Shown: positions 1-64,000 of the stretch, in pieces
Position numbering within the stretch: the first letter of the stretch is position 1
Layout of the letters: every line of letters starts with the position of its first letter
NCBI RefSeq assembly: GCF_018140925.1
Contig: NZ_CP073315.1
Span: 3,844,001 to 3,908,000 of the forward strand
Direction: 5' to 3'
DNA from: Psychrobacillus sp. INOP01
GTDB lineage: Bacteria; Bacillota; Bacilli; Bacillales_A; Planococcaceae
DNA length: 64,000 nucleotides
The notes under the pieces: generated by a model
Database searches by the model: none
Told to the model about the DNA's origin: nothing
The model's input: the letters and a program-made list of their open reading frames with translations, nothing else
Made by a program: the position numbers and the translations under genes

Positions 1-771
1 CTTTATATTTTTTGCAAAATTATCCCCATAATACTGATCACCGTATTGTGTGAGGAAAACAAATTCATCGGTATCTTCCTCCCCAATACCGATAAGTTCG
101 AACAGTTCATATATATCTTTGGTAGTTGTACGTGAAATAGGAATCATACGAGTCTTACGTGATTTAGATGTTTCTGCTTAAATGATGATTTGACGATATT
201 GAAGCTCGAAATCGCCTCGTTTTAGTGATGTTAGTTCGCTTACTCTTATTCCGGTGTCTGTAAGTATAAGCATCATTACATAATCACGGAAACCCGTATA
301 TGTTCGATGGTTTGGAGCATTAAGTAATTGTTTTACCTCATCGTCAGTAAATAATTCAAAACCATTGTCTGGCTCCTTCTGAATGCCAATGCTTTCTGCT
401 GGGTTGTGACTGATTAACTTCTGTGCTACTGCCCAATTATAAAATACGCGTAAAAATCTTATAGCATTATTTACAGAACGTGGAGAGACTCCAACGATAC
501 TGGATTTACTAGTTGGATGATCGTCCCATTTTACCTTTTCAAACGATATGTAACGAATATATGCTGTTACAGAGGCATCGTCCGCTCCATTTAATCCGTG
601 GTTATTACAATAGGTGGTAAAGTGTTTCAATGCTCTATCATATGTTTTTATAGTACGATCACTCCGCTTTTGTAGTCGCTTTGCATCGAGAAACCGTACG
701 ATAGTTTGATCAAGATAAAATGGTTTTGTGATAGTTGACTTTGTTTTACGTCTAAACTCGAATTTCTTCAT
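1..771 (-). pseudogene. Tyrosine recombinase (phage integrase), nonsense-interrupted and cut by the window edge
   Basis: Reading leftwards from ATG 771 (RBS AAAGGGA upstream) there is an N-terminal SAM-like core-binding domain and the start of the catalytic domain, including the first catalytic Arg in the motif TGIRVSEL. An in-frame TAA at 178-180 ends the ORF after 197 residues, yet the same frame stays open for 59 more codons to position 1 and encodes the expected next piece, with the catalytic Lys segment (KSRKTRMIPIS) resembling KSRKSRAVPVS of the intact integrase at 19527-20534. A single substitution creating a stop is the simplest reading. The His/Arg/Tyr catalytic part lies outside the window. 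It is probably inactive unless the stop is read through. Confidence 0.85.
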
Positions 772-918
772 TAATTAAGTCCCTTTCGTTGCGATGAATT
801 TGTGCGAAATCAGTATAGCATGAAGTATTTGCGTCGTGCTCTCGCTTTTTCATCGTCTATCTTCGCTTGTTTTGAGTGAAGTTGGGTCGCATTACATCGG
901 TTACTTTCTAAACGATAT

Positions 919-970
919 AAGAAAACGTCACCACCAGAGTTAATTTCCGTTAGTGACGTTTTCTTTTTTC
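919..970. terminator. Bidirectional rho-independent terminator
   Basis: A perfect 13-bp inverted repeat (arm AAGAAAACGTCAC at 919-931, partner at 953-965) is flanked by A and T runs. It lies between the repressor gene (1011-1226, minus) and the broken integrase (minus), so it should stop leftward transcription from the repressor. Confidence 0.8.
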
Positions 971-1010
971 TGCTCTCTCTATATTTATGCTTGGGCTCCG
1001 TATAATCTTT

Positions 1011-1226
1011 TTAGTTATTTTCTTCATCCTTAACAAACTCGATTATATCTTGTACTTCACAATTTAAAGCTATACATAGTTTATTTAAGGTCTCATATTC
1101 AATTCCGCTATTCTTACCATTTAGTATTTTGGAAATTCCGTTTCTATGCATTCCCGCCTTTTCTGCGAGTGTTCCAATGTTGAATTTTTTTGATTTCATC
1201 GTTTCTTTTAACTTAATTCTAATCAT
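1011..1226 (-). CDS. Small XRE/Cro-CI family HTH repressor
   Basis: This 71-residue protein is almost only a lambda-repressor-like helix-turn-helix: the segment IGTLAEKAGMHRNGISKILN (about residues 17-36) is the recognition-helix region, followed by a KLCIALNCEVQDII helix typical of the family. The start is ATG 1226 with RBS GGAGG seven bases upstream. It diverges from the operon starting at 1389, and the space between them holds two back-to-back promoters and three copies of an ACACTA-type operator. By position it is the likely lysogeny or maintenance repressor of the element, controlling itself and the rightward operon. No peptidase or dimerisation domain is visible, so relief of repression would need another factor. 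Confidence 0.8.
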   Translation of the reverse strand: MIRIKLKETMKSKKFNIGTLAEKAGMHRNGISKILNGKNSGIEYETLNKLCIALNCEVQDIIEFVKDEENN

Positions 1227-1257
1227 TTTTATTACCTCCTATTAGTATCTAGTATAA

Positions 1258-1286
1258 ATTATAACTAATAAACACTATAGTGTGAA
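1258..1286 (-). promoter_or_regulatory. Leftward promoter for the XRE repressor
   Basis: On the minus strand a -35 box TTCACA (1281-1286) and a consensus -10 box TATAAT (1258-1263) are 17 bp apart. The -35 overlaps operator O1, which is consistent with autorepression. Confidence 0.75.
1272..1283. promoter_or_regulatory. Operator O1 (perfect palindrome)
   Basis: ACACTATAGTGT is a perfect 12-bp palindrome overlapping the -35 box of the leftward promoter. It shares its ACACTA half with O2 and O3. Confidence 0.65.
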
Positions 1287-1314
1287 TACATCTAAAAATT
1301 TTATTTTATAAGCG

Positions 1315-1343
1315 TTGACAATACACACTAAGGTGTTTATTAT
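1315..1343 (+). promoter_or_regulatory. Rightward promoter of the element operon
   Basis: A consensus -35 TTGACA (1315-1320) is followed after exactly 17 bp by a -10 TATTAT (1338-1343). Operator O2 fills the spacer and O3 lies just downstream in the initially transcribed region, the usual layout for a repressed phage early promoter. Confidence 0.8.
1325..1336. promoter_or_regulatory. Operator O2
   Basis: ACACTAAGGTGT is an imperfect palindrome in the -35/-10 spacer of the rightward promoter. It matches O1 except near the centre. Confidence 0.6.
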
Positions 1344-1359
1344 AAGGGTATGCAATTAC

Positions 1360-1371
1360 ACACTAAGGTAT
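1360..1371. promoter_or_regulatory. Operator O3
   Basis: ACACTAAGGTAT is nearly identical to O2 and starts 35 bp after it. It lies just upstream of the ribosome binding site of the gene at 1389. Confidence 0.55.
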
Positions 1372-1388
1372 TCACGAGGAGATGAAGT

Positions 1389-1694
1389 ATGAGACCGATA
1401 AACTTAGAACACTCGGACTATGACTCGGCTAACTTCGAAAGTTGGACCGACGTACAACCAGGTTATTTAATCACATCAAACGTCGTATTAACAACGAACA
1501 ACACTGGAATTTGGTTTTATTGTTTCGACGAAGCTATCGAAGAAAATGCGGAGTCTGCCATCGCAAAGCAAGCGAGAATTATCCAACTTGACGTAGAAGG
1601 CGCAAGTGTCGTAAGCATTGAACTTTCAACCTTATCGCAAATGTCACTCGTAGAATTAGCAAAATTATTAGCATCGCAAGGGGTTACGGGATGA
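1389..1694 (+). CDS. Hypothetical protein, first gene of the rightward element operon
   Basis: A 101-residue acidic protein of no recognised family. The start ATG 1389 follows a GAGGAG ribosome binding site. It begins with a Trp/Tyr-containing segment (SWTDVQPGYLI) and ends with a likely amphipathic helix. It is directly downstream of the operator-controlled promoter and its stop overlaps the next start (ATGA at 1691). By position it could be an anti-repressor, excision or early regulatory protein, but nothing in the sequence proves this. Confidence 0.6.
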   Translation: MRPINLEHSDYDSANFESWTDVQPGYLITSNVVLTTNNTGIWFYCFDEAIEENAESAIAKQARIIQLDVEGASVVSIELSTLSQMSLVELAKLLASQGVTG

Positions 1695-1815
1695 AGGTAA
1701 TACGCGCAATAGATAACTACTTCATCGGAAAGGCGAAGGCGACATAACGGATCGCTTATATTTTTACGGAACTTACACAATTTGCAGTACAATCGTAGCT
1801 ATTATCGCACTATAA
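1691..1815 (+). pseudogene. Small membrane-protein-like ORF with an apparent frameshift
   Basis: ATG 1691 overlaps the upstream stop (ATGA). The first frame encodes MKVIRAIDNYFIGKAKAT and stops at 1747. A second frame entered around 1728-1740 reads on to 1815 as DITDRLYFYGTYTICSTIVA plus a short hydrophobic end, which looks like one membrane segment. Joined, the two would give a roughly 40-residue single-pass protein with a one-base shift in the repetitive GGAAAGGCGAAGGCGAC stretch. This could be a real mutation, a sequencing error or chance. Confidence 0.35.
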
Positions 1816-1827
1816 CATAAAAAGGGG

Positions 1828-2118
1828 ATGGATAAAATGAGAAACTCAGTAACGGAACTTATTTACGACAAAGACGGAAGCGTAATGTCAAAATGTGAAA
1901 CGTTAACAATCGCGGAGGGTATAAGAGTCGAAATGTATTCGGAGCCGACCGATATTAAGCCACGAGAAATCGTTTTAAAGATAGGTAGCGACACTATCGA
2001 AATGAACTATACGGATTCCCTAGCAGATATGTTCGGCAGAATCGAAGAAGTTTCCGCATTTGAATTATTGACCGCTTGCCAAGCTACTTTATGGCAGCCG
2101 AAAGCAAAGGTAGCGTAA
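1828..2118 (+). CDS. Hypothetical protein
   Basis: A 96-residue acidic protein of alternating strand-like and helical segments, not recognised. The start ATG 1828 is preceded by AAAAGGGGATGG. It belongs to the rightward operon, and its stop is translationally coupled to the next small gene by a TAATG overlap at 2116-2120. Codon use matches the element backbone. Confidence 0.6.
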   Translation: MDKMRNSVTELIYDKDGSVMSKCETLTIAEGIRVEMYSEPTDIKPREIVLKIGSDTIEMNYTDSLADMFGRIEEVSAFELLTACQATLWQPKAKVA

Positions 2119-2231
2119 TGGTTTGGATAGAGCATAAAGGATGGTCGATGCAAGTGTCACAGGAGACTGAAAACGATCAATTTGAATTAGCGAGAATTTT
2201 AGCATTACTTCAAAGGGTATCTGAAATATAA
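2118..2231 (+). CDS. Small hypothetical protein (37 residues)
   Basis: ATG 2118 overlaps the previous stop codon (TAATG), so translation probably restarts here. The product begins MVWIEHKGWSMQVSQE and continues as a likely helix. No family is recognised. The coupling and the element-like codons are the only support. Confidence 0.45.
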   Translation: MVWIEHKGWSMQVSQETENDQFELARILALLQRVSEI

Positions 2232-2338
2232 TAGAGGTAGGTTAAAGTTAATTGTAGGAGGTAAAATGTGACTGAACACTCTAAAAGTTGCGTAGTAAGA
2301 TCAGCGCAAAGCGAAAAGGAATAAACGTAAGTAATTAA

Positions 2339-2356
2339 AGCCGGCGCCAAACGGCT
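2339..2356 (+). other. Hairpin 1 of the CGCCAA-loop family
   Basis: The arms AGCCG (2339-2343) and CGGCT (2352-2356) enclose an eight-base loop that contains CGCCAA. It lies upstream of the gene at 2383 and shares its loop with three hairpins at 2701-2784. Confidence 0.5.
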
Positions 2357-2382
2357 AACTAAATCTTAAAGGTGGTAGGATA

Positions 2383-2658
2383 ATGTCTAACATTCACGCT
2401 ATACTTGACAACTTTTTAGAAGCTGAACTATACGCTAACGAACTATCCGAAAACGGTGCATCAAAAGAAGCACATGAAAAAGCGGACGAAATACTTCGAA
2501 AACAAGAAACTGCGCTTCTTTCTGCTATCGGTCTTAACCTTGAAATTCCGTCAGACTCCGATAAATTCGATCGCATACTTGAATTGGTAGAAGAATATCG
2601 CAATGATGAATCACGATATGAAACAATGGTTAGTTACGTTGAATCCTTAAGTCGGTAA
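2383..2658 (+). CDS. Hypothetical helical acidic protein
   Basis: A 91-residue, strongly helical, Glu/Asp-rich protein not recognised from any family. The start ATG 2383 follows AAAGGTGGTAGGATA, a reasonable ribosome binding site. It sits inside the cluster of CGCCAA hairpins, with one hairpin upstream and three downstream. A protein partner for those hairpins could be encoded here, but the low positive charge argues against RNA binding. Confidence 0.55.
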   Translation: MSNIHAILDNFLEAELYANELSENGASKEAHEKADEILRKQETALLSAIGLNLEIPSDSDKFDRILELVEEYRNDESRYETMVSYVESLSR

Positions 2659-2897
2659 CAATCGGTCAAGCCGCCAAATACGCTCAAACGGTGCAAATAT
2701 GGTTACGCCAATAACCTTGTTAAATGATAGGTACGCCAATACCTAGCCAGCCACCTATGACAGCGGTTAGCGCCAACTAATCGCGTATTGCTTTCGGATG
2801 TAAAACAAACTCTCACGTTTCAAAAAAATGATTCTACTGAAAGCCACCATTTATATAGAACGACAAAGAGGACGCCTAGCCAGCGTTCTTTTTTTTA
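2659..2897 (+). ncRNA. Putative structured RNA or 3' UTR with repeated CGCCAA-loop hairpins
   Basis: Three hairpins carry exactly the same hexaloop CGCCAA on different, fully paired stems: GGTTA with TAACC (2701-2716), TAGGTA with TACCTA (2728-2745), and GCGGTTAG with CTAATCGC (2763-2784, eight pairs with one G-U). A further CGCCAA at 2672 has only a weak stem. The segment ends with a hairpin plus T run (2869-2897). Invariant loops with compensated stems point to selection on an RNA or single-stranded DNA structure. No ORF with a ribosome binding site covers it. Whether it is a separate transcript or a trailer of the upstream operon is unknown. Confidence 0.45.
2866..2897 (+). terminator. Rho-independent terminator of the early operon
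   Basis: The arms AGGACGC (2869-2875) and GCGTTCT (2883-2889) pair over seven positions including one G-U. The loop is CTAGCCA and a run of T residues follows. Confidence 0.7.
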
Positions 2898-3388
2898 TTT
2901 TGCGATAAACTCCGAGGTAGGGTACCGGCTTACGTTATAACTAGTAGGTGGTGGAAATGCGCGGATTACCCTTCGAATGTATATAAGATGGTGTACCGGA
3001 ATTATGATGTCCCAAAAATTGAATCCGATTATACATAAGGAAGTAAGTAGAAAAAGTTTTCGAAACAAATTTACGTATGGATCTCGCAAATACGATTTTT
3101 TAGTGTGTACATCAAGTAGGGAGATGTTGCAATTCCGGAGGGGCAACCGTCTATAGATATTAAGAGATGTCGCAACTTTCTAAGGTTTAGTCGCAGTAAT
3201 AAGTATGTCGCAATTTTCGTTGGTTGCGTCCCCTTCATAAGTAAGCGGAAAACTTTTCGAATTTACCTCCGCGCTTTCTATTTTGAAACGATTATAACTT
3301 ATGAAGGTATTAATTCCGCAGGCACTTTCCAGTGTCCGCATTCATATAGAGGTAAATAAATAAAGCAACTAAAGGAGCGTTAAAGATA
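2898..3388. other. Non-coding stretch upstream of the replication-like genes
   Basis: About 490 bp without a convincing gene; the only longer open frame is on the minus strand, lacks a ribosome binding site and has no protein-like pattern. The stretch contains the short direct repeats described at 3121-3217 and is followed by the DUF5659-like and winged-helix genes. It may be an origin or control region. Confidence 0.4.
3121..3217. repeat. Short direct repeats of ATGTCGCAA type
   Basis: GAGATGTTGCAATTCC (3121-3136), GAGATGTCGCAACTTT (3164-3179) and GTATGTCGCAATTTT (3203-3217) are near copies about 40 bp apart, with a partial copy TAGTCGCAGTAA between the last two. They lie upstream of a replication-like gene pair, so iterons or an operator array are possible. 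Confidence 0.45.
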
Positions 3389-3625
3389 ATGGCACAGGGA
3401 ACTAAGCAAAAATGTATACGAAGTATGAGAGTAGCACGCGAATTAATGTCGCGCGGATTTCTACCGATGGACGTTGAAAAGGCGAGAAAGTCGAGAGGAT
3501 ATCTCGTATTTGTATTCCGTGAAACACCGGATCTACTTGAAACACTTAACGAAATTATGGGAGGACAAATCAAATGTCAAAAAGCAGCCAACAGAAAGAC
3601 ACGCAGCCAAAACGTAATACAGTAA
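3389..3625 (+). CDS. DUF5659-like small protein
   Basis: A 78-residue basic protein. Residues 12-50, with RVARELMSRGF and YLVFVFRETPDLLETLNE, resemble the DUF5659 pattern known from phage and plasmid genes of Firmicutes, in which a small compact domain ends with an acidic helix. The start ATG 3389 follows AAAGGAGCG. The 3' end overlaps the following gene by 52 bp in another frame, implying coupled expression. The function is unknown, and the family call is from memory of the pattern. Confidence 0.55.
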   Translation: MAQGTKQKCIRSMRVARELMSRGFLPMDVEKARKSRGYLVFVFRETPDLLETLNEIMGGQIKCQKAANRKTRSQNVIQ

Positions 3626-4050
3626 ATAAGGTAACTCCGGGTGCTGACGGTCGTACATTTATTCCGTTCCCTAGTAATGCCCGCCACTACATTCACCACG
3701 ATAAAGTATCTGCGGACAAATTGTACCTGTATACGTTGTTAATCGATTATCTAAACGTAGATATAGGCGCAGCATTTCCGAGTAACGAGCGACTATCGGT
3801 AGATTACGGCAAGTCATCGAAAACTACCGGACTCCACTTGCGCGATCTAGAACAGGCAGGACTAGTTGCTATTCCGAGTAAAGGTCGATATATACCGCTT
3901 GAGCCGTTAAGTGCTGCCGATTTCTATGCGAGATTCCCGAAGGCATGGACGAATTATACGGAAGCCTTTGCAACTGCGGAACAACGCCAGAAGGATGACC
4001 GCCAAAGACTACGCAAGTATAGAGAGCGAAAAGGCGATACACGTAATTAA
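3574..4050 (+). CDS. Winged-helix replication-initiation-like protein
   Basis: This 158-residue protein holds a helix-turn-helix (about residues 45-110: LYLYTLLIDYLN, AFPSNERLSVDYGKSSKT, LRDLEQAGLVAI) in the layout of DnaD/RepA-N-type replication initiators, where a FPSNxxLA-like helix precedes the recognition helix. A basic C-terminal tail (RQRLRKYRERKG) could contact DNA. Iteron-like repeats start inside its stop codon and continue for 100 bp, as in plasmids and integrative elements whose origin follows rep. The start ATG 3574 has GGGAGGACAAATCA upstream inside the preceding gene. It could instead be only a transcription regulator. Confidence 0.55.
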   Translation: MSKSSQQKDTQPKRNTVNKVTPGADGRTFIPFPSNARHYIHHDKVSADKLYLYTLLIDYLNVDIGAAFPSNERLSVDYGKSSKTTGLHLRDLEQAGLVAIPSKGRYIPLEPLSAADFYARFPKAWTNYTEAFATAEQRQKDDRQRLRKYRERKGDTRN

Positions 4051-4143
4051 GGTTATTATCTACACGTAATTAAGGTGTAAACGTACGTCGTTAACTACGT
4101 GTTAACTAGACTTAATTAACTAGATTTAATAACTAGATTTAAA
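4038..4143. repeat. Iteron-like direct repeats (candidate origin)
   Basis: TACACGTAATTAAGGT occurs twice, at 4038-4053 and 4061-4076 (23-bp period, first copy over the stop codon of the winged-helix gene). It is followed by three tandem 13-14 bp units based on AACTAGATTTAAT at 4104-4117, 4118-4130 and 4131-4143. Repeats followed by an AT-rich stretch behind a replication-like gene suggest an origin or a partition site. Confidence 0.5.
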
Positions 4144-4155
4144 AACATTGCGCCC

Positions 4156-4176
4156 AATAAGCAAAGAACGCTTATT
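4156..4176. repeat. Inverted repeat next to the iterons
   Basis: AATAAGC (4156-4162) and GCTTATT (4170-4176) form a 7-bp hairpin with a 7-base loop. It may be part of the putative origin or a nick site; the role is not known. Confidence 0.4.
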
Positions 4177-4299
4177 AGTCGCGGATGCAATTAACTTATA
4201 TATGTATTTATCGATAAAGAACTTATTCAAAGAATAAGGAGAAATAAACGGTACACGTAATCCGCGCCGTACGCAACTAAGGAAGGGGAACGCAGCTAA

Positions 4300-5178
4300 A
4301 TGACAACGATTAAACTAGACGAAATCAAAAAAACTATCACGCTCGCCGAATTATATCCCGGATCCATCTATGATAATACTGAAAATAAGTTACTACGTCC
4401 ACAGCACCAGATGATATATAGCGCGGAATTTCCGAAGTCTAAAAAACCGTCAATCCTAGAGCAATTCGCAAATGTCGAAGATGTCCTGTTAAAACGTGCG
4501 CCAACGACGACGTTGGAAGGACAAGCTAACAAGTTAATTCTCGAAGCCGAGCACATGGAACAGCTACTCGCTCGCTTATATCCGCCAGTAACAGACCGTG
4601 CTTATGTAGAAAACGCCGATTTTACCGTGACGGATTTATACAACGATATTGTATCGCGTATGGAATGGACCGCTCTACGATGTCTAGTGTTAATTTCCGT
4701 ATTTGGAATCGATGCATTATCGACATTTGATACCGTTCTATACTGGGACTACTATCGCGAGGAACGCAAGAAATGGCGTGCATGTCGTTATAAATATTGC
4801 TTGAATATGTTCGCAGTCAAGGGCGATAACCTTCGCGGTGAGCGTCCTAAGCGATATGACTGTCGTTATTGTTCCGAAGCTTGCCGTAAAGCTACATACG
4901 AAGCTGAAGAACGTTATAAGCTACACGGCTCCTATTTGCCCGTCTATTACTATACGGATCAACTGGCGGATACGGTAGGAGATAAAACAAGGAAGCATGA
5001 GATCGCCTGTTCATCGGAAAAAATCGATAAACAATACGCAAAAGGAAAAGTTACATCGCCTATGAAAACGCCAAAAAGAACGGAATACAAGGGCGGTAAG
5101 ATTATGGAATATAAATCGATGGAGGAAGCTAAAATAGCATATGAAATCGCTGGAAACAAAGGGAAAATACGTATATAG
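4300..5178 (+). CDS. Zinc-ribbon (CGNR-like) element protein
   Basis: A 292-residue protein. The middle (about residues 155-215) has a cysteine cluster, CRYKYC, then YDCRYCSEACRKATYEAE, which resembles the treble-clef CGNR zinc finger of DNA-binding proteins, although the Gly-Asn-Arg itself is altered. The N-terminal half is helical and unrecognised, and the C-terminal tail is basic and probably disordered. The start ATG 4300 follows AAGGAAGGGGAACGC. It stands downstream of the putative origin and may act in replication or regulation; that role is inferred only from position. Confidence 0.5.
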   Translation: MTTIKLDEIKKTITLAELYPGSIYDNTENKLLRPQHQMIYSAEFPKSKKPSILEQFANVEDVLLKRAPTTTLEGQANKLILEAEHMEQLLARLYPPVTDRAYVENADFTVTDLYNDIVSRMEWTALRCLVLISVFGIDALSTFDTVLYWDYYREERKKWRACRYKYCLNMFAVKGDNLRGERPKRYDCRYCSEACRKATYEAEERYKLHGSYLPVYYYTDQLADTVGDKTRKHEIACSSEKIDKQYAKGKVTSPMKTPKRTEYKGGKIMEYKSMEEAKIAYEIAGNKGKIRI

Positions 5179-5265
5179 CCGTCGGAAAAATCGCTATGAA
5201 TGTATAAGGGTGGAAATGCCCGCTATATCTTTTTATAGACAAAGTGAGAAAAAGGAGGAATAGAA

Positions 5266-5478
5266 ATGAACTCAACATCTTTCAAGGCATTGAGGATCAG
5301 AGAAGGTAAAACACAGGCTGCCTTTGCTGAAATACTAGGCGTCAGTGAAAGCACTGTAGCACAAATTGAAACAAATAAAAGACCAATCAGTGCGAGGGTA
5401 AAAGTAAAGCTGGCACAGAAGTTTAAAATGGATGATGAACTAGTTGATTTTTTTGCGGAAGTAAGAAAATATCAATAG
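5266..5478 (+). CDS. XRE family HTH regulator
   Basis: A 70-residue protein consisting of a lambda-repressor-type helix-turn-helix: residues 15-42 carry GKTQAAFAEILGVSESTVAQ and the helix TNKRPISARVKVKLA. The start ATG 5266 follows AAAAAGGAGGAATAGAA. Its codon use is closer to the host than to the element backbone, so it may have arrived with the following gene (5549) as a small cassette. It probably controls local genes. Confidence 0.75.
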   Translation: MNSTSFKALRIREGKTQAAFAEILGVSESTVAQIETNKRPISARVKVKLAQKFKMDDELVDFFAEVRKYQ

Positions 5479-5548
5479 TAATCCAATATAACAATATCAT
5501 GCAAATTAGGTTGATGTCAACTCCAAATATGAAAAATGAGGTGCTTAT

Positions 5549-5905
5549 ATGAATACTAGAAAAGACATTTTAAAAATAATCGGAGACCTTGAAACGGTTG
5601 CAATGTATGTAACAACAAAAGAAGAAGGCAACCTAAAGCCTGAAAAACTGAAGGAAGCGTATATAAATGCTTCAAATAAAGTAGCACAAGCTGAAAGAGA
5701 ACTAAAGGCACTAAATCTATCGAGGGGTGACAGTAAGCATCTGTCTTGGGTACGCGATGGACTTAAATTAACACGCAAAGCGTTAATAGCAGCGTCCGAA
5801 GGAAAAGGATCACTAGCGAAAATCTTCATGTCGCAAGCTAATACAAAAATAGCGGAATACTCGCTCAGAAAAATAAAGAGTAATAGAAAGAGTCCTAACG
5901 GCTAA
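5549..5905 (+). CDS. Hypothetical helical protein
   Basis: A 118-residue basic, almost entirely helical protein with a possible short coiled coil (KVAQAERELKALNLSRG), not recognised. The start ATG 5549 follows GAGGTGCTTAT. A terminator comes directly after its stop, separating it from the tape-measure gene. Together with the XRE gene upstream it could form a two-gene unit. Confidence 0.5.
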   Translation: MNTRKDILKIIGDLETVAMYVTTKEEGNLKPEKLKEAYINASNKVAQAERELKALNLSRGDSKHLSWVRDGLKLTRKALIAASEGKGSLAKIFMSQANTKIAEYSLRKIKSNRKSPNG

Positions 5906-5923
5906 CCGTTCGGCTCTTTTTTT
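5888..5923 (+). terminator. Rho-independent terminator
   Basis: The arms AACGG and CCGTT, extended by partly paired GAGTCC and GGCTC, are followed by seven T residues. Confidence 0.65.
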
Positions 5924-5944
5924 ATTTAAAAAGGGGTGGAAGAA

Positions 5945-8194
5945 ATGCAAGAAAGTATAATCGTACAAATTGGAGCAAATATCACACAATTCCAAAATGC
6001 TATTAACCAGGTTTCGGGCGATTTACGAAACGTAGGTAACGATATGACTAGCTTTGGAACAAAAATGGCGAAAGGTTTTGGGGCCGCTACTTTGGCAGTC
6101 GGCGCAGGTTTAGGTTTTGCCGTTAAACAAGCGTCGGACTTCGATACAGAGATGCGGAAAGCCGGAGCAATTGCGGGCGCGTCAGCGAAAGAACTCGATG
6201 CTATGAAAACATCAGCGCTAGATTTAGGGGCATCGACAAGTGAAAGCGCAAGTAGTGTAGCAGCTGCAATGACGGAAATGGCAGCAAAAGGATTTACGGC
6301 TAATCAAACAATCGCAGCTATGCCTGGTGTAATTGCAGCAGCAGAGGCGAGCGGTGAGGACTTAGCGCTCGCGGCGGATACAGTTGCTTCAGCGTTAAAC
6401 ATATTCGGACTAGAAGCGGGCGAATCGTCAAGAGTTGCGGATATATTGGCAATGACGGCGAATATGTCAGCTGCAGGAATTACCGATATGCAATATGCGC
6501 TTAAATATGCGGGTGCGCCGGCGGCAGCGTTAGGAATATCAATGGAAGAACTGTCCGCATCTATAGGAATTTTAACCAATGCAGGTCTTGACGGAAGTTC
6601 GGCTGGAACAAGCCTACGTGCGTCATTGCTAGCGTTAAATAACCCGGCGAAAGCACAAGCGAAAATGATGGATGCACTCGGATTCTCGCTAACGGATTCT
6701 GAAGGTAAAACGAAGTCAATGGCGGATATGGTCCGAGATTTGACGGCTTCAATGGAACACATGACCGAAGCAGAGAAAGTAGCTACGTTAGGTAAGTTAG
6801 TCGGAACGGAAGCGGTATCCGGGTTCCTTGCGTTAATGAAAGCGGGACCCGAAGCGATTGAAGCGAATACACTTGCACTGCAAAATAGCGCAGGGGCTGC
6901 GGCGGAAACTGCGGCACAAATGAAAGCCGGTATCGGCGGTGCGATGGAAAATTTATCGGGTGCGTTCGAAACTGCCGCGATAATGATCGGCAACCAGTTA
7001 ATACCGTATGTACAGAGTGCGGCGGGATTCATAGCAGAATTAATTAATAAATTCAACGGCTTGTCAGAAGTTACTCAAGCATTTATCACGAAAAGCGCGT
7101 TAGTTACTGCGGGATTACTAGCAGTCGGAACAGGTATAGGAATCCTTATAGCATTTACCGGTACCGTTATTTCAGCTTTTGCCACAATTACCGGTGTAAT
7201 GGCGACGGTAGCTACTTCGTTAGGGATAACAGGCGGAGCGATGGGCTTACTAGGCGCAGCATTTACCGCAATAACAGGACCTATCGGAATTGCAGTCGCT
7301 GCAGTAGCCGGTATTGTAGCCGCTTTAGTAGTCGCATATAACAAGGTAGATTGGTTCCGCGATATGGTTAATAGTGCGTGGACAAAGGTTAAAGAAGGAA
7401 CGGTAATAGCTTTCAATGCGGTTAAAAGCGCAATAACAACGGCTATTTCGGCAGTCTTAGCATTTGTAAAACCGCAACTAGACAAGTTTAAAGCGTTTTG
7501 GGATGAAAACGGTAAGGCTATTACAACCCTAGCAAAGTCGTATTTCACTTATCTACAAACCATGATTACCGGCGTAATGGGCGTTATTAAAGGCGTATTC
7601 CAAACAGTATGGCCAATTATTTCATCGGTGGTTAAAGTGGCGTGGGAGACTATTAAACTAGTTATTTCATCCGCTATCGACATTGTATTAGGCGTAGTAC
7701 AAGCCGGACTAAAGTTACTTCAAGGAGATTGGAAGGGTGCTTTAGATTCGCTATTACAAGTATTAAAAGATGTATGGGGGAACGTAGAAAAATTCTTTAA
7801 GGGTATCGATTTAGCTGATATCGGAAAAGACATTATACGCGGATTGATTAAAGGTATTAGCGGAATGGCTGGTTCGGTTAAAACCGCGGTTAAAGACTTA
7901 GCAAATCTTATTCCGGACGGTTTGAAGAAATTTTTAGGAATTCATTCCCCTTCTAAAGTAACTGAAGAGGATGGGAAATGGACTACATTAGGGTTTGCTA
8001 AAGGTATTACAGGAGAATTCGGAACCGTTATAAAAGCAGGGGAAAACCTCGCTAAAGCGGCACACGGAGCTATCGCACTAGCTGCACCGAAGGATAAATC
8101 GAGTAAGAAAACGAAAGCGCGTGCGAAAAGCTTACTTAAAGTATTGGCGACAACCGTAGCACCTAAATTTAGTTTGAAAGAGGTGACAGTATGA
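5945..8194 (+). CDS. Phage tail tape measure protein (TP901 family)
   Basis: About 749 residues from ATG 5945, which has AAGGGGTGG at 5931-5939; an in-frame GTG at 5936 lies inside that ribosome binding site and is less likely. The N-terminal 320 residues match the TP901/PhageMin_Tail core (DFDTEMRKAGAIAGAS, SASSVAAAMTEMAAKGF, GITDMQYALKYAGAPAAALG, GLDGSSAGTSLRA). A hydrophobic Gly/Ala-rich zone follows at about 385-485, then long helices. It would set tail length and sit in the tail lumen. No tail-tube, chaperone, portal or capsid gene adjoins it, which is unusual. It overlaps the following gene by ATGA. Confidence 0.9.
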   Translation: MQESIIVQIGANITQFQNAINQVSGDLRNVGNDMTSFGTKMAKGFGAATLAVGAGLGFAVKQASDFDTEMRKAGAIAGASAKELDAMKTSALDLGASTSESASSVAAAMTEMAAKGFTANQTIAAMPGVIAAAEASGEDLALAADTVASALNIFGLEAGESSRVADILAMTANMSAAGITDMQYALKYAGAPAAALGISMEELSASIGILTNAGLDGSSAGTSLRASLLALNNPAKAQAKMMDALGFSLTDSEGKTKSMADMVRDLTASMEHMTEAEKVATLGKLVGTEAVSGFLALMKAGPEAIEANTLALQNSAGAAAETAAQMKAGIGGAMENLSGAFETAAIMIGNQLIPYVQSAAGFIAELINKFNGLSEVTQAFITKSALVTAGLLAVGTGIGILIAFTGTVISAFATITGVMATVATSLGITGGAMGLLGAAFTAITGPIGIAVAAVAGIVAALVVAYNKVDWFRDMVNSAWTKVKEGTVIAFNAVKSAITTAISAVLAFVKPQLDKFKAFWDENGKAITTLAKSYFTYLQTMITGVMGVIKGVFQTVWPIISSVVKVAWETIKLVISSAIDIVLGVVQAGLKLLQGDWKGALDSLLQVLKDVWGNVEKFFKGIDLADIGKDIIRGLIKGISGMAGSVKTAVKDLANLIPDGLKKFLGIHSPSKVTEEDGKWTTLGFAKGITGEFGTVIKAGENLAKAAHGAIALAAPKDKSSKKTKARAKSLLKVLATTVAPKFSLKEVTV

Positions 8195-8877
8195 CGTTAG
8201 TTCAATACATGGCGGTAGGAAGCGTTGTCGTGGGAATCTGTAGCGACACGCGCCAGGTGGTATCAGGTAAACTGTTCGGCATTGACGTCAAATTCCGTCA
8301 CGAAGATACGGAAGAAAAGAGCGGAAACCTTTCTAACTACGTTCTATTCGGAGGTGGTGGTCTAAATAGCCCGGTTGATAGAGTGAAAGAATTAATCGCC
8401 GAATATGCGGACGGAGCGCAAACACTCGACGGTATAGTGCCCGCCTTTAAAAAGGCAATCGAAACAATGCGTTACGAGAAAAAACATAAAAAATACGTTA
8501 AGGATCCCGGATGCTTTCAAGTTTTAATCGGGGGGTTCACCAATGATGGACATACTGGGCGAGCAGTGTTTACTTCGGGTAAAAACGCAGAAGTAGAGTA
8601 TGAAATACATGAATACTTTCAAGATGACACAACCGCGTTAACTCCTTCAGATGACGAATTAGAAATAGTCATCGAGTCTTTAAAAACAGTGGAAAGTGCG
8701 CCATCTCCGGAAGTAATGGTAGGACATTTCGCTCGCGTGCAAAAAGCGTGTTTCCTAAACGACGACACAAATGTATCCGAAAAAAGTGTTTACACAGTTA
8801 TTTATAGGGACCCGAACACACATGAATTCAAGTTTTATAAAGGCACAATAGACCTACTAGAAGGATCTATGAAATGA
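8191..8877 (+). CDS. Putative proteasome/HslV-like Ntn-hydrolase
   Basis: A 228-residue protein with its start coupled to the tape-measure stop (ATGA at 8191). After Met removal the chain begins with Thr. Counting that Thr as 1, there is G9-x-VVV, Asp18 in CSDTR and Lys33 in DVKF, close to the Thr1/Asp17/Lys33 triad of proteasome beta subunits and HslV. Further on, YVLFGGGG with PVDRVKELI, and FQVLIGGF with AVFTSG, resemble the fold's SGSxAD and LLVGG strands. This is inference by eye. It could be a self-compartmentalising protease or only a structural relative. The place next to the tape measure suggests a role in tail or head protein processing. Confidence 0.45.
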   Translation: MTLVQYMAVGSVVVGICSDTRQVVSGKLFGIDVKFRHEDTEEKSGNLSNYVLFGGGGLNSPVDRVKELIAEYADGAQTLDGIVPAFKKAIETMRYEKKHKKYVKDPGCFQVLIGGFTNDGHTGRAVFTSGKNAEVEYEIHEYFQDDTTALTPSDDELEIVIESLKTVESAPSPEVMVGHFARVQKACFLNDDTNVSEKSVYTVIYRDPNTHEFKFYKGTIDLLEGSMK

Positions 8878-8887
8878 GGTGTGTTAA

Positions 8888-9115
8888 ATGGGAAATAAAG
8901 AAGATGCAGCCGAAGTAGATTTAACGGAACTTTGGGATGCGCACGAATTAATGATGGATTTGGGCTTAGAACCATTGGAGGCTTTAAATATGCTTACTGA
9001 CACCTGGATAAAATCTATGCTTCAACAATTCGATGATTATGACTTAGATTGGAATACCGGAGAATACAAACGGAAAGATAGAACAATCCCGTTGAACATT
9101 CCGCCAATAGAATAG
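8888..9115 (+). CDS. Small acidic hypothetical protein
   Basis: A 75-residue, very acidic helical protein (DLTELWDAHELMMDLGLEPL, QQFDDYDLDW) with no recognised family. The start ATG 8888 follows TGAGGTGTGTTAA, ten bases after the upstream stop, so it is in the same operon as the tape measure. Acidic small proteins near tape measure genes are sometimes tail assembly chaperones, but no frameshift site is visible and position is the only support. Confidence 0.55.
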   Translation: MGNKEDAAEVDLTELWDAHELMMDLGLEPLEALNMLTDTWIKSMLQQFDDYDLDWNTGEYKRKDRTIPLNIPPIE

Positions 9116-9128
9116 AACCTTTAATATT

Positions 9129-9162
9129 GCCTTCGTGATTCATTTCGCGGGGGCTTTTATAT
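9129..9162 (+). terminator. Rho-independent terminator after the tape-measure operon
   Basis: GCCTTCG and CGGGGGC arms, with some G-U pairs, are separated by about ten bases and followed by TTTTAT. Confidence 0.55.
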
Positions 9163-9202
9163 AGGCAAAATGTCCACCAGTAGATAAATGAGGAGGCATC
9201 CT

Positions 9203-9865
9203 GTGGCTAAGAAAACTTGTAAAAAGTGTTTAAAAGCGAAAGCAATTTCGCAATTCGTAAAGGATAAACGGAATAAGGACGGCACGACTAACATTTGTAA
9301 AGTGTGTAGAAATACGGCACTACGTAAGCCACCAAGACGTTACATCGGTAAGAAGGAACAGGAATGTAGTATTTGCCACGAAATAAAGCCCTACGATAAC
9401 TTTTATAAGAGTAAAATGACAAAAAACGGTAGGGAGCCACGGTGTAATAAATGCCGCGCGGTCGACCCTAAACCGTTTAAAGCCTACTGGCGCTTGATGG
9501 CAAAACAAAAACTCTACGCTATCCCAATAGAGATAACGAAAGAGGAAGTCGCAATGATTTTCGAGGCTTTCGAAGGTGAGTGTATATACTGTGGCGCAGA
9601 GGAATCGAAGGAGACTGGCACTATTAATCTCGAACATATCGTGCCAATGGCTAGAAACGGTCGCCACCACGTTTCAAACCTATGTTGCGCTTGCACCTCT
9701 TGTAATTCAAAAAAGCGAAACAAGCCGTTGATTGAATTTTACCGCTCGCATGAGCCGTTTACCGGAAAAAGACTCGACTATATCTTCAAGCACGTCGCAT
9801 ATTTCGCGAAGCGCGACCCGGAAGAAGTGGCGCAAGAGTTCTATGCGGCGGTGAACGATGAATAA
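9203..9865 (+). CDS. HNH endonuclease with N-terminal zinc-finger repeats
   Basis: About 220 residues from GTG 9203, chosen because AGGAGG at 9191-9196 is the only good ribosome binding site and lies inside the reading frame that an ATG at 9188 would open. Two similar N-terminal Cys-x2-Cys pairs (KTCKKCLKAKAISQF with ICKVCRN; QECSICHEIKPYDNF with RCNKCRA) form repeated zinc-ribbon modules. The C-terminal HNH domain has CIYCG, the metal-site segment INLEHIVPMARNG and CTSCNSKKRNK. HNH nucleases near terminase genes often assist DNA packaging; here the small-terminase-like gene is about 3.5 kb away. Homing activity is also possible. Confidence 0.85.
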   Translation: MAKKTCKKCLKAKAISQFVKDKRNKDGTTNICKVCRNTALRKPPRRYIGKKEQECSICHEIKPYDNFYKSKMTKNGREPRCNKCRAVDPKPFKAYWRLMAKQKLYAIPIEITKEEVAMIFEAFEGECIYCGAEESKETGTINLEHIVPMARNGRHHVSNLCCACTSCNSKKRNKPLIEFYRSHEPFTGKRLDYIFKHVAYFAKRDPEEVAQEFYAAVNDE

Positions 9866-10094
9866 ACACCACGAAAATAACGAAGTTTGGCGACTAGAAA
9901 CGGGCTTCCTCGCAGCTTATACCGAGGATCGTGCGTTAATGGGACGAGTCAGACGTTATAAATACAAGGCGGGATGGACCGAGATGGCTCGCTACTTCAA
10001 AAACGAAAAGCTTATCGGCGTCCATTACAAACTACCAATCGAACAGAAACGAGTTGTATTCCGAATGTTCGGCGTGACCGATTTAACGGAATAA
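9858..10094 (+). CDS. Hypothetical basic protein
   Basis: A 78-residue protein rich in Arg, Lys and Tyr (MGRVRRYKYKAGWTEMARYF), overlapping the end of the HNH gene by eight bases and so translationally coupled to it. It is unrecognised, and could be a nucleic-acid-binding accessory of the HNH nuclease. Confidence 0.55.
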   Translation: MNKHHENNEVWRLETGFLAAYTEDRALMGRVRRYKYKAGWTEMARYFKNEKLIGVHYKLPIEQKRVVFRMFGVTDLTE

Positions 10095-10153
10095 TCGTCA
10101 ATTTAAAGGCACTCGACATCTAAGAGGAACAAATACAAGCGGAAGAAAAAACG

Positions 10154-10243
10154 GTGTCTGAAATCAAGGCAATACGCACGAATCTCCGTTCATTACACGT
10201 TCAATACACACTATTAACGCTTGGAGGTGCATCGGATGTTTAA
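10154..10243 (+). CDS. Possible short ORF, perhaps with a lost start
   Basis: The frame is open from 10124 and reads protein-like (QAEEKTVSEIKAIRTNLRSL). The only standard start is GTG 10154 without a ribosome binding site, while an AAGAGGA site precedes an ATA at 10133. A start codon mutated from ATG to ATA is possible. It overlaps the next start. Confidence 0.2.
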   Translation: MSEIKAIRTNLRSLHVQYTLLTLGGASDV

Positions 10244-10499
10244 AGTCGGTATTAAAAGAACGGAAAGTGAAGTCGTTGTTACTGTAAAAACGGACGTACC
10301 AGGAGAAAAGGCGTTTAAGTTTGATTCGCTAAGTCCGACGATTACTTCGGACCGCTTGCGATTGATACTTCCGCTTATGATTGAAACGCAAAGGGATAAG
10401 CGGGCAGCGAGAGCGCATCGGAAGTTAGAACTAGCGGAAGAGAAAGCGGAACGAGAAGAAAGAGCGGAAAAAATGAAGGAGGCTAACGCAAATGAATAG
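10236..10499 (+). CDS. Hypothetical charged coiled-coil protein
   Basis: 87 residues from ATG 10236, which follows GGAGGT at 10223-10228. An N-terminal beta-rich half is followed by a long charged helix (RAHRKLELAEEKAEREERAE), probably a coiled coil. No family is recognised. It is the first of a tight series of small genes (10236-12096) in one direction. Confidence 0.55.
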   Translation: MFKVGIKRTESEVVVTVKTDVPGEKAFKFDSLSPTITSDRLRLILPLMIETQRDKRAARAHRKLELAEEKAEREERAEKMKEANANE

Positions 10500-10623
10500 A
10501 CGTAAACTTTCCGAAGAAGTCCCACGAAAAAAGAAATGGGTCAAAGAATACAACAAAAACGGTATTTTAATCGGCGCTCCACGACCACCACGACCACAAA
10601 TCACTAGCGAGGATGTTCGATAA
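10492..10623 (+). CDS. Small basic hypothetical protein (43 residues)
   Basis: ATG 10492 overlaps the upstream stop and has GAAGGAGG at about 10475-10482. The product is basic and has a proline-arginine tract (APRPPRPQ). The stop overlaps the next start as TAATG at 10621-10625. Unrecognised. Confidence 0.5.
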   Translation: MNRRKLSEEVPRKKKWVKEYNKNGILIGAPRPPRPQITSEDVR

Positions 10624-10961
10624 TGGAACGTCTTTTTTTCGTGGCAGTAATTAAGAAGGACGGTCAAACGGGCATAGCGATAATCGAACACAAAGACGAC
10701 ATAAGAGTAAGCGCGACTGGGCTATACTTCGACCGCGACTTACCGTTTAAGGCAGCGTCACAGGCTTACGGCGATTTAATACTCGGAGCGCTACACGAAG
10801 GCGAGCAAGCGGCTATAGCTACGTCACGCGCAGGCGTAACAAGTAAGAGTAAATATCCGTTTAGGTTCACTTGCAACGAGAACGTACAGTATTACCGCGA
10901 GGCTAAAGGCTTTGCAAGACTGACATTACTAAAAAAACAAAACATACAAATGGAGGAATAA
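10623..10961 (+). CDS. Hypothetical protein
   Basis: A 112-residue alpha/beta protein starting within the previous stop (TAATG). Segments such as LFFVAVIKKDGQTGIAII and FKAASQAYGDLILGAL suggest a compact fold, but no family is recognised. It is three bases from the next gene. Confidence 0.55.
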   Translation: MERLFFVAVIKKDGQTGIAIIEHKDDIRVSATGLYFDRDLPFKAASQAYGDLILGALHEGEQAAIATSRAGVTSKSKYPFRFTCNENVQYYREAKGFARLTLLKKQNIQMEE

Positions 10962-10964
10962 TAA

Positions 10965-11792
10965 ATGACAAACAACAATGGCGCTACATGGGCAGAAGAA
11001 AGAGATAACGATCCTAGCTTGCAACCGGTGGAAGTATTTATGACAGCTGATGAAAACGATGGGGGGCTTGGACGCTACGAAGGAAACATCTACACCATGC
11101 CAAGACACGCAGCAGAAAAATTTGCAGCCAAAGGTTCGGCGGCTATTGTTGATATTGCACCTGTAAAAACGTATCGAGCGAAAGTAGATGCTTTAGGAAA
11201 CCAACTCCAAGCTGCAGTCGATGAAATTAAGGGGAATAAACGCTTATCGAATGACGGGAAACGCGAAGATATAGCAGCGCTAGTTAGTCAATATGAGTCG
11301 GCGGCAGCAGGTATTCAAGAGGACTATGAGCGTGAAATCGCGTCATTAAAGGCTAGCGAATTCGAAAAGGCGAATAAGTTCTCGGAATTTGATTCAAAAC
11401 TAAATCCTTACGAGATCCGTACACAAGCCGGATTATTGACGGCTAGCCTTTCGATGTCTCCATCGTTTAACGAGTCAGTAGACGCAATTAAGTCGAAGAT
11501 TGATACGATGGATAGCGCCGTAGCACGCGAGTTACTAGCACAATTCACTGATATTAAACGCGACCTGGATGGGAAGAAAAAAGGAAAAGACCTAATAGCA
11601 AGAAATAAAGAAACGCAAGCGATTAGAGGTCTTTACGAAGCACTTGAAAGAGCGTCGCTAAGTCCCGCGCAAGCAAAATCACGCAACAAACACAAGATGA
11701 TTGAGGCGATTGAGATGCAAAAAGGAGATATTCGCACTAATTTCAAACAACAAACACGCGCGATTAATTTCAGTTTAAGAGAATTACGATAA
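10965..11792 (+). CDS. Hypothetical coiled-coil protein, possibly structural
   Basis: A 275-residue mostly helical protein, with a short N-terminal head (residues 1-60) then Lys/Glu-rich heptad-like helices (ALGNQLQAAVDEIKGN, EDYEREIASLKASEFEKANK). The start ATG 10965 follows GGAGGAATAA. The architecture resembles phage scaffold or tail-associated proteins, but there is no sequence match I can name. It is the largest gene of this operon. Confidence 0.55.
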   Translation: MTNNNGATWAEERDNDPSLQPVEVFMTADENDGGLGRYEGNIYTMPRHAAEKFAAKGSAAIVDIAPVKTYRAKVDALGNQLQAAVDEIKGNKRLSNDGKREDIAALVSQYESAAAGIQEDYEREIASLKASEFEKANKFSEFDSKLNPYEIRTQAGLLTASLSMSPSFNESVDAIKSKIDTMDSAVARELLAQFTDIKRDLDGKKKGKDLIARNKETQAIRGLYEALERASLSPAQAKSRNKHKMIEAIEMQKGDIRTNFKQQTRAINFSLRELR

Positions 11793-11796
11793 TAAA

Positions 11797-12096
11797 ATGA
11801 ATATCGACCGTTCGGAATGGTACCCGATTCACGAAATAGCGAAGGAACAAGTGTTTATGTCGTTCGATTCAATGGACGATGTAGCGCTTTTCTTATTGGC
11901 CAATCCGAAATTTACGCATCATGCCGTACTATCAGAAAACGAGAAATCTATCGACGTAATCTTTTACAACTACGCCCTAGCTGAAACGTCGGTAGATCAC
12001 TACGGCTGGCGCTATGTTATTCGGTGGTTATCCGAAGAAGAAGTCGATGCGCTAGGCGGAACTCGTTACTCCGACCCAACATCGCAAAGCGGTTGA
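11797..12096 (+). CDS. Hypothetical protein
   Basis: A 99-residue acidic, aromatic-rich protein (RSEWYPIHEIAKEQVFMSF, HYGWRYVIRWLSEEE). ATG 11797 is four bases after the previous stop, with no separate strong ribosome binding site, so translation is probably coupled. Not recognised. Confidence 0.5.
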   Translation: MNIDRSEWYPIHEIAKEQVFMSFDSMDDVALFLLANPKFTHHAVLSENEKSIDVIFYNYALAETSVDHYGWRYVIRWLSEEEVDALGGTRYSDPTSQSG

Positions 12097-12149
12097 TATC
12101 CAGGGCAAGGTACGTCGGTTTGGACGCTGACACCTATCGGCACAAATGG

Positions 12150-12175
12150 AGCTCCTACGGGCGTCCTACGGGCGT
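12150..12175. repeat. Tandem 11-bp duplication
   Basis: CCTACGGGCGT is repeated twice in direct succession just upstream of the small gene at 12202. It may be a local slippage duplication. Confidence 0.6.
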
Positions 12176-12201
12176 TCTACAATTCAGGAGGAATATTAGG
12201 T

Positions 12202-12375
12202 ATGAACGACATAAACGTATATTACAACGCAGTCACACACGCTATAAACATCGATAAGGGACCGCAGATAACCGAAATTAAGATGCCGGCTAATGTATCG
12301 GCTACAGAGGTCACGCAGCTTATTACATCGGAAGCATTCGCACCAACAATAAACGGAATTATAGGAGGAAACTAA
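12202..12375 (+). CDS. Small hypothetical protein, MNDINVYYN family copy A
   Basis: 57 residues from ATG 12202, with AGGAGGAATATTAGGT upstream. The first 11 residues (MNDINVYYNAV) and about 40 bp of surrounding DNA, including the ribosome binding site, are nearly identical to the short gene at 13738. The rest (ITEIKMPANVSATEVTQLIT) differs. The stop abuts the start of the next gene. Function unknown. Confidence 0.55.
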   Translation: MNDINVYYNAVTHAINIDKGPQITEIKMPANVSATEVTQLITSEAFAPTINGIIGGN

Positions 12376-12732
12376 ATGGCAGCTACAGACAAACCGCTAT
12401 TACGCGCACAAAATACGCCGGCACCGCAATATTTCAATAAGGACAAAAACCAATACGAAGTTATCGAAGGGCGCGACGGCGCAAACGCGTTTATTCAACT
12501 AGGTACTATCGCTATGGAATCATGGGAAGGGACTACTAATATCGAAAAGATATTTCCGAGCAACCGTTTTGGATTTTCAGCAATAAACGACGGGTTAGCT
12601 GATATTACCTTTACGATAAATGGTAACACTCGGAGATTAAAGCCAGGAGATGCTTATGCGGCTTTGTTTGAACCGTTCACAACCGTGACAATTGTAGCTA
12701 CAACGCCTTATAGAGCAGAAGTGCTTAAATAA
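12376..12732 (+). CDS. Hypothetical beta-rich protein, possibly structural
   Basis: A 118-residue protein with a strand-rich pattern (GLADITFTINGNTRRLKPGD, PFTTVTIVATTPYRAEVL) reminiscent of small phage or virion decoration proteins. The start ATG 12376 immediately follows the upstream stop, with GGAGGAAAC before it. No named family. Confidence 0.5.
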   Translation: MAATDKPLLRAQNTPAPQYFNKDKNQYEVIEGRDGANAFIQLGTIAMESWEGTTNIEKIFPSNRFGFSAINDGLADITFTINGNTRRLKPGDAYAALFEPFTTVTIVATTPYRAEVLK

Positions 12733-12758
12733 TCAAACAAAAACTAGGGGGAAATTAA

Positions 12759-12797
12759 ATGACAAACTTACAAGCATCATTAGAGCCGGAGGTTTGA
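12759..12797 (+). CDS. Possible 12-codon leader peptide
   Basis: ATG 12759 follows TAGGGGGAAATTAA, a good ribosome binding site, but the frame stops after MTNLQASLEPEV at 12797. The ribosome binding site of the next gene lies over its end. It could be a leader peptide or the remnant of a longer gene. Confidence 0.3.
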   Translation: MTNLQASLEPEV

Positions 12798-12801
12798 TAG
12801 A

Positions 12802-12975
12802 ATGACGGTTTTCATCGAGCCAATCGGTAACTTAGCGGAATTACACCAGTTTGGTAACGCGCTAGAATGGACGCTTTACAACGTATTTACCGAACACCGC
12901 ATGATTACGCAGTTTCAAGTCTACGAAGTAAATAAGGAGGTTCTTCATGACGGAATTAACGATAATACAAGGTGA
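12802..12975 (+). CDS. Small hypothetical protein (57 residues)
   Basis: ATG 12802 has GGAGGTTTGATAGA upstream. The product is aromatic-rich (GNALEWTLYNVFTEHRM) and its 3' end overlaps the BppU-like gene by 29 bp. No family is recognised. Confidence 0.45.
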   Translation: MTVFIEPIGNLAELHQFGNALEWTLYNVFTEHRMITQFQVYEVNKEVLHDGINDNTR

Positions 12976-13273
12976 TACATGTCACGCTATTCGAGCAGTT
13001 TTGAAGAATGTAGACGGTGTACCTATCGATATAAAAGGCGCGACAGTACGTTTTTTAATGGGTGTTAGAGACAAAATATACGTAGAGAACGTCGCACAAC
13101 AAACTGGAGCAACAGGCGAAGTATCATACGTGTTCAATAGTGGCGAAACGGATGTACCGGGGAAATTCTTTATTCAGTTCGTCGTAACTTATGCCGACGG
13201 TAGAGTCGAGACATTTCCGCACAAAGACGCAATAGCATTCAAAATAAACCATCGCCTCGGAGGATTACACTAA
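12947..13273 (+). CDS. Phage baseplate upper protein-like (BppU N-terminal Ig-like domain)
   Basis: A 108-residue protein matching the pattern of the BppU N-terminal domain: TIIQGDTCHAIRAVLKN, then VPIDIKGATVRFLMG, GEVSYVF, VPGKFFIQFVVTYADGRVET and FPHKD. In lactococcal-type phages this domain attaches receptor-binding proteins to the baseplate. Here only the single domain is present, without a C-terminal adhesin. The start ATG 12947 follows AAGGAGGTTCTTC. A terminator follows. With the tape measure it is one of only two recognisable tail proteins in the element. Confidence 0.7.
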   Translation: MTELTIIQGDTCHAIRAVLKNVDGVPIDIKGATVRFLMGVRDKIYVENVAQQTGATGEVSYVFNSGETDVPGKFFIQFVVTYADGRVETFPHKDAIAFKINHRLGGLH

Positions 13274-13276
13274 CAA

Positions 13277-13310
13277 TCGACCATCCTTCGCGGGGTGGTC
13301 TTTTATTTTA
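13277..13310 (+). terminator. Rho-independent terminator
   Basis: GACCATCC and GGGTGGTC arms around TTCGC, followed by TTTTATTTT. Confidence 0.75.
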
Positions 13311-13327
13311 ACAAAGGAGGAAACGGA

Positions 13328-13732
13328 ATGAGTAACCGATTAAACGAAAAACAAATAGCAGCAATCGCAATACTGGCACAGCCCAAACGCACAATGACAT
13401 ACGAGCAAATTGCGGAACAAGTAGGCGTGGCAAAAAGTACGCTATTCGAATGGAAGAAATTAGACCATTTCGATAAGGCGCTAAATAAAGAGATTGTGCG
13501 GGTAACAAAAGATAGACTACCGGATGTTTTCGATTCTATTATCGATAATATCAAGCAAACCGGGAATGCGGCGGCTTTCAGAACGCTTATACAGGCACAC
13601 GGAATGCTAACCGACAAAATAGAAATTGAGTCGAAGCAAAATCCGGCGACTGATATGGAACAGATGATGCGAGAAATCGAACAATATCAGCGAGAAACCG
13701 AATTACGTAAAGCGAAGAACACGGAGGAATAA
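13328..13732 (+). CDS. phBC6A51-family HTH protein, small-terminase-like
   Basis: 134 residues from ATG 13328, chosen for AAAGGAGGAAACGG upstream. The N-terminus (NEKQIAAIAILAQP, TYEQIAEQVGVAKSTLFEWK) is a helix-turn-helix, followed by helices (LPDVFDSIIDNIKQTGNAAAF) typical of the phBC6A51 family, whose members in phages act as or resemble small terminase subunits. No large terminase is nearby. A satellite carrying its own small terminase could redirect packaging by a helper phage, as phage-inducible islands do; that is inference. Confidence 0.65.
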   Translation: MSNRLNEKQIAAIAILAQPKRTMTYEQIAEQVGVAKSTLFEWKKLDHFDKALNKEIVRVTKDRLPDVFDSIIDNIKQTGNAAAFRTLIQAHGMLTDKIEIESKQNPATDMEQMMREIEQYQRETELRKAKNTEE

Positions 13733-13737
13733 TAGGT

Positions 13738-13812
13738 ATGAATGACATAAACGTATATTACAACGTAGTTCTTAATGAAATAAAGGATTTCGCAAGTGAA
13801 ATGTCGAAGTAA
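13738..13812 (+). CDS. Short ORF, MNDINVYYN family copy B
   Basis: A 24-codon ORF starting at ATG 13738 with GGAGGAATAATAGGT upstream. Its first 11 residues and its leader DNA nearly equal those of the gene at 12202, after which it diverges and stops. It may be a truncated duplicate or a genuine small peptide. Confidence 0.4.
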   Translation: MNDINVYYNVVLNEIKDFASEMSK

Positions 13813-13844
13813 TGTACGATTCAGATTAGTAGGAGGAATTTTAT

Positions 13845-14030
13845 ATGTATTACTTAATTAGGTATGGCAACGAAAAAGTATTAGTTTCGGCGAGAACTAG
13901 TTTAGAAGCAGTAACACATTGGATAAAAGTTGAACAAGGTAGAAGAGAACAGGAAGGACAAAACGTAAAATTTAATCCAAGCAACTTTACAGTTGAAGCA
14001 ATTAATGAGGAATTGTTAATGGCTCAATAA
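13845..14030 (+). CDS. Small hypothetical protein (61 residues)
   Basis: ATG 13845 has AGGAGGAATTTTAT upstream. The product MYYLIRYGNEKVLVSARTSL and on is alpha/beta and unrecognised. It is the last gene before the AT-rich cargo zone. Confidence 0.5.
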   Translation: MYYLIRYGNEKVLVSARTSLEAVTHWIKVEQGRREQEGQNVKFNPSNFTVEAINEELLMAQ

Positions 14031-14077
14031 ATACTATAAGTATCTTATTCGAGATATTTTCATAATTAACAGAATGG

Positions 14078-14102
14078 GAACGTCCACACGGGCGTTCTTT
14101 TT
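14078..14102 (+). terminator. Rho-independent terminator
   Basis: GAACGTCC and GGGCGTTC arms with loop ACAC, then TTTTTG. Because of this hairpin, the ATG at 14074 is not a credible gene start. Confidence 0.75.
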
Positions 14103-14121
14103 GTTACTAAAATATAGCCTA

Positions 14122-14259
14122 ATGGTTCTGGCGATACGTAATGAGCAGGCAATCGTAAAAGTCGTCGTATCGTATGACGATCCGCTAGCACAATTATCGG
14201 AAGATTGGCTCGCTAGTAGGTACGTAAGCGGAACACAATTCGTGTATAAAACGTTTTAA
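14122..14259 (+). CDS. Doubtful short ORF or gene remnant
   Basis: From ATG 14122 an open frame encodes 45 residues with element-type codons (VVSYDDPLAQLSEDWLASRY), but there is no ribosome binding site and a terminator lies just upstream. It may be the 3' remnant of a gene truncated when the adjoining cargo arrived. Confidence 0.3.
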   Translation: MVLAIRNEQAIVKVVVSYDDPLAQLSEDWLASRYVSGTQFVYKTF

Positions 14260-14461
14260 ATAAATTAAAAAAGGAAAAGTAGTAAAGAATAGGCATTAAA
14301 CAAATTAATGAAAACAAACGTGTTATTGATAAATAGAAGTTTTTAATGTCGATTTTTGTCGAAGTCATTCCATTTTATAGCAAAAATGATATAGTTGAAA
14401 TATCTTGTGGAACTAAAATTTACACTATATTCTGGGTTGATATGGAAGAATGGAGGACATA

Positions 14462-14977
14462 ATGACAATACCTGATTTTATAGATAGATATCATTTACCA
14501 GATGGTGATCATGAATGTACAATGGAAGAAATTGAGGAGAAATTTCTTTTTTCCGAAACAAGAGAAAGAAAATGGAAGCAATTTAGTGCAATGTTATATA
14601 GAATGAGCGAGCTTGGACTTAAACCAAAGAAAGTTTTGATAAATGGAAGTTTTGTTACTGGTAGAGAAAATCCGGGTGATGTTGATTTTGCTGCACTAAT
14701 TCCTCCAGAAACAGTAATTAGTGCTTTAGAAAATGCAGAAGATGATCATGATCTAAGTGGCATTGAATTATTTATGGGTAGGAATAATCAATTAGCTTTA
14801 AGAAATTTATTTGGTGCACATTTACTAATAGCAGATAGTGAAGAAATGCTTTCTGGTTGGTCTACCTTTTTTAGAAAAGGACAAAATGGAATATTGAGAG
14901 AACCAGACCCTGAAAAAGATCCGGAATGGGTGGTTCGACCAGATGTAAAAGGAATATTGAAAGTTTCTACTGAATAA
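14462..14977 (+). CDS. Nucleotidyltransferase-like protein (DUF6932 type), first gene of a two-gene cargo module
   Basis: 171 residues from ATG 14462, chosen because GGAGG at 14452-14456 lies inside the frame opened by ATG 14450. Residues 57-77 (KVLINGSFVTGRENPGDVDF) hold the NTase signature Gly-Ser followed by Asp-x-Asp, as in MNT/Pol-beta-fold enzymes and the DUF6932 family. The codons are AT-rich and host-like, unlike the element genes on both sides. It precedes the gene at 15001 by 23 bp. NTase plus partner pairs are common in toxin-antitoxin and phage-defence systems. Target and activity are unknown. Confidence 0.65.
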   Translation: MTIPDFIDRYHLPDGDHECTMEEIEEKFLFSETRERKWKQFSAMLYRMSELGLKPKKVLINGSFVTGRENPGDVDFAALIPPETVISALENAEDDHDLSGIELFMGRNNQLALRNLFGAHLLIADSEEMLSGWSTFFRKGQNGILREPDPEKDPEWVVRPDVKGILKVSTE

Positions 14978-15000
14978 TAATGAGATAGGGGGTGTTATTT

Positions 15001-16086
15001 TTGCATAGTGATTACAATAATATCATTCAGACTATAAATGATTTAAAGAATGCGCAAAACAACCTAAAAAGAATACTGAGTGAGTATGAAGATAGACCAA
15101 AATTACTTAATTTCTATGCTCCTTCTGCAGAAATAATGGTTAGCGAACTTAAAAAGCATCTGAAGTATTTACTTTCATTAGAAACAGAGTTATCGTTTGA
15201 TTCAGGTGAGAATTTAGAGCCGGAAATATGGATACATTTAGAAGGTAAAAACTATAATGGTAGAGGACCGATTGGTTCAATAGGTGCTTACTTGCAAAAG
15301 CTTAATAACGCTAATAAACAAGCTGTGAATTTATTGGGAAATATTTCAGAAAGATTTGAACAAGCCAGAGAATTACTTAGTAATTTAGCATCTTTTGATT
15401 TAGTTTCTACTGCACAAGGAAGTTTAAAATTAGGTTTAGTCAGATCAGAAGTTAGTGAACATTTAACATACGAACAGCTCGACTTATTTTATGATGAAGA
15501 ACCTCTTGAGTCAGTTAAATCAAGTGATATAAAGTTATTGAAAGAACTATCATTAGAAGGTATAAAATTGATCGCTCATACTGTTGCTGCAGTTGAAGAT
15601 GAAACTTTATTTGAATCACTAAAAAAACAATTTGGTGAAAAAGAGCTTAAAAAATTAATTCACTATACTAAAGAACTTGTTCCGAGTATGAGATCCAGTT
15701 TTGATACAGTATCATTTGAGTCAAATAGTTCAACAGTACCTTTTAGTACCATTAAAGCGACTAAATCAACTCGCAAAGCATTAATTGAAAAAGAAAAAAC
15801 ATTAATGAAGGATTCTAAATATATAAGTGGTGAAGGTTGGATTAGAGCAGTCGATATAGATGGAATGATTGGAACTATAAGACCACTTCATTATGATGAT
15901 ATAACTTTACATCAAATAGACTGTATATTTTCTGATGAGAAGTACAATTCCCATAACATAGCGAATTTGTTAGATAAATTTGTAATTGTTAAAGGTTTTT
16001 TAATATCCAATCAGCACGAAACTCCTATTAAATTTGACATTGAAGAAATAATACTAAAAGAAGAACTAGTAAATGAAGTATACTAG
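15001..16086 (+). CDS. Partner protein of the NTase module, helical with a C-terminal OB-like domain
   Basis: About 361 residues from TTG 15001, with AGGGGGTG at 14987-14994; an upstream GTG at 14992 lies in that ribosome binding site. The N-terminal 200 residues are helical (IIQTINDLKNAQNNLKRIL, NLLGNISERFEQARELLSNL). The C-terminal 90 residues (GWIRAVDIDGMIGTIRP, DCIFSDE, NLLDKFVIVKGFLI, IEEIIL) have the strand pattern of an OB-like nucleic-acid-binding domain seen in some toxin-antitoxin and phage proteins. No enzyme motif is visible. It probably works with the NTase as effector or antidote; this is inferred from operon structure. Confidence 0.55.
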   Translation: MHSDYNNIIQTINDLKNAQNNLKRILSEYEDRPKLLNFYAPSAEIMVSELKKHLKYLLSLETELSFDSGENLEPEIWIHLEGKNYNGRGPIGSIGAYLQKLNNANKQAVNLLGNISERFEQARELLSNLASFDLVSTAQGSLKLGLVRSEVSEHLTYEQLDLFYDEEPLESVKSSDIKLLKELSLEGIKLIAHTVAAVEDETLFESLKKQFGEKELKKLIHYTKELVPSMRSSFDTVSFESNSSTVPFSTIKATKSTRKALIEKEKTLMKDSKYISGEGWIRAVDIDGMIGTIRPLHYDDITLHQIDCIFSDEKYNSHNIANLLDKFVIVKGFLISNQHETPIKFDIEEIILKEELVNEVY

Positions 16087-16090
16087 GCTT

Positions 16091-16128
16091 TATGAAGAAC
16101 TTCGGTCAAGGATCGGGGTTCTTTTTAC
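16091..16128 (+). terminator. Rho-independent terminator after the NTase module
   Basis: AGAAC and GTTCT arms, with additional partial pairing around TCGGTCAAGGATCGG, followed by TTTTT. Confidence 0.65.
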
Positions 16129-16730
16129 GTTGTTGATTTTCAGTAATAATTGTTAAGTTAAAGTTAGAATCAGCGTCATGAAATCGGAAATACGATAAAC
16201 TGCGAATAGTTCGATTTACGTTGTTATCGCAATATAATAGAAGGAACTCCGTAGGGGTATCGTACTATATCGGACTTGCAGACGTGGTTTAGTACTTCGG
16301 ATTATGTCCGATTTAATGCGTTTCACCTGGCGAAGCTTTGCAGCGGGTGCGGCTCGGATCACTTTGGAACGTGTAACATACCGACAACAAGTCGAATATT
16401 ATAGCAATATATAGAAGGAACGCCGTTTTAATCGTAGTCAATCGTTGTCGCAAAGTTACATGAGAGCGAATAACTAGGGTTCAAACGTTGCATAATCGAA
16501 TATGATTACGCTATATAGTAGGAACTCGAAATAGCGATGGGACTACGTGCAACATAAACGGAATAACCAGGCGTTGTGTTCACCGGTGCGAGCCGTCTGA
16601 AAACCGAGGGGGTTCGATTAAAGTGTCTATTAAGGTATAGCTTTACGCACTATTCGAAAGTATGCGATTCTATCCGATTATGATGTACGGAAAGATATCT
16701 GAATAATTTAAAGACGTTCGTATAAAGAGT
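16129..16730. other. Long non-coding region upstream of the serine recombinase
   Basis: About 600 bp without an ORF but with element-like composition, so it is probably functional. It holds three copies of a motif (16226-16251, 16401-16425, 16508-16528) and two GC-rich related segments at about 16327-16360 and 16568-16610, sharing GGTGCGRSYCG. It may carry recombination sites or an untranslated RNA. Confidence 0.45.
16226..16528. repeat. Triplicated motif GCAATATA/AGAAGGAAC
   Basis: Copy 1 (16226-16251), copy 2 (16401-16425) and copy 3 (16508-16528) share GCWATATA then TAGAAGGAACTCCG or a close variant. The spacing is 175 and 107 bp. Candidate recombinase or regulatory sites. Confidence 0.5.
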
Positions 16731-16759
16731 TTGACCTTTACGCACACATACCGTATAGT
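16731..16759 (+). promoter_or_regulatory. Promoter of the serine recombinase gene
   Basis: TTGACC (16731-16736) and TATAGT (16754-16759) are separated by 17 bp and lie 35 bp upstream of the start codon. Confidence 0.6.
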
Positions 16760-16793
16760 AGAGATAACAACTACTACTGAATGAGGCGGTAAC

Positions 16794-17429
16794 ATGGAAC
16801 AACGTAAATTCGGATATGGTCGAGTATCATCGAAGGAACAGAACGAGGCGCGTCAGGTTGATTCGCTACAGTCAATCGGAGTAAGTCAGCGGGATCTATA
16901 CGTTGATAAGGCAAGCGGTAAGGACTTCGACCGTGCGCAGTATCAGATAATGAAGCGTGCAATGCGTGAAGGCGATGTGCTATACATTCATTCATTAGAC
17001 CGACTAGGACGTAACAAGGACGATATACTGGCGGAGTGGCAAGATATAACGAAGGTAATCAAGGCGGATATAGTCGTACTAGATATGCCGTTACTTGATA
17101 CGACTAATCATAAGGATAGCGTAGGTACGTTCGTAGCTGACCTCGTACTACAGGTACTATCGTGGATAGCACAAGATGAGAGAGAGCGGATAGGTAAGCG
17201 CCAGCGTGAAGGGATAGACGCAGCTAAACGCAGAGGACAGCACTTAGGACGTCCGAAGAAGTCATACGATACGATGACAGACGTTGAGCAAGCGTCATTC
17301 ATAAGCGAGTACACTCGATGGAAAGCAGAGGAACAGACGGCAGTACAGACGTTTAATGCGCTAGGCTTAACGAAGTCTACGTTCTATAAAATCGTAAGAG
17401 AATACGAAGAAGAAAATAAAAAGTCGTAA
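16794..17429 (+). CDS. Serine recombinase (resolvase/invertase family)
   Basis: 211 residues. The catalytic N-terminal domain shows YGRVSSKEQNEARQ with the nucleophilic Ser, DKASGKDFDR, and IHSLDRLGRNKDDI. The segment QDERERIGKRQREGI is the E-helix dimer arm, GRPKKSY links to a C-terminal HTH (KSTFYKIVREYEEE). The length is that of small resolvases/invertases, not large integrases. The start ATG 16794 follows GAGGCGGTAAC. It may resolve element multimers or invert a segment, with the repeated motifs upstream as candidate sites. Codons are those of the element backbone. Confidence 0.9.
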   Translation: MEQRKFGYGRVSSKEQNEARQVDSLQSIGVSQRDLYVDKASGKDFDRAQYQIMKRAMREGDVLYIHSLDRLGRNKDDILAEWQDITKVIKADIVVLDMPLLDTTNHKDSVGTFVADLVLQVLSWIAQDERERIGKRQREGIDAAKRRGQHLGRPKKSYDTMTDVEQASFISEYTRWKAEEQTAVQTFNALGLTKSTFYKIVREYEEENKKS

Positions 17430-17453
17430 CCGAAAGTTGGTCGCGACTTTTTT
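17418..17453 (+). terminator. Rho-independent terminator
   Basis: AAAAGTCG and CGACTTTT arms around about 17 bases, followed by TT and overlapping the recombinase stop codon. Confidence 0.7.
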
Positions 17454-17799
17454 GGAATTGAAAAACCCCGGGGGCATCAGAATTCAAAATAATTTTCACA
17501 TGACGGTCATTACTCGTGACCAAAAAAATTTCACTTGGGGGTTTAACTCATGTATTTTCTTTTCATTTTTTACTAAAGCACCTCGTTAGTTGTTAAAGTA
17601 TAAAATTTAAAGAACTACATTAGAAAAGTCCTTCTTTATCCTTACATAAAAAGTATGCAATAATCAAATTGATAAATTAGCTTTAACATGATTAACATAC
17701 TTTAAGTATTAATAAAACCCTAATCCCTATAGATTTTAGAAACCTATTCAGATATGATAATAATTGGAAATTTATTATTGTTAAGGATGAGGTGTTGGT
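17454..17799. other. AT-rich intergenic region before the Abi_C gene
   Basis: No gene is seen. The composition switches here from element-like to AT-rich. It contains TGACGGTCA at about 17502-17510 and the phrase AAGCACCTCGTTAGTT at about 17575-17590, echoed downstream of the cargo gene. Confidence 0.4.
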
Positions 17800-18573
17800 A
17801 TGTTAAATACAGAAAATAAAGACCGTCTTATTTATGCTCTCACGTTAGCGATTGAAGCGAAATTTGATGCTAGCAATTGGACGAAACTAGCATATGAAAT
17901 AGATGAGGTTGATGCTATTGAAGGGCATAATCGCCTTATAAGAAGTTTAAATTGGGCAGACCCAGATTACACACAAAATATTATTGAAGTTTTAAAGCGT
18001 ATTGGAAGAAATCCAGAAAAACTCGCAATTATTGCTGACCACATCCAGTTGGAATATTGGTTAGAAACAGGAAGACCTGATTTATTTAATGAGCTCTATA
18101 GCAATGGTGTTGAAGCAAGTCACTTACTTGATGAAAATCCACTCGACACTGATGTGTTTGATATAACAAAACAGATAAGACGAATTTACGCCTCACTAGA
18201 AGATGACCCTGAATTAGCTTTGGGTACCACGAAAGAAATGATAGAAACAGTTCTTAAAACTATTTTGAATGGCAGGGTTGATAATTTAGATGCCATGGAT
18301 ATGCCCGCACTTATAAAAGCGACTCAAAAACATATTAAATTAATCCCAGATGAAGTTACAGAGGCTAATAAAGGTAATGACACAATTAAACGTACCTTAA
18401 ACAATTTAGGGCAGGTTGTAATAGGAATTACAGAACTTAGAAATGCCTATGGCACAGGTCATGGAAAAGTAAAAAATGAAAGTGGGCTAAAACCGTATCA
18501 CGCTCGTCTTGTAGTGAATGCTGGGGTTACATTAGCAAGATTCCTAATGGAAGTTTCTCAAGACCAAAATTAA
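17800..18573 (+). CDS. Abortive-infection protein with Abi_C domain (cargo)
   Basis: 257 residues. The C-terminal 90 residues end in ELRNAYGTGHGK and HARLVVNAGVTLARFLME, the signature of the Abi_C (abortive infection C-terminal) family, in which a conserved Arg-Asn and His-Gly pair and the HARL helix are typical. The N-terminal part is helical and less conserved. The start ATG 17800 follows AAGGATGAGGTGTTGGT. The gene is a single transcription unit with AT-rich host-like codons, bounded by terminators. It is a likely anti-phage gene carried by the element; its trigger and mechanism cannot be read from the sequence. Confidence 0.75.
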   Translation: MLNTENKDRLIYALTLAIEAKFDASNWTKLAYEIDEVDAIEGHNRLIRSLNWADPDYTQNIIEVLKRIGRNPEKLAIIADHIQLEYWLETGRPDLFNELYSNGVEASHLLDENPLDTDVFDITKQIRRIYASLEDDPELALGTTKEMIETVLKTILNGRVDNLDAMDMPALIKATQKHIKLIPDEVTEANKGNDTIKRTLNNLGQVVIGITELRNAYGTGHGKVKNESGLKPYHARLVVNAGVTLARFLMEVSQDQN

Positions 18574-18591
18574 CTCAATTGGCAAATAATA

Positions 18592-18621
18592 AAGCACCTA
18601 GACTAATATTCTGGGTGCTAA
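18592..18621 (+). terminator. Rho-independent terminator-like hairpin
   Basis: AGCACC and GGGTGCT arms around about 15 bases, 20 bp after the Abi_C gene; the T run is poor. Confidence 0.5.
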
Positions 18622-19123
18622 CACATTAATGTAATTTACTTTATCAAGCCCATCTTCTGTTTCATTTTTTCTCAAATTTATTATCTTTTACTTTTCATCA
18701 TTCTGTAACTAGCCTGCCCTGTTAGTTAGATTACGGCGACACTCAGCTTAAATAGTAGGTCCTTCCCAACCATCCCACGAAGTTGCTGATAATTATCCGA
18801 TATCGGTATAACAATATCCCCTTAAGAAATAATATATTTTATAAATCTACGTTTCACTTGTTGTACTAACCTGCTGTGTTCGTTTAAGTGTAACATTTCA
18901 CAATCTTTATTTCATACCGCCATTCCGAGATATGCGTTCAATTCCCGAAAAAATATCGGATTTCAAAAAATCACTTTGCCATTACGGTCGTACTACGGAA
19001 AAACCGCGCTGACATTACGATTCTAACGCAAATAACTTCGCAGTCACGGGTAGTTGGTCGTTAAGTTAGCGCTATACATACGAACGTGTATTCGCTACAA
19101 TGAATCGTAAAGGGGTCTTGTAA
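18622..19123. other. Intergenic region right of the Abi_C cargo
   Basis: No gene is seen. Features are CTAGCCTGCCCTGTTAGTTAG (18711-18731), a related CTAACCTGCTGTGTTCGTT (about 18869), and a perfect palindrome CCGATATCGG (18797-18806). Element-like composition returns at about 18960. Confidence 0.4.
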
Positions 19124-19480
19124 ATGCCAACAATTAATACGGAAGATTATAGTTATTTTGAATCTGGTATATATCTACCGATGCTCATTAAGATACTAGA
19201 GCGCGACATCGAATTAATTAATAAGCTGCCGTTTAAATTGCGCAGACCATACCTCGCTATTATTGAAAAAGCGTTAAGTTTAATTCGCATGGACTTAAAG
19301 CAATCCGAAGTCTATTTATTGCGGCATAATATGCGAATAGTAATCGGTAAACCTGACGCAAATAAGCAAGCGGAATATGCGTTCATCAGCGCAGGTTATG
19401 AAGAACGTCGTAATTATTCTAGCGAAGAAATGCGTAGTAAATCCGAGGAATTGATGTCGGATTATTTTTCTAAGTATTAA
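19124..19480 (+). CDS. Hypothetical protein convergent with the integrase
   Basis: 118 residues, helical, charged (IKILERDIELINKLPFKLRR, LSLIRMDLKQSEVYLLRHNM), not recognised. The start ATG 19124 follows AAAGGGGTCTTGTAA. It converges on the integrase gene and shares a bidirectional terminator with it. Proteins of this type occur near integrases of Firmicute prophages, but I cannot assign a role. Confidence 0.55.
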   Translation: MPTINTEDYSYFESGIYLPMLIKILERDIELINKLPFKLRRPYLAIIEKALSLIRMDLKQSEVYLLRHNMRIVIGKPDANKQAEYAFISAGYEERRNYSSEEMRSKSEELMSDYFSKY

Positions 19481-19531
19481 TTAAGAAACGCCACCAACTC
19501 GTAGTATGAGCGGTGGCGTTTCTTAATTAAT
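19478..19531. terminator. Bidirectional terminator between 19124 gene and integrase
   Basis: A perfect inverted repeat with arms ATTAAGAAACGCCACC and GGTGGCGTTTCTTAAT, 16 bp each, loop about 16 bases. It also covers both stop codons. Confidence 0.85.
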
Positions 19532-20534
19532 ACACGTCTAGTTTTGCCGTTATCGAATATTCCTTTGCAGCTTTCACGATAGACTTACTCGATACATGTG
19601 CATAACGCTTAACCATATCGTACTTAGAGTGACCAAGTATCATACGTAGTTCCTCCATACCACCGCCGTTTTCCAACCAACTAGTAGCTGCGGTGTGTCG
19701 AAATAGATGAGGATGAACATTTTTACGAATATGTGCGGATGCCGCATAATTCTTCAGCCTCTGATTATACGTATGCCTGTCGTAGAAAGAATCTTCACCA
19801 GTGGCGAAAACGAAAGCAGAACGATATTGGTGATCGTTTTCCTTCATTAGTTCTTCAAGCAAGCGAAGCGTTCTGTCACTAACTGGTACCGCTCTAGACT
19901 TACGACTTTTGGCTATACTAGCGCGAACAATAATAACTCCGGACTCTCGGTTGATGTCGTCATACTTAAGGCTTACAGCTTCTGTAACTCGTAACATCGT
20001 ATCGAGAAGTAAAATGGTCAGTACGTAATCTCGGTACACCGTGTAATAAGACTTGTCCATTACGCCTAGGAGCCGAACGATTTCTTTATCGGATAGTACT
20101 TCGATAGGTTCTTCCGGCTCGTACACATTCTTAATTCGGTCGACGGGATTACTATTGATTAACCTCTCGCTATACAACGTATTGAACATAACGCGAATCG
20201 TCTTAATACGAGTGTTTATCGTCGCGGGCTTCAAACCGACTTCCTTTACTTTACGTGTTGCAACTTTGCGGTATTGAATATGATCGAACTGCATATACGT
20301 AATCCACTTACGTATGAATTCGCTAGTGACCACATCTACATCAAAATCGTTTCCATTCCGTTCGACATAATCACGGAAGAATCTGAAGTTCTCTTCGTAC
20401 TGTTTGACCGTTCCACCCGACACACCTTCCGCGACTTTAATACTGACGAATTGGCGGAATAGATTACGAATATCTTTCGCGTCTGCCGATTCTTGTTTCG
20501 CATGATTGGCGACATAGTTTCGCCGTTTCCTCAA
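19527..20534 (-). CDS. Tyrosine recombinase (element integrase)
   Basis: 335 residues from TTG 20534, supported by GGAGG eight bases upstream. The core-binding domain spans about residues 20-130. The catalytic domain has Arg in TMLRVTEAVSL, Lys in SIAKSRKSRAVPV, His-x-x-Arg in HPHLFRHTAAT, His in LGHSKYDM and the nucleophilic Tyr in KRYAHVS. All key residues are present, so it should be active. It lies next to the 3' end of tRNA-Val, the usual arrangement for element integration into tRNA genes. It is a relative of the broken integrase at the left window edge. Confidence 0.92.
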   Translation of the reverse strand: MRKRRNYVANHAKQESADAKDIRNLFRQFVSIKVAEGVSGGTVKQYEENFRFFRDYVERNGNDFDVDVVTSEFIRKWITYMQFDHIQYRKVATRKVKEVGLKPATINTRIKTIRVMFNTLYSERLINSNPVDRIKNVYEPEEPIEVLSDKEIVRLLGVMDKSYYTVYRDYVLTILLLDTMLRVTEAVSLKYDDINRESGVIIVRASIAKSRKSRAVPVSDRTLRLLEELMKENDHQYRSAFVFATGEDSFYDRHTYNQRLKNYAASAHIRKNVHPHLFRHTAATSWLENGGGMEELRMILGHSKYDMVKRYAHVSSKSIVKAAKEYSITAKLDVY

Positions 20535-20605
20535 TATAAACGCCTCCAGTTACGTAGCATTTACGGGGTAGAGGGTAGGCGTACACCTTTCGCATAAAAA
20601 CGAAT

Positions 20606-20654
20606 AAAACCCCGAACACGCATCGTTGATTAAACGCTTACGTGACGGGGTTTT
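20606..20654. terminator. Terminator between tRNA-Val and integrase
   Basis: AAAACCCC and GGGGTTTT arms with additional CACG/CGTG pairing. It would stop tRNA transcription from entering the integrase gene. Confidence 0.75.
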
Positions 20655-20660
20655 AACTAC

Positions 20661-20700
20661 CATGATGGTCCCGACTGGTCTCGAACCAGCGACCCCCACC
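20661..20700. other. Probable attachment site (element right end) in the tRNA-Val 3' part
   Basis: The integrase gene lies beside the T-arm and acceptor end of tRNA-Val, so the crossover core is most likely within the 3' part of the tRNA. The matching copy at the left end is outside the window and no second copy was found inside it, so exact borders cannot be given. Confidence 0.55.
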
Positions 20701-20738
20701 TTGTCGAGGTGGTGCTCTCCCAACTGAGCTACAAGACC
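20666..20738 (-). tRNA. tRNA-Val (anticodon GAC)
   Basis: Read on the minus strand, the acceptor arms GGTCTTG and CGGGACC pair over seven positions with G-U pairs, the D-arm contains TAGCTCAGTTGGGAGAGC, the anticodon stem CCACC/GGTGG encloses TCGACAA with anticodon GAC, and the T-arm contains GGTTCGAGACC. The 3' CCA is not encoded (the discriminator A is followed by TCATG). The adjacent integrase suggests that the 3' part was rebuilt by element insertion. Confidence 0.93.
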
Positions 20739-21118
20739 GATTTAAGGAAAACATAAGCACTCGGTGCACTAATGTTCATAATAATAAATATACTATAAAG
20801 AAGTGTATTAGTATATAACTAAAAGTACAGCTATATCAGATAACTCATAAAACAGAGGCAAAACAGCATTACAAAAAGGGGAATCGAAGTAGTAACTTTT
20901 GAAGAGGGTGTGAGAAAGTAAAAAGAAAAAAATTGTTATCGTCTTTGGTGATTTGTTAGTAGTTTTAGTTACCCATAAATGTAAAAAAATAATAACCTTG
21001 ATTAGCTAAGGCCTTTCAAGGTTATTGTAAAGGTAACTTAGAAAATAAATGGGGTTTAGATAATTCATTATTATTGTATTTCACATCTTAAAACTATTTT
21101 TATAAAAATAGATTCCGA
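20739..21118. other. Intergenic region right of tRNA-Val
   Basis: No gene is seen. It contains a 10-bp inverted repeat AATAACCTTG / CAAGGTTATT at about 20990-21026 without a long T run. The promoter of tRNA-Val should lie at the left of this stretch. Confidence 0.4.
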
Positions 21119-21382
21119 CTATTTCTCACATGCAATGCCGTCTTTATCACGATCGCTTTTAATGTTAGCATCATAAATTTCCTTTGATACAAATGGAGTA
21201 TATTTTGTTTTTCCACCTTTATTTTTAATATTTGCAGCCTTAGCGACTCCACCTTGATATGTTTTATTTAACTCTGTGCAATTCTTGAAAGACTTTGCTG
21301 CAGCATCTGTCACTGTTGGTGAAATCGTAGAAACTCCAAAAACTAGTGTTGCTGAAAGTAAAAGTACAGAAATTCTTCTCAT
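21119..21382 (-). CDS. Secreted excalibur calcium-binding domain protein
   Basis: 87 residues: a signal peptide (MRRISVLLLSATLVFGVS to about residue 27, AxA-like site at TDAAA), then an excalibur domain with FKNCTELNKTYQGGVAK, and the calcium-binding loop DRDKDGIACE with the paired Cys residues. Such proteins are extracellular, sometimes fused to nucleases or thermonuclease-like domains; here the domain stands alone. The start ATG 21382 has TAGGAGGATTTATC upstream. It is a single-gene unit. Confidence 0.88.
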   Translation of the reverse strand: MRRISVLLLSATLVFGVSTISPTVTDAAAKSFKNCTELNKTYQGGVAKAANIKNKGGKTKYTPFVSKEIYDANIKSDRDKDGIACEK

Positions 21383-21726
21383 GATAAATCCTCCTAAAAA
21401 TTTTATTTGTAATTAACTATGTCTATAGACTTGTGTAAAAACTACTACCAAAACTTGCAAAAAAGAGACATAGATAACTACATCTCATACTGCCTATTCT
21501 AAAAGGCTCCTTTAATTTCAAGCAATGTTGTAAATGTCTAGGTGGTAAAACCAAAATATTCAATGTTACCTAAATTTTAACATAACAAAGACAAATGCGT
21601 ATATAGCGATTGTTCTATTGCGGAAATTTTTTCTGTCATAAATTCCTCACAACTATCTTAGTTCTGGTACTTGTCTGTGTCCTCTCAATTCTACTAAGAT
21701 GGAGAGATAGGGGAGGTGCTACGATT
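21383..21726. other. Intergenic region between excalibur gene and nitric oxide synthase
   Basis: No gene is seen. An open frame from 21610 in frame with the synthase encodes a hydrophobic stretch, but bacterial synthases do not have it and it lacks a ribosome binding site. Confidence 0.5.
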
Positions 21727-22782
21727 ATGTTATTGGAAGCACAGGATTTTATTCGTCTTTTTTATATGGAAACTGGTAAAGCTGAACAAGACATGTACAC
21801 GCGATTAAGAGAAATAGAAAATCAGATCAATACAGAAGGTGTCTACGAACATACTACCGAGGAATTGGAGTTTGGTGCTAAAGTGGCATGGCGTAATAGC
21901 AATAAATGCATCGGGCGTTTATTTTGGCAAAGCCTTACTGTTTTTGATAAACGAGATTTACATACTGAGGGCGCTATATTTGAAGCGCTACTAGAGCATA
22001 TGCAGTTTGCGACAAATGAAGGTCGGATTAGGCCGACAATTACAATATTTTCACAAAAAGATGTACGAATTTGGAATCATCAGCTAATCAGATATGCGGG
22101 CTATGAAACTGAAGATTGGATTATTGGAGATTCCGATTCTATTGATTTTACGAAAATATGCGAGGATCTTGGATGGAAAGGGAAGAGAACCAATTTTGAT
22201 GTGCTGCCCCTCGTCATTCAAGTAAAGGATCATCCTCCGAAATTATTCGATATTCCAGAGCAATATATTTTGAATGTCCCGATTCGTCACCCCGAATATG
22301 ACTGGTTTGAGGATCTACAATTGAAATGGTATGCTGTTCCGATGATTTCAAGTATGAAATTAGAAATTGGAGGAATCACTTACGCAGCCGCTCCGTTTAA
22401 TGGTTGGTATATGGGTACGGAAATTGGGGCACGCAATCTGGCGGATGAATATCGTTACAATATGCTTCCAGCAGTTGCGAAACGTATGGGTTTAAATACG
22501 AAATCTAATGCTTCTCTTTGGAAAGACCGTGCTCTAGTGGAGCTAAATGCAGCTGTATTGTATTCGTATAAAAAAGACGGTGTCAGTATTGTAGATCATC
22601 ATACTGCAGCGCAACAGTTTAAGAAGTTTGAAGAAATTGAAAAGGATGCAGGAAGAGACGTCACTGGTAATTGGGCATGGCTTATCCCACCAATGTCACC
22701 AGCAACTACACATGTTTTTCACAAGCCGTATAACAATGAAAAAGTAACCCCCAATTATTCTTATCAACCATTACCGTATTAA
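21727..22782 (+). CDS. nos: Nitric oxide synthase oxygenase (bacterial NOS)
   Basis: About 351 residues from ATG 21727, with GGGGAGG at about 21711-21717, the usual length of the oxygenase-only enzyme of Gram-positives. It converts L-arginine to citrulline and nitric oxide using heme and a tetrahydropterin or folate, with electrons from a separate reductase. The heme-thiolate motif [10 protein letters not shown] is present, as are the substrate-pocket segments [21 protein letters not shown] and [15 protein letters not shown], and the C-terminal [11 protein letters not shown]. In Bacillus it protects against oxidative stress and some antibiotics. It is a single gene followed by a terminator. 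Confidence 0.95.
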
Positions 22783-22815
22783 AAAAGAAGCATGATTTCA
22801 TGCTTCTTTTTTTAA
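22783..22815 (+). terminator. Rho-independent terminator after nos
   Basis: AAGAAGCATGA and TCATGCTTCTT arms with a short loop, then T residues. It can also serve the convergent MFS gene. Confidence 0.8.
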
Positions 22816-22826
22816 ATCATAAATTT

Positions 22827-24029
22827 TTATTGGACTTCCTCCGAAACATATCGAGCTCTTCCTGCATGCATTCCAGCAAAGAAAAGGAGAACTACTGTAA
22901 CCAAAAATAAAATCATTGGTGTATACCAGCTGTCTGTTTCATCATGGATAAATCCAAAGAATACTGGACCAACTGCTGCGAGTAAATACCCAATTGACTG
23001 AGCAACACCTGATAAATCAGCCGCCTCCATTGGTGTTCGAGAACGAAGGGAGAAGAACATCATGACAAGACCAAAAGATGCCCCTCCACCTAAACCAAGT
23101 GTAATCATCCAAACTAGTGCAAGTGAAATATCTCCGAACAATAATCCAGTGAAACCAATTAAATAGAAAACCGTAAATAACGCAACAAGTATTCGCTGAT
23201 CCTTAAGTCGACCTGCAAGAATTGGGATAAGGAACGTCATTGGAAGCTGCGCAAATTGCATAATGGAAAGCATCCAACCAGATTTTTCTGCATCCATCCC
23301 TTGTGTTTGAAGAATTTCAGGAATCCATGCTGCAGTTGTATAAAAAATGAGCGATTGTAGACCCATACATAAAGTGATGGTCCAAGTTAAAGGCGATTTT
23401 AAAATAGATTTAGCTTTTTCCACATTAGTTGAAGGGCTCGCTACAACTATTTGTTTTTGCTTGATCTGTGGTAACCAAATGATACACGCTATTATCGCGA
23501 GAATTGCCCAAAAACCGAGTGCACCTTGCCAGCCATAAGAAGTCCCATCTGCTATTGGATAGCTAATACCTGCACCAATACCAGCTGATAAGTTCATGGA
23601 CACGGTAAATACTCCAGTCATGAGACCAAGCTGTAAAGGAAATTTCGACTTAATGAAACTTGGGAGTAATACATTACCAAAAGCAATCGCAACTCCTATT
23701 AAAGCAGTACCTAATAGTAAGAAAAATGGTGTTCCGAGCGAGCGAATAATAATACCGACCGCCAATAATAAAATAGCCAGAAATAGTGTTATTTCCATCC
23801 CAAAGCGTCGTGCAATCTTTGGGGCAAAAGGGGAGATAATTGCAAATGCTAAAAGTGGAATCGTTGTGATAAATCCTGCTAATACATTCGAAATGTCTAA
23901 TCCATCTCGTATGTAAGAAATAATTGGTCCTACGGCGGTAAGTGGTGCTCGTAGTGTAGTGGATATGAAAATTATCCCAATTATTAGTAAAGCAATTGTT
24001 TTTTTATTTGTTTCTTTATTAGTTAACAA
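22827..24029 (-). CDS. MFS transporter of the CynX/NimT family
   Basis: 400 residues with about twelve hydrophobic segments. The N-terminal LRAPLTAVGPIISYIRDGL and the TM5 region MNLSAGIGAGISYPIAD are typical of the CynX/NimT (cyanate/2-nitroimidazole) group of major facilitator transporters. It is an integral membrane protein; the substrate cannot be told. The start is TTG 24029 with AAGGAGAGAATTCA upstream. Confidence 0.85.
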   Translation of the reverse strand: MLTNKETNKKTIALLIIGIIFISTTLRAPLTAVGPIISYIRDGLDISNVLAGFITTIPLLAFAIISPFAPKIARRFGMEITLFLAILLLAVGIIIRSLGTPFFLLLGTALIGVAIAFGNVLLPSFIKSKFPLQLGLMTGVFTVSMNLSAGIGAGISYPIADGTSYGWQGALGFWAILAIIACIIWLPQIKQKQIVVASPSTNVEKAKSILKSPLTWTITLCMGLQSLIFYTTAAWIPEILQTQGMDAEKSGWMLSIMQFAQLPMTFLIPILAGRLKDQRILVALFTVFYLIGFTGLLFGDISLALVWMITLGLGGGASFGLVMMFFSLRSRTPMEAADLSGVAQSIGYLLAAVGPVFFGFIHDETDSWYTPMILFLVTVVLLFFAGMHAGRARYVSEEVQ

Positions 24030-24221
24030 ATGAATTCTCTCCTTACGAGATTATGTAGTCCAACTTTAGAAAATGCTACACTCTTTATCCTCTAAGTTCA
24101 ATAGTTAGACGTAAAAAGATATTTCTATAATAAAATATTGGAATATTAAGAGTATTGGTATGATAAAATAGATATGTAAATATTTACAAAACGAGAATGA
24201 TTTATACATAGGGGGATTCAA

Positions 24222-25016
24222 ATGACTGCAAAGAAAGTATTGTCATTAGTGGGTGTATCTAAAAACTTTGGAAATAAACAAGTGCTGAATGGTATCAATC
24301 TAGATGTATATGAAGGTCAAATTATTGGCTATATTGGGCCAAATGGAGCAGGGAAAAGTACAACTGTAAAGTTGATGCTTGGTCTTATAGATGGTTATAC
24401 GGGGCTTATAGAAATTTTTGGGAAAAATATTATTAAAGGTGATTATTCCTATAAAAAACGAATTGGCTATGTGCCAGAGACGGCGGAGCTTTATGAAAAT
24501 CTAACCGCCTTCGAATATCTTTCCTTCACAGGGGAGCTTTATGGATTGAGTAGTAAGGTTGCAGAGAAAAAGGCATTCGAATTGATGAAGGAATTTGGTT
24601 TAGAAGCTGTATTTCATCAACGAATTTCCTCTTTTTCAAAAGGGATGAAGCAGAAGGTATTAATCATTTCGAGTTTGTTACATGACCCGGATTTACTGTT
24701 TTTCGATGAACCGCTTAGTGGTTTAGATGCGAACAGTGTAATGGTTATTAAAGAAATACTTGCAAAGCTTGCTGAGCAGGGAAAGACCATTTTTTATTCT
24801 TCTCATATTATGGATGTCGTTGAGAAAATTAGTAACCGAATTGTATTATTAGTAAATGGTCAGGTAGTGGCAGATGGAACTTTTGAAGAACTGAAAATGC
24901 AAAACCAGGAAGGATCATTAGAAGACATCTTTAATCAGTTGACTGGTTTTACTGAGCATGAGGAAATTGCGGAGAGATTTGTGAATGTAGTTCATGGAGG
25001 CAAAGACTATGAATGA
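24222..25016 (+). CDS. ABC transporter ATP-binding protein
   Basis: 264 residues with Walker A GPNGAGKST, Q-loop region GYVPETAELYENLT, ABC signature SFSKGMKQK, Walker B LLFFDEPLSGLD and switch His in YSSHIMDVVE. It resembles the ABC-2 type exporter ATPases (BcrA/CcmA/NatA-like). The start ATG 24222 follows GGGGGATTCAA. The stop overlaps the start of the permease gene, so the two form one transporter at the cytoplasmic membrane. The substrate is unknown. Confidence 0.92.
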   Translation: MTAKKVLSLVGVSKNFGNKQVLNGINLDVYEGQIIGYIGPNGAGKSTTVKLMLGLIDGYTGLIEIFGKNIIKGDYSYKKRIGYVPETAELYENLTAFEYLSFTGELYGLSSKVAEKKAFELMKEFGLEAVFHQRISSFSKGMKQKVLIISSLLHDPDLLFFDEPLSGLDANSVMVIKEILAKLAEQGKTIFYSSHIMDVVEKISNRIVLLVNGQVVADGTFEELKMQNQEGSLEDIFNQLTGFTEHEEIAERFVNVVHGGKDYE

Positions 25017-26631
25017 TTTTGCTGCACTTAGAGTTTTAGATCGTTTTAGACCGTTTTTTCAAAAATTGAATATAGACTATGATGTGATGCGAAAGATTTT
25101 ACAGCTGAAGCTGACGATGGATAGCAGAAGGATGCCAGCAATCTTTAGTGGTTCAAATGTAAAAAAAGAAGGGAACCAGTTTCTTAAATCCTTATGGATG
25201 TACGCGTTATTTGGAATTCTCTTTTTAGTTCCTTTTCTATTTTTAGGTAATGAGTTTCTATTCTCTCTTACTATTATGTTTAGCTCTTTATTTGTCATTT
25301 TAATGACATCAATGGTTTCTGATTTTTCTGCTGTTCTGCTAGATATACGGGATAAAAATATACTTCACTCGAAACCTATTAGTGAAAAGACTTTAAATGC
25401 CGCGAAGATTACTCATATTATGATTTATATGTTTTTATTAACCGGTTCGTTTGTAGTTATTCCTCTCGTTGTAAGTATTTTTAAGTTTGGTATTATCTTT
25501 GCGCTCTTGTTTTTAATAGAAATAATATTAATTAGTAGTTTGGCTGTGGTGTTGACTGCCTTTGTTTATTTGTTCATTCTACGTTTTTTTAGTGGTGAAA
25601 TGCTAAAGGATATTATTAACTATGTACAAATTTTCTTAGCAATTGGAATGGCGGTAAGTTATCAATTAGTTGGGCGCGTGTTTCAAATAGTTAACATTGA
25701 AATTTCGTATACCTTTGCTTGGTGGCATACGTTACTGCCATCTTTTTGGTTTGCAGCTCCTTTTGAATTGATATTAAATAGAGATTACTCCTTGCATATT
25801 ATTATACTATCCGTGCTCGCTGTTCTAGCTCCAATTATTGCTATTGCGATTTATATTCGTCTTATGCCAACCTTTGAGCGAAATCTATCTAAATTACAAA
25901 GTGATACTAACAGAACGAAAAAGAGAAACCGCATGCTACAGGGAGTTTGGGCAAGAACCTTATGTAGAAATAAAGAGGAGCGCACCTTTTACAAGTTTGC
26001 ATCCCTTATGTTAAAAGAAGAAAGGGAATTAAAGCTTAAAATATTTCCCATACTTGGATTTGCTATTATTTTTCCTTTTATCTTTTTATTTAATACGTTA
26101 AGCACTGGTTCTTTTGAGGAAATGAGAAGTGGAAATTCTTTTATGGTCATATATTTTGCTCTAATTATGATTCCATCTGTTGTTCAAATGCTGGAATACT
26201 CTGGTAACTATAAAGGGCAATGGATCTTCTACGCTGCGCCTATTAAAAATAAGTCGATTGTATATAGTGCGACTTTAAAGGCTAGCATTATGAATTATTT
26301 CATACCTATTTTAACTATGCTAGGTGTAATATTTTTATGGATATTTTCTTTCCGAATTTTTCTGGACTTAGTCGTCGTCCTACTAGCTGCAATTATGTTA
26401 ACAGTAGTATCTTATGGAATTTTTAATAAGGGTAAATTCCCATTTATTAGCTCTCATGAGCATACACAAACTAATGCGTTTTTTAAAGTATTCGGTAGTA
26501 TGTTAATAGTAGGAATAATGGCAGCTATACATTCTGTGATTTTAATAATTCCTTATGGTTTGCCGGTGTATGCCGTTATACTGTTATTCAGTAATTTCAT
26601 AGGTTGGAAATTAATGTTCTCGAGAGGTTAA
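25009..26631 (+). CDS. ABC transporter permease (ABC-2 type, large)
   Basis: About 540 residues from ATG 25009, chosen for GGAGG at 24996-25000. It contains two groups of hydrophobic segments separated by a charged cytoplasmic loop (about residues 285-345), as in fused two-half permeases. It overlaps the ATPase gene by eight bases. It probably forms a dimeric exporter with the ATPase. No substrate can be inferred. Confidence 0.85.
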   Translation: MNDFAALRVLDRFRPFFQKLNIDYDVMRKILQLKLTMDSRRMPAIFSGSNVKKEGNQFLKSLWMYALFGILFLVPFLFLGNEFLFSLTIMFSSLFVILMTSMVSDFSAVLLDIRDKNILHSKPISEKTLNAAKITHIMIYMFLLTGSFVVIPLVVSIFKFGIIFALLFLIEIILISSLAVVLTAFVYLFILRFFSGEMLKDIINYVQIFLAIGMAVSYQLVGRVFQIVNIEISYTFAWWHTLLPSFWFAAPFELILNRDYSLHIIILSVLAVLAPIIAIAIYIRLMPTFERNLSKLQSDTNRTKKRNRMLQGVWARTLCRNKEERTFYKFASLMLKEERELKLKIFPILGFAIIFPFIFLFNTLSTGSFEEMRSGNSFMVIYFALIMIPSVVQMLEYSGNYKGQWIFYAAPIKNKSIVYSATLKASIMNYFIPILTMLGVIFLWIFSFRIFLDLVVVLLAAIMLTVVSYGIFNKGKFPFISSHEHTQTNAFFKVFGSMLIVGIMAAIHSVILIIPYGLPVYAVILLFSNFIGWKLMFSRG

Positions 26632-26646
26632 TGAGGAGTGGGGTAA

Positions 26647-27222
26647 GTGGTTTTACAAACAAGAGAAGATATAAAATCTTTAATACAAGAAGATAAATGG
26701 ATGATGGATATATTAAAAGTAGCTCATCAATTAGAACTGCCAGACTGGTGGATATGCGCTGGGTTTGTCCGCTCTAAGATTTGGGATACTTTACATGGAT
26801 ATATAGAAAGAACTCCTTTAGCGGATATCGATGTGATTTATTTTGATTCTAACAATAAGGAAGAGTCGGAGGAGAAAAAGTGGGAGGATCAGCTACAGTG
26901 CTTGCTGCCTAATATCCCGTGGTCTGTAAAAAACCAGGCTAGAATGCATAAGATAAACAGCCTGCCACCTTATATCTCTTCCGTGGATGGAATAGCCAAT
27001 TTTCCAGAAACGGTGACTGCTATAGGGGTTAAATTGGATGAGCAAAATGAAGTTGTACTCGTAGCACCTCATGGAATAGCCGACATCCTGCAGATGAGCG
27101 TGAATCCAGTCCCTCGTTTTGCAACAAATAAAGATCTACTAGAAGTTTACGAACAACGAATACAAAACAAAAACTGGCTAACTATCTGGCCAAATGTAAG
27201 AATAGTTAGCCGTCTCATGTGA
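26647..27222 (+). CDS. Nucleotidyltransferase family protein (COG3575-like)
   Basis: 191 residues from GTG 26647, preceded by GAGGAGTGGGG. The segment WWICAGFVRSKIWDTLHG followed by PLADIDVIYFD matches the family of small NTase-fold proteins (DUF925), in which Asp-x-Asp would bind metal. It is 15 bp behind the ABC permease and may be cotranscribed with it. The biological substrate is unknown. Confidence 0.8.
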   Translation: MVLQTREDIKSLIQEDKWMMDILKVAHQLELPDWWICAGFVRSKIWDTLHGYIERTPLADIDVIYFDSNNKEESEEKKWEDQLQCLLPNIPWSVKNQARMHKINSLPPYISSVDGIANFPETVTAIGVKLDEQNEVVLVAPHGIADILQMSVNPVPRFATNKDLLEVYEQRIQNKNWLTIWPNVRIVSRLM

Positions 27223-27340
27223 CAAAAAACGTATAAGTTATTATTTCTTTCCTTTATGTCTATACAACTTTCGCAACTAGATGAACCGAATGGGCGATGG
27301 GCGCATATGATGTTATGACTTGATTACAAGGAGGAAAAAA

Positions 27341-27904
27341 ATGAAACACATGCGCCATATTGTGACGAAAGCTGTTGTTGCTAAAGGTAAAAAGAGAACG
27401 GAATCCTGTGAAGTGCTTCGTCCACCAAATACACCTTCAAGTATTTTAGGATGCTGGGTTATTAATCACACATGTTCGTCTAAAAAACACGGAAGATATG
27501 TTGAAGTAACTGGGAAATTTGATATAAACGTTTGGTATGCACATCATGATCATTCCAAAACGTCCGTATTTACAGAAACGATCAATTATAAGGATCGTAT
27601 CAAACTACATTACCGCGATAAAGACTCTACCGGAGAAGAAGTACATGTACGTGTGCTGCAGCAACCAAATTGTACAGAGGCAATTATAATTTCGGGAGGT
27701 ACACAGTTCCAAGTAACAGTAGAAAGAGAGATACTAGTTGAAGTTGTAGGTGAAACAACTATATGCATTCAAGTACATGAAGCAGAATTTGAAGAAGAAT
27801 GGGCATATGGTGAAGAAAGCTCCTCTAGCTCGTCATCTAGTTCTTCAAGCTCCTCTGGATCCGCAGGTTCCTCCAAAAGTACAGAAGATTCCTCGTCACT
27901 TTAA
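27341..27904 (+). CDS. cotE: Spore coat morphogenetic protein CotE
   Basis: 187 residues from ATG 27341, which follows AAGGAGGAAAAAA. The core (RPPNTPSSILGCWVINHTCS, KFDINVWYAHHDHSKT, YKDRIKLHYRD) is characteristic of CotE, which sits at the inner/outer coat interface and recruits outer coat proteins. The acidic region EFEEEWAYGEE is followed by a run of about 13 serines plus Gly/Ala/Ser, a longer and more Ser-rich tail than in Bacillus subtilis. The position ahead of mutS is conserved. The upstream GCGCATATGATG could be a sigma-E or sigma-K -10 element. Confidence 0.93.
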   Translation: MKHMRHIVTKAVVAKGKKRTESCEVLRPPNTPSSILGCWVINHTCSSKKHGRYVEVTGKFDINVWYAHHDHSKTSVFTETINYKDRIKLHYRDKDSTGEEVHVRVLQQPNCTEAIIISGGTQFQVTVEREILVEVVGETTICIQVHEAEFEEEWAYGEESSSSSSSSSSSSSGSAGSSKSTEDSSSL

Positions 27905-27938
27905 CAAGCCGGCTACTATTTCCGGCTTTTTTTTATTG
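27905..27938 (+). terminator. Rho-independent terminator after cotE
   Basis: AAGCCGG and CCGGCTT arms around CTACTATTT, then eight T residues. Confidence 0.85.
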
Positions 27939-28258
27939 GCATTAAAACAATTTAAAAATGGTTATATTTATTAAATTATTTTCATAATCAGTTGTTTCCA
28001 TTAAAAATAAGAATGTTTAAGTGATAACACAATTTTTAATCGTTTTTTTAGTAGTCGATCTTGTAGATTGAATCGTGAGGCGGCGACTTCAGCGGGAACA
28101 GCGCGACCTGAAAGCGCACGCCTACAGCGGAAATCAACGTTAATCCGATTTCACTATTTAATATGCTTCTATGAAATTGATTCTTTTATATAACAAATGG
28201 ATATCTATCGTTACAAAGGAAAACCTACTAAAGATTAAAAACGAAAGGAGTGTTCGCT
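27939..28258. other. Intergenic region with a dispersed-repeat-like segment
   Basis: No gene is seen. The GC-rich part at about 28074-28137 (AGGCGGCGACTTCAGCGGG, then CTACAGCGGAAATCAACG) stands out in an AT-rich background and resembles the short interspersed repeats common in Planococcaceae and Bacillus genomes. Confidence 0.5.
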
Positions 28259-28396
28259 ATGAAGGATCGTAAACAACCACATGAGCAATTCACGATGAAA
28301 GATAATGAATTGACTTCGATGCAAGAGGTTATATATCCAAAAGAATTCAAACGGGCAGACAAAGAGACGTTTAAGAAAAATCCTATTAAAAAGTAA
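28259..28396 (+). CDS. Small hypothetical protein (45 residues)
   Basis: ATG 28259 has AAAGGAGTGTTCGCT upstream. The product is hydrophilic and charged (MKDRKQPHEQFTMKDNELTS) and ends with a Lys-rich tail (ADKETFKKNPIKK). It is followed by a strong terminator. The composition would suit a small spore-core or stress peptide, but no family is recognised. Confidence 0.6.
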   Translation: MKDRKQPHEQFTMKDNELTSMQEVIYPKEFKRADKETFKKNPIKK

Positions 28397-28405
28397 TCGA
28401 AATAA

Positions 28406-28443
28406 TGAACCCCGAATTATGACTCTTATTCGGGGTTCATTTT
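28406..28443 (+). terminator. Rho-independent terminator
   Basis: TGAACCCCGAAT and ATTCGGGGTTCA arms, 12 perfect pairs, followed by TTTTATT. Confidence 0.88.
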
Positions 28444-28781
28444 ATTGGGGCATCTATTCGTTTTCCTGCATTAATGGGCAGTAATTCTGGCCAAAATATC
28501 AAATCATAAGTGTGAGACAACTGCCCGTAAAAGCACTATATGGAACATAAACAAAAATTCTAGGTCGTGTGTCTACGTCTATGTAACTCTCTTCCGGCGA
28601 GCCACAGGTTAACAGGATGTTGGTCACTCAGGCATTGCCATAGGAAGCGTCTTTTTTTGCCTCAGTTCTATTTTATCGGTGAAGAATGAAGAAAACCCTC
28701 ACTGATTGAAGTTTCACTTTATCAGCTTCATTGGTTTTTTGGTATAATCATTATATTAGTGAAGAAGAGAGAAGGATTTAA
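28444..28781. other. Leader region of mutS
   Basis: No ORF is seen. A GC-richer segment at about 28575-28650 (CCGGCGAGCCACAGG, GGATGTTGGTCACTCAGG, CATTGCCATAGG, then a T run) may be a structured or repeated element. A -10 TATAAT at about 28742-28747 precedes mutS. The 17-mer TTGAAGTTTCACTTTAT at 28706-28722 recurs upstream of yneF. Confidence 0.45.
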
Positions 28782-31349
28782 ATGACTACACAAACACCAA
28801 TGATGCAACAATACTTAAAAATTAAAGAAGACTACATAGATGCGTTTTTATTTTTTCGTTTAGGTGATTTTTATGAATTATTTCATGATGATGCTATTAA
28901 AGCTGCTGCGATTTTAGAAATTACGCTTACTAGTAGGAAGGACAATATTCCGATGTGTGGCGTGCCCCATCATTCTGCCCAAGGATACGTCGAAACACTT
29001 ATTAGTAAGGGCTATAAAGTAGCTATTTGCGAACAAGTGGAAGATCCAAAACATGCGAAAGGTGTGGTAAAAAGAGAGGTTGTTCGTCTTGTCACACCGG
29101 GGACTATTATAGAAGGAAAAGCCATGCAAACGAAGTCTAACTATTTTATTGCTTCCGCTGATTTGCTTGCCACAAATGAAGTCGCTTTTGCTTATTTAGA
29201 TGTATCAACGGGAGACGGCTTTACGACCGTTCTTACTGGCGATGAAAAAGAGGTAGTACAAGAGTTGCTTGCGATTCAGGCAAAAGAATTAATCGTATGC
29301 GAACAAATGTATGTGTTGATCAATGATTTATCTGCCATTCATGATTTTACGGTTTCGATTGAAAAAGATGAGTTATCAGATGAAGAGATTCATAAATACG
29401 TTCCGAACCATCCCGATCAAACGCATCAAACGGTGAAACGATTATTACAATACATTCAAAAAACGCAAAAACAATCTCTTTTACATATTCAGCCTTTCAC
29501 TTTTCAACAGAGAGAATCCTTTTTAGCAATGGACTATCATTCAAAACGAAATTTAGAGCTTATTTCATCAATTCGAAGTGGCGACCAAAAAGGGACGTTA
29601 TTATGGTTATTGGATGAAACAGTGACAGCAATGGGCGGACGTAAGCTGAAGCAATGGATTCATCAGCCGCTTGCTAACAAACAATCGATCGAAGCACGTC
29701 AAGAAATAGTAACGAGTTTTCTAAATGACTTTATGCTTCGTGAAGAAATTAAAGAAGCTTTTAAGGAAGTATATGACCTAGAACGACTTGTAGGTAGAAT
29801 TGGTTTTGGTAGTGCTGGAGGGAGAGACCTTGCCCAGTTAAGACAATCCCTTTCTAAGGTTCCAATTATTCAACAGCTACTCGTTGAATCGGAAGATCAA
29901 GTACTGCAAAAACTTGGGACTGCATTAGAGGATTGTGAAGATATTTGGAGAAAGTTACAAGAAGCAATTAGTGAGAATCCTCCGATTTCCGTTAAAGATG
30001 GTGGAGTGATTAACAACGGATTCAACGAACGACTGGACCAACTTCGTGATGCTTCAGTTAACGGTAAAAAGTGGATTGCAGAGCTTGAGCAAAAGGAAAG
30101 AGAAATTACAGGTGCCAAAAACCTGAAAATAGGATATAACCGAATCTTTGGCTACTATATCGAGCTAACAAAATCCAATATCCATCTAGCAGATGAGTCT
30201 AGATATGTGCGTAAACAAACGCTTGCGAACGCAGAACGGTATATTACGGATGAACTTAAAGAAAAGGAATCCCTTATTTTATCTGCAGAAGATGAAAGTC
30301 TAGTTTTGGAATATGAATTATTTACGCAAGTTAGAGAAGAAATTAAAGCATATATTCCGCTCGTTCAAAAATTAGCGAAACAAATAAGTGAACTAGATGT
30401 CTTTATCTCATTTGCTCAAGTAGCAGAGAACCATCGTTTAACGAAACCTGTTTTCCATGAGTCCAATGCAATGATTATTAAAGAGGGAAGACATCCGGTT
30501 GTTGAAAAAATGATGAACAATCAGCTATATGTACCAAATGACTGTGTACTTACGGAAGATATTAATATGCTCTTGATCACTGGGCCAAATATGTCAGGGA
30601 AAAGTACTTTTATGCGACAAATAGCGATTACGACTGTGATGGCTCAAATTGGCTGCTATGTACCTGCTGAATCTGCGAAGCTACCAATTGTCGATAAAAT
30701 ATTTACTCGCATTGGAGCAGCAGATGATTTAGCAGGTGGGCAAAGTACTTTCATGATTGAAATGATGGAATCACAGCATGCCATTATGAATGCGACAAGT
30801 AAGAGCTTGCTTTTATTTGATGAAATTGGGCGCGGTACTTCCACCTATGATGGCATGAGCTTAGCTCAGGCAATGATGGAATATATTCATGAAAACATCG
30901 GTGCAAATACGCTATTCTCTACTCATTATCATGAACTGACAGATTTAGAGGAATTGCTACCGAAGCTTCGAAATGTCCATGTTTCAGCAACTGAAAAAGA
31001 TGGGAAAGTTGTCTTTTTACACAAGCTCAAAGATGGTCCAGCGGATAAAAGCTACGGTATTCACGTGGCAGAGCTAGCGCAGCTGCCTGAACAAATTATT
31101 TCCAGGGCACGTGAAATTTTAGAGACCTTCGAACATCAGGAGGAAAAGAAAGAAAGTGTTGTAAACGTAAGTGAAACACAGTTATCCTTCTTTGATGAGC
31201 AACCAAAGGTAAGTAAAGAAACAATTGTTGTCCAAGAAAATAAATCGTCCGATAAGATAATGAAAAAATTGAAGAAAATCAATATATCAGGTACAACTCC
31301 TTTAGAAGCATTACAACTATTGTACGAGCTACAAAATGAGCTCGAATAA
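28782..31349 (+). CDS. mutS: DNA mismatch repair protein MutS
   Basis: 855 residues, full length. The mismatch-binding domain carries RLGDFYELF (the Phe-x-Glu wedge). The clamp and lever domains follow, then the ATPase with Walker A GPNMSGKST, Walker B LLLFDEIGRGTST and the helix-turn-helix near ELAQLPEQII. The C-terminus ends with the dimer/beta-clamp-binding tail. It recognises replication mispairs and works with MutL, encoded 21 bp downstream. The start ATG 28782 follows GAGAGAAGGATTTAA. Confidence 0.97.
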   Translation: MTTQTPMMQQYLKIKEDYIDAFLFFRLGDFYELFHDDAIKAAAILEITLTSRKDNIPMCGVPHHSAQGYVETLISKGYKVAICEQVEDPKHAKGVVKREVVRLVTPGTIIEGKAMQTKSNYFIASADLLATNEVAFAYLDVSTGDGFTTVLTGDEKEVVQELLAIQAKELIVCEQMYVLINDLSAIHDFTVSIEKDELSDEEIHKYVPNHPDQTHQTVKRLLQYIQKTQKQSLLHIQPFTFQQRESFLAMDYHSKRNLELISSIRSGDQKGTLLWLLDETVTAMGGRKLKQWIHQPLANKQSIEARQEIVTSFLNDFMLREEIKEAFKEVYDLERLVGRIGFGSAGGRDLAQLRQSLSKVPIIQQLLVESEDQVLQKLGTALEDCEDIWRKLQEAISENPPISVKDGGVINNGFNERLDQLRDASVNGKKWIAELEQKEREITGAKNLKIGYNRIFGYYIELTKSNIHLADESRYVRKQTLANAERYITDELKEKESLILSAEDESLVLEYELFTQVREEIKAYIPLVQKLAKQISELDVFISFAQVAENHRLTKPVFHESNAMIIKEGRHPVVEKMMNNQLYVPNDCVLTEDINMLLITGPNMSGKSTFMRQIAITTVMAQIGCYVPAESAKLPIVDKIFTRIGAADDLAGGQSTFMIEMMESQHAIMNATSKSLLLFDEIGRGTSTYDGMSLAQAMMEYIHENIGANTLFSTHYHELTDLEELLPKLRNVHVSATEKDGKVVFLHKLKDGPADKSYGIHVAELAQLPEQIISRAREILETFEHQEEKKESVVNVSETQLSFFDEQPKVSKETIVVQENKSSDKIMKKLKKINISGTTPLEALQLLYELQNELE

Positions 31350-31370
31350 CCAAAAAGTAGGTGAATAAAA

Positions 31371-33179
31371 ATGGGACAAATCATTTTAATGAACGAACTG
31401 CTGTCCAACAAAATTGCGGCTGGTGAAGTAGTGGAACGACCAGCTTCTGTTGTGAAAGAATTGGTTGAAAATGCAATAGATGCAGAAAGTACTTCTATTG
31501 AAATTACACTGGAAGAAGCAGGACTGACTAAAATCCAAGTGACCGATAACGGAAAAGGGATGGATGAGGATGATGCGGTAAAATCTTTCTCTAGACATGC
31601 GACCTCTAAAATCACTACTGAGCATGACCTTTTCAGAATCCGTTCATTAGGTTTTCGCGGGGAGGCGCTTGCTAGTATTGCCTCTGTGTCCAAAATTAGT
31701 TTATGGACATCAAATGGTGAAAATATTGGTACAAAAGTAGTGTTAGAAGGTGGAAAGGTATTATCGAATACTCCTGCTCCTATTCGTAGAGGAACAGATA
31801 TTGTCGTGAGTCAGCTATTTTACAATACTCCAGCTCGCTTAAAATATTTGAAAACAATCCAAACGGAGTTAGGGCACTCTATTGACTTGATCAACCGCTT
31901 GGCAATTAGTTTTCCGGGGATTGCTTTTAAACTTACACATAATCAACAAACTATCGTGCAGACGAGCGGAAGAGGAGAATTGAAACAGGTTTTAGCTTCG
32001 ATTTATGGAATCTCTAACGTGAAAAAAATGGTTTCATTTGACAAGGAATCATCTGATTTTCGTATTTCGGGCTTTGCAACACTACCAGAAATAACAAGAG
32101 CCTCTAAAAACTATATAACGGTTCTAGTGAACGGGCGCTGGGTTAAACACTATGGTATAAATAACGCTATAGTAGATAGCTACCATACATTGTTGCCGAT
32201 AGGAAGATATCCGATTGTCGTCTTAAACATCGATATGGATCCGATACTGACGGACGTTAATGTTCATCCTGCTAAGCATCAAATTAGACTAAGTAAGGAA
32301 AAAGAGCTTATGGAAATGGTTCGTTTAACAATTCGTTCGATCATGCATCGTGTGCAAAGGCCACCAGAGATTATCGAAAAGCCAGTTGTGAAAAAGCAGC
32401 CAAGTGTGCAATTTGACTTTTTCAAACAAACATATGAGCCAACAAAAAAAGATCCATTTACTCCAGTTGATGGTGGTGTGACATCCGAACGAACTGAAAA
32501 TCCAGCTGAAGAACAGCCTAGTGTCGTATATGAAGAACAAGAGCCGTTGACAGATTTCGAGATACAACCGATCGAAAATGTGGTGGATAAGAAGCCATTT
32601 CCTGATTTACATGTAGTAGGTCAAATCCATGGTACTTACATTGTTGCTCAAAGTGATGATGGATTTTACTTGATAGACCAGCATGCTGCGCAGGAACGAG
32701 TAAAATATGAGTTTTACAAGGAGAAGATAGGGGAAGTAAATGCAAATGAGCGACAATCACTTTTACTGCCACTAACTTTTCACTATTCTTTAGATGAGGC
32801 ATACCGTATTAAAGAATCATTGAATGAATTACATGATGTGGGAATATTTTTAGAAGAGTTTGGTTCTTCTAGCTTTGTTGTTAGAGATTATCCTACATGG
32901 TTTCCTAAGGGGCAGGAGACGAAGATTATTGAAGGCCTAATCGAACAGGTGTTGAATAACCGTAAAACAGATATTAAAAAACTTAGAGAAGATGCAGCTA
33001 TTATGATGAGCTGTAAGTTGTCCATAAAAGCAAATCATTTTTTAACGATAAAGGATATGGAGCAACTGTTAGAAAGCTTAAAAAATGCACAGCATCCATT
33101 GACCTGTCCGCACGGTAGACCAGTAATCGTACATTTTTCGACGTATGAGATTGAGAAAATGTTCAAACGAGTTATGTAG
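31371..33179 (+). CDS. mutL: DNA mismatch repair protein MutL
   Basis: 602 residues. The GHKL ATPase motifs are NKIAAGEVVERPASVVKELVENAIDA, split here as NKIAAGEVVERPAS and KELVENAIDA, then DNGKGMD and RGEALASIASVSK. The C-terminal nicking domain has DQHAAQERVKYEFY, which is the DQHA-x2-E-x4-E endonuclease motif of organisms lacking MutH, and CPHGRP. It is cotranscribed with mutS. The stop TAG overlaps the ribosome binding site of glpK, so glpK belongs to the same transcript unless an internal promoter exists. Confidence 0.97.
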   Translation: MGQIILMNELLSNKIAAGEVVERPASVVKELVENAIDAESTSIEITLEEAGLTKIQVTDNGKGMDEDDAVKSFSRHATSKITTEHDLFRIRSLGFRGEALASIASVSKISLWTSNGENIGTKVVLEGGKVLSNTPAPIRRGTDIVVSQLFYNTPARLKYLKTIQTELGHSIDLINRLAISFPGIAFKLTHNQQTIVQTSGRGELKQVLASIYGISNVKKMVSFDKESSDFRISGFATLPEITRASKNYITVLVNGRWVKHYGINNAIVDSYHTLLPIGRYPIVVLNIDMDPILTDVNVHPAKHQIRLSKEKELMEMVRLTIRSIMHRVQRPPEIIEKPVVKKQPSVQFDFFKQTYEPTKKDPFTPVDGGVTSERTENPAEEQPSVVYEEQEPLTDFEIQPIENVVDKKPFPDLHVVGQIHGTYIVAQSDDGFYLIDQHAAQERVKYEFYKEKIGEVNANERQSLLLPLTFHYSLDEAYRIKESLNELHDVGIFLEEFGSSSFVVRDYPTWFPKGQETKIIEGLIEQVLNNRKTDIKKLREDAAIMMSCKLSIKANHFLTIKDMEQLLESLKNAQHPLTCPHGRPVIVHFSTYEIEKMFKRVM

Positions 33180-33190
33180 GAGGAAGCTAA

Positions 33191-34702
<1,512 letters not shown>

Positions 34703-36349
34703 TTGAAGTCTTCTGTAGAACGTGAACAAATAGTAAATACACTAGATTATTATGAATTCGACGTGTTGGTGATAGGTGGAGGTATAACTGGTGCAGGGAT
34801 CGCACTTGATGCTGTTACTCGAGGTATGTCTGTTGCCTTGGTAGAAATGCAGGATTTTGCAGCTGGAACTTCCAGTCGGTCCACAAAACTTGTGCACGGT
34901 GGATTGCGATATTTGAAGCAATTGGAAGTGAAAATGGTTGCTGATGTTGGTAAAGAAAGAGAAATTGTGTATGAAAATGCGGTTCATGTGACCGATCCTA
35001 TATGGATGTTACTGCCGTTTCATAAAAAAGGTACATTTGGACCTCTCACTACATCAGCTGGTTTAAAGGTGTATGACTATTTAGCAGGTGTTAAGAAAGA
35101 TGAAAGAAGATTAATGCTTTCTGACCAGGAGACACTTGAAAAGGAGCCTCTCCTAAAAAGTAAAGGTTTACTAGGTGGAGGCTATTACGTTGAATATCGT
35201 ACGGACGATGCCCGACTAACGATTGAGGTCATAAAAAAAGCAATGGAAAAAGGGGCGGTGTGCTTAAACTACGCTAAAGCACGTTCCTTTATTTATAACG
35301 ATTATAATAAGGTAATTGGTGCAGAGATTGTTGATACAGTAAGCAATAAACGAATTTCCATTCATGCAAAAAAAATAGTAAATGCTACTGGTCCATGGGT
35401 CGATGGAGTTCGCGCTTTAGATGCCATTGAGAACAAAAAAAAATTAAAACTGACAAAGGGCGTGCATGTCGTTATAGACCAATCCGTTTTTCCTCTTAAA
35501 CAGGCTGTCTATTTTGATACACCTGATAAGCGAATGGTTTTTGCTATCCCACGTGATGGTAAAACTTATGTTGGAACAACAGATACGTTCTTTGAAGGTG
35601 ATATACGGCATCCTGTAGCCACTCCGGAAGATGTGGATTATCTTATCCATGCAATCCATTCTATGTTTCCTTTAGTTCATGTTACAGCAAATCAAGTCGA
35701 GTCTACCTGGGCAGGGGTTCGTCCATTAATATATGAGGACGGGAAGGATCCATCGGAAATCTCTCGTAAGGATGAGATTTGGCAGTCGGAGGCTGGTTTA
35801 TTTACAATAGCTGGAGGTAAACTTACCGGGTATCGAAAAATGGCTGAAACAATTGTAGATAAAATCTCGAAGCAATTAGGGGACGAAAAATACGGACCAT
35901 GTGTAACGAAGCATTTAACATTATCCGGTGGTGATATAGGTGGCTCTAAACAATGGGAGGCATTTCTCACTCAAAAGGAACAAATGGCTCGAGCTTATGG
36001 ACTTTCCGGTATAGAAGGAAGAAAACTGGCTAAAATGTATGGGACGAATGTCGATAAAGTATTTCAATATGCACAAATTCTTTCCACTATCCCTTCAAAC
36101 TTGCCTTTAGCGTTACTCGCTCAAATCTATTACGCAGTGCATGAAGAAATGGCTTATTCTCCTGCTGACTTTTTAGTAAGAAGAACAGCTATGCTCTATT
36201 TTGATATACAGCATTTTAACGAGTATAAAGAAGAAGTAGTGAATGTTATGAAGCAATTGCTGCATTACTCAGATGAGGAATCACTTGGATTTAATAAACA
36301 ACTGGAAACACTTTTTAACGAAGCTACATTAAAAGAAAGTAGGGATTAA
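34703..36349 (+). CDS. glpD: Aerobic glycerol-3-phosphate dehydrogenase
   Basis: 548 residues from TTG 34703, preceded by GAGGTGGAATAA at the end of glpK. The FAD-binding motif VLVIGGGITGAGIALDA lies near the N-terminus, followed by GTSSRSTKLVHGGLRYL. It oxidises glycerol 3-phosphate to dihydroxyacetone phosphate and feeds electrons to quinone at the membrane. It is coupled to glpK without a gap, so the two are coexpressed. Confidence 0.96.
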   Translation: MKSSVEREQIVNTLDYYEFDVLVIGGGITGAGIALDAVTRGMSVALVEMQDFAAGTSSRSTKLVHGGLRYLKQLEVKMVADVGKEREIVYENAVHVTDPIWMLLPFHKKGTFGPLTTSAGLKVYDYLAGVKKDERRLMLSDQETLEKEPLLKSKGLLGGGYYVEYRTDDARLTIEVIKKAMEKGAVCLNYAKARSFIYNDYNKVIGAEIVDTVSNKRISIHAKKIVNATGPWVDGVRALDAIENKKKLKLTKGVHVVIDQSVFPLKQAVYFDTPDKRMVFAIPRDGKTYVGTTDTFFEGDIRHPVATPEDVDYLIHAIHSMFPLVHVTANQVESTWAGVRPLIYEDGKDPSEISRKDEIWQSEAGLFTIAGGKLTGYRKMAETIVDKISKQLGDEKYGPCVTKHLTLSGGDIGGSKQWEAFLTQKEQMARAYGLSGIEGRKLAKMYGTNVDKVFQYAQILSTIPSNLPLALLAQIYYAVHEEMAYSPADFLVRRTAMLYFDIQHFNEYKEEVVNVMKQLLHYSDEESLGFNKQLETLFNEATLKESRD

Positions 36350-36374
36350 GCTGAAAACTATCTTAGAAGGCAAA

Positions 36375-37271
36375 ATGTCAGATGATCATCTTATTCATAT
36401 CGTTAAGTTTTCTCCTGATACAACCCCAATTGCTCATATCCACCTTCTACATGGAATGGTAGAGCATATCGGTCGTTATGATGATTTTGCTATATTTCTA
36501 ATGAGTAAAGGGTTTGTCGTTACCGGTCACGATCATCGTGGTCATGGTAAAACTGCTGAAAAAAATGGCCAATATGGATATTTTGCAGATAAGGTAGGAT
36601 TTGAGCGTGTAGCTGAGGATGTTCGTGAAGTTTTGCTGCATGTGCGGGAGGATTTGGGGGATATTCCGCTTATTTTATTCGGTCATAGCATGGGGTCGTT
36701 TATTGCTCGCAGATATATGCAAAAGTATAGCGACTCTTTAACTAAAGTTGTCCTTTCAGGGACTACTTTTAGTCCTGGAGTTATGGGTGATATCGGTAAA
36801 GTAGTCGGTAAGCTTGTATCTGTTGTAAAAAGTCCTAAATCTGAAGGGGCTTTATTGAACAGCATGGCATTCGGAGGATTCAATAAACAAATACAAAATC
36901 CAAAGACATCATTTGACTGGCTTACTACAGATGAAACAGAAGTACAGAAATATATAGAAGATCCGTTATGTGGGTTCATACCAACTAATCGATTCTATAT
37001 TGACCTTTTTGATGGATTAAAAATAATCCACAAAGAAATAGAAAATAATCATATTAAAAAGGATTTACCCGTTTTAGTTATTAGTGGTGCCAAGGATCCT
37101 GTTGGAAAAGATGGTAAGGATTTATTTAAGGTAGCAAATGGCTTAAAAAATGTTGGAATGACTAGCGTGACTGTACATTTGGTAGAGGGTGCGAGGCACG
37201 AAATACTAAACGAGGTAAATAAGCTTCAAACATATGAAATAATTGCAAATTGGATGATAGATAATGCATAA
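36375..37271 (+). CDS. Alpha/beta hydrolase, monoacylglycerol lipase-like
   Basis: 298 residues with the alpha/beta hydrolase pattern: [17 protein letters not shown] and HDHRGHGKT near the N-terminus, nucleophile elbow GHSMGS, and a C-terminal His in GARHEILNE. This arrangement is that of lysophospholipases and monoglyceride lipases. Its place after glpK-glpD would fit release of glycerol from lipids. It overlaps miaA by eight bases. Confidence 0.85.
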
Positions 37272-38184
37272 TACAACGAACGTAATTGCTATAGTCGGAC
37301 CTACTGCTGTTGGAAAAACAGCTTTAAGTATTCAATTGGCTAAAGCATTTAATGGCGAAATTATAAATGGAGACTCGATGCAGGTCTATCGAGAGCTCCA
37401 TATTGGAACTGCAAAGATTACCAAAGAAGAAATGGAAGGTATCCCTCATCACCTACTAGATATTAAGGACCCAGATGAGAGCTTTTCTGTTGCGGAGTAT
37501 CAAAAGCTCGTCCGAGGTAAAATTGAAGAAATTACGTTAAAAGGTAAACTTCCGATTATAGTTGGCGGAACTGGTCTTTATGTTCAATCTGTTTTATATG
37601 ACTTTAGATTTACGGAACAACCGAATCGTGATGAAAACAGACTTGTGGAATTAGAAAAAATGTCTCCTGATAATTTATTTGAACGATTGCGTTTGCTGGA
37701 TCCAGAGGCTGCAAAGGAAATACATCCGAATAATGTCCAACGTGTGATTCGCGCAATAGAACGAGTAGAGCTTACTGGGAAACAAAAAAATGATATTGAA
37801 CAAAACCAAGGGAATGAAGAAGTCTATAATCATTATATTATTGGTCTATCCATAGATCGTGAACAGTTATATAATCGCATTAATCACCGAGTAGATATAA
37901 TGTTGGAAAAAGGTCTTTTAGAAGAAGTAAAAACACTCTATAGTAAAGGCGTTCGAGATGTTCAATCTATCCAAGCAATTGGCTATAAAGAAATATATGC
38001 CTATTTGGATGGCAATGTTTCTCTCGAAGATGCAATTGAACAACTAAAGCAAAACTCGAGAAGGTATGCAAAAAGACAGTTAACGTATTTTAGAAACAAA
38101 ATGGACATCCATTGGTATAATCCGTTTTCTGATACCGAAAGAATATTAAAAGAAATTAATCAATTTATGCAGGAAAATGAATAA
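37264..38184 (+). CDS. miaA: tRNA dimethylallyltransferase
   Basis: 306 residues. The P-loop GPTAVGKTA, the segment [17 protein letters not shown], and [11 protein letters not shown] are hallmark motifs. It adds the dimethylallyl group to A37 of tRNAs reading UNN codons. The start ATG 37264 lies within the end of the hydrolase gene. hfq follows, a gene order shared by Bacillus and proteobacteria. Confidence 0.96.
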
Positions 38185-38247
38185 TTAAAGCGAATATTAA
38201 CAAGGTAGTATGTTTTAACATGCAAATTGTATAATGGGGGTATTGGG

Positions 38248-38469
38248 ATGAAACCTATAAATATTCAAGATTTATATTTAAATCAGCTTAGAAAAAACGA
38301 CATTTTTGTAACAGTATTTTTATTGAATGGCTTCCAGCTAAAGGGATTAGTAAAGTCTTACGATAATTTTACAGTCTTATTTGAATCAGATGGAAAGCAG
38401 CAGTTAATCTACAAGCATGCAATTTCCACATTTGCTCCTTCTAAACCAGTTAAGCTAACAGAAGAATAA
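38248..38469 (+). CDS. hfq: RNA chaperone Hfq
   Basis: 73 residues from ATG 38248; an earlier in-frame ATG at 38227 would add seven residues over the ribosome binding site GGGGG. Sm1 motif region [17 protein letters not shown] and Sm2 motif [11 protein letters not shown] are clear. It forms a hexameric ring that binds small RNAs and mRNAs. A TATAAT at about 38230 could provide its own promoter in addition to readthrough from miaA. Confidence 0.95.
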
Positions 38470-38542
38470 TATGGATTGTTTGACAGATTGAGATGCTGCT
38501 ATTATGATTTTATAGACTAATCACAGAAGCGGAGAGTAAAAT

Positions 38543-38842
38543 ATGAATGTAATTACAACGGAACAGCTTTTACAAAAAATAGAGGCTGGAGAAGAAATCA
38601 GTGTCATCGATGTACGTGAAAGTGATGAAGTGGCGACTGGCATTATACCGGGAGCAAAACATATCGCATTAGGTCAAATCGAGAGCAATATGGATCAACT
38701 CGACAAATCCGTTCCTCATTACATAGTTTGTAAAGCAGGTGGCCGTAGTGCAATGGCCTGTGAAATTCTAGAGGAAAATGGATATAGCGTTACGAACATT
38801 GCTGGAGGAATGATGGACTGGGACGGCGAGTTACAGTTCTAA
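38543..38842 (+). CDS. Rhodanese-domain sulfurtransferase
   Basis: 99 residues forming one rhodanese domain: VIDVRESDEVATGIIPGAKHI, the active-site loop YIVCKAGGRSAMAC with catalytic Cys, and NIAGGMMDWDG. It is likely a cytoplasmic persulfide carrier (GlpE/PspE-like). The start ATG 38543 follows GGAGAGTAAAAT. A hairpin terminator follows at about 38849-38888. Confidence 0.92.
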   Translation: MNVITTEQLLQKIEAGEEISVIDVRESDEVATGIIPGAKHIALGQIESNMDQLDKSVPHYIVCKAGGRSAMACEILEENGYSVTNIAGGMMDWDGELQF

Positions 38843-38848
38843 AATAAT

Positions 38849-38889
38849 AGACTAAGGGCTAATTTCATTTATGAGATTAGTCTTTTCTA
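38849..38889 (+). terminator. Terminator after the rhodanese gene
   Basis: GACTAAGGGCTAAT and ATTAGTCTTTTC can pair imperfectly around TTCATTTATGAG, with a short T run. Confidence 0.55.
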
Positions 38890-38919
38890 TTTGTAATTTT
38901 AAAATTAGGAGAGTATAAC

Positions 38920-40170
38920 ATGACATTTACAACAACATTATCGAAAGAAGTATTAAATCTTGCGGAGCAGGTTGAAACTAAAATAACAGGACACCACAAA
39001 CTTGTAGAAAAAGTTGCTTTTTTAAATCAACAAAAAGTAATTCAAGCTTTTAAGAATCATGGAGTTAGTGATCACCATTTCCATCCGTCATTTGGATATG
39101 GCTATGATGATGAAGGTCGAGATACACTAGAAAAAGTGTATGCAACGACATTGGGGGCGGAGGCAGCGCTTGTACGTCCTCAAATTATTTCTGGAACACA
39201 TGCGATTTCTATTAGTTTGTTCGGTGTACTAAGACCAAAAGATGAATTGCTGTATATAACGGGTAAACCTTATGACACTTTGCAATCCATTGTAAGTGGA
39301 GGGGAAGAGGATACAGGGTCCCTTGCTGACTTCGGTATTACGTATAATCATGTAGATTTAATGGAAAATGGAGATATAAACTGGGATTCTGTAAAAAGGG
39401 CTGTGAAAAGCAATACGAAGGTAATTGCTATTCAACGTTCGAAGGGTTATGCAGTACGTCCTTCCTTTACAATCGAACAAATAAAGCAAATGGTTATCGA
39501 AATTAGAAGCATTAAAGAGGATGCTATTATTTTTGTAGACAATTGTTATGGGGAATTTGTGGAAGAATTGGAGCCAACAGATGTTGGGGTAGATCTAATG
39601 GCGGGTTCTCTGATCAAAAACCCTGGTGGTGGACTTGCTAAAATTGGTGGCTATATTGCTGGCAAAGAAGAATTTGTTACTAAATGTGCTTACCGTATGA
39701 CTTCTCCGGGTATAGGAGCAGAGGCGGGTGCTTCTTTACATGCATTGATGGATATGTATCAGGGATTCTTCCTTGCACCGCATGTTGTATCTCAGGCAGT
39801 TAAGGGTGCCATCTTCACTTCTGCACTTTTGGAGGAAGTTGGTATGATTACTGAACCACATTATGCGGAGCAGCGTACAGATTTAATACAATCAGTATCT
39901 TTCCAAACAGCGGATCAGATGATTCAGTTTTGCAAGGCGATACAAATGCATTCCCCAGTAAATGCACAATTTATGCCTGAGCCAGCATATATGCCCGGTT
40001 ATGCCGACGATGTCATAATGGCTGCAGGTACTTTTGTGCAAGGTTCTAGTATGGAGTTAACGGCTGATGGACCAATCCGTCCTCCTTACACAGCATTTAT
40101 CCAAGGTGGATTAACATACGAGCATGTAAAATATGCTATTTTAGGAGCAGTTCAAACGTTAAACAAGTAG
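38920..40170 (+). CDS. Methionine gamma-lyase-family PLP protein (YnbB-like)
   Basis: 416 residues of the aluminium-resistance/YnbB group of PLP-dependent enzymes. Visible are the N-terminal FGYGYDDEGRDTLEKVYA, FVDNCYGEFVEELEP with the cofactor-binding Asp, the candidate Schiff-base Lys in SLIKNPGGGLAKIGG, and GSSMELTADGPIRPP. The reaction in vivo is unsettled, probably sulfur amino-acid related. The gene lies just ahead of glnR as in Bacillus subtilis. The start ATG 38920 has AGGAGAGTATAAC upstream. Confidence 0.9.
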   Translation: MTFTTTLSKEVLNLAEQVETKITGHHKLVEKVAFLNQQKVIQAFKNHGVSDHHFHPSFGYGYDDEGRDTLEKVYATTLGAEAALVRPQIISGTHAISISLFGVLRPKDELLYITGKPYDTLQSIVSGGEEDTGSLADFGITYNHVDLMENGDINWDSVKRAVKSNTKVIAIQRSKGYAVRPSFTIEQIKQMVIEIRSIKEDAIIFVDNCYGEFVEELEPTDVGVDLMAGSLIKNPGGGLAKIGGYIAGKEEFVTKCAYRMTSPGIGAEAGASLHALMDMYQGFFLAPHVVSQAVKGAIFTSALLEEVGMITEPHYAEQRTDLIQSVSFQTADQMIQFCKAIQMHSPVNAQFMPEPAYMPGYADDVIMAAGTFVQGSSMELTADGPIRPPYTAFIQGGLTYEHVKYAILGAVQTLNK

Positions 40171-40176
40171 TGAAGA

Positions 40177-40215
40177 GAAGCCATTTCTGAATTATAGGGA
40201 ATGGTTTTAGTTTTC
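40177..40215 (+). terminator. Terminator before glnR
   Basis: GAAGCCATTTC and GGGAATGGTTTT arms, followed by AGTTTTC; a moderate hairpin. Confidence 0.55.
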
Positions 40216-40226
40216 TGAAAAAAGAT

Positions 40227-40243
40227 TGTCAGTTTTCCTTACA
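40227..40243. promoter_or_regulatory. Upstream GlnR/TnrA box
   Basis: TGTCA, seven bases, TTACA: a full match to the consensus TGTNA-N7-TNACA, 28 bp upstream of the second box. Confidence 0.75.
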
Positions 40244-40248
40244 TGGTG

Positions 40249-40277
40249 TTGACATGTTAACTAACATGACATATACT
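40249..40277 (+). promoter_or_regulatory. glnRA promoter
   Basis: TTGACA (40249-40254) and TATACT (40272-40277), spacer 17 bp. The spacer is exactly the second GlnR box, so bound GlnR would block polymerase. Confidence 0.85.
40255..40271. promoter_or_regulatory. GlnR box inside the glnRA promoter spacer
   Basis: TGTTA, seven bases, TGACA matches TGTNA-N7-TNACA exactly. Together with the upstream box this predicts repression of glnRA under nitrogen excess. Confidence 0.85.
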
Positions 40278-40306
40278 GTTTATATAACCTACTAGGAGGT
40301 GCAGTG

Positions 40307-40690
40307 ATGGAAAAGGAATGGAGACGTTCAATGCCATTACTTTCGATGAATATTGTCATGCAGCTGACTGGTTTGACTGCAAGGCAAATTCGTTACTATG
40401 AAGAGCAAGAACTGGTTCACCCTGCACGTACTGAAGGTAAACAGCGCATGTTTTCTTTAGATGATATTGATATATTGTTGGAGATTAAGGATTTATTGAA
40501 AACAGGTGTTAATATTGCCGGAATCAAACAAATCTTTGAAATGAAAAACAGTCCAATAACTTCGAAAGAGGTTCGACAAGTAATTTCGGACAGAGAACTA
40601 CGTGCGATAGTAAAAGAAGAAATGCATTTAGCTCAAAGACAACAACGAGCTTCTTTGCGACAAGGGGACCTATCTCGATTTTTTAGGTAA
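40307..40690 (+). CDS. glnR: Nitrogen regulator GlnR (MerR family)
   Basis: 127 residues from ATG 40307, with AGGAGGT at 40294-40300. MerR-type winged helix: IVMQLTGLTARQIRYYEEQ, then LVHPARTEGKQRMFSLDDID, and a C-terminal tail (QRASLRQGDLSRFF) of the type that senses feedback-inhibited glutamine synthetase. It represses its own operon through the two boxes upstream. Confidence 0.95.
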   Translation: MEKEWRRSMPLLSMNIVMQLTGLTARQIRYYEEQELVHPARTEGKQRMFSLDDIDILLEIKDLLKTGVNIAGIKQIFEMKNSPITSKEVRQVISDRELRAIVKEEMHLAQRQQRASLRQGDLSRFFR

Positions 40691-40730
40691 TCGAGGTTCA
40701 TATACATTAATCAACTAGGAGAGTGAAATA

Positions 40731-42065
40731 ATGAGCAAGTATACAAAAGAGGATATCAAAAAGTTCGTTCAAGAACATGAGGTGAATTTTATTCGTCTTC
40801 AGTTTACAGACATACTAGGTACGATTAAAAACGTAGAAATTCCAGTGAGTCAGCTCGATAAAGCTCTCGAAAACAAAATGATGTTCGATGGATCTTCTAT
40901 CGAAGGATTTGTACGAATTGAAGAATCAGATATGTACTTAGTTCCAGATTTAAATACATGGGTAGTATTCCCTTGGATTACGGGTAAAGGGAAAGTGGCC
41001 CGTCTAATCTGTGATGTAAATAAAGCGGACGGAACTCCATTTGCAGGAGATCCTCGTAATAACTTAAAACGTATCTTGAAGGAAATGGAAGAATTAGGAT
41101 TTACAAGCTTTAACTTAGGGCCAGAACCTGAATTTTTCTTATTCAAATTAGATGCACAAGGAGAGCCAACACTTGAACTGAACGACCATGGTGGTTACTT
41201 TGACTTAGCGCCAATGGACTTAGGTGAAAACTGCCGTCGTGATATCGTTCTAGAGCTAGAGGAGATGGGCTTTGAAATTGAAGCATCTCATCATGAGGTT
41301 GCTCCAGGTCAACATGAAATTGACTTTAAATATGCTGATGCAGTAACGGCGTGTGATAATATTCAAACGTTCAAACTTGTTGTTAAAACAATTGCACGTA
41401 AGCACGGCTTACATGCAACATTCATGCCGAAACCACTATTTGGCGTAAATGGTTCAGGAATGCACTTTAATGTTTCATTATTTAAAGGGAAAGACAATGC
41501 ATTTTATGATGAATCAGCAGAGATTGGATTAAGTGAAACAGCTATGCAATTTATGGCCGGCGTGTTGAAGCATGTACAAAGCTTTACAGCAATTACAAAT
41601 CCATTAGTTAACTCATATAAACGCCTAGTACCTGGTTACGAAGCGCCTTGTTATGTGGCATGGTCTGGACAAAATAGAAGTCCGTTAATCCGTATCCCTT
41701 CTTCAAGAGGTGTAAGTACACGTATTGAAGTCCGCTCAGTAGACCCAGCGGCTAATCCATACCTTGCGATGGCAGTAATTCTACAAGCTGGTTTAGATGG
41801 TATTAAAAATAACTTAACACCACCACCAGCAGTGGACCGCAATATTTACGTAATGACAGAGGAAGAGCGCATCGAAAACGGCATTCATAACCTACCACCA
41901 ACTTTACATGCTGCCGTACAAGAATTAGGTAAGAGTGAAATTATTCGTGGGGCACTTGGTGAGCATATCTACGCAAACTTCGTAGAAGCGAAAGAAATTG
42001 AATGGGATATGTTCCGTACGACTGTACATCCGTGGGAACGTGAGCAATACCTAAAAATGTATTAA
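40731..42065 (+). CDS. glnA: Glutamine synthetase type I
   Basis: 444 residues, the length of the Gram-positive GSI-alpha form. Motifs include [18 protein letters not shown], the metal-site [26 protein letters not shown], and the ATP-site NRSPLIRIP. It makes glutamine from glutamate and ammonia. The adenylylation motif of GSI-beta is absent, as expected; regulation is via feedback inhibition and GlnR. It forms the glnRA operon, with AGGAGAGTGAAATA before ATG 40731. Confidence 0.97.
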
Positions 42066-42067
42066 TA

Positions 42068-42106
42068 GTAAAGCGTTGGGGCTCTAAGCTTCCAACGCTT
42101 TTTCTT
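42068..42106 (+). terminator. Rho-independent terminator after glnA
   Basis: AAAGCGTTGG and CCAACGCTTT arms around GGCTCTAAGCTT, then TTCTTTT. Confidence 0.85.
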
Positions 42107-42401
42107 TTATTATAGAATGAGGTTCGTGGTGAGGGTTCATAAATCTACCACTTTTAAAAACAAAGGTGCAGTAATAGTGAGAGATAAAATGGAATTTGAT
42201 AATTTTTACCTTGCCTACTTGATAAACCGTGTTGGTCTAGGATTTGCTCTGATTAAAAGATAAACTTTTGGTATATAATGCTTATTAATTTCTTATTGAA
42301 CTAACGCAGGAGGTTAGTTCAATATGATATTCATTAAAAAATTTCACATGATTATATCAAATTAAATATGCATATATATTTTATAGAAGGCGTTAAAGGG
42401 G
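42107..42401. other. Intergenic region with a 5' hairpin
   Basis: No long ORF. A -10-like TATAAT (42274-42279) is followed by the inverted repeat at 42296-42322 and a 13-codon ORF (ATG 42324, MIFIKKFHMIISN). Confidence 0.4.
42296..42322 (+). promoter_or_regulatory. Hairpin presenting a ribosome binding site in its loop
   Basis: The 10-bp perfect arms TTGAACTAAC (42296-42305) and GTTAGTTCAA (42313-42322) enclose GCAGGAG. A short ORF starts two bases after the hairpin. It could be a translational control element or the remnant of one. Confidence 0.5.
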
Positions 42402-42692
42402 ATGGAAGAAATTATTATTTCAGTAAAAGACCCTGAATTGACAGCAAATTGGTACGAAGATATATTTGGATTTAAACTATTTTATATTGAAGAAGAAGCT
42501 GCTGTAATGAAGATTACAGAACAGTATCAAACAATAGTATGTCTTGTAAAAAACTTAAAACATCAACCGATGAGATTCCCAAGTAATAATTTTGGTGTGG
42601 GAAAGTATAATAATTTTATTCCTCAGAATAGAGAAGAAACTTACAAATCTTTATTTGAAAATAATCTTAAGTTTTATCCCGTATATAATTAA
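42402..42692 (+). CDS. VOC (glyoxalase-like) protein, C-terminally truncated
   Basis: 96 residues. The N-terminus (IIISVKDPELTANWYEDIFGFKLFY) is a VOC beta-alpha-beta module with the usual WYEDxFGF helix. The second module stops at KFYPVYN, before the terminal strands with the Asp-x-x-Gly-Asn turn and the metal-binding Glu found in complete proteins of about 125 residues. It is probably a decayed gene. It may still fold as a half-domain dimer. Confidence 0.6.
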   Translation: MEEIIISVKDPELTANWYEDIFGFKLFYIEEEAAVMKITEQYQTIVCLVKNLKHQPMRFPSNNFGVGKYNNFIPQNREETYKSLFENNLKFYPVYN

Positions 42693-42937
42693 AGTCAATA
42701 GTGATCTGTTGGCTTATTTTCGTAGTCGGAACATACTGATCACCTGTAAATGAAAACGGAATCTAACGAGAGGCAGAAAAGCTCAGACAAAAATCATGCT
42801 TAATTTTCTTATTGTTTCCTTTGTGAAACAGAATTGGTACTCGATAAATTTGTTCGAAACGTGCAAAAAGATTGCCATAGACACACACGAATTGCCTCTG
42901 TTACTATGTTTTAGGAGCATATAGCAGAGGTGAAATA

Positions 42938-43804
42938 ATGGAACAAAAATATATGGATTTGAAACTAGGTGAACGAGGGGTAATTTTGAGTATCTTCGCT
43001 TACTTATGTTTGTCGACCTTGAAGTTAGTTATTGGTTATACTGCAAATTCTGAAGCCTTAAAAGCGGATGGATTAAATAATACAACCGACATAATTGCTT
43101 CCATTGCAGTTTTGATTGGATTGAAAATTTCACAGAGACCTCCAGATAAAGATCATCCTTATGGTCATTGGAAAGCAGAAACGGTAGCTTCTATGGTAGC
43201 TGCCTTTATAATGGTGGGTGTTGGTCTTTATGTCCTGTATAATGCCGCTTTATCGGTATTTGATAAAACAATTTCAGAACCTGACTGGATATCCGCATTG
43301 ACTGGCCTTTTTTGTGCTGTGATTATGTATGGAGTGTACCTTTATAACCGAAATTTAGCGAGAAAAATAAATAGTCAATCTGTTATGGCTGCTGCAAAAG
43401 ATAATTTATCCGACGCTTGGGTAAGTATTGGAACAGTTATTGGGATTACCAGCTCTCAATTTGGTCTGCCATGGCTCGATCCTGTTACTGCTGTTGTCGT
43501 AGGATTATTAATAGTCAAGACAGGTTGGGATATTTTTAGAGAGGCGTCCCATGATTTGACAGATGGTTTTGATGAAGAGCAGTTAAAGGATTATAAAAAT
43601 TCAATTATTGATATTTCCGGTGTAAAGGGAGTAAAGGAGATAAGAGCAAGAAAATATGGAAATAATCCTGTTGTAGATGTGGTTATTCTTGTTAATTCCA
43701 CTTTAGATATTGGTGCTGCCCACGATATCTCAATGGTAGTAGAAGACGTATTAATAAAGGAATATGATGTATTTGAAGTGCATGTGCATGTAGAGCCAAA
43801 CTAA
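42938..43804 (+). CDS. Cation diffusion facilitator family transporter
   Basis: 288 residues with six hydrophobic segments. TM2 has the metal-site pattern EALKADGLNNTTD (Asp-x3-Asn/Asp), the loop has DKDHPYGHWKAE, and TM5 has AAKDNLSDAWVS. The C-terminal cytoplasmic domain ends with VHVHVEPN. It exports divalent metals, probably Mn, Zn or Fe, in exchange for protons. It resembles the Bacillus YeaB/YdfM group. The start ATG 42938 follows GCAGAGGTGAAATA. Confidence 0.92.
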   Translation: MEQKYMDLKLGERGVILSIFAYLCLSTLKLVIGYTANSEALKADGLNNTTDIIASIAVLIGLKISQRPPDKDHPYGHWKAETVASMVAAFIMVGVGLYVLYNAALSVFDKTISEPDWISALTGLFCAVIMYGVYLYNRNLARKINSQSVMAAAKDNLSDAWVSIGTVIGITSSQFGLPWLDPVTAVVVGLLIVKTGWDIFREASHDLTDGFDEEQLKDYKNSIIDISGVKGVKEIRARKYGNNPVVDVVILVNSTLDIGAAHDISMVVEDVLIKEYDVFEVHVHVEPN

Positions 43805-43835
43805 ATAGAACTTGAATGATCGACTGAAGTATAAT

Positions 43836-43868
43836 AAGTTAAGCCAACATTTAGTTGGCTTTTTTGAT
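43836..43868 (+). terminator. Rho-independent terminator
   Basis: AAGCCAAC and GTTGGCTT arms around ATTTA, followed by TTTT. Confidence 0.85.
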
Positions 43869-43976
43869 GCACATCTGGAATATAGTACGCAGCATAAGTT
43901 AGCGTTATTTTTTATACCTCAGAAGGATTTCCTTCTTTTTTGCCGAATACCAGACTTAAAAAGGGGTGTATAGGAG

Positions 43977-44281
43977 ATGTCTTCAATATTTAAGAGAATT
44001 GATACTGTATTTTTACATGTAAGTGATTTAGAACAAGCAATCAAATGCTAAACATAGGTGAAACCCCATTAACATTGGTTCGTAAAAGAAAAAATGATGA
44101 GCAAGTAAAAAGTAGTCATATTTCCTTTAATTTTTATACTTCGAACATAGATACCGCACGTAATCATTTGATGCAGTATAATGTAACCGTTGAACCTATA
44201 AATGACGATGGCGATGTTAAATGGTTTAAGTTTCAAGATATAAAAGGAAATAATTTAGAGGTGTGTTATTTTCCGGAATAG
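43977..44281 (+). pseudogene. VOC family protein with an internal deletion and frameshift
   Basis: ATG 43977 (AAGGGGTGTATAGGAG upstream) starts MSSIFKRIDTVFLHVSDLEQ, continues AIKC and stops at 44051. In another frame, from ATG 44045, the missing second half appears: LNIGETPLTLVRKRKND, HISFNFYTSNIDTARNHL and, at the end, KWFKFQDIKGNNLEVCYF with the terminal metal-site Glu. A complete VOC protein would have roughly 25 extra residues (the WYxxVLGF helix and next strands) between the halves. A deletion that also shifted the frame explains both. Confidence 0.8.
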
Positions 44282-44287
44282 ATTGAA

Positions 44288-44322
44288 AGGAGAGAACGTT
44301 CCATTCGGAGCGTTCTTTTTTA
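44288..44322 (+). terminator. Rho-independent terminator
   Basis: GAACGTTCC and GGAGCGTTC arms around ATTC, followed by TTTTTT. Confidence 0.8.
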
Positions 44323-44525
44323 TACACAATAAATACTAAGGAGTGAAAACATAGGAGGATTTATTTGGAAAATTTCGGCGTAGTTCGATTTTGTTTAATT
44401 GTGGACGAAAAATTTTATATTTATTATTGGTGTAAATGGTATTAGATATTGTGACCGGGGTATTCAAAGCGATAAAAAACCATAATCTCTGAAGTCGAAA
44501 GTGCTTGTTTGCATAAGCTATAAAA

Positions 44526-44633
44526 ATGTTGATGTTAGTAGTTCCGAAGACAAGCAAGGCTATATACCATTACGTAGTTTCTGGTGATACTGTCTATACA
44601 TTAAGTCAGAGATATGGTAGTAAAGCACAATAG
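44526..44633 (+). pseudogene. LysM-domain remnant of a cell-wall protein
   Basis: A 35-codon ORF reads LMLVVPKTSK, like the end of one LysM repeat and linker, then YHYVVSGDTVYTLSQRYGSK, the first half of a second LysM. It stops abruptly and has no ribosome binding site. It is probably debris of a peptidoglycan hydrolase. Confidence 0.6.
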
Positions 44634-44704
44634 TAAATTTAGCTATATATTCTAAAAGGGGTATGTCGCTTTTTTATTTCTCCAATATTTACTTGTTATA
44701 AAAC

Positions 44705-44718
44705 AAAACGAATGTTCG
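44705..44718. promoter_or_regulatory. LexA-box-like sequence
   Basis: AAAACGAATGTTCG differs at only two of 14 positions from the box in the yneA promoter (48026-48039). It is followed by AAAAAAGGAGG and a very short ORF. Confidence 0.45.
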
Positions 44719-44748
44719 CGTGATAATAGAAAAAAGGAGGGAACAAGT

Positions 44749-44799
44749 ATGCGTATAAATTTAATAAAATGTATGGCACGGAATCGGCTGGTTAGATAA
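44749..44799 (+). CDS. Very short ORF behind a LexA-like box
   Basis: ATG 44749 has AAAAAAGGAGGGAACAAGT upstream and encodes only MRINLIKCMARNRLVR. The excellent ribosome binding site suggests the start of a former SOS gene, or a real small peptide. Confidence 0.3.
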   Translation: MRINLIKCMARNRLVR

Positions 44800-44855
44800 T
44801 AATTCTATAAATCTCGCATCTAATTATTTATCTTATAGTTCACTCAATAAGTGAC

Positions 44856-45287
44856 TTAATCCTTCAAAGTACTATGCTGGGTATATTCAGACGCAATTGA
44901 TTCTAAATCCAATGTTTTATAATTTTCCCAATTCACCTTTGCGAACGTATCAGCATCAAACACTACTGCTAAGAGTTCGTCAAATGATTTATTACCGTAG
45001 TCGTCAGTTAAGTTTGCATTCCATTTGATTAACACAGATTTCACTTCATCTAATTTCGATAAGTCTGCTAATATTTCCATAGTGTCCTTTAACATAGCGC
45101 TTTTCGAAGCTTCATGAGCATCTTTGTAGTCAATTTTAATTAAGAAGATGCCTTTATCTTCATAGACATTAAATTCTTCTTTGGTAATTGATCCAATAAT
45201 AGATTTAATAGTGATAGGTTCAACGCTTTCGTCTCCACATGCAGACAATAAAAATACCGTTGCTAATAAAACTAACAATTTATTCAT
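44856..45287 (-). CDS. Putative lipoprotein
   Basis: 143 residues. The signal peptide MNKLLVLLATVFLLSACGDE has a clear lipobox LSAC, so the mature protein is anchored at Cys17 outside the membrane. The rest is a mixed alpha/beta domain (FLIKIDYKDAHEASKSAM, SVLIKWNANLTDDYGNK) not assigned to a family. It is a single-gene unit. Confidence 0.75.
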   Translation of the reverse strand: MNKLLVLLATVFLLSACGDESVEPITIKSIIGSITKEEFNVYEDKGIFLIKIDYKDAHEASKSAMLKDTMEILADLSKLDEVKSVLIKWNANLTDDYGNKSFDELLAVVFDADTFAKVNWENYKTLDLESIASEYTQHSTLKD

Positions 45288-45730
45288 ATATTCCCACTCA
45301 ACTCCATTTTTGGTTTAATTATATCGTAAGTTTAAATAGAGAGGGTAGTTTATTATTTCACTTATTTCCCTAAATGTTTTTAAAACTTTAAATCTACTGC
45401 CTTTTTAATATGTTTACCTCTTGATAATATTCCTTCTATTCTTCTTTTTTTATACACGATCCTCATTGTTCCCGCTTGCGCCAATACAAACCTTACTATC
45501 ATTAATTACACCATTCATATACTTTTCTCTTTTGTCGCAGAGACAGTGTTGATGATAAAAAAGCCCAACCACTAATTTGGAAGGACTTATTTTCACATCC
45601 CATTATCACCCTGATATAAATGTGTTTTAGTGACATTCTATGATGATAAATATTGATAAAAGTTGATTAAATAAGTTATATCTTATTTCATAAAAACTGA
45701 AACTTTTCACAGGAATAAGATTAATTGTAT
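45288..45730. other. Intergenic region without a recognisable gene
   Basis: About 440 bp, AT-rich, with many stops in all frames; nothing conserved could be identified. Confidence 0.5.
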
Positions 45731-45901
45731 TTAACTTGATTCAAGTGGAATTTCCGATAAATAATCGATATCATCAAGTACTAATGCGTCTGTTAAAAGA
45801 TTAATATCTAATAGAATTTGTTCCTTTATATGTATGAAGGGACATTTGTAATAATCATCTATTAGGTTATTTAGTTCTTTATAAATCAAGTTAGTAGGCA
45901 A
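45731..45901 (-). CDS. Small paralogous protein, copy 1 (56 residues)
   Basis: Starts at TTG 45901 with GGGGGAG five bases upstream on the minus strand. The central part LNNLIDDYYKC, then IKEQILLDINLLTDAL, aligns with copy 2 at 46205-46375, and both have 56 codons. It is helical and acidic. The pattern vaguely resembles the small Spo0E-like phosphatases but lacks their SQxLD signature, so I leave the family open. Confidence 0.65.
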   Translation of the reverse strand: MPTNLIYKELNNLIDDYYKCPFIHIKEQILLDINLLTDALVLDDIDYLSEIPLESS

Positions 45902-46204
45902 TAATACTCCCCCAGTAATCGATATTTCCTGTTACTTATTATCTAACAAAACAAGTTTAATTGGAAGAGATTTACCTAATTATTTTTGAATAATAAGCAT
46001 CATTACAACGAAAAAGCTTGGAGAGTTGTGACGTTATTCACGATCGGTTCTCCTGAAATTGGCATTTTCCTCAAACGAATGGTGGTTGTCCTTATAAATG
46101 CGCGATTTTCTCTATAGAAATAGGTGTATAAAAAAATACAAATTAGAGTGATTTGTAATTTTTGAAGTAACTAGAAGTGGTGTCAATTAGAAAAGATCAC
46201 TCGG
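45902..46204. other. Spacer between the two paralogous small genes
   Basis: No ORF. A terminator for copy 2 lies at its right end (46192-46230). Confidence 0.4.
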
Positions 46205-46230
46205 TTAAAAACCAAGTGATCTTTTTGTAT
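46192..46230. terminator. Terminator at the end of small-gene copy 2
   Basis: AAAAGATCACTCGGTT and AACCAAGTGATCTTTT arms around a short A-rich loop; it works in both directions and overlaps the stop codon of copy 2. Confidence 0.8.
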
Positions 46231-46375
46231 TTATTTCTATGTTATTTTTTTCTAAAATTCTTAGTGCTTCTTTTAGCAGGTTGATATCTATTAAAATCTG
46301 TTCCTTCAGCTGGTAGTTATTGCATCTATAGTAATCATTAATGAGTTTTTTAAGTTCCGCTATAATTAATTTCAT
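46205..46375 (-). CDS. Small paralogous protein, copy 2 (56 residues)
   Basis: Starts at ATG 46375 with AAAGGGG nine bases upstream on the minus strand. The segment ELKKLINDYYRC, then LKEQILIDINLLKEAL, matches copy 1 in order and spacing. The C-terminal ten residues differ. A terminator follows. Two coding copies of equal length argue for a real protein family of unknown role. Confidence 0.7.
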   Translation of the reverse strand: MKLIIAELKKLINDYYRCNNYQLKEQILIDINLLKEALRILEKNNIEINTKRSLGF

Positions 46376-46599
46376 AAGTTTTTGCCCCTTTATAGTTATA
46401 TAGGCTGATATAAAAAACGATATACTTAATTTAACCTATGTCTAATTATAAATAGTAATACCCAAAATTCGGCATTTTTAATCACTTTTATTATTTTATT
46501 TGATAAATATAATGTCAATTGACTATTTTCTATATTCATTCCAGCATCAACTAGTGTGAGGGATAAATCTCTACAAATTAATAGAAGGGAGGTTAAACT

Positions 46600-47132
46600 T
46601 TGTTTATTAGGCCATGCAAAGTGAGAATTACATCTCGTTTTAGGAGAAATTCGAAAGAATAGTGAGGTTAAAGTGCAAAAGGGAGTAAATTTTGGGAGTG
46701 GGGGTAGTCCGGTTATAAAGTAGCTGCAAGTGGTGTCGTGACGAGAACAAAAGTTATAGGTGGATACAGAAATACTATAAAGATTTCACATACTTTGAAA
46801 GATAAAAAGTATGAAGCCTTATATGCACATTTAAAATCTTTTTCCGTAAAGTTGGACAAAGTGTTAACAGTAATACACGTGCATTTTGAAATTCACATAC
46901 CATCATAAGATGTTGTGGAACAGCCTAATGCAGTGAATTCTTAATATTATATAAGTGAAACAAGTATAACCGAAGTACAGAAGCTTTAAATACAGTAGGT
47001 TATGAACTGGTGGCTGAAGGGATAGATGGGCCATTAACTATTGCCGCAATAGAACATTTTCAAAAAAACAATGGTATAACCGTTGATGGAGTAGTAGGAC
47101 CAAAAACTTTAGTTGCTTTAAAGAAGAAATAA
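46600..47132 (+). pseudogene. Decayed M23 peptidase with PG-binding domain
   Basis: From TTG 46600 (GAAGGGAGGT upstream) the reading LFIRPCKVRITSRF, then, after stops and shifts, GVNFGSGGSPV, GGYRNTIKISHTLKDKKYEA, LYAHLKSFSVK and HVHFEIHI follow the order of an M23 lysostaphin-like endopeptidase, including the HxH metal motif. A PG_binding_1 repeat closes it: VADGIDGPLTIAAIEHFQ restored across frames as DGIDGPLTIAAIEHFQKN and ITVDGVVGPKTLVAL, ending at TAA 47130. Several stops and frameshifts prevent expression. Confidence 0.8.
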
Positions 47133-47167
47133 AACCTTCGGAGAGATAAAAAGAAATATGAACAAAA

Positions 47168-47204
47168 TAAAACCCCTCAACCATAAAGGTAAAGGGGTTT
47201 TTCG
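47168..47204. terminator. Rho-independent terminator
   Basis: AAAACCCCT and AGGGGTTTTT arms with a loop of about 14 bases. Confidence 0.8.
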
Positions 47205-47298
47205 ATGATTTCAACAAAAATGTCCACTTTTCGTTGAAATATGATATCGGCTCTACGTTATCTTACTTATATTTAGTTGTATTGTCAAGTCTGTATGT

Positions 47299-47919
47299 CT
47301 ATTGAATATTACGATAAACGCCAACGACTTTTCCAAGAATGCTAACAGAATTAACAATGATAGGTTCCATGGAAGAATTTTCCGGTTGCAAACGGAAGTA
47401 AGACTTTTCCTTAAAGAATCGTTTAACAGTTGCTTCATCCTCTTCTGTCATAGCTACGACAATATCGCCATTATTTGCCGATTGCTGTTGTTTTACAACG
47501 ACATAGTCACCATTCAATATACCTGCCTCAATCATACTATTACCCATAATCTCCAACATAAATAAATTATCATCAGCAGTTCCGAATGTTTCAGGAAGTG
47601 GGAAAAACTCTTCAATATTTTCAATTGCTGTAATTGGCATACCTGCAGTAACTTTACCTACAAGTGGTACATGTACAACATTTTGTTTTTCTGCAATACT
47701 TCCTAATCCATCAAGAATCTCAATGGCACGTGGTTTGGTTGGGTCTCTTCTTATCAATCCTTTACTTTCCAGTCGAGCTAAATGTCCATGAACAGTAGAA
47801 CTAGATGCTAAGCCCACAGCTTCGCCTATTTCTCGAACAGATGGCGGATATCCTTTTTTTCGAACTTCTTCTTTTATAAAAGCTAGGATGTCTTCCTGTC
47901 TTTTAGATGCTTTTTTCAT
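47299..47919 (-). CDS. lexA: SOS repressor LexA
   Basis: 206 residues. The N-terminal winged helix contains [20 protein letters not shown] and [13 protein letters not shown]. The autocleavage site Ala-Gly lies in [10 protein letters not shown], with the catalytic Ser in [10 protein letters not shown] and Lys in YVVVKQQQ. It represses SOS genes until RecA filaments stimulate self-cleavage. It diverges from yneA, and the shared upstream region holds LexA boxes. The start ATG 47919 follows AAGAGGTGAGCAT. Confidence 0.97.
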
Positions 47920-47997
47920 ATGCTCACCTCTTTTAGAGTAATTAATCTCTAACCTTTTCTATCTTATTAATAGTATAACAGGGGACGAACGTTAATG

Positions 47998-48011
47998 CAA
48001 ACATAGGTTCT
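47998..48011. promoter_or_regulatory. LexA box 1
   Basis: CAAACATAGGTTCT matches 11 of 14 positions of the Bacillus consensus CGAACATATGTTCG. Confidence 0.65.
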
Positions 48012-48019
48012 AATTGTTG

Positions 48020-48048
48020 TTGACAAAAACAAACGTTCGCATTATTAT
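48020..48048 (+). promoter_or_regulatory. yneA promoter
   Basis: TTGACA (48020-48025) and TATTAT (48043-48048), spacer 17 bp, with LexA box 2 in the spacer. Confidence 0.8.
48026..48039. promoter_or_regulatory. LexA box 2 (inside the promoter spacer)
   Basis: AAAACAAACGTTCG matches 10 of 14 consensus positions and keeps the AAC-N4-GTT core. Confidence 0.7.
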
Positions 48049-48062
48049 TAAATCATACATTA

Positions 48063-48076
48063 CGAACACACATTCT
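48063..48076. promoter_or_regulatory. LexA box 3
   Basis: CGAACACACATTCT matches 10 of 14 consensus positions, just upstream of the yneA ribosome binding site. Confidence 0.6.
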
Positions 48077-48093
48077 ATTAGGGGGTATTTTTA

Positions 48094-49079
<986 letters not shown>

Positions 49080-49120
49080 CCTTACCTTTATATAAAGATA
49101 TAGTGAAAGGATGAAATGAA

Positions 49121-49354
49121 TTGTTAAGTAAAGAAAAATTAGCAAGAATTAGTGAGTTATCTAGAAAATCTAAAATATCAGGACTTTCTATCGAAGAGGC
49201 AAAAGAACAAAGCTCTTTACGTAAAGAATATTTAGAAACTTTCCGCTCTACTATGAGAGATACAATTGAAAGTGTAAAAATAATCGACCCTGAAGGAAAC
49301 GATGTAACACCTGTAAAAGTTCAAGAAGCAAAGAAAGGGAAGTTTCTGAATTAA
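49121..49354 (+). CDS. ynzC: DUF896 protein YnzC
   Basis: 77 residues from TTG 49121 with GAAAGGATGAAATGAA upstream. The two-helix core (EKLARISELSRKSKI, LSIEEAKEQSSLRKEYLETF) is typical of the DUF896 family. Part of the SOS region in Bacillus, but here a terminator lies between it and yneB. Confidence 0.9.
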   Translation: MLSKEKLARISELSRKSKISGLSIEEAKEQSSLRKEYLETFRSTMRDTIESVKIIDPEGNDVTPVKVQEAKKGKFLN

Positions 49355-49440
49355 TTAATCATTTCAGAAACCATTGATAATACAGACATTCTTGTCTAAA
49401 CTAGAAATATAATAAAAATTTGTTTGAGAGGATGTCATTC

Positions 49441-51441
49441 ATGTCATTACAATCCGATTTATTAGCAATTAATACGATTCGAACTTTATCTATTGATGCA
49501 ATCGATAAAGCAAATTCTGGTCACCCTGGTTTACCAATGGGGGCAGCGCCAATGGCTTACACATTATGGACAAAACATTTACGACATAATCCAAGTAACC
49601 CAACATGGTTCAACCGTGATCGCTTTGTGTTATCGGCCGGTCATGGTTCTATGCTACTGTATAGCTTACTTCATCTTGGTGGTTATGATTTACCAATGGA
49701 GGAGATTAAGAACTTTAGACAATGGGATTCTAAAACTCCTGGACATCCAGAGTTCGGTCACACAGCTGGAGTAGAGGCAACAACAGGACCGCTTGGTCAA
49801 GGAATTGGAATGGCAGTAGGAATGGCTATGGCTGAAGCACATTTAGCTGCTACCTACAATAAAGAAGACCACTCGATAATCGATCATTACACATATGCGT
49901 TATGTGGTGATGGTGATTTAATGGAAGGTGTAGCAGCAGAAGCAATTTCACTTGCTGGACATCTTCAATTGGATAAATTAATTGTATTATATGATAGTAA
50001 TGATATTTCTTTAGATGGTGATTTACATAAATCATTCTCAGAAAATGTAGCAAAACGTTTTGATTCATATGGTTGGAACTATATTCATGTAAAAGACGGA
50101 AATGATATTGAAGAAATTTCAAATGCTATTGAAAAAGCGAAGTCTCAAAATGACAAACCAACTATTATTGAAGTGAAAACTGTAATTGGATTTGGCTCTC
50201 CTAACCGTTCTGGTAAGTCAGATGCTCACGGTATGCCATTAGGAAAAGATGAAACTCTATTAGCTAAAGCTGAATATAAATGGTTATTTGAAGAGGATTT
50301 CCATGTGCCAGAAGAAGTATATGATACGTTCAAACAAGCATCAGAACATTTAGGTGTTCAAGAAGAGAATTCTTGGAATGAGAAATTTAATGCGTATGAG
50401 TCAGAATTTCCAGAGTTAGCTTCTACTCTGAAACAAGCAATTTCTGGTGAATTACCTGAAAACTTTGCAGATGCCCTTAAATCATACGAAACTGGTACTT
50501 CACATGCTACACGTTCTGCTTCTGGAGAAGCAATTAATGCAATTGCTCAAAACCTACCTTCGTTCTTTGGTGGTAGTGCAGATTTAGCGGGTTCCAATAA
50601 AACTACTATGAAGAATGTTGGAGATTTCTCAGCTGATGATTATGCTGGGAAAAACATTTGGTTCGGTGTACGTGAATTTGCAATGGGAACTGCTTTAAAC
50701 GGAATGGCTTTACACGGTGGACTAAATGTATTTGGTGGTACATTCTTCGTATTTAGTGACTATGTTAGACCAGCAATTCGTTTATCTGCATTAATGGGAC
50801 TTCCTGTAACGTATGTATTCACGCATGATAGTATCGCTGTTGGAGAAGATGGTCCAACTCATGAGCCGGTTGAACATTTAGCTTCTTTACGAGCAATGCC
50901 TGGTTTATCTGTAATCCGTCCAGCGGATGCAAATGAAACTGCGGAGGCATGGAAACTAGCTGTATCATCTAAACATAATCCTACAGTTTTAGTTCTTTCT
51001 AGACAAAACTTGCCGACTCTTGAAAATTCAGTTGAACTGGCTAAAGAAGGAGTTTCAAAAGGAGCTTATGTTGTAGCCCCTAACGAAAAAGCGGAAGCAA
51101 TCTTACTTGCAACTGGTTCAGAAGTAAGTCTTGCTGTTGAAGCGCAAGCAGCACTTTCTAAAGAAGGAATTGAAGTTTCTGTCGTTTCAATGCCATCATG
51201 GGATCTGTTTGAGAAACAAGATTCGGCTTATAAAAATGCTGTATTACCATCTCATTTAACGAAACGCCTTGCAATAGAAATGGGGGCCTCATTAGGTTGG
51301 CACCGTTATGTTGGATTTGAAGGGGACGTCATTGCCATAGATAAATTTGGTGCAAGTGCTCCTGGCGAAATCATTATGAAAGAATACGGTTTCTCTGTAG
51401 AAAACGTAGTTGCGAAAATGAAAGCACTACTTCAAAAGTAA
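49441..51441 (+). CDS. tkt: Transketolase
   Basis: About 666 residues from ATG 49441, which has GAGAGGATG upstream; earlier in-frame TTG 49420 and ATG 49432 precede or overlap that site. Thiamine-diphosphate motifs: [38 protein letters not shown], and the pyrimidine domain [29 protein letters not shown]. It interconverts sugar phosphates between pentose phosphate pathway and glycolysis in the cytosol. Confidence 0.96.
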
Positions 51442-51451
51442 AATGTTCTAC

Positions 51452-51497
51452 GAGCAATTCGAATGCTTTGGATATAAAGTATTCGAATTGCTTTTTA
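51452..51497 (+). terminator. Rho-independent terminator after tkt
   Basis: AGCAATTCGAATGCTTT and AAAGTATTCGAATTGCT arms around GGATAT, followed by TTTTA. Confidence 0.85.
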
Positions 51498-51648
51498 TAA
51501 CGTATTAGGAAGAAATTGGGGAGAAATATACCCCGACTATTTGAAGTTTCACTTTATTTGAAATTATAATAGAATGCAAAAAGAATCTATAGTATAATTT
51601 TCAGTGGTGTCTTGTACACGTAGATAAGAACACAAAGGAGGAGAAAAT

Positions 51649-51867
51649 ATGCAAACATGGATTTGGATTGTTATTATAATCGTTGCGTTAATCGCTGGTG
51701 CGGCAATCGGTTTCTTTGCGGCACGTCAATATATGATGAAATACTTAAAAGAAAACCCACCTATTAATGAACAAATGCTTCGTATGATGATGGCGCAAAT
51801 GGGTCGCAAGCCTTCAGAAAAACAAGTTAAACAAATGATGAATCAAATGAATAAAATGCAAAAATAA
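51649..51867 (+). CDS. yneF: UPF0154 membrane protein YneF
   Basis: 72 residues: one N-terminal membrane helix (about 3-25, [20 protein letters not shown]) followed by a cytoplasmic tail ([20 protein letters not shown]) typical of UPF0154. It follows tkt in Bacillus as well. The start ATG 51649 has AAAGGAGGAGAAAAT upstream. Function unknown. Confidence 0.92.
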
Positions 51868-51868
51868 A

Positions 51869-51900
51869 TAAAAAAGCACTCAGCTGAGTGCTTTTTTTGA
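51869..51900 (+). terminator. Rho-independent terminator after yneF
   Basis: AAAAAGCACTCAG and CTGAGTGCTTTTT arms, almost no loop, then TT. Confidence 0.85.
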
Positions 51901-51977
51901 ATAGAAAATAATATTACTTTATGAAATGATAAGCGCAAGATGCAAATGAGGATCTTTCATGTCAAATCAGATTTCAA

Positions 51978-52910
51978 TTACTTTTTGTTTAGCAAGCTAT
52001 TTTCTTGTAGGAAATCTGCCACAACCTGCTCATATTCCTTGCTGTTTTCATTGAAGGATTTCGCATGTTCACCTATATCAAACAATTTTAATGTTTTTGG
52101 ACCTAGTTTTTTTTCGTATAAATCTTCCGTCATTTTAGGTAAGATAAAATCATCCTGCAAACTGTGGATAAACAAAACAGGTTTTTCAATTTTGTCTATA
52201 ACATCGATTGGTGAGACAAGATTTAGTGTATATCCATCACGAAGCTTCAAAAACAAATTTGCAAATCGAATGGCAAGACTAGTGCGAAGAGGAGTAGTTT
52301 GTGTCATTATATGATAAACTTGCTGTTCAAAATCTGAAAATGCACAGTCCGAAATATAAAAGTCAGCATCATCTATTATAGATCCACCATATAATAGTGT
52401 TGTGGCTGCTCCCATAGATTCTCCGTGGATACCTAAAACTGCATCTTTCCCAGCTCTATCTCTGACTGCTTCAACAACTGATTGTAAATCTATTTTTTCA
52501 TAAAATCCAAAACTAGTTGTCTTTCCGCCAGAATCACCATGTCTGCGGTGATCATAGACGACACTATTAAAGCCTAGTCGTTCGAACATACGAACAAAAC
52601 GTAGAGAGTTAATCTTGTTTTCTGTAACACCATGGCAAATGACGACATAATTATTTGTTACTAATGGTTCGACAAAAATAGCCTTTAAGGAATATCCATT
52701 TTTAGATTCAATCCATTGTTCAGTTTTATTTACAGCGTTAAACCAGGCTTCATCTAATCGTTTAGAAGTAATTTCACGATTTAAGATAAAATCATTTTCT
52801 TTTTTCTTCATATACATAAGCCTATTAGTTACAAAGAAACCAAAGAACGTAGCCATAGCTGTTAATACACTAGTAAAAATACTCGTCCAAATAATTACAC
52901 GTTTCTTCAT
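51978..52910 (-). CDS. Alpha/beta hydrolase (YqkD-like), membrane-anchored
   Basis: 310 residues. An N-terminal hydrophobic helix (about 7-32) probably anchors it with the domain outside. The hydrolase core shows YVVICHGVTENK, YDHRRHGDSGG, the nucleophile elbow GIHGESMGAAT, and a C-terminal Asp/His set (HSLQDDFILP, GEHAKSF). It resembles the Bacillus YqkD group. Substrate unknown. It lies 11 bp downstream of the HMG-CoA lyase gene in the same direction and is probably cotranscribed. Confidence 0.85.
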   Translation of the reverse strand: MKKRVIIWTSIFTSVLTAMATFFGFFVTNRLMYMKKKENDFILNREITSKRLDEAWFNAVNKTEQWIESKNGYSLKAIFVEPLVTNNYVVICHGVTENKINSLRFVRMFERLGFNSVVYDHRRHGDSGGKTTSFGFYEKIDLQSVVEAVRDRAGKDAVLGIHGESMGAATTLLYGGSIIDDADFYISDCAFSDFEQQVYHIMTQTTPLRTSLAIRFANLFLKLRDGYTLNLVSPIDVIDKIEKPVLFIHSLQDDFILPKMTEDLYEKKLGPKTLKLFDIGEHAKSFNENSKEYEQVVADFLQENSLLNKK

Positions 52911-52921
52911 CGTATCAACCC

Positions 52922-53818
52922 CTACTTACTTTTAAATAGTTTATACATTCCCGTGTCTATCGGTCTGGACACATAAGGTTCAACTACTTCTACAGCTTTA
53001 AGCAATGAGTCAAGATTTATATTCGTCCCAATACCCATTTGATGTAGCATATTCACAACATCCTCGGTTGCTACATTCCCTGTAGCACCTGGTGCAAAAG
53101 GGCATCCACCTAGGCCGCCAGCGGAGGTATCAAATCGATCAATCCCGGCTTGTAAGCTAGCGAGAATATTGGCTATTCCCATTTTTCTAGTATCGTGAAA
53201 ATGTGCAGTTATTAATGTAGCAGGGAATTCTTTCTTTAGCGAGTCGAATAATTCATAGCTTTCCAGTGGATTAGCCATGCCAATTGTGTCAGCTACGCTA
53301 AGTTCGTTTACACCCCATGAAACGAACTCCTTGCACAATGCAACCGTATCTGATGAATCTATTTTACCCTCATATGGACAATAAAAAGCAGTGGAAATAC
53401 ATGCGCGGACAAAATGACCTTCTTGTAATAGTTTTCCCACAATAGGCTTAAGTTCATCCATACTTTCTTTCGTCGTTTTATTAATATTTTTTTTATTAAA
53501 ACTGTTTGAGACACCTACAAATACAGCGAAACTCTGTGCCCCGGATTGTTTGGCTAATTCTACGCCTTTATTATTAGGTGTTAGTACGAGTTGTCGACCC
53601 ATTTTATTCACTTGGGTTACTATTTCATTTGCATCTTTCATTTGTGGAACCCATTTTGGCGATACGAAAGAAGTTATTTCCATTTCTTCTATCCCTGCAA
53701 GCTGAAGTTTTGCGATAAAAGATAATTTTACCTCGGTTGGTACTTCGTTTTTTTCGTTTTGCAATCCGTCTCTTGGACCTACCTCGATAATTGTCACTTT
53801 ATTTGGTAAACTAAACAT
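52922..53818 (-). CDS. mvaB: Hydroxymethylglutaryl-CoA lyase
   Basis: About 298 residues. The second ATG at 53818 is preferred because the GGGAGGG site needs about six bases of spacing; the ATG at 53824 directly abuts it. Motifs: VGPRDGLQNEKN (metal-site Asp), HFHDTRKMG, and the signature GLGGCPFAPGATGNVATED with the active-site Cys. It splits HMG-CoA into acetyl-CoA and acetoacetate in leucine breakdown. It is divergent from the thiolase gene, a functional partner. Confidence 0.94.
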   Translation of the reverse strand: MFSLPNKVTIIEVGPRDGLQNEKNEVPTEVKLSFIAKLQLAGIEEMEITSFVSPKWVPQMKDANEIVTQVNKMGRQLVLTPNNKGVELAKQSGAQSFAVFVGVSNSFNKKNINKTTKESMDELKPIVGKLLQEGHFVRACISTAFYCPYEGKIDSSDTVALCKEFVSWGVNELSVADTIGMANPLESYELFDSLKKEFPATLITAHFHDTRKMGIANILASLQAGIDRFDTSAGGLGGCPFAPGATGNVATEDVVNMLHQMGIGTNINLDSLLKAVEVVEPYVSRPIDTGMYKLFKSK

Positions 53819-53924
53819 AATCATCCCTCCCTCTTTATTGTAAAGAAAGGATGGTTAAACAAGCAAATTTAAATTTAGCTTTGTAAAAATTTGTTTAAAA
53901 CAGGGGAAACAAGGAGGAAATCAC

Positions 53925-55106
53925 GTGACAAATGAAGTTGTGATCGTAAGTGCAGTTAGAACGGCAATTGGTTCGTTTCAAGGGGCTTTAAAAGACGTGC
54001 CAGCTACTAAACTAGGTGCTATTGTAATTGAAAAGGCGTTAGAAAAAGCAGGGGTATCTAAAGATGCTGTGGACGAAGTAATTATGGGGAATGTCCTTCA
54101 AGCTGGTTTAGGCCAAAATCCGGCAAGACAGGCTTCAATTCAAGCTGGATTACCACATTCAGTTTCTGCGCTAACTATTAATAAAGTGTGTGGGTCTGGC
54201 TTAAAAGCAATTCATCTTGCTACGCAAGCTATTATAGCAGGGGATGCAGATATTGTTGTTGCAGGTGGAATGGAAAACATGAGCCAATCTCCGTATCTGT
54301 TAAAGAACGCTAGAGAAGGCTTCCGTATGGGCGATCAGAAGGTAGTAGATAGTATGATTTCAGATGGTCTTTGGTGTGCATTTAATGATTATCATATGGG
54401 TGTGACTGCTGAAAATCTATGTGATCAATATGAAATTACAAGAGAAGAGCAAGATGAATTTTCTGCGCGTTCCCAGGGCAGAGCTGCACAGGCGATAGAA
54501 GAAGGTAAATTTGCAGACGAGATCGTGCCTGTAGAAATTCCTCAGAGAAAAGGAGATCCAATTGTCTTTTCGCAGGATGAGTATCCGAAAAAAGGTTCTA
54601 CAGAAGAAAAACTAGCGGGGCTTCGTCCGGCATTCAAAAAAGACGGTTCTGTAACTGCAGGTAATGCTTCAGGTATTAATGATGGAGCAGCAGCTGTAGT
54701 GGTAATGTCAAAAGCTAAAGCGGATGAACTTGGTCTTAAACCACTTGCGACAGTTGTTGCAAATGCATCAGCAGGAGTGGATCCAAGCATCATGGGCATT
54801 GGACCCGTTGAAGCAGTGAAAAAAGTATTGAACAAATCTCAACTATCATTAGCGGATATCGATTTAATCGAAGCGAATGAAGCTTTTGCGGCACAATCGA
54901 TTGCTGTAGATAGAGAGCTATCATTTAATCATGATATACTAAATGTAAATGGTGGAGCGATTGCATTAGGCCATCCGATTGGAGCTAGTGGTGCTCGTAT
55001 ATTTGTTACTTTACTTCATGAAATGGAGAAGAGAGATGCGAAAACAGGCCTTGCCACACTTTGTATCGGTGGTGGCCAAGGGGTCGCAACTATAGTTAAA
55101 CGCTAA
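53925..55106 (+). CDS. Acetyl-CoA C-acetyltransferase (thiolase)
   Basis: 393 residues from GTG 53925, with AAGGAGGAAATCAC upstream. The nucleophilic Cys lies in [14 protein letters not shown], the catalytic His in [16 protein letters not shown], and the second Cys in [10 protein letters not shown]. It exchanges acetoacetyl-CoA and two acetyl-CoA. Placed opposite HMG-CoA lyase, it probably completes degradation of ketogenic substrates. Confidence 0.95.
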
Positions 55107-55123
55107 TAAAGAAGGTGAACAAA

Positions 55124-55378
55124 ATGGCTAAGAAAAAACAAAGACAACAACAGGTAAAGCCTGCTAAGCAAGTGGAAGAAGGTAATTCATTGTCCGATCA
55201 GCTTTCTTCTGACGTTCTAGCGAAACTAAAAGAAACGAAGAAACAATTAGTAACCGCTGAACAAGAAAAAGAGGAAGAGAGACAAGCACAACTAGCTTTC
55301 GAAAAGAAAGAAAAAGAAAAAAACAAATCGTTTGAAGAGCTGTTAGATGAATATGGCTTTGGTGGCTCGAAATTTTAA
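55124..55378 (+). CDS. YqkE family protein
   Basis: 84 residues from ATG 55124, with GAAGGTGAACAA upstream; a GTG at 55115 lies in that site. It is a highly charged coiled-coil-like helix (AEQEKEEERQAQLAFEKKE) with a C-terminal FEELLDEYGFGGSKF, as in the DUF3886/YqkE family. Function unknown; probably cotranscribed with the thiolase. Confidence 0.8.
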   Translation: MAKKKQRQQQVKPAKQVEEGNSLSDQLSSDVLAKLKETKKQLVTAEQEKEEERQAQLAFEKKEKEKNKSFEELLDEYGFGGSKF

Positions 55379-55384
55379 GAAAGA

Positions 55385-55417
55385 AAAAACTATTTGCTTT
55401 GGCAAATAGTTTTTTTG
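55385..55417 (+). terminator. Rho-independent terminator
   Basis: AAAAAACTATTTGC and GCAAATAGTTTTTT arms around TTTG. Confidence 0.85.
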
Positions 55418-55505
55418 TGCTTTAGGAAATCAGTCGTGTTTTTCATTTTTGAAAGTACCACAAACCCAGTGTTCACAGGACATTTGTCCTATACTTTCCT
55501 ATCAC

Positions 55506-55537
55506 TTTAAAAAGCCAGTCGTGAAGTAAATCACGGC
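55506..55537 (-). terminator. Terminator of the aldo/keto reductase gene
   Basis: On the minus strand GCCAGCCGTGA and TCACGACTGGC arms are followed by TTTTTAAA. Confidence 0.8.
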
Positions 55538-55551
55538 TGGCCATCCTAAGC

Positions 55552-56460
55552 TTATGAATTAACTCGATGTTCCATATAGATCTCTTTCTTTGTTAATTCA
55601 CTTGCTGTTTGTAAAATATTATGTGGTACTTCTGTATGGTATGACTGAATAGATTCTAACAGCTGTTTTTCACTGCTTGCACCGAGTATCATTGAACCCG
55701 TTACATCATTTCGTAAAACATAATGTTGAGCTATAGAACTTAAAGGAGCATCCAACGCATCCAATACTTTAATAACTTCCAGTAATTCCTGGTGAGTATA
55801 GCTTAGATACTCATCTGTTTTACTTGCTCGAGTTAATCCTTCAGCAGTTAATAATCCTTTTGCTAATGTACCCCTACTAAAGAGAGTTGCTGAATTATTT
55901 TCTAAAAGGGAAAACCATTCTTCTGGTCTTCTGTCTAGTAAACTATATTGCATCATTACAGAGACGGCATTACTTTTGCTTAAAAATCGTTCTATGACAT
56001 TTGGTCGAATGGAAGATATTCCGTATTCACGAATAATCCCCTCTTTTTGGAGAGATTCCATTGTGTCTATAACTTCGTCTACATCATCTTCCATCGTACC
56101 TCCGTGTAGCTGATATACATCTATATAATCAGTCTGGAGTCGCTTCAATGAAGCATGTACGGCATCTGTTATCCATTCCTTAGACGGATCCCATGACCAA
56201 CCATCGCCAGATTTGTTTAGCCGATTTCCAACTTTTGTAGCCAAAATTATATTTTGTCGATTGCTCTTTAGAGCATTCCCAACAATCTTTTCATTTTCAC
56301 CTTTATTGTATAGATCTGCTGTATCAAAATAGGTTATGCCGTTTTCTAAGGCAACTTGAATAATATTATTAGCGGCTGCTTGCTCTACTGGAAGTGACAT
56401 GCAACCTAATCCAATTTCTGAAACGTATAAATCACTTTTACCTAATTGTCTTTTCTTCAA
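55552..56460 (-). CDS. yqkF: Aldo/keto reductase (YqkF-like)
   Basis: 302 residues with the AKR barrel motifs: LGKSDLYVSEIGLGCMSLP, YFDTADLYNKGENE (Asp and Tyr of the tetrad), LATKVG (Lys), YQLHGGT (His), and the cofactor-site GSMILGASSEKQL. It reduces carbonyls with NADPH. The position beside nudF matches Bacillus yqkF. Confidence 0.92.
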   Translation of the reverse strand: MKKRQLGKSDLYVSEIGLGCMSLPVEQAAANNIIQVALENGITYFDTADLYNKGENEKIVGNALKSNRQNIILATKVGNRLNKSGDGWSWDPSKEWITDAVHASLKRLQTDYIDVYQLHGGTMEDDVDEVIDTMESLQKEGIIREYGISSIRPNVIERFLSKSNAVSVMMQYSLLDRRPEEWFSLLENNSATLFSRGTLAKGLLTAEGLTRASKTDEYLSYTHQELLEVIKVLDALDAPLSSIAQHYVLRNDVTGSMILGASSEKQLLESIQSYHTEVPHNILQTASELTKKEIYMEHRVNS

Positions 56461-56548
56461 GTTTCATCACGTCCTTTTCTACATGGTACAATGTCAAATA
56501 GATAGATTCAACTAAAGTGAAACGCTATAAACGAGAGGAAGATATGTT

Positions 56549-57097
56549 ATGAAAAAATTTGAGGAAAAAACAATTCAATCTGAGGTTAAATTCAAAGGAA
56601 GAATAATATCTCTGCAGGTAGATGAAGTAGAACTACCAAATGGTAAAACTAGTAATAGAGAGATTGTGAAGCATCCTGGGGCAGTTGCAGTTATTGCTGT
56701 AACAAAAGACAAAAAAATAATTTTAGTGGAACAATATAGAAAAGCATTAGAAAGATCAATTATTGAAATTCCTGCCGGAAAAATAGAAATTGGAGAGGCT
56801 CCGGAAATAACTGCTCTTCGTGAATTAGAAGAGGAGACAGGCTATACGACGGAAAATCTACAATACTTACAATCATTTGCTACATCTCCAGGATTTGCTG
56901 ATGAGATTATCCATCTATATTTTGCAGATAATATTGAAAAGATGGAGCAACCAGTTGGATTAGATGAAGATGAGTTTGTAGAATTATTATATGTTACTAT
57001 CTCCGAAATGGAAGAAATGGTAAAGAAACAACAAATCTATGATGCTAAAACTGCCTTTGCATATATTTGGTTGAAAGATTATTTTAAAGTAGCATGA
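56549..57097 (+). CDS. nudF: ADP-ribose pyrophosphatase (Nudix)
   Basis: 182 residues. The Nudix box reads GKIEIGEAPEITALRELEEE then TGY, matching G-x5-E-x7-REUxEExGU. The flanking VEQYRKALERSIIEIPAG and FATSPGFADEIIHLYFA are specific to the ADP-ribose/NudF group. It cleaves ADP-ribose to AMP and ribose 5-phosphate. The start ATG 56549 follows AGAGGAAGATATGTT. Confidence 0.94.
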   Translation: MKKFEEKTIQSEVKFKGRIISLQVDEVELPNGKTSNREIVKHPGAVAVIAVTKDKKIILVEQYRKALERSIIEIPAGKIEIGEAPEITALRELEEETGYTTENLQYLQSFATSPGFADEIIHLYFADNIEKMEQPVGLDEDEFVELLYVTISEMEEMVKKQQIYDAKTAFAYIWLKDYFKVA

Positions 57098-57147
57098 TTT
57101 AAGTTAGTACAAGCATATGATGAAAGTAGATAGGGAGGTGTTCCAAT

Positions 57148-57615
57148 TTGAACCAGACTTATACTATTTTCATCTCATTATGTGTACTCGTAGTTAGCTT
57201 TATCGGAGGTTTGATATTATTTGAAAAAAGTACGGTAGAACAGCAGCAATGGATTATTAATCTCTTGGACGCACGCGTTCTATTAGTAGAACAGCCTACT
57301 TTTTTAGAAACGATATTTCCTCATCTAATGTTTGCGATTGTGTTTTTTTTATTTTATCAACATCCTTATTTACGAAAACTAATTTTAGTTATTTGTGCGT
57401 TTAAAATTACATTCTATGGATATTGTTCGAGTTATTTACTTCAAACACAGGAATCTACTTTTCCTTATGTGTTTTGGTGGTTTCCATTTCAGCTAGTTTA
57501 CTGTATCTTATTATTAGCCTTAGCAAATCGGATTAATATTTTTTCGCTATCCTTCTATATAATTGTTATAATTATAGAGTCCATCTTAATACCATTTATA
57601 TTATTTAATAATTAG
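57148..57615 (+). CDS. Integral membrane protein of unknown function at the spoIIM position
   Basis: 155 residues from TTG 57148, with AGGGAGGTGTTCCAAT upstream. There are four to five hydrophobic segments (FISLCVLVVSFIGGLILFE, HLMFAIVFFLFYQ, LILVICAFKITFYGYC, VYCILLLALANR, LSFYIIVIIIESILIPFIL). It stands between nudF and fur, where Bacillus subtilis has yqkK and spoIIM. I see no clear SpoIIM/DUF95 signature and it is shorter, so it may be a divergent counterpart or unrelated. Confidence 0.6.
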   Translation: MNQTYTIFISLCVLVVSFIGGLILFEKSTVEQQQWIINLLDARVLLVEQPTFLETIFPHLMFAIVFFLFYQHPYLRKLILVICAFKITFYGYCSSYLLQTQESTFPYVFWWFPFQLVYCILLLALANRINIFSLSFYIIVIIIESILIPFILFNN

Positions 57616-57700
57616 TTCTTATTAATAATTATTATTATGTGAATCTCTTGTAATGAGAATTCAATTATTGGTATAATGGATTTAGTTAAGGAGGCGTCAT

Positions 57701-58144
57701 ATGGAAAGCCGTATTGATCGTATAAAAAAACAATTATCTGGTGCGAGCTATAAACTGACGCCGCAGCGAGAAGCGACAGTCCGAGTTTTGCTTGAAAATG
57801 AAGAAGATCATTTAAGTGCAGAAGATGTATTTTTACTAGTTAGAGAGATATCACCTGATATTGGACTTGCAACAGTTTATAGAACGCTTGAGTTATTAAA
57901 CGAATTGAATGTGGTAGATAAAATTCAATTCGGTGACGGCGTATCTCGCTATGATTTGAGACAAGAAGGCGCAGCGCATTTTCACCACCACCTAGTTTGC
58001 ATTGAATGTGGAGCTGTAGATGAAATTCAAGAAGATTTGTTAGAAGATGTAGAAGCTATTGTCGAGAAAAAATGGAACTTTAGAATAAAAGACCATCGTC
58101 TAACATTTCACGGTATATGCTACCGTTGCCAAGAAGATAAATAA
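57701..58144 (+). CDS. fur: Ferric uptake regulator Fur
   Basis: 147 residues. The N-terminal winged helix (YKLTPQREATVRVLLE, IGLATVYRTLELL) is followed by the metal-binding dimer domain with AAHFHHHLVCIECGAVDEI and the structural Cys-x2-Cys pairs (CIEC, CYRC). It represses iron uptake genes with Fe2+. Its neighbours nudF and xerD are as in Bacillus. The start ATG 57701 follows TAAGGAGGCGTCAT. Confidence 0.94.
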   Translation: MESRIDRIKKQLSGASYKLTPQREATVRVLLENEEDHLSAEDVFLLVREISPDIGLATVYRTLELLNELNVVDKIQFGDGVSRYDLRQEGAAHFHHHLVCIECGAVDEIQEDLLEDVEAIVEKKWNFRIKDHRLTFHGICYRCQEDK

Positions 58145-58148
58145 ACAA

Positions 58149-58179
58149 AAGGATAGCTTACTAGCTATCCTTTTTTTAA
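58149..58179 (+). terminator. Rho-independent terminator after fur
   Basis: AAAGGATAGCT and AGCTATCCTTT arms around TACT, then TTTT. Confidence 0.85.
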
Positions 58180-58209
58180 ATTATTGTTTTATCAAAAGGA
58201 GTGAGGTAC

Positions 58210-59109
58210 TTGAATAATGGAATACTACATTTAGAGGATTATATGCACTTTCTGCAGATTGAACGGCAGTTAGCGAATAATACGTTGACCTCCTATAAGA
58301 AAGATTTATCCGATTATTTACATCATATATTTGAAGTACAGCAACTACATAGTTTAGATGGGGTAGAGCGCACACATATTGTTCTTTATCTGCGAAGTTT
58401 AAAAGAAAATGGAAAATCTGCTCGAACGATTTCTAGGCATATTTCCTCTATTCGTTCCTTTCATCAGTTTTTATTAAGAGAGAAAGTGGCGAACACAGAT
58501 CCATCTGTCCACTTGGATTTACCACAGCTAGAGCAAAAGTTACCTACTTATTTGTCAGTGGAAGAATTGAATAATCTATTAAATAGTATTGATATATCCA
58601 AACCACAGGGACAAAGAGATTTAGCTATGTTTGAACTTATGTATGCTAGTGGGATGCGGATAAGTGAGTGTTTAAACTTAAATTTAGAGGATATACATTT
58701 ATCCATGGGATTTGTTCGTGTCTTTGGGAAAGGTGGCAAAGAACGAATTGTGCCATTAGGTGGTTCTGCCATTAGAGCTTGCGCAGATTATATAGAAAAT
58801 GCTAGACCAGCTTTGTTGAAGTCTGAGAAAACGGAAGCTATTTTTATCAACAGGCGCGGTAAGCGTCTAACTAGACAGGGGATATGGAAGTTATTAAATA
58901 AGCATGCTAATGCAGTAGGGATTTCAAAGGAAATTACACCTCACGTCTTGCGCCATTCTTTTGCAACACATTTAATAGAAAATGGAGCCGATTTACGTGC
59001 TGTTCAAGAGATGCTAGGACATGCGGATATTTCTACGACTCAAATTTATACTCATGTTAGCAAAAGCAGATTAAAGGATGTCTATAAACAATTTCATCCT
59101 CGAGCATAA
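58210..59109 (+). CDS. xerD: Site-specific tyrosine recombinase XerD
   Basis: 299 residues from TTG 58210, nine bases after AAGGAG; a GTG at 58201 is an alternative. Core-binding domain: FLQIERQLANNTLTSYKKDL. Catalytic residues: Arg in SGMRISECLNL, Lys in FGKGGKERIVPLG, His-x-x-Arg in HVLRHSFATHL, His in MLGHADISTTQ, Tyr in IYTHVSKS. With XerC/CodV it resolves chromosome dimers at dif. This is the host enzyme, distinct from the element integrases. Confidence 0.95.
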   Translation: MNNGILHLEDYMHFLQIERQLANNTLTSYKKDLSDYLHHIFEVQQLHSLDGVERTHIVLYLRSLKENGKSARTISRHISSIRSFHQFLLREKVANTDPSVHLDLPQLEQKLPTYLSVEELNNLLNSIDISKPQGQRDLAMFELMYASGMRISECLNLNLEDIHLSMGFVRVFGKGGKERIVPLGGSAIRACADYIENARPALLKSEKTEAIFINRRGKRLTRQGIWKLLNKHANAVGISKEITPHVLRHSFATHLIENGADLRAVQEMLGHADISTTQIYTHVSKSRLKDVYKQFHPRA

Positions 59110-59182
59110 ATTGTCAGAGGTCTGACCTGTACATTTTGTTTTTTTTTGGTAAACTAGAAGAAAACAGTAGGAGGTTATAAAA

Positions 59183-60361
59183 ATGAATAAATTTAAGCGC
59201 ATACATGTGATAGTAATGGACTCTGTTGGTATTGGGGAAGCACCTGATGCAGCAGATTTTGGTGATGTAGGATCACATACAATTGGGCATATTGCAGAAA
59301 AAATGAACGGACTTCATATGCCTCAGATGGAACAACTTGGACTTGGTAATATTGATGATATTCAAGGAATCAATAGTCAAGCAGCACCTACAGCATATTT
59401 TGGTAAAATGCAGGAAGCTTCTGTTGGTAAGGATACGATGACTGGGCATTGGGAAATTATGGGTTTAAATATTGATAAACCATTTAAAGTATACCCTAAT
59501 GGATTCCCGGACGAATTAATCTCCCAATTAGAAGAGAAAACTGGTCGCAAAGTAATTGGGAACAAACCAGCAAGTGGGACGGAAATTTTAGACGAGCTTG
59601 GCGAAGAACATATGAAAACGGGTGCCATTATAGTTTATACATCTGCTGACCCTGTGCTTCAGATTGCGGCACATGAAGAAATAATTCCATTAGAAGAATT
59701 GTATCGTATTTGTGAAATTGCGCGTGAGTTAACACTTTCGGAGGAATTTTTAGTAGGTCGCATAATTGCTCGTCCATTTATTGGAGGGCCAGGGAAATTT
59801 GTTCGTACATCTAATCGACATGACTATGCTTTAAAACCTTTTGGTCGCACAGCGATGAACGAACTTAGTGACGCTGGACTAGAAGTAATCGCAATTGGTA
59901 AAATAAACGATATTTACAATGGTGAAGGTATCACTTCTACGGAAAGAACAACAGATAATATGGATGGAATGGATAAATTCATCGCTACACTGGACAAAGA
60001 TTTCAAAGGCATCAGTTTCTTAAATCTAGTTGATTTTGATGCATTATTTGGTCACCGTCGCGATCCGTTAGGCTATGGTAAAGCATTAGAAGAATTCGAT
60101 GTGCGCTTAAAAGAGGTACTTCCAAAGTTAACAGAGGAAGATTTATTGATTATCACGGCGGATCATGGAAATGATCCAACTATGCCAGGGACGGATCATA
60201 CGCGAGAATATGTTCCGTTAATCATATACTCACCAAAATTTAAGGAAATAAATGAGTTGCCACTACGCAATACATTTGCTGACATTGGAGCAACAATTAG
60301 TGAAAACTTTGGTGTAGCAACAACTGAATTCGGAGAAAGTTTCTTATCTTTATTAAAATAA
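59183..60361 (+). CDS. deoB: Phosphopentomutase
   Basis: 392 residues of the alkaline-phosphatase superfamily. The N-terminal [18 protein letters not shown] carries metal ligands, then [13 protein letters not shown] contains the phosphorylated Thr, and [17 protein letters not shown] with ITADHGNDP closes the second metal site. It interconverts ribose or deoxyribose 1- and 5-phosphates. It is followed at 34 bp by pdp, forming a nucleoside salvage pair. The start ATG 59183 follows TAGGAGGTTATAAA. Confidence 0.96.
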
Positions 60362-60394
60362 AAAAAGAACCTAAATTAAGGAAGTGTATGAACA

Positions 60395-61699
60395 ATGAGA
60401 ATGATAGATATTATTGAAAAGAAGAGAGACGGTAAAGCTCTTTCGAAAGAAGAAATTGAATTTTTTATAGACGGCTGTACAACTGGTGCTATCCCTGATT
60501 ACCAAATGAGTTCTCTGCTAATGGCTATTTTCTTTCAAAATATGACGGATGAAGAAAGAGCCGACTTAACAATGGCAATGGTAAATTCAGGAGAAACAAT
60601 TGACCTTTCTGCAATCGAAGGTGTTAAAGTCGATAAGCATTCAACTGGCGGCGTTGGCGATACAACTACTTTGGTTTTAGGTCCGTTAGTTGCGGCGTGT
60701 GGTGTTCCAGTAGCTAAGATGAGTGGTAGAGGACTAGGACATACTGGTGGAACAATCGATAAGCTGGAAGCAATCGAAGGCTTTCATGTAGAGCTTACAT
60801 CTGAACAGTTTGTGAAACAAGTGAATGAACTGAAAGTAGCGGTGATCGGACAGAGTGGTAATTTAACACCTGCAGATAAAAAGTTATACGCTTTACGTGA
60901 TGTTACAGGTACTGTAAATAGTATTCCATTAATAGCAAGTTCTATTATGAGTAAGAAAATTGCTGCCGGAGCTGGTGCTATTGTATTAGATGTAAAAACT
61001 GGTGACGGAGCATTTATGAAAACGACGGATGATGCAAGAGAGCTAGCACAAGCAATGGTTCGCATCGGGAATAATGTGGGAAGAAAAACGATGGCTATTA
61101 TTTCAGATATGAGTCAACCTCTTGGTAGAGCAATCGGGAATTCACTAGAAATAGTGGAAGCTATTGATACATTAAAAGGAAACGGTCCAGATGATTTAAC
61201 AGAGCTATGTTTGACGCTTGGAAGTCAAATGGTAGTAGTTGGTGAAAAGGCGGAAACTTTAGAAGAAGCAAGAGAAATGCTACTAGCTGTTATTGAAGAT
61301 GGCTCTGCGTTAGAAATCTTCAAGCAATTTATCAAATGGCAAGGTGGTAACGAGAAAATCGTTGACGATATTTCTTTACTACCTCAAGCATCGTACAAAT
61401 TTGAAGTCCCAGCATCCAAAGATGGTTTTATCACCTTTATGGAAGCAGACGAAATTGGAACTGCTGCTATGTTATTAGGAGCGGGAAGAGCTACTAAGGA
61501 ATCAGAAATAGATTTAGCGGTTGGTATAGTGCTAAATAAAAAAGTTGGAGACTCTGTAAGCAAAGGAGATTCACTAGCTACTATTTATTCCAATAGAGAA
61601 GATGTACAAGAAGTAATGGATAAGTTAACTCAGTTTATCGATATAGAATCTACTAAAAAAGAAGCACCACCTTTAATTTATGAAGTAATAACTAAATAA
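60395..61699 (+). CDS. pdp: Pyrimidine-nucleoside phosphorylase
   Basis: 434 residues. [20 protein letters not shown] and [20 protein letters not shown] are the phosphate and nucleoside binding signatures. The C-terminal domain contains [16 protein letters not shown]. It phosphorolyses uridine, deoxyuridine and thymidine. Together with DeoB it channels the sugar into the pentose pool. The start ATG 60395 follows AAGGAAGTGTATGAACA. Confidence 0.96.
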
Positions 61700-61708
61700 G
61701 CCATCTAA

Positions 61709-61765
61709 ATTAATTAGGTATCTCGTAAGGGTTTATAAAAACTTTTGCGAGATGCCTATTTTTTT
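61709..61765 (+). terminator. Terminator after pdp
   Basis: TAGGTATCTCGTAAG and CTTTTGCGAGATGCCTA arms around GGTTTATAAAAA, followed by seven T residues. Confidence 0.8.
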
Positions 61766-61861
61766 GATTAAAAAAAAGAATATGTTCCCATACTTTAAAT
61801 GACCACCCTCTGTCGAAAATCGACTAATAAGCGATGATTTCTTCTACTTTTGTCAAGCGCA

Positions 61862-61887
61862 AGGAATTTTCAAGGAACATGTGGAAT
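61862..61887 (+). promoter_or_regulatory. Sigma-H promoter of the spoIIA operon
   Basis: A -35 AGGAATT (61862-61868) and a -10 GTGGAAT (61881-61887) are 12 bp apart and fit the sigma-H consensus AGGAWWW and RNNGAAT. It lies 24 bp before spoIIAA, as expected for onset-of-sporulation control. Confidence 0.75.
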
Positions 61888-61911
61888 AGCGCTATCTAAG
61901 GAGGCGATTTT

Positions 61912-62268
61912 ATGATTCATGAAGTAGAAAAAGTAGGAGACGAAATTATTATTATTCGATTAAAAGGTGAATTAGATCATCACAGTACAAATGATATTAG
62001 AAATGAGATAGTTCCAATGATTAAAAACGGGTCTATTAAAGTACTAGTTTGGAATTTGAAAGATTTGCATTTTATGGATAGCTCGGGGATAGGACTAATT
62101 CTAGGCAGAATGAGAGAGCTTGCTCCAATAGATGGACAAACAATTATTGTAAATCCATCCCCAACAATGCGCAAAATTTTTCAGTTTGCAGGTTTAAGCC
62201 CTTATATTTATAGTGAATCCGAAATTGAAATAATGTCTAAGTTAGGGGGAATAGTTTATGGACAATGA
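61912..62268 (+). CDS. spoIIAA: Anti-anti-sigma factor SpoIIAA
   Basis: 118 residues of the STAS fold. IIRLKGELDHHSTNDI and the phosphorylation-site loop FMDSSGIGLILGR are diagnostic. Unphosphorylated, it frees sigma-F from SpoIIAB in the forespore. The start ATG 61912 follows AAGGAGGCGATTTT. It overlaps spoIIAB by 11 bp. Confidence 0.96.
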   Translation: MIHEVEKVGDEIIIIRLKGELDHHSTNDIRNEIVPMIKNGSIKVLVWNLKDLHFMDSSGIGLILGRMRELAPIDGQTIIVNPSPTMRKIFQFAGLSPYIYSESEIEIMSKLGGIVYGQ

Positions 62269-62704
62269 GATCACATTATCTTTTATCGCTAAAAGTGAGA
62301 ATGAGGCACTTGCTAGAATGGTTATGTCTAGTTTTATTGCAACGATTGACCCGACAATTGAAGAATTATCTGAATTTAAAACAGTCATATCTGAAGCTGT
62401 AACGAATGCTATCGTTCATGGTTATGAGGAAGACGGCGTCGGGAAAATTGAACTGCATGCACAACGAGTAGATAGAGAAATTGTCGTTTCTATTGTAGAT
62501 TATGGGCGTGGAATACGTGATGTAAATCAAGCACGTGAGCCACTATTTACGACAAAGCCTGAACAGGAACGTTCAGGAATGGGCTTTACAATTATGGAAA
62601 GCTTTAGTGATGGTGTTGAGATTTACTCCATTCCTGATAGGGGGACGACTGTAACCATAACGAAGCAATTTGTACCAATTCAAGAATCTTGCAGGATCGT
62701 CTAA
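62258..62704 (+). CDS. spoIIAB: Anti-sigma-F factor and kinase SpoIIAB
   Basis: 148 residues of the GHKL ATPase fold: N-box KTVISEAVTNAIVHGY, G1 box VDYGRGIRDV, G2 box ERSGMGFTIMESF. It binds sigma-F with ATP and phosphorylates SpoIIAA. The start ATG 62258 has TTAGGGGGAATAGTTT in the end of spoIIAA, and its stop overlaps the sigF start (ATGA type). Confidence 0.96.
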   Translation: MDNEITLSFIAKSENEALARMVMSSFIATIDPTIEELSEFKTVISEAVTNAIVHGYEEDGVGKIELHAQRVDREIVVSIVDYGRGIRDVNQAREPLFTTKPEQERSGMGFTIMESFSDGVEIYSIPDRGTTVTITKQFVPIQESCRIV

Positions 62705-63486
62705 TGATAAATAAAAAACCGTCTACTTTACTGACTCAAGAAAAAATGAGAGAGCTCATAGCGCTATCACAGACTGGTGATAAACTAGCAAGGCAGCAAA
62801 TGATTGAGGGTAATACTAGGCTTGTATGGTCTATTGTTCAACGATTTGCTTCTAGAGGAGCAGATCTGGAGGATTTGTTTCAAATCGGCTGTATTGGCTT
62901 GATGAAATCGGTGGATAAGTTTGATTTGTCCTATGAAGTGAAGTTCTCGACGTATGCGGTTCCTATGATTATAGGGGAGATTCAGCGGTTTTTAAGAGAT
63001 GACGGAATGGTGAAAATCAGTCGTTCGATCCGGGAGTTAAATTTTAAAATTCGCCATGCTACCGATGACTTTTTAAAAACGTTCGAGCGTCAACCTACTA
63101 TTTTGGAGCTTGCGCATATTTTAGAGGTGTCTCGAGAAGAAATAGTGATGGCTACAGACGCTCTACGCGATCCAGCGTCATTACAGGAGCAGCTTTATGA
63201 AAATGATAGCGGTGATGCTCTTACGTTAATGGATCAAATGAAGGATGAGCGTTCCGAGAAGCCCTTTGAGCATATTCCGTTACGTGAGCTAGTGGAAAAG
63301 CTAGAAAAACGAGAGCAAATGATTATTTATTTACGTTATTATCTTGATTGTACACAAAGTGATATTGCAGAACGATTAGGAATATCTCAAGTACAAGTTT
63401 CGAGACTAGAGAAGAAAATTTTAACCCAATTAAAAACCTGGCTAGTACCAGTAGGTCATACGAATACAAATGCAAAAGATAGGTGA
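62704..63486 (+). CDS. sigF: Forespore sigma factor sigma-F
   Basis: 260 residues from ATG 62704, which overlaps the spoIIAB stop as TAATG. Region 2 contains DLEDLFQIGCIGLMKSVDKF and VKFSTYAVPMIIGEIQRF, region 3 QPTILELAHILEVSREEI, region 4 LRYYLDCTQSDIAERLGISQ then VQVSRLEKKIL. It is the first compartment-specific sigma factor, active in the forespore. Confidence 0.97.
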   Translation: MINKKPSTLLTQEKMRELIALSQTGDKLARQQMIEGNTRLVWSIVQRFASRGADLEDLFQIGCIGLMKSVDKFDLSYEVKFSTYAVPMIIGEIQRFLRDDGMVKISRSIRELNFKIRHATDDFLKTFERQPTILELAHILEVSREEIVMATDALRDPASLQEQLYENDSGDALTLMDQMKDERSEKPFEHIPLRELVEKLEKREQMIIYLRYYLDCTQSDIAERLGISQVQVSRLEKKILTQLKTWLVPVGHTNTNAKDR

Positions 63487-64000
63487 TTGAAACGAAACCT
63501 TTGTTTAATAGTAAGGATGAAGCTGAATTATATTTAAAAGAAAAGTTCGGAGTAAATGAGTCCTATGATGTGGGAATATTACATACCCATTTATATGAAT
63601 TTCCAGTATTACTCGTCTATATTAATGGACTTATTGATGGCTTAGTAATAACTCAATTATTGACGAACACCCAATTGAAAATAGCTGATAAAACAATAAG
63701 CGAAAACGAAATTATTGAGCATTATTTTCCGTATTATTCTATTACTCAATATGATTCCAAGGAAAAATGGTTAGCTGCACTTCTGAGTGGACAAGTAACC
63801 TTCATATTAACTAATGGTTCTGTGTACACAATAGATGTTCGTTCTTATCCTGGAAGAACACCTGAAGAACCAGATAATGAAAAGGTTGTAAGGGGTTCAA
63901 GAGATGGATTTACAGAAAATATTGTTCAAAACACAGCTCTGATTAGAAGAAGGATTCGGGATACCAATTTGCGCTTTGAGTTACATCAAATTACGGAGCT
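63483..64000 (+). CDS. spoVAF: Spore germination protein, SpoVAF/GerA family (partial)
   Basis: Opens at GTG 63483, overlapping the sigF stop (GTGA), and runs past the window end. The visible 172 codons include SYDVGILHTHLYEFPVLLVY, TNGSVYTIDVRSYPGR and RGSRDGFTENIVQNTALIRR, the conserved cytoplasmic domain of GerA/SpoVAF A-type subunits. In Bacillus the spoVA genes follow spoIIA, and here spoVAF-type gene follows sigF directly, so spoVAA-AE are not in between. It would act in the spore inner membrane in germinant response or DPA release. Confidence 0.85.
   Translation, partial: MIETKPLFNSKDEAELYLKEKFGVNESYDVGILHTHLYEFPVLLVYINGLIDGLVITQLLTNTQLKIADKTISENEIIEHYFPYYSITQYDSKEKWLAALLSGQVTFILTNGSVYTIDVRSYPGRTPEEPDNEKVVRGSRDGFTENIVQNTALIRRRIRDTNLRFELHQITE

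Follow-up and report, generated by a model that had tools for sequence, protein, structure and literature searches.

The hairpins of the lambdoid nut sites (boxB) work together with the N protein. The ROOL and GOLLD RNAs are large, several hundred nucleotides long, and adopt a complex single fold. In plasmids of the IncI/IncFII type, UUGGCG and CGCCAA form kissing loops that take part in antisense/pseudoknot control near the replication gene, and type III toxin-antitoxin systems carry tandem structured RNA units, with pseudoknots, followed by a terminator. N and nut are also mentioned in the available part of PMC9378689, according to which the put RNA of HK022 is about 70 nt long and has two particular stem-loops. 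The STAXI motif is described as a repeated pseudoknot in the available part of a survey of 104 candidate RNAs (PMC2864571).

Here we analyze a hairpin array that looks like an undescribed regulatory RNA. It lies in the window, by which we mean the whole stretch of 64,000 nucleotides that was analyzed, part of a 4.3-Mb complete genome. The left end has an integrase gene with an open piece that stops soon after entering the catalytic domain. It is followed by a minus-strand repressor, a promoter-like site, three early ORFs, the array with its terminator, a repeat stretch and replication-type genes. The repressor (1011–1226, minus strand) is an HTH protein divergent from the early operon and matches a PHROG transcriptional repressor (E 2.4e-10). 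The candidate driver of the early operon is a sigma-70-like promoter, TTGACA-17-TATTAT (1315–1343, plus strand), with 11 of the 12 consensus letters; such matches are no commoner between 1000 and 5500 than in shuffled sequences (10 versus a mean of 12.9), and it is to be read as a consensus match only. All three early ORFs are on the plus strand. The first (1389–1694, 101 aa) has no family match, the second (1828–2118, 96 aa) is a divergent member of an early-gene family (profile A4, 21% identical to its first row) which adjoins arrays in relatives, and the third (2383–2658, 91 aa) has no protein relative in the searched sets, protein searches with it returning only itself or nothing. A repeat-bearing stretch (2900–3388, no strand assigned), similar by eye to stretches at the same position in relatives, separates the array from the replication side. 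There, the genes encode, in order, a DUF5659-like protein (below the cut-off), an HTH_36 protein, a cysteine-rich protein, a Cro-like protein and, last, a tail tape-measure protein. Two of them served as synteny anchors: the HTH_36 replication-type protein (3574–4050, plus strand; Pfam HTH_36 E 2.4e-6), which is 56–57% identical in the relative G029, and the paired-cysteine protein (4300–5178, plus strand), zinc-finger-like by eye but matching no Pfam family above cut-off, which is 44% identical there.

Positions 1–20738 appear to form an integrative element of about 20 kb beside a tRNA-Val. An intact-looking integrase (19527–20534) adjoins the tRNA and the cut-short integrase mentioned above stands at the left of the element, which also encodes a tape-measure protein, an EndoVII/HNH nuclease, a resolvase and an AbiJ-type defence protein. 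The tape-measure-like protein is short (5936–8194, 752 aa) and directly follows the Cro-like gene; a 636-aa ORF at 3282–5192 of the related locus L007 resembles it by eye and has no Pfam match. No capsid protein was recognized among the ORFs scanned of this element, which may represent a phage satellite or a prophage in reduced form. The prophage setting proposed originally is right in being phage-like, but the host of the array looks like a small integrative element without a recognized capsid gene among the ORFs scanned, and less like a plain complete prophage.

The original prediction described four CGCCAA hairpins, one with a slightly larger loop, on fully paired stems of 5, 5, 6 and 8 pairs. 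Their coordinates and stem lengths are right, and three of the loops read CGCCAA: ggtta[CGCCAA]taacc at 2701–2716 (5 pairs), taggta[CGCCAA]taccta at 2728–2745 (6 pairs) and gcggttag[CGCCAA]ctaatcgc at 2763–2784 (8 pairs), all on the plus strand. The longest of these stems holds one G.T pair (G.U in RNA), so that full pairing is not strict, and the fourth hairpin (2339–2356, plus strand), which sits between two early ORFs, carries a larger, 8-nt loop, GCGCCAAA, on the 5 pairs of agccg and cggct. This 8-nt loop recurs identically in another genus, at locus L058 (= G066). As had also been described, a fifth CGCCAA (2672–2677, plus strand) lacks a stem, and the array is closed by an intrinsic terminator (2865–2893, plus strand, 11 pairs including G.T) with the loop CTAGCCA, which falls outside the loop set.

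In the whole window the number of CGCCAA sites is ordinary (23 on both strands versus a shuffle mean of 22.6). What is odd is their clustering: about 430 nt of a single strand contain five of them, and four of these stand on stems. The window contains 3 hairpins with an identical hexaloop (stem of at least 5) within 450 nt; the best value in 60 Markov sequences of 64 kb was 1 (35 times) or 2 (25 times), and never 3. However, a 236-nt stretch of the window folded no better than its shuffles (z -1.1), and its lowest-energy fold did not hold all three hairpins together. The closing pairs of the three hairpins had probabilities of 0.34–0.75 in this context and of 0.95–0.99 in a 101-nt local fold, which itself gave a z of -0.8. 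Because the longer fold resembles that of shuffles and the hairpins are secure only locally, the window by itself would leave doubt.

The case rests on relatives. Positions 1800–3400 of the window had no DNA match among 50,697 phage records, and a DNA search of 151 relatives with 2300–2900 returned, besides the window, only G083, with 24 and 44 nt inside the 91-aa ORF. No CGCCAA hairpin was present in the fetched stretches L008 and L009. Scans of viral contigs with three single proteins and with the HTH_36 profile A2 gave no relatives; a triple-motif scan of viral contigs gave L136 and L153 as the sole clustered CGCCAA hairpins among the matches listed, and these were rejected as they look like short tandem repeats. 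The relative G029 (= L048), Indiicoccus explosivorum of the Caryophanaceae, has a gene order like that of the window, and its element carries a terminator with the loop CCCGCCAA and a CGCCAA just 3′ of the preceding gene. Profile A2 matched 12 of 261 family genomes. Around these matches, L031 contains two CGCCAA hairpins and a terminator with the loop TTGGCG, L030 and L032 carry other loops of the set, and the stretches of the other nine genomes (two of them short contigs) hold no array, the window and G029 apart.

The early-gene profile A4 matched in 21 of 261 family genomes at E 0.01. We searched 1.2 kb 3′ of the early gene for hairpins with set loops and stems of at least 5 pairs, merging sites less than 14 nt apart, and found at least two in 17 of the 21 loci. 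The loci with fewer are L046, L048, L053 and L056, the count in L048 (= G029) being low since its terminator loop is offset; L055 and L058, with two hairpins each, are the weakest of the 17, and a few of the hairpins counted in L043 and L050 sit some hundred bases beyond the array proper. Over the 21 loci, the sense strand held 64 set-loop hairpins, compared to 0.67 on average, and never more than 5, for 200 hexamer sets with shuffled letters. The opposite strand held 25. About strand, this difference alone proves little: a sequence that folds into a hairpin on one strand can partly do so on the other as well, but the opposite strand loses G.U pairs, and the loop set contains no complement of TTGCAG, TTGCTG or CCCCAA.

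A pattern of two GCGCCAAC within 14–44 nt occurred in 28 of 255 family genomes. Hairpin arrays were verified in 13 of the 28 (G032, G036, G156, G162, G164, G167, G169, G170, G178, G180, G182, G233, and G235), 14 had no clustered stems in the scanned locus, and G250 was rejected as an identical tandem repeat. In a class-wide sample, the pattern was found in 31 of 254 genomes; none of 29 loci examined from these matches showed clustered stems. One pattern match of another family, G462 (f46), has ttagtg[CGCCAA]cactag and tcgtag[CGCCAA]ctgcga after two early ORFs with a repressor-like ORF adjoining. G408 (family f11) has cggtta[TTGGCG]taatcg and the terminator aaagcagttgcg[TTGGCG]cgtagctgcttt after one early ORF, again with a repressor-like ORF adjoining. 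These two, both with arrays, and G149, without one, are the three weak out-of-family matches to the cysteine-rich protein. The array appears as a compact RNA family that the eye can recognize; the phage-like elements carrying it belong to at least three Bacilli families.

Relatives share the order of a divergent repressor, early genes, the array with its terminator and replication-type genes; a repressor-like gene lies on the opposite strand upstream of the array in 15 of 16 loci, L214 being the exception. Arrays have 2–6 separate hairpins spread over about 50–350 nt; with the outlying hairpin at 2339 included, the array of the window extends over 555 nt. Long stretches of degenerate repeats, iteron-like by eye, separate the array position from the replication genes in the window (2900–3388), L031 (8230–8760), L032 (7240–7880), and L033 (10580–9450, minus strand), and are very long in L033. 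This last element has no array and carries at the array's place (about 11245–11165, minus strand) repeated TGACGTTA/TGACGTCA, including a 10-pair hairpin, perhaps a different unit for the same task. A short hairpin, cgtcga[nCAA or nCAG]tcggcg, was also noticed by eye just ahead of the first gene of the replication region, close to its start, in L030, L031, L032, and L033.

Comparison of the 21 loci showed that stems accompany the loop motifs within arrays and hardly elsewhere. CGCCAA stands on a stem at 48 of 61 sites inside arrays and at 2 of 95 outside, TTGGCG at 7 of 12 versus 1 of 94, CGGCAA at 5 of 9 versus 3 of 97, and TTGC[ACT]G at 12 of 19 versus 2 of 347; the inside fractions are descriptive because array bounds were set after the hairpins had been seen, and the outside fractions serve as the control. 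Stem positions 2 to 5 form pairs at 34–40 of the 44 distinct CGCCAA sites, with 17–23 expected from composition. In a symmetric count of wobbles in the stems of 55 distinct hairpins, the transcribed strand showed 42 G.T cells, from 14 loci, versus 2 A.C cells, from two closely related arrays (L212 and L213), a bias whose p-value of 1e-10 is too small because the sequences are related. Only the early-operon strand tolerates G.U, and therefore what folds is RNA of that strand, not DNA. We folded 16 of the 20 relatives: the sense strand gave a z of -2.3 to -6.7 in 15 and of -1.7 in L007, and the opposite strand folded more weakly in each of the 16. Single loops did not always form: the complete L225 fold contained that of the terminator alone, and in L213, L215, L218, and L220 the closing of some loops was not firm.

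Seven related arrays allowed the hairpins to be aligned. RNAalifold recovered four of the hairpins and one imperfect one, with two double-changed pairs; its covariation term was near zero because most pairs are invariant in these arrays. Further compensated double changes are visible by eye between G235 and G036. The four orthologous loops read CGCCAA in 4, 6, 7, and 6 of the 7 arrays, the exceptions being CGTCAA, CACCAT, CGCAAA, CACCAA, and an inverted TTGGCG, which means that single loops can change. Between elements of families f1, f11, and f46, stems diverge far more than loops. At the level of sequence, these data show that selection maintains the hairpins, in the form of RNA from the early-operon strand, with the loop as the more constrained part across elements and the stems free to change. 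The selection for constant loops on compensated stems that had been postulated is supported by the stem fractions, hairpin counts and wobble bias of the relatives. Of the two molecules then considered, RNA is favored by the strand bias of wobble pairs and by folding energy, and single-stranded DNA is not. Loops that vary freely, or stems that do not covary, are not what the relatives show overall; one hairpin of the seven arrays does have 3 of 7 loops deviating on an intact stem.

The commonest array loop is CGCCAA, which a few hairpins replace with CACCAA or CCCCAA. The arrays of L030, L032, L225, L226, and L260 have TTGGCG, often as GTTGGCGA, and no CGCCAA; L030 and L226 carry CGGCAA too. 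TTGCAG, TTGCTG, and TTGCCG are mainly terminator loops. CGCCAA and TTGGCG are exact reverse complements of each other, as are CGGCAA and TTGCCG; the loop kind UUGCAG/UUGCUG/UUGCCG pairs imperfectly with CGCCAA. By reading, 18 of 23 arrays close with a terminator-like hairpin bearing a loop of the set; the window, L032, and L259 do not, and L212 and L223 are ambiguous. That TTGGCG arrays are CGCCAA arrays seen from the antisense side was rejected, as the G.U pairs of both kinds lie on the early-operon strand. Complementary loops within one array occur in L031 only, where the terminator stem is almost unchanged compared to its relatives and the loop is inverted; inversion between the stem arms is therefore one origin of such loops. 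Early proteins that are 90% identical (75 of 83) adjoin a CGCCAA array in L216 and a TTGGCG array in L032, and a 154-nt array with 84% identity is the only stretch common to the 16-kb neighborhoods of L213 and L214. Both facts indicate that the array is an exchangeable unit; comparison of neighborhoods shows it keeping its place between repressor-divergent early genes and replication genes and able to move, or be exchanged, as a block. In L214 (oriented 7818–7971), the array stands without phage genes, downstream of ORFs that resemble accB and accC by eye.

We tentatively favor, at a little under an even chance, that the 3′ part of an early phage-like transcript is a multivalent hairpin RNA and that its loops are recognized by a partner RNA that base-pairs with them. 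According to this model, the early transcript of an integrative phage-like element would end in several hairpins, mostly with the same hexaloop, and then an intrinsic terminator. The number and likeness of the loops suggest recognition units used several at a time, which may be read by a partner RNA through loop-loop contact and not by a protein alone. The RNA released at the terminator would likely control an early step, be it lysogeny, replication or competition between related elements. We prefer base pairing because there are two main kinds of natural array and their loops, CGCCAA and UUGGCG, are exact reverse complements. Against it, inversion between stem arms yields complementary loops without any pairing. 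Outside the arrays of the 21 loci, no complementary hairpin set that could be the partner RNA was found, and either hexamer occurs in isolated hairpins of 5–6 pairs only: one in L222, at 10693, with 5 pairs and the loop TTGGCG in a CGCCAA element, two in L227, at 3441 and 9915, and the one at 2339 of the window. RNA targets at predicted start codons were discarded as candidates, since neither the 152 sites of 17 class A loci nor the 37 sites of 5 class B loci included one at such a codon. A further step, that CGCCAA and UUGGCG arrays form a two-sided code whose transcripts zip by loop-loop contacts when their elements share a cell, so that one element would sense or silence the early transcript of the other, seems improbable to us.

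The hairpins could instead be repeated sites at which a single RNA-binding protein, encoded by phage or host, would bind, the loop being the recognition sequence and elements differing in specificity, which we regard as a serious possibility, if an unlikely one. Several similar loops per transcript, carried on stems that are free to differ and placed in the early operon just before the terminator, fit such sites, and so do the flanks of the loops: CGCCAA is flanked by G and C at 50 of 61 array sites and TTGGCG by G and A at 5 of 12. What speaks against this reading is that the two specificities are exact reverse complements of each other. The early protein itself is an unlikely reader if specificity co-evolves, because its 90%-identical copies adjoin both loop kinds, and it was set aside; moreover, no RNA-binding family was recognized in the early ORFs of the window or in six A4 proteins, the latter compared with PHROGs only.

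That the array is a cis-acting element for processive antitermination, similar to nut, put, or conAn, and permits read-through into the replication genes, we consider doubtful. Its position in the early operon, directly before the terminator and upstream of the replication genes, is what such an element would have, and precedents are known (available parts of PMC9378689 and PMC8955417). However, in 5 of 21 oriented loci (L031, L212, L215, L216, and L219) a predicted convergent ORF of 110–142 aa follows right after the array, so that read-through would run antisense to it; none of the five ORFs has a family match. Together with the terminator hairpin, which itself usually bears a loop of the set, these ORFs make antitermination less likely, and one array stands apart from phage genes.

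Quite improbable is the view that the hairpins merely stabilize or end early mRNAs and owe their common loop to frequent duplication, not recognition. The closing terminator, the 87% likeness of two window hairpins over 15 nt, and the change of single loops on intact stems agree with it, but stems diverge far more than loops across f1, f11, and f46, which duplication alone does not explain. DNA-level hairpins, acting as cruciforms or as single-strand replication or priming sites beside origin-like repeats, have in their favor the nearby repeat-bearing stretches ahead of replication-type genes, and are extremely improbable given the 42 G.T to 2 A.C wobbles, a last hairpin that is usually the terminator, and a hairpin at 2339 between early ORFs.

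If the loops are read by base pairing, as we favor, RNA arrays would be a means of mutual recognition for mobile elements; if a protein reads them, they would represent a new RNA-binding specificity. In both cases the array belongs to the regulatory region that governs the choice of such elements between dormancy and growth, and whichever reading holds, its constant loop makes direct tests easy.

Rfam 15 at curated cut-offs detected only tRNA in the window. At E up to 5, positions 2200–2950 gave one chance-level match (Zeta-pan, E 1.9), and 15 related loci at E up to 0.5 yielded two cobalamin riboswitches and nothing else, these lying in L042 and L045 away from the arrays; this search left out L030–L032, L212–L227, L259, and L260 as such, although 15 of the arrays come from genomes that it covered. 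The original remark that no familiar family matches agrees with Rfam for the arrays searched. Its suggestion of a large ornate RNA of the ROOL/GOLLD kind was set aside: no Rfam model matches the array of the window beyond chance level, and the arrays are separate hairpins over about 50–350 nt. No description of such arrays was found in the literature, judged by titles and the start of abstracts in a coverage that mostly excludes subscription journals. Judged from its sequence, the array is in our view a new RNA family, the mechanism of which may yet prove to be a variant of a known one.

Compared to type III toxin-antitoxin systems, the arrays likewise have tandem structured RNA units and then a terminator, but their units are simple hairpins, not pseudoknots, and no toxin was recognized beside the window array: the ORFs at 3389 and 3574 match DUF5659 (below cut-off) and HTH_36, and neither matches a defence toxin. 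In relatives, the five convergent ORFs scanned gave no match either. The IncI/IncFII kissing loops likewise place these complementary hexamers in RNA close to a replication gene. In those plasmids, each RNA has a single loop pair and meets a cis-encoded antisense RNA, whereas here many copies of one loop occur and no partner was found. Among the titles searched, we found no report of UUGGCG as a kissing loop of a plasmid antisense RNA, and UUGGCG/CGCCAA do not occur in the available part of the IncK antisense RNA paper PMC10724649. Similar to STAXI, the arrays are repeated structured units near genes of mobile DNA; STAXI, as presented in the available part of PMC2864571, is a repeated pseudoknot, and the array has no Rfam match.

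The phage systems come closer. Like nut/boxB, the arrays are conserved-loop RNA hairpins in an early transcript before a terminator, and loop types differ between phages. In contrast to nut/boxB, there are 2–6 hairpins per array, the hexaloops come as reverse complements, and in some elements a convergent ORF lies directly downstream; an N-like protein was not recognized, there being no family match to an RNA-binding protein of this type for the window early ORFs or the A4 proteins. Like put of HK022, they are stem-loops in early phage RNA that possibly need no phage protein, and they are set apart from put by its description in the available part of PMC9378689 and by the Rfam search alone. 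Like conAn of pLS20, as far as it is described in the available part of PMC8955417, the array belongs to a Gram-positive mobile element and combines an RNA with a gene for a small protein close to where an operon starts; conAn, however, acts at the start of a long operon, whereas the array closes a short one with a terminator.
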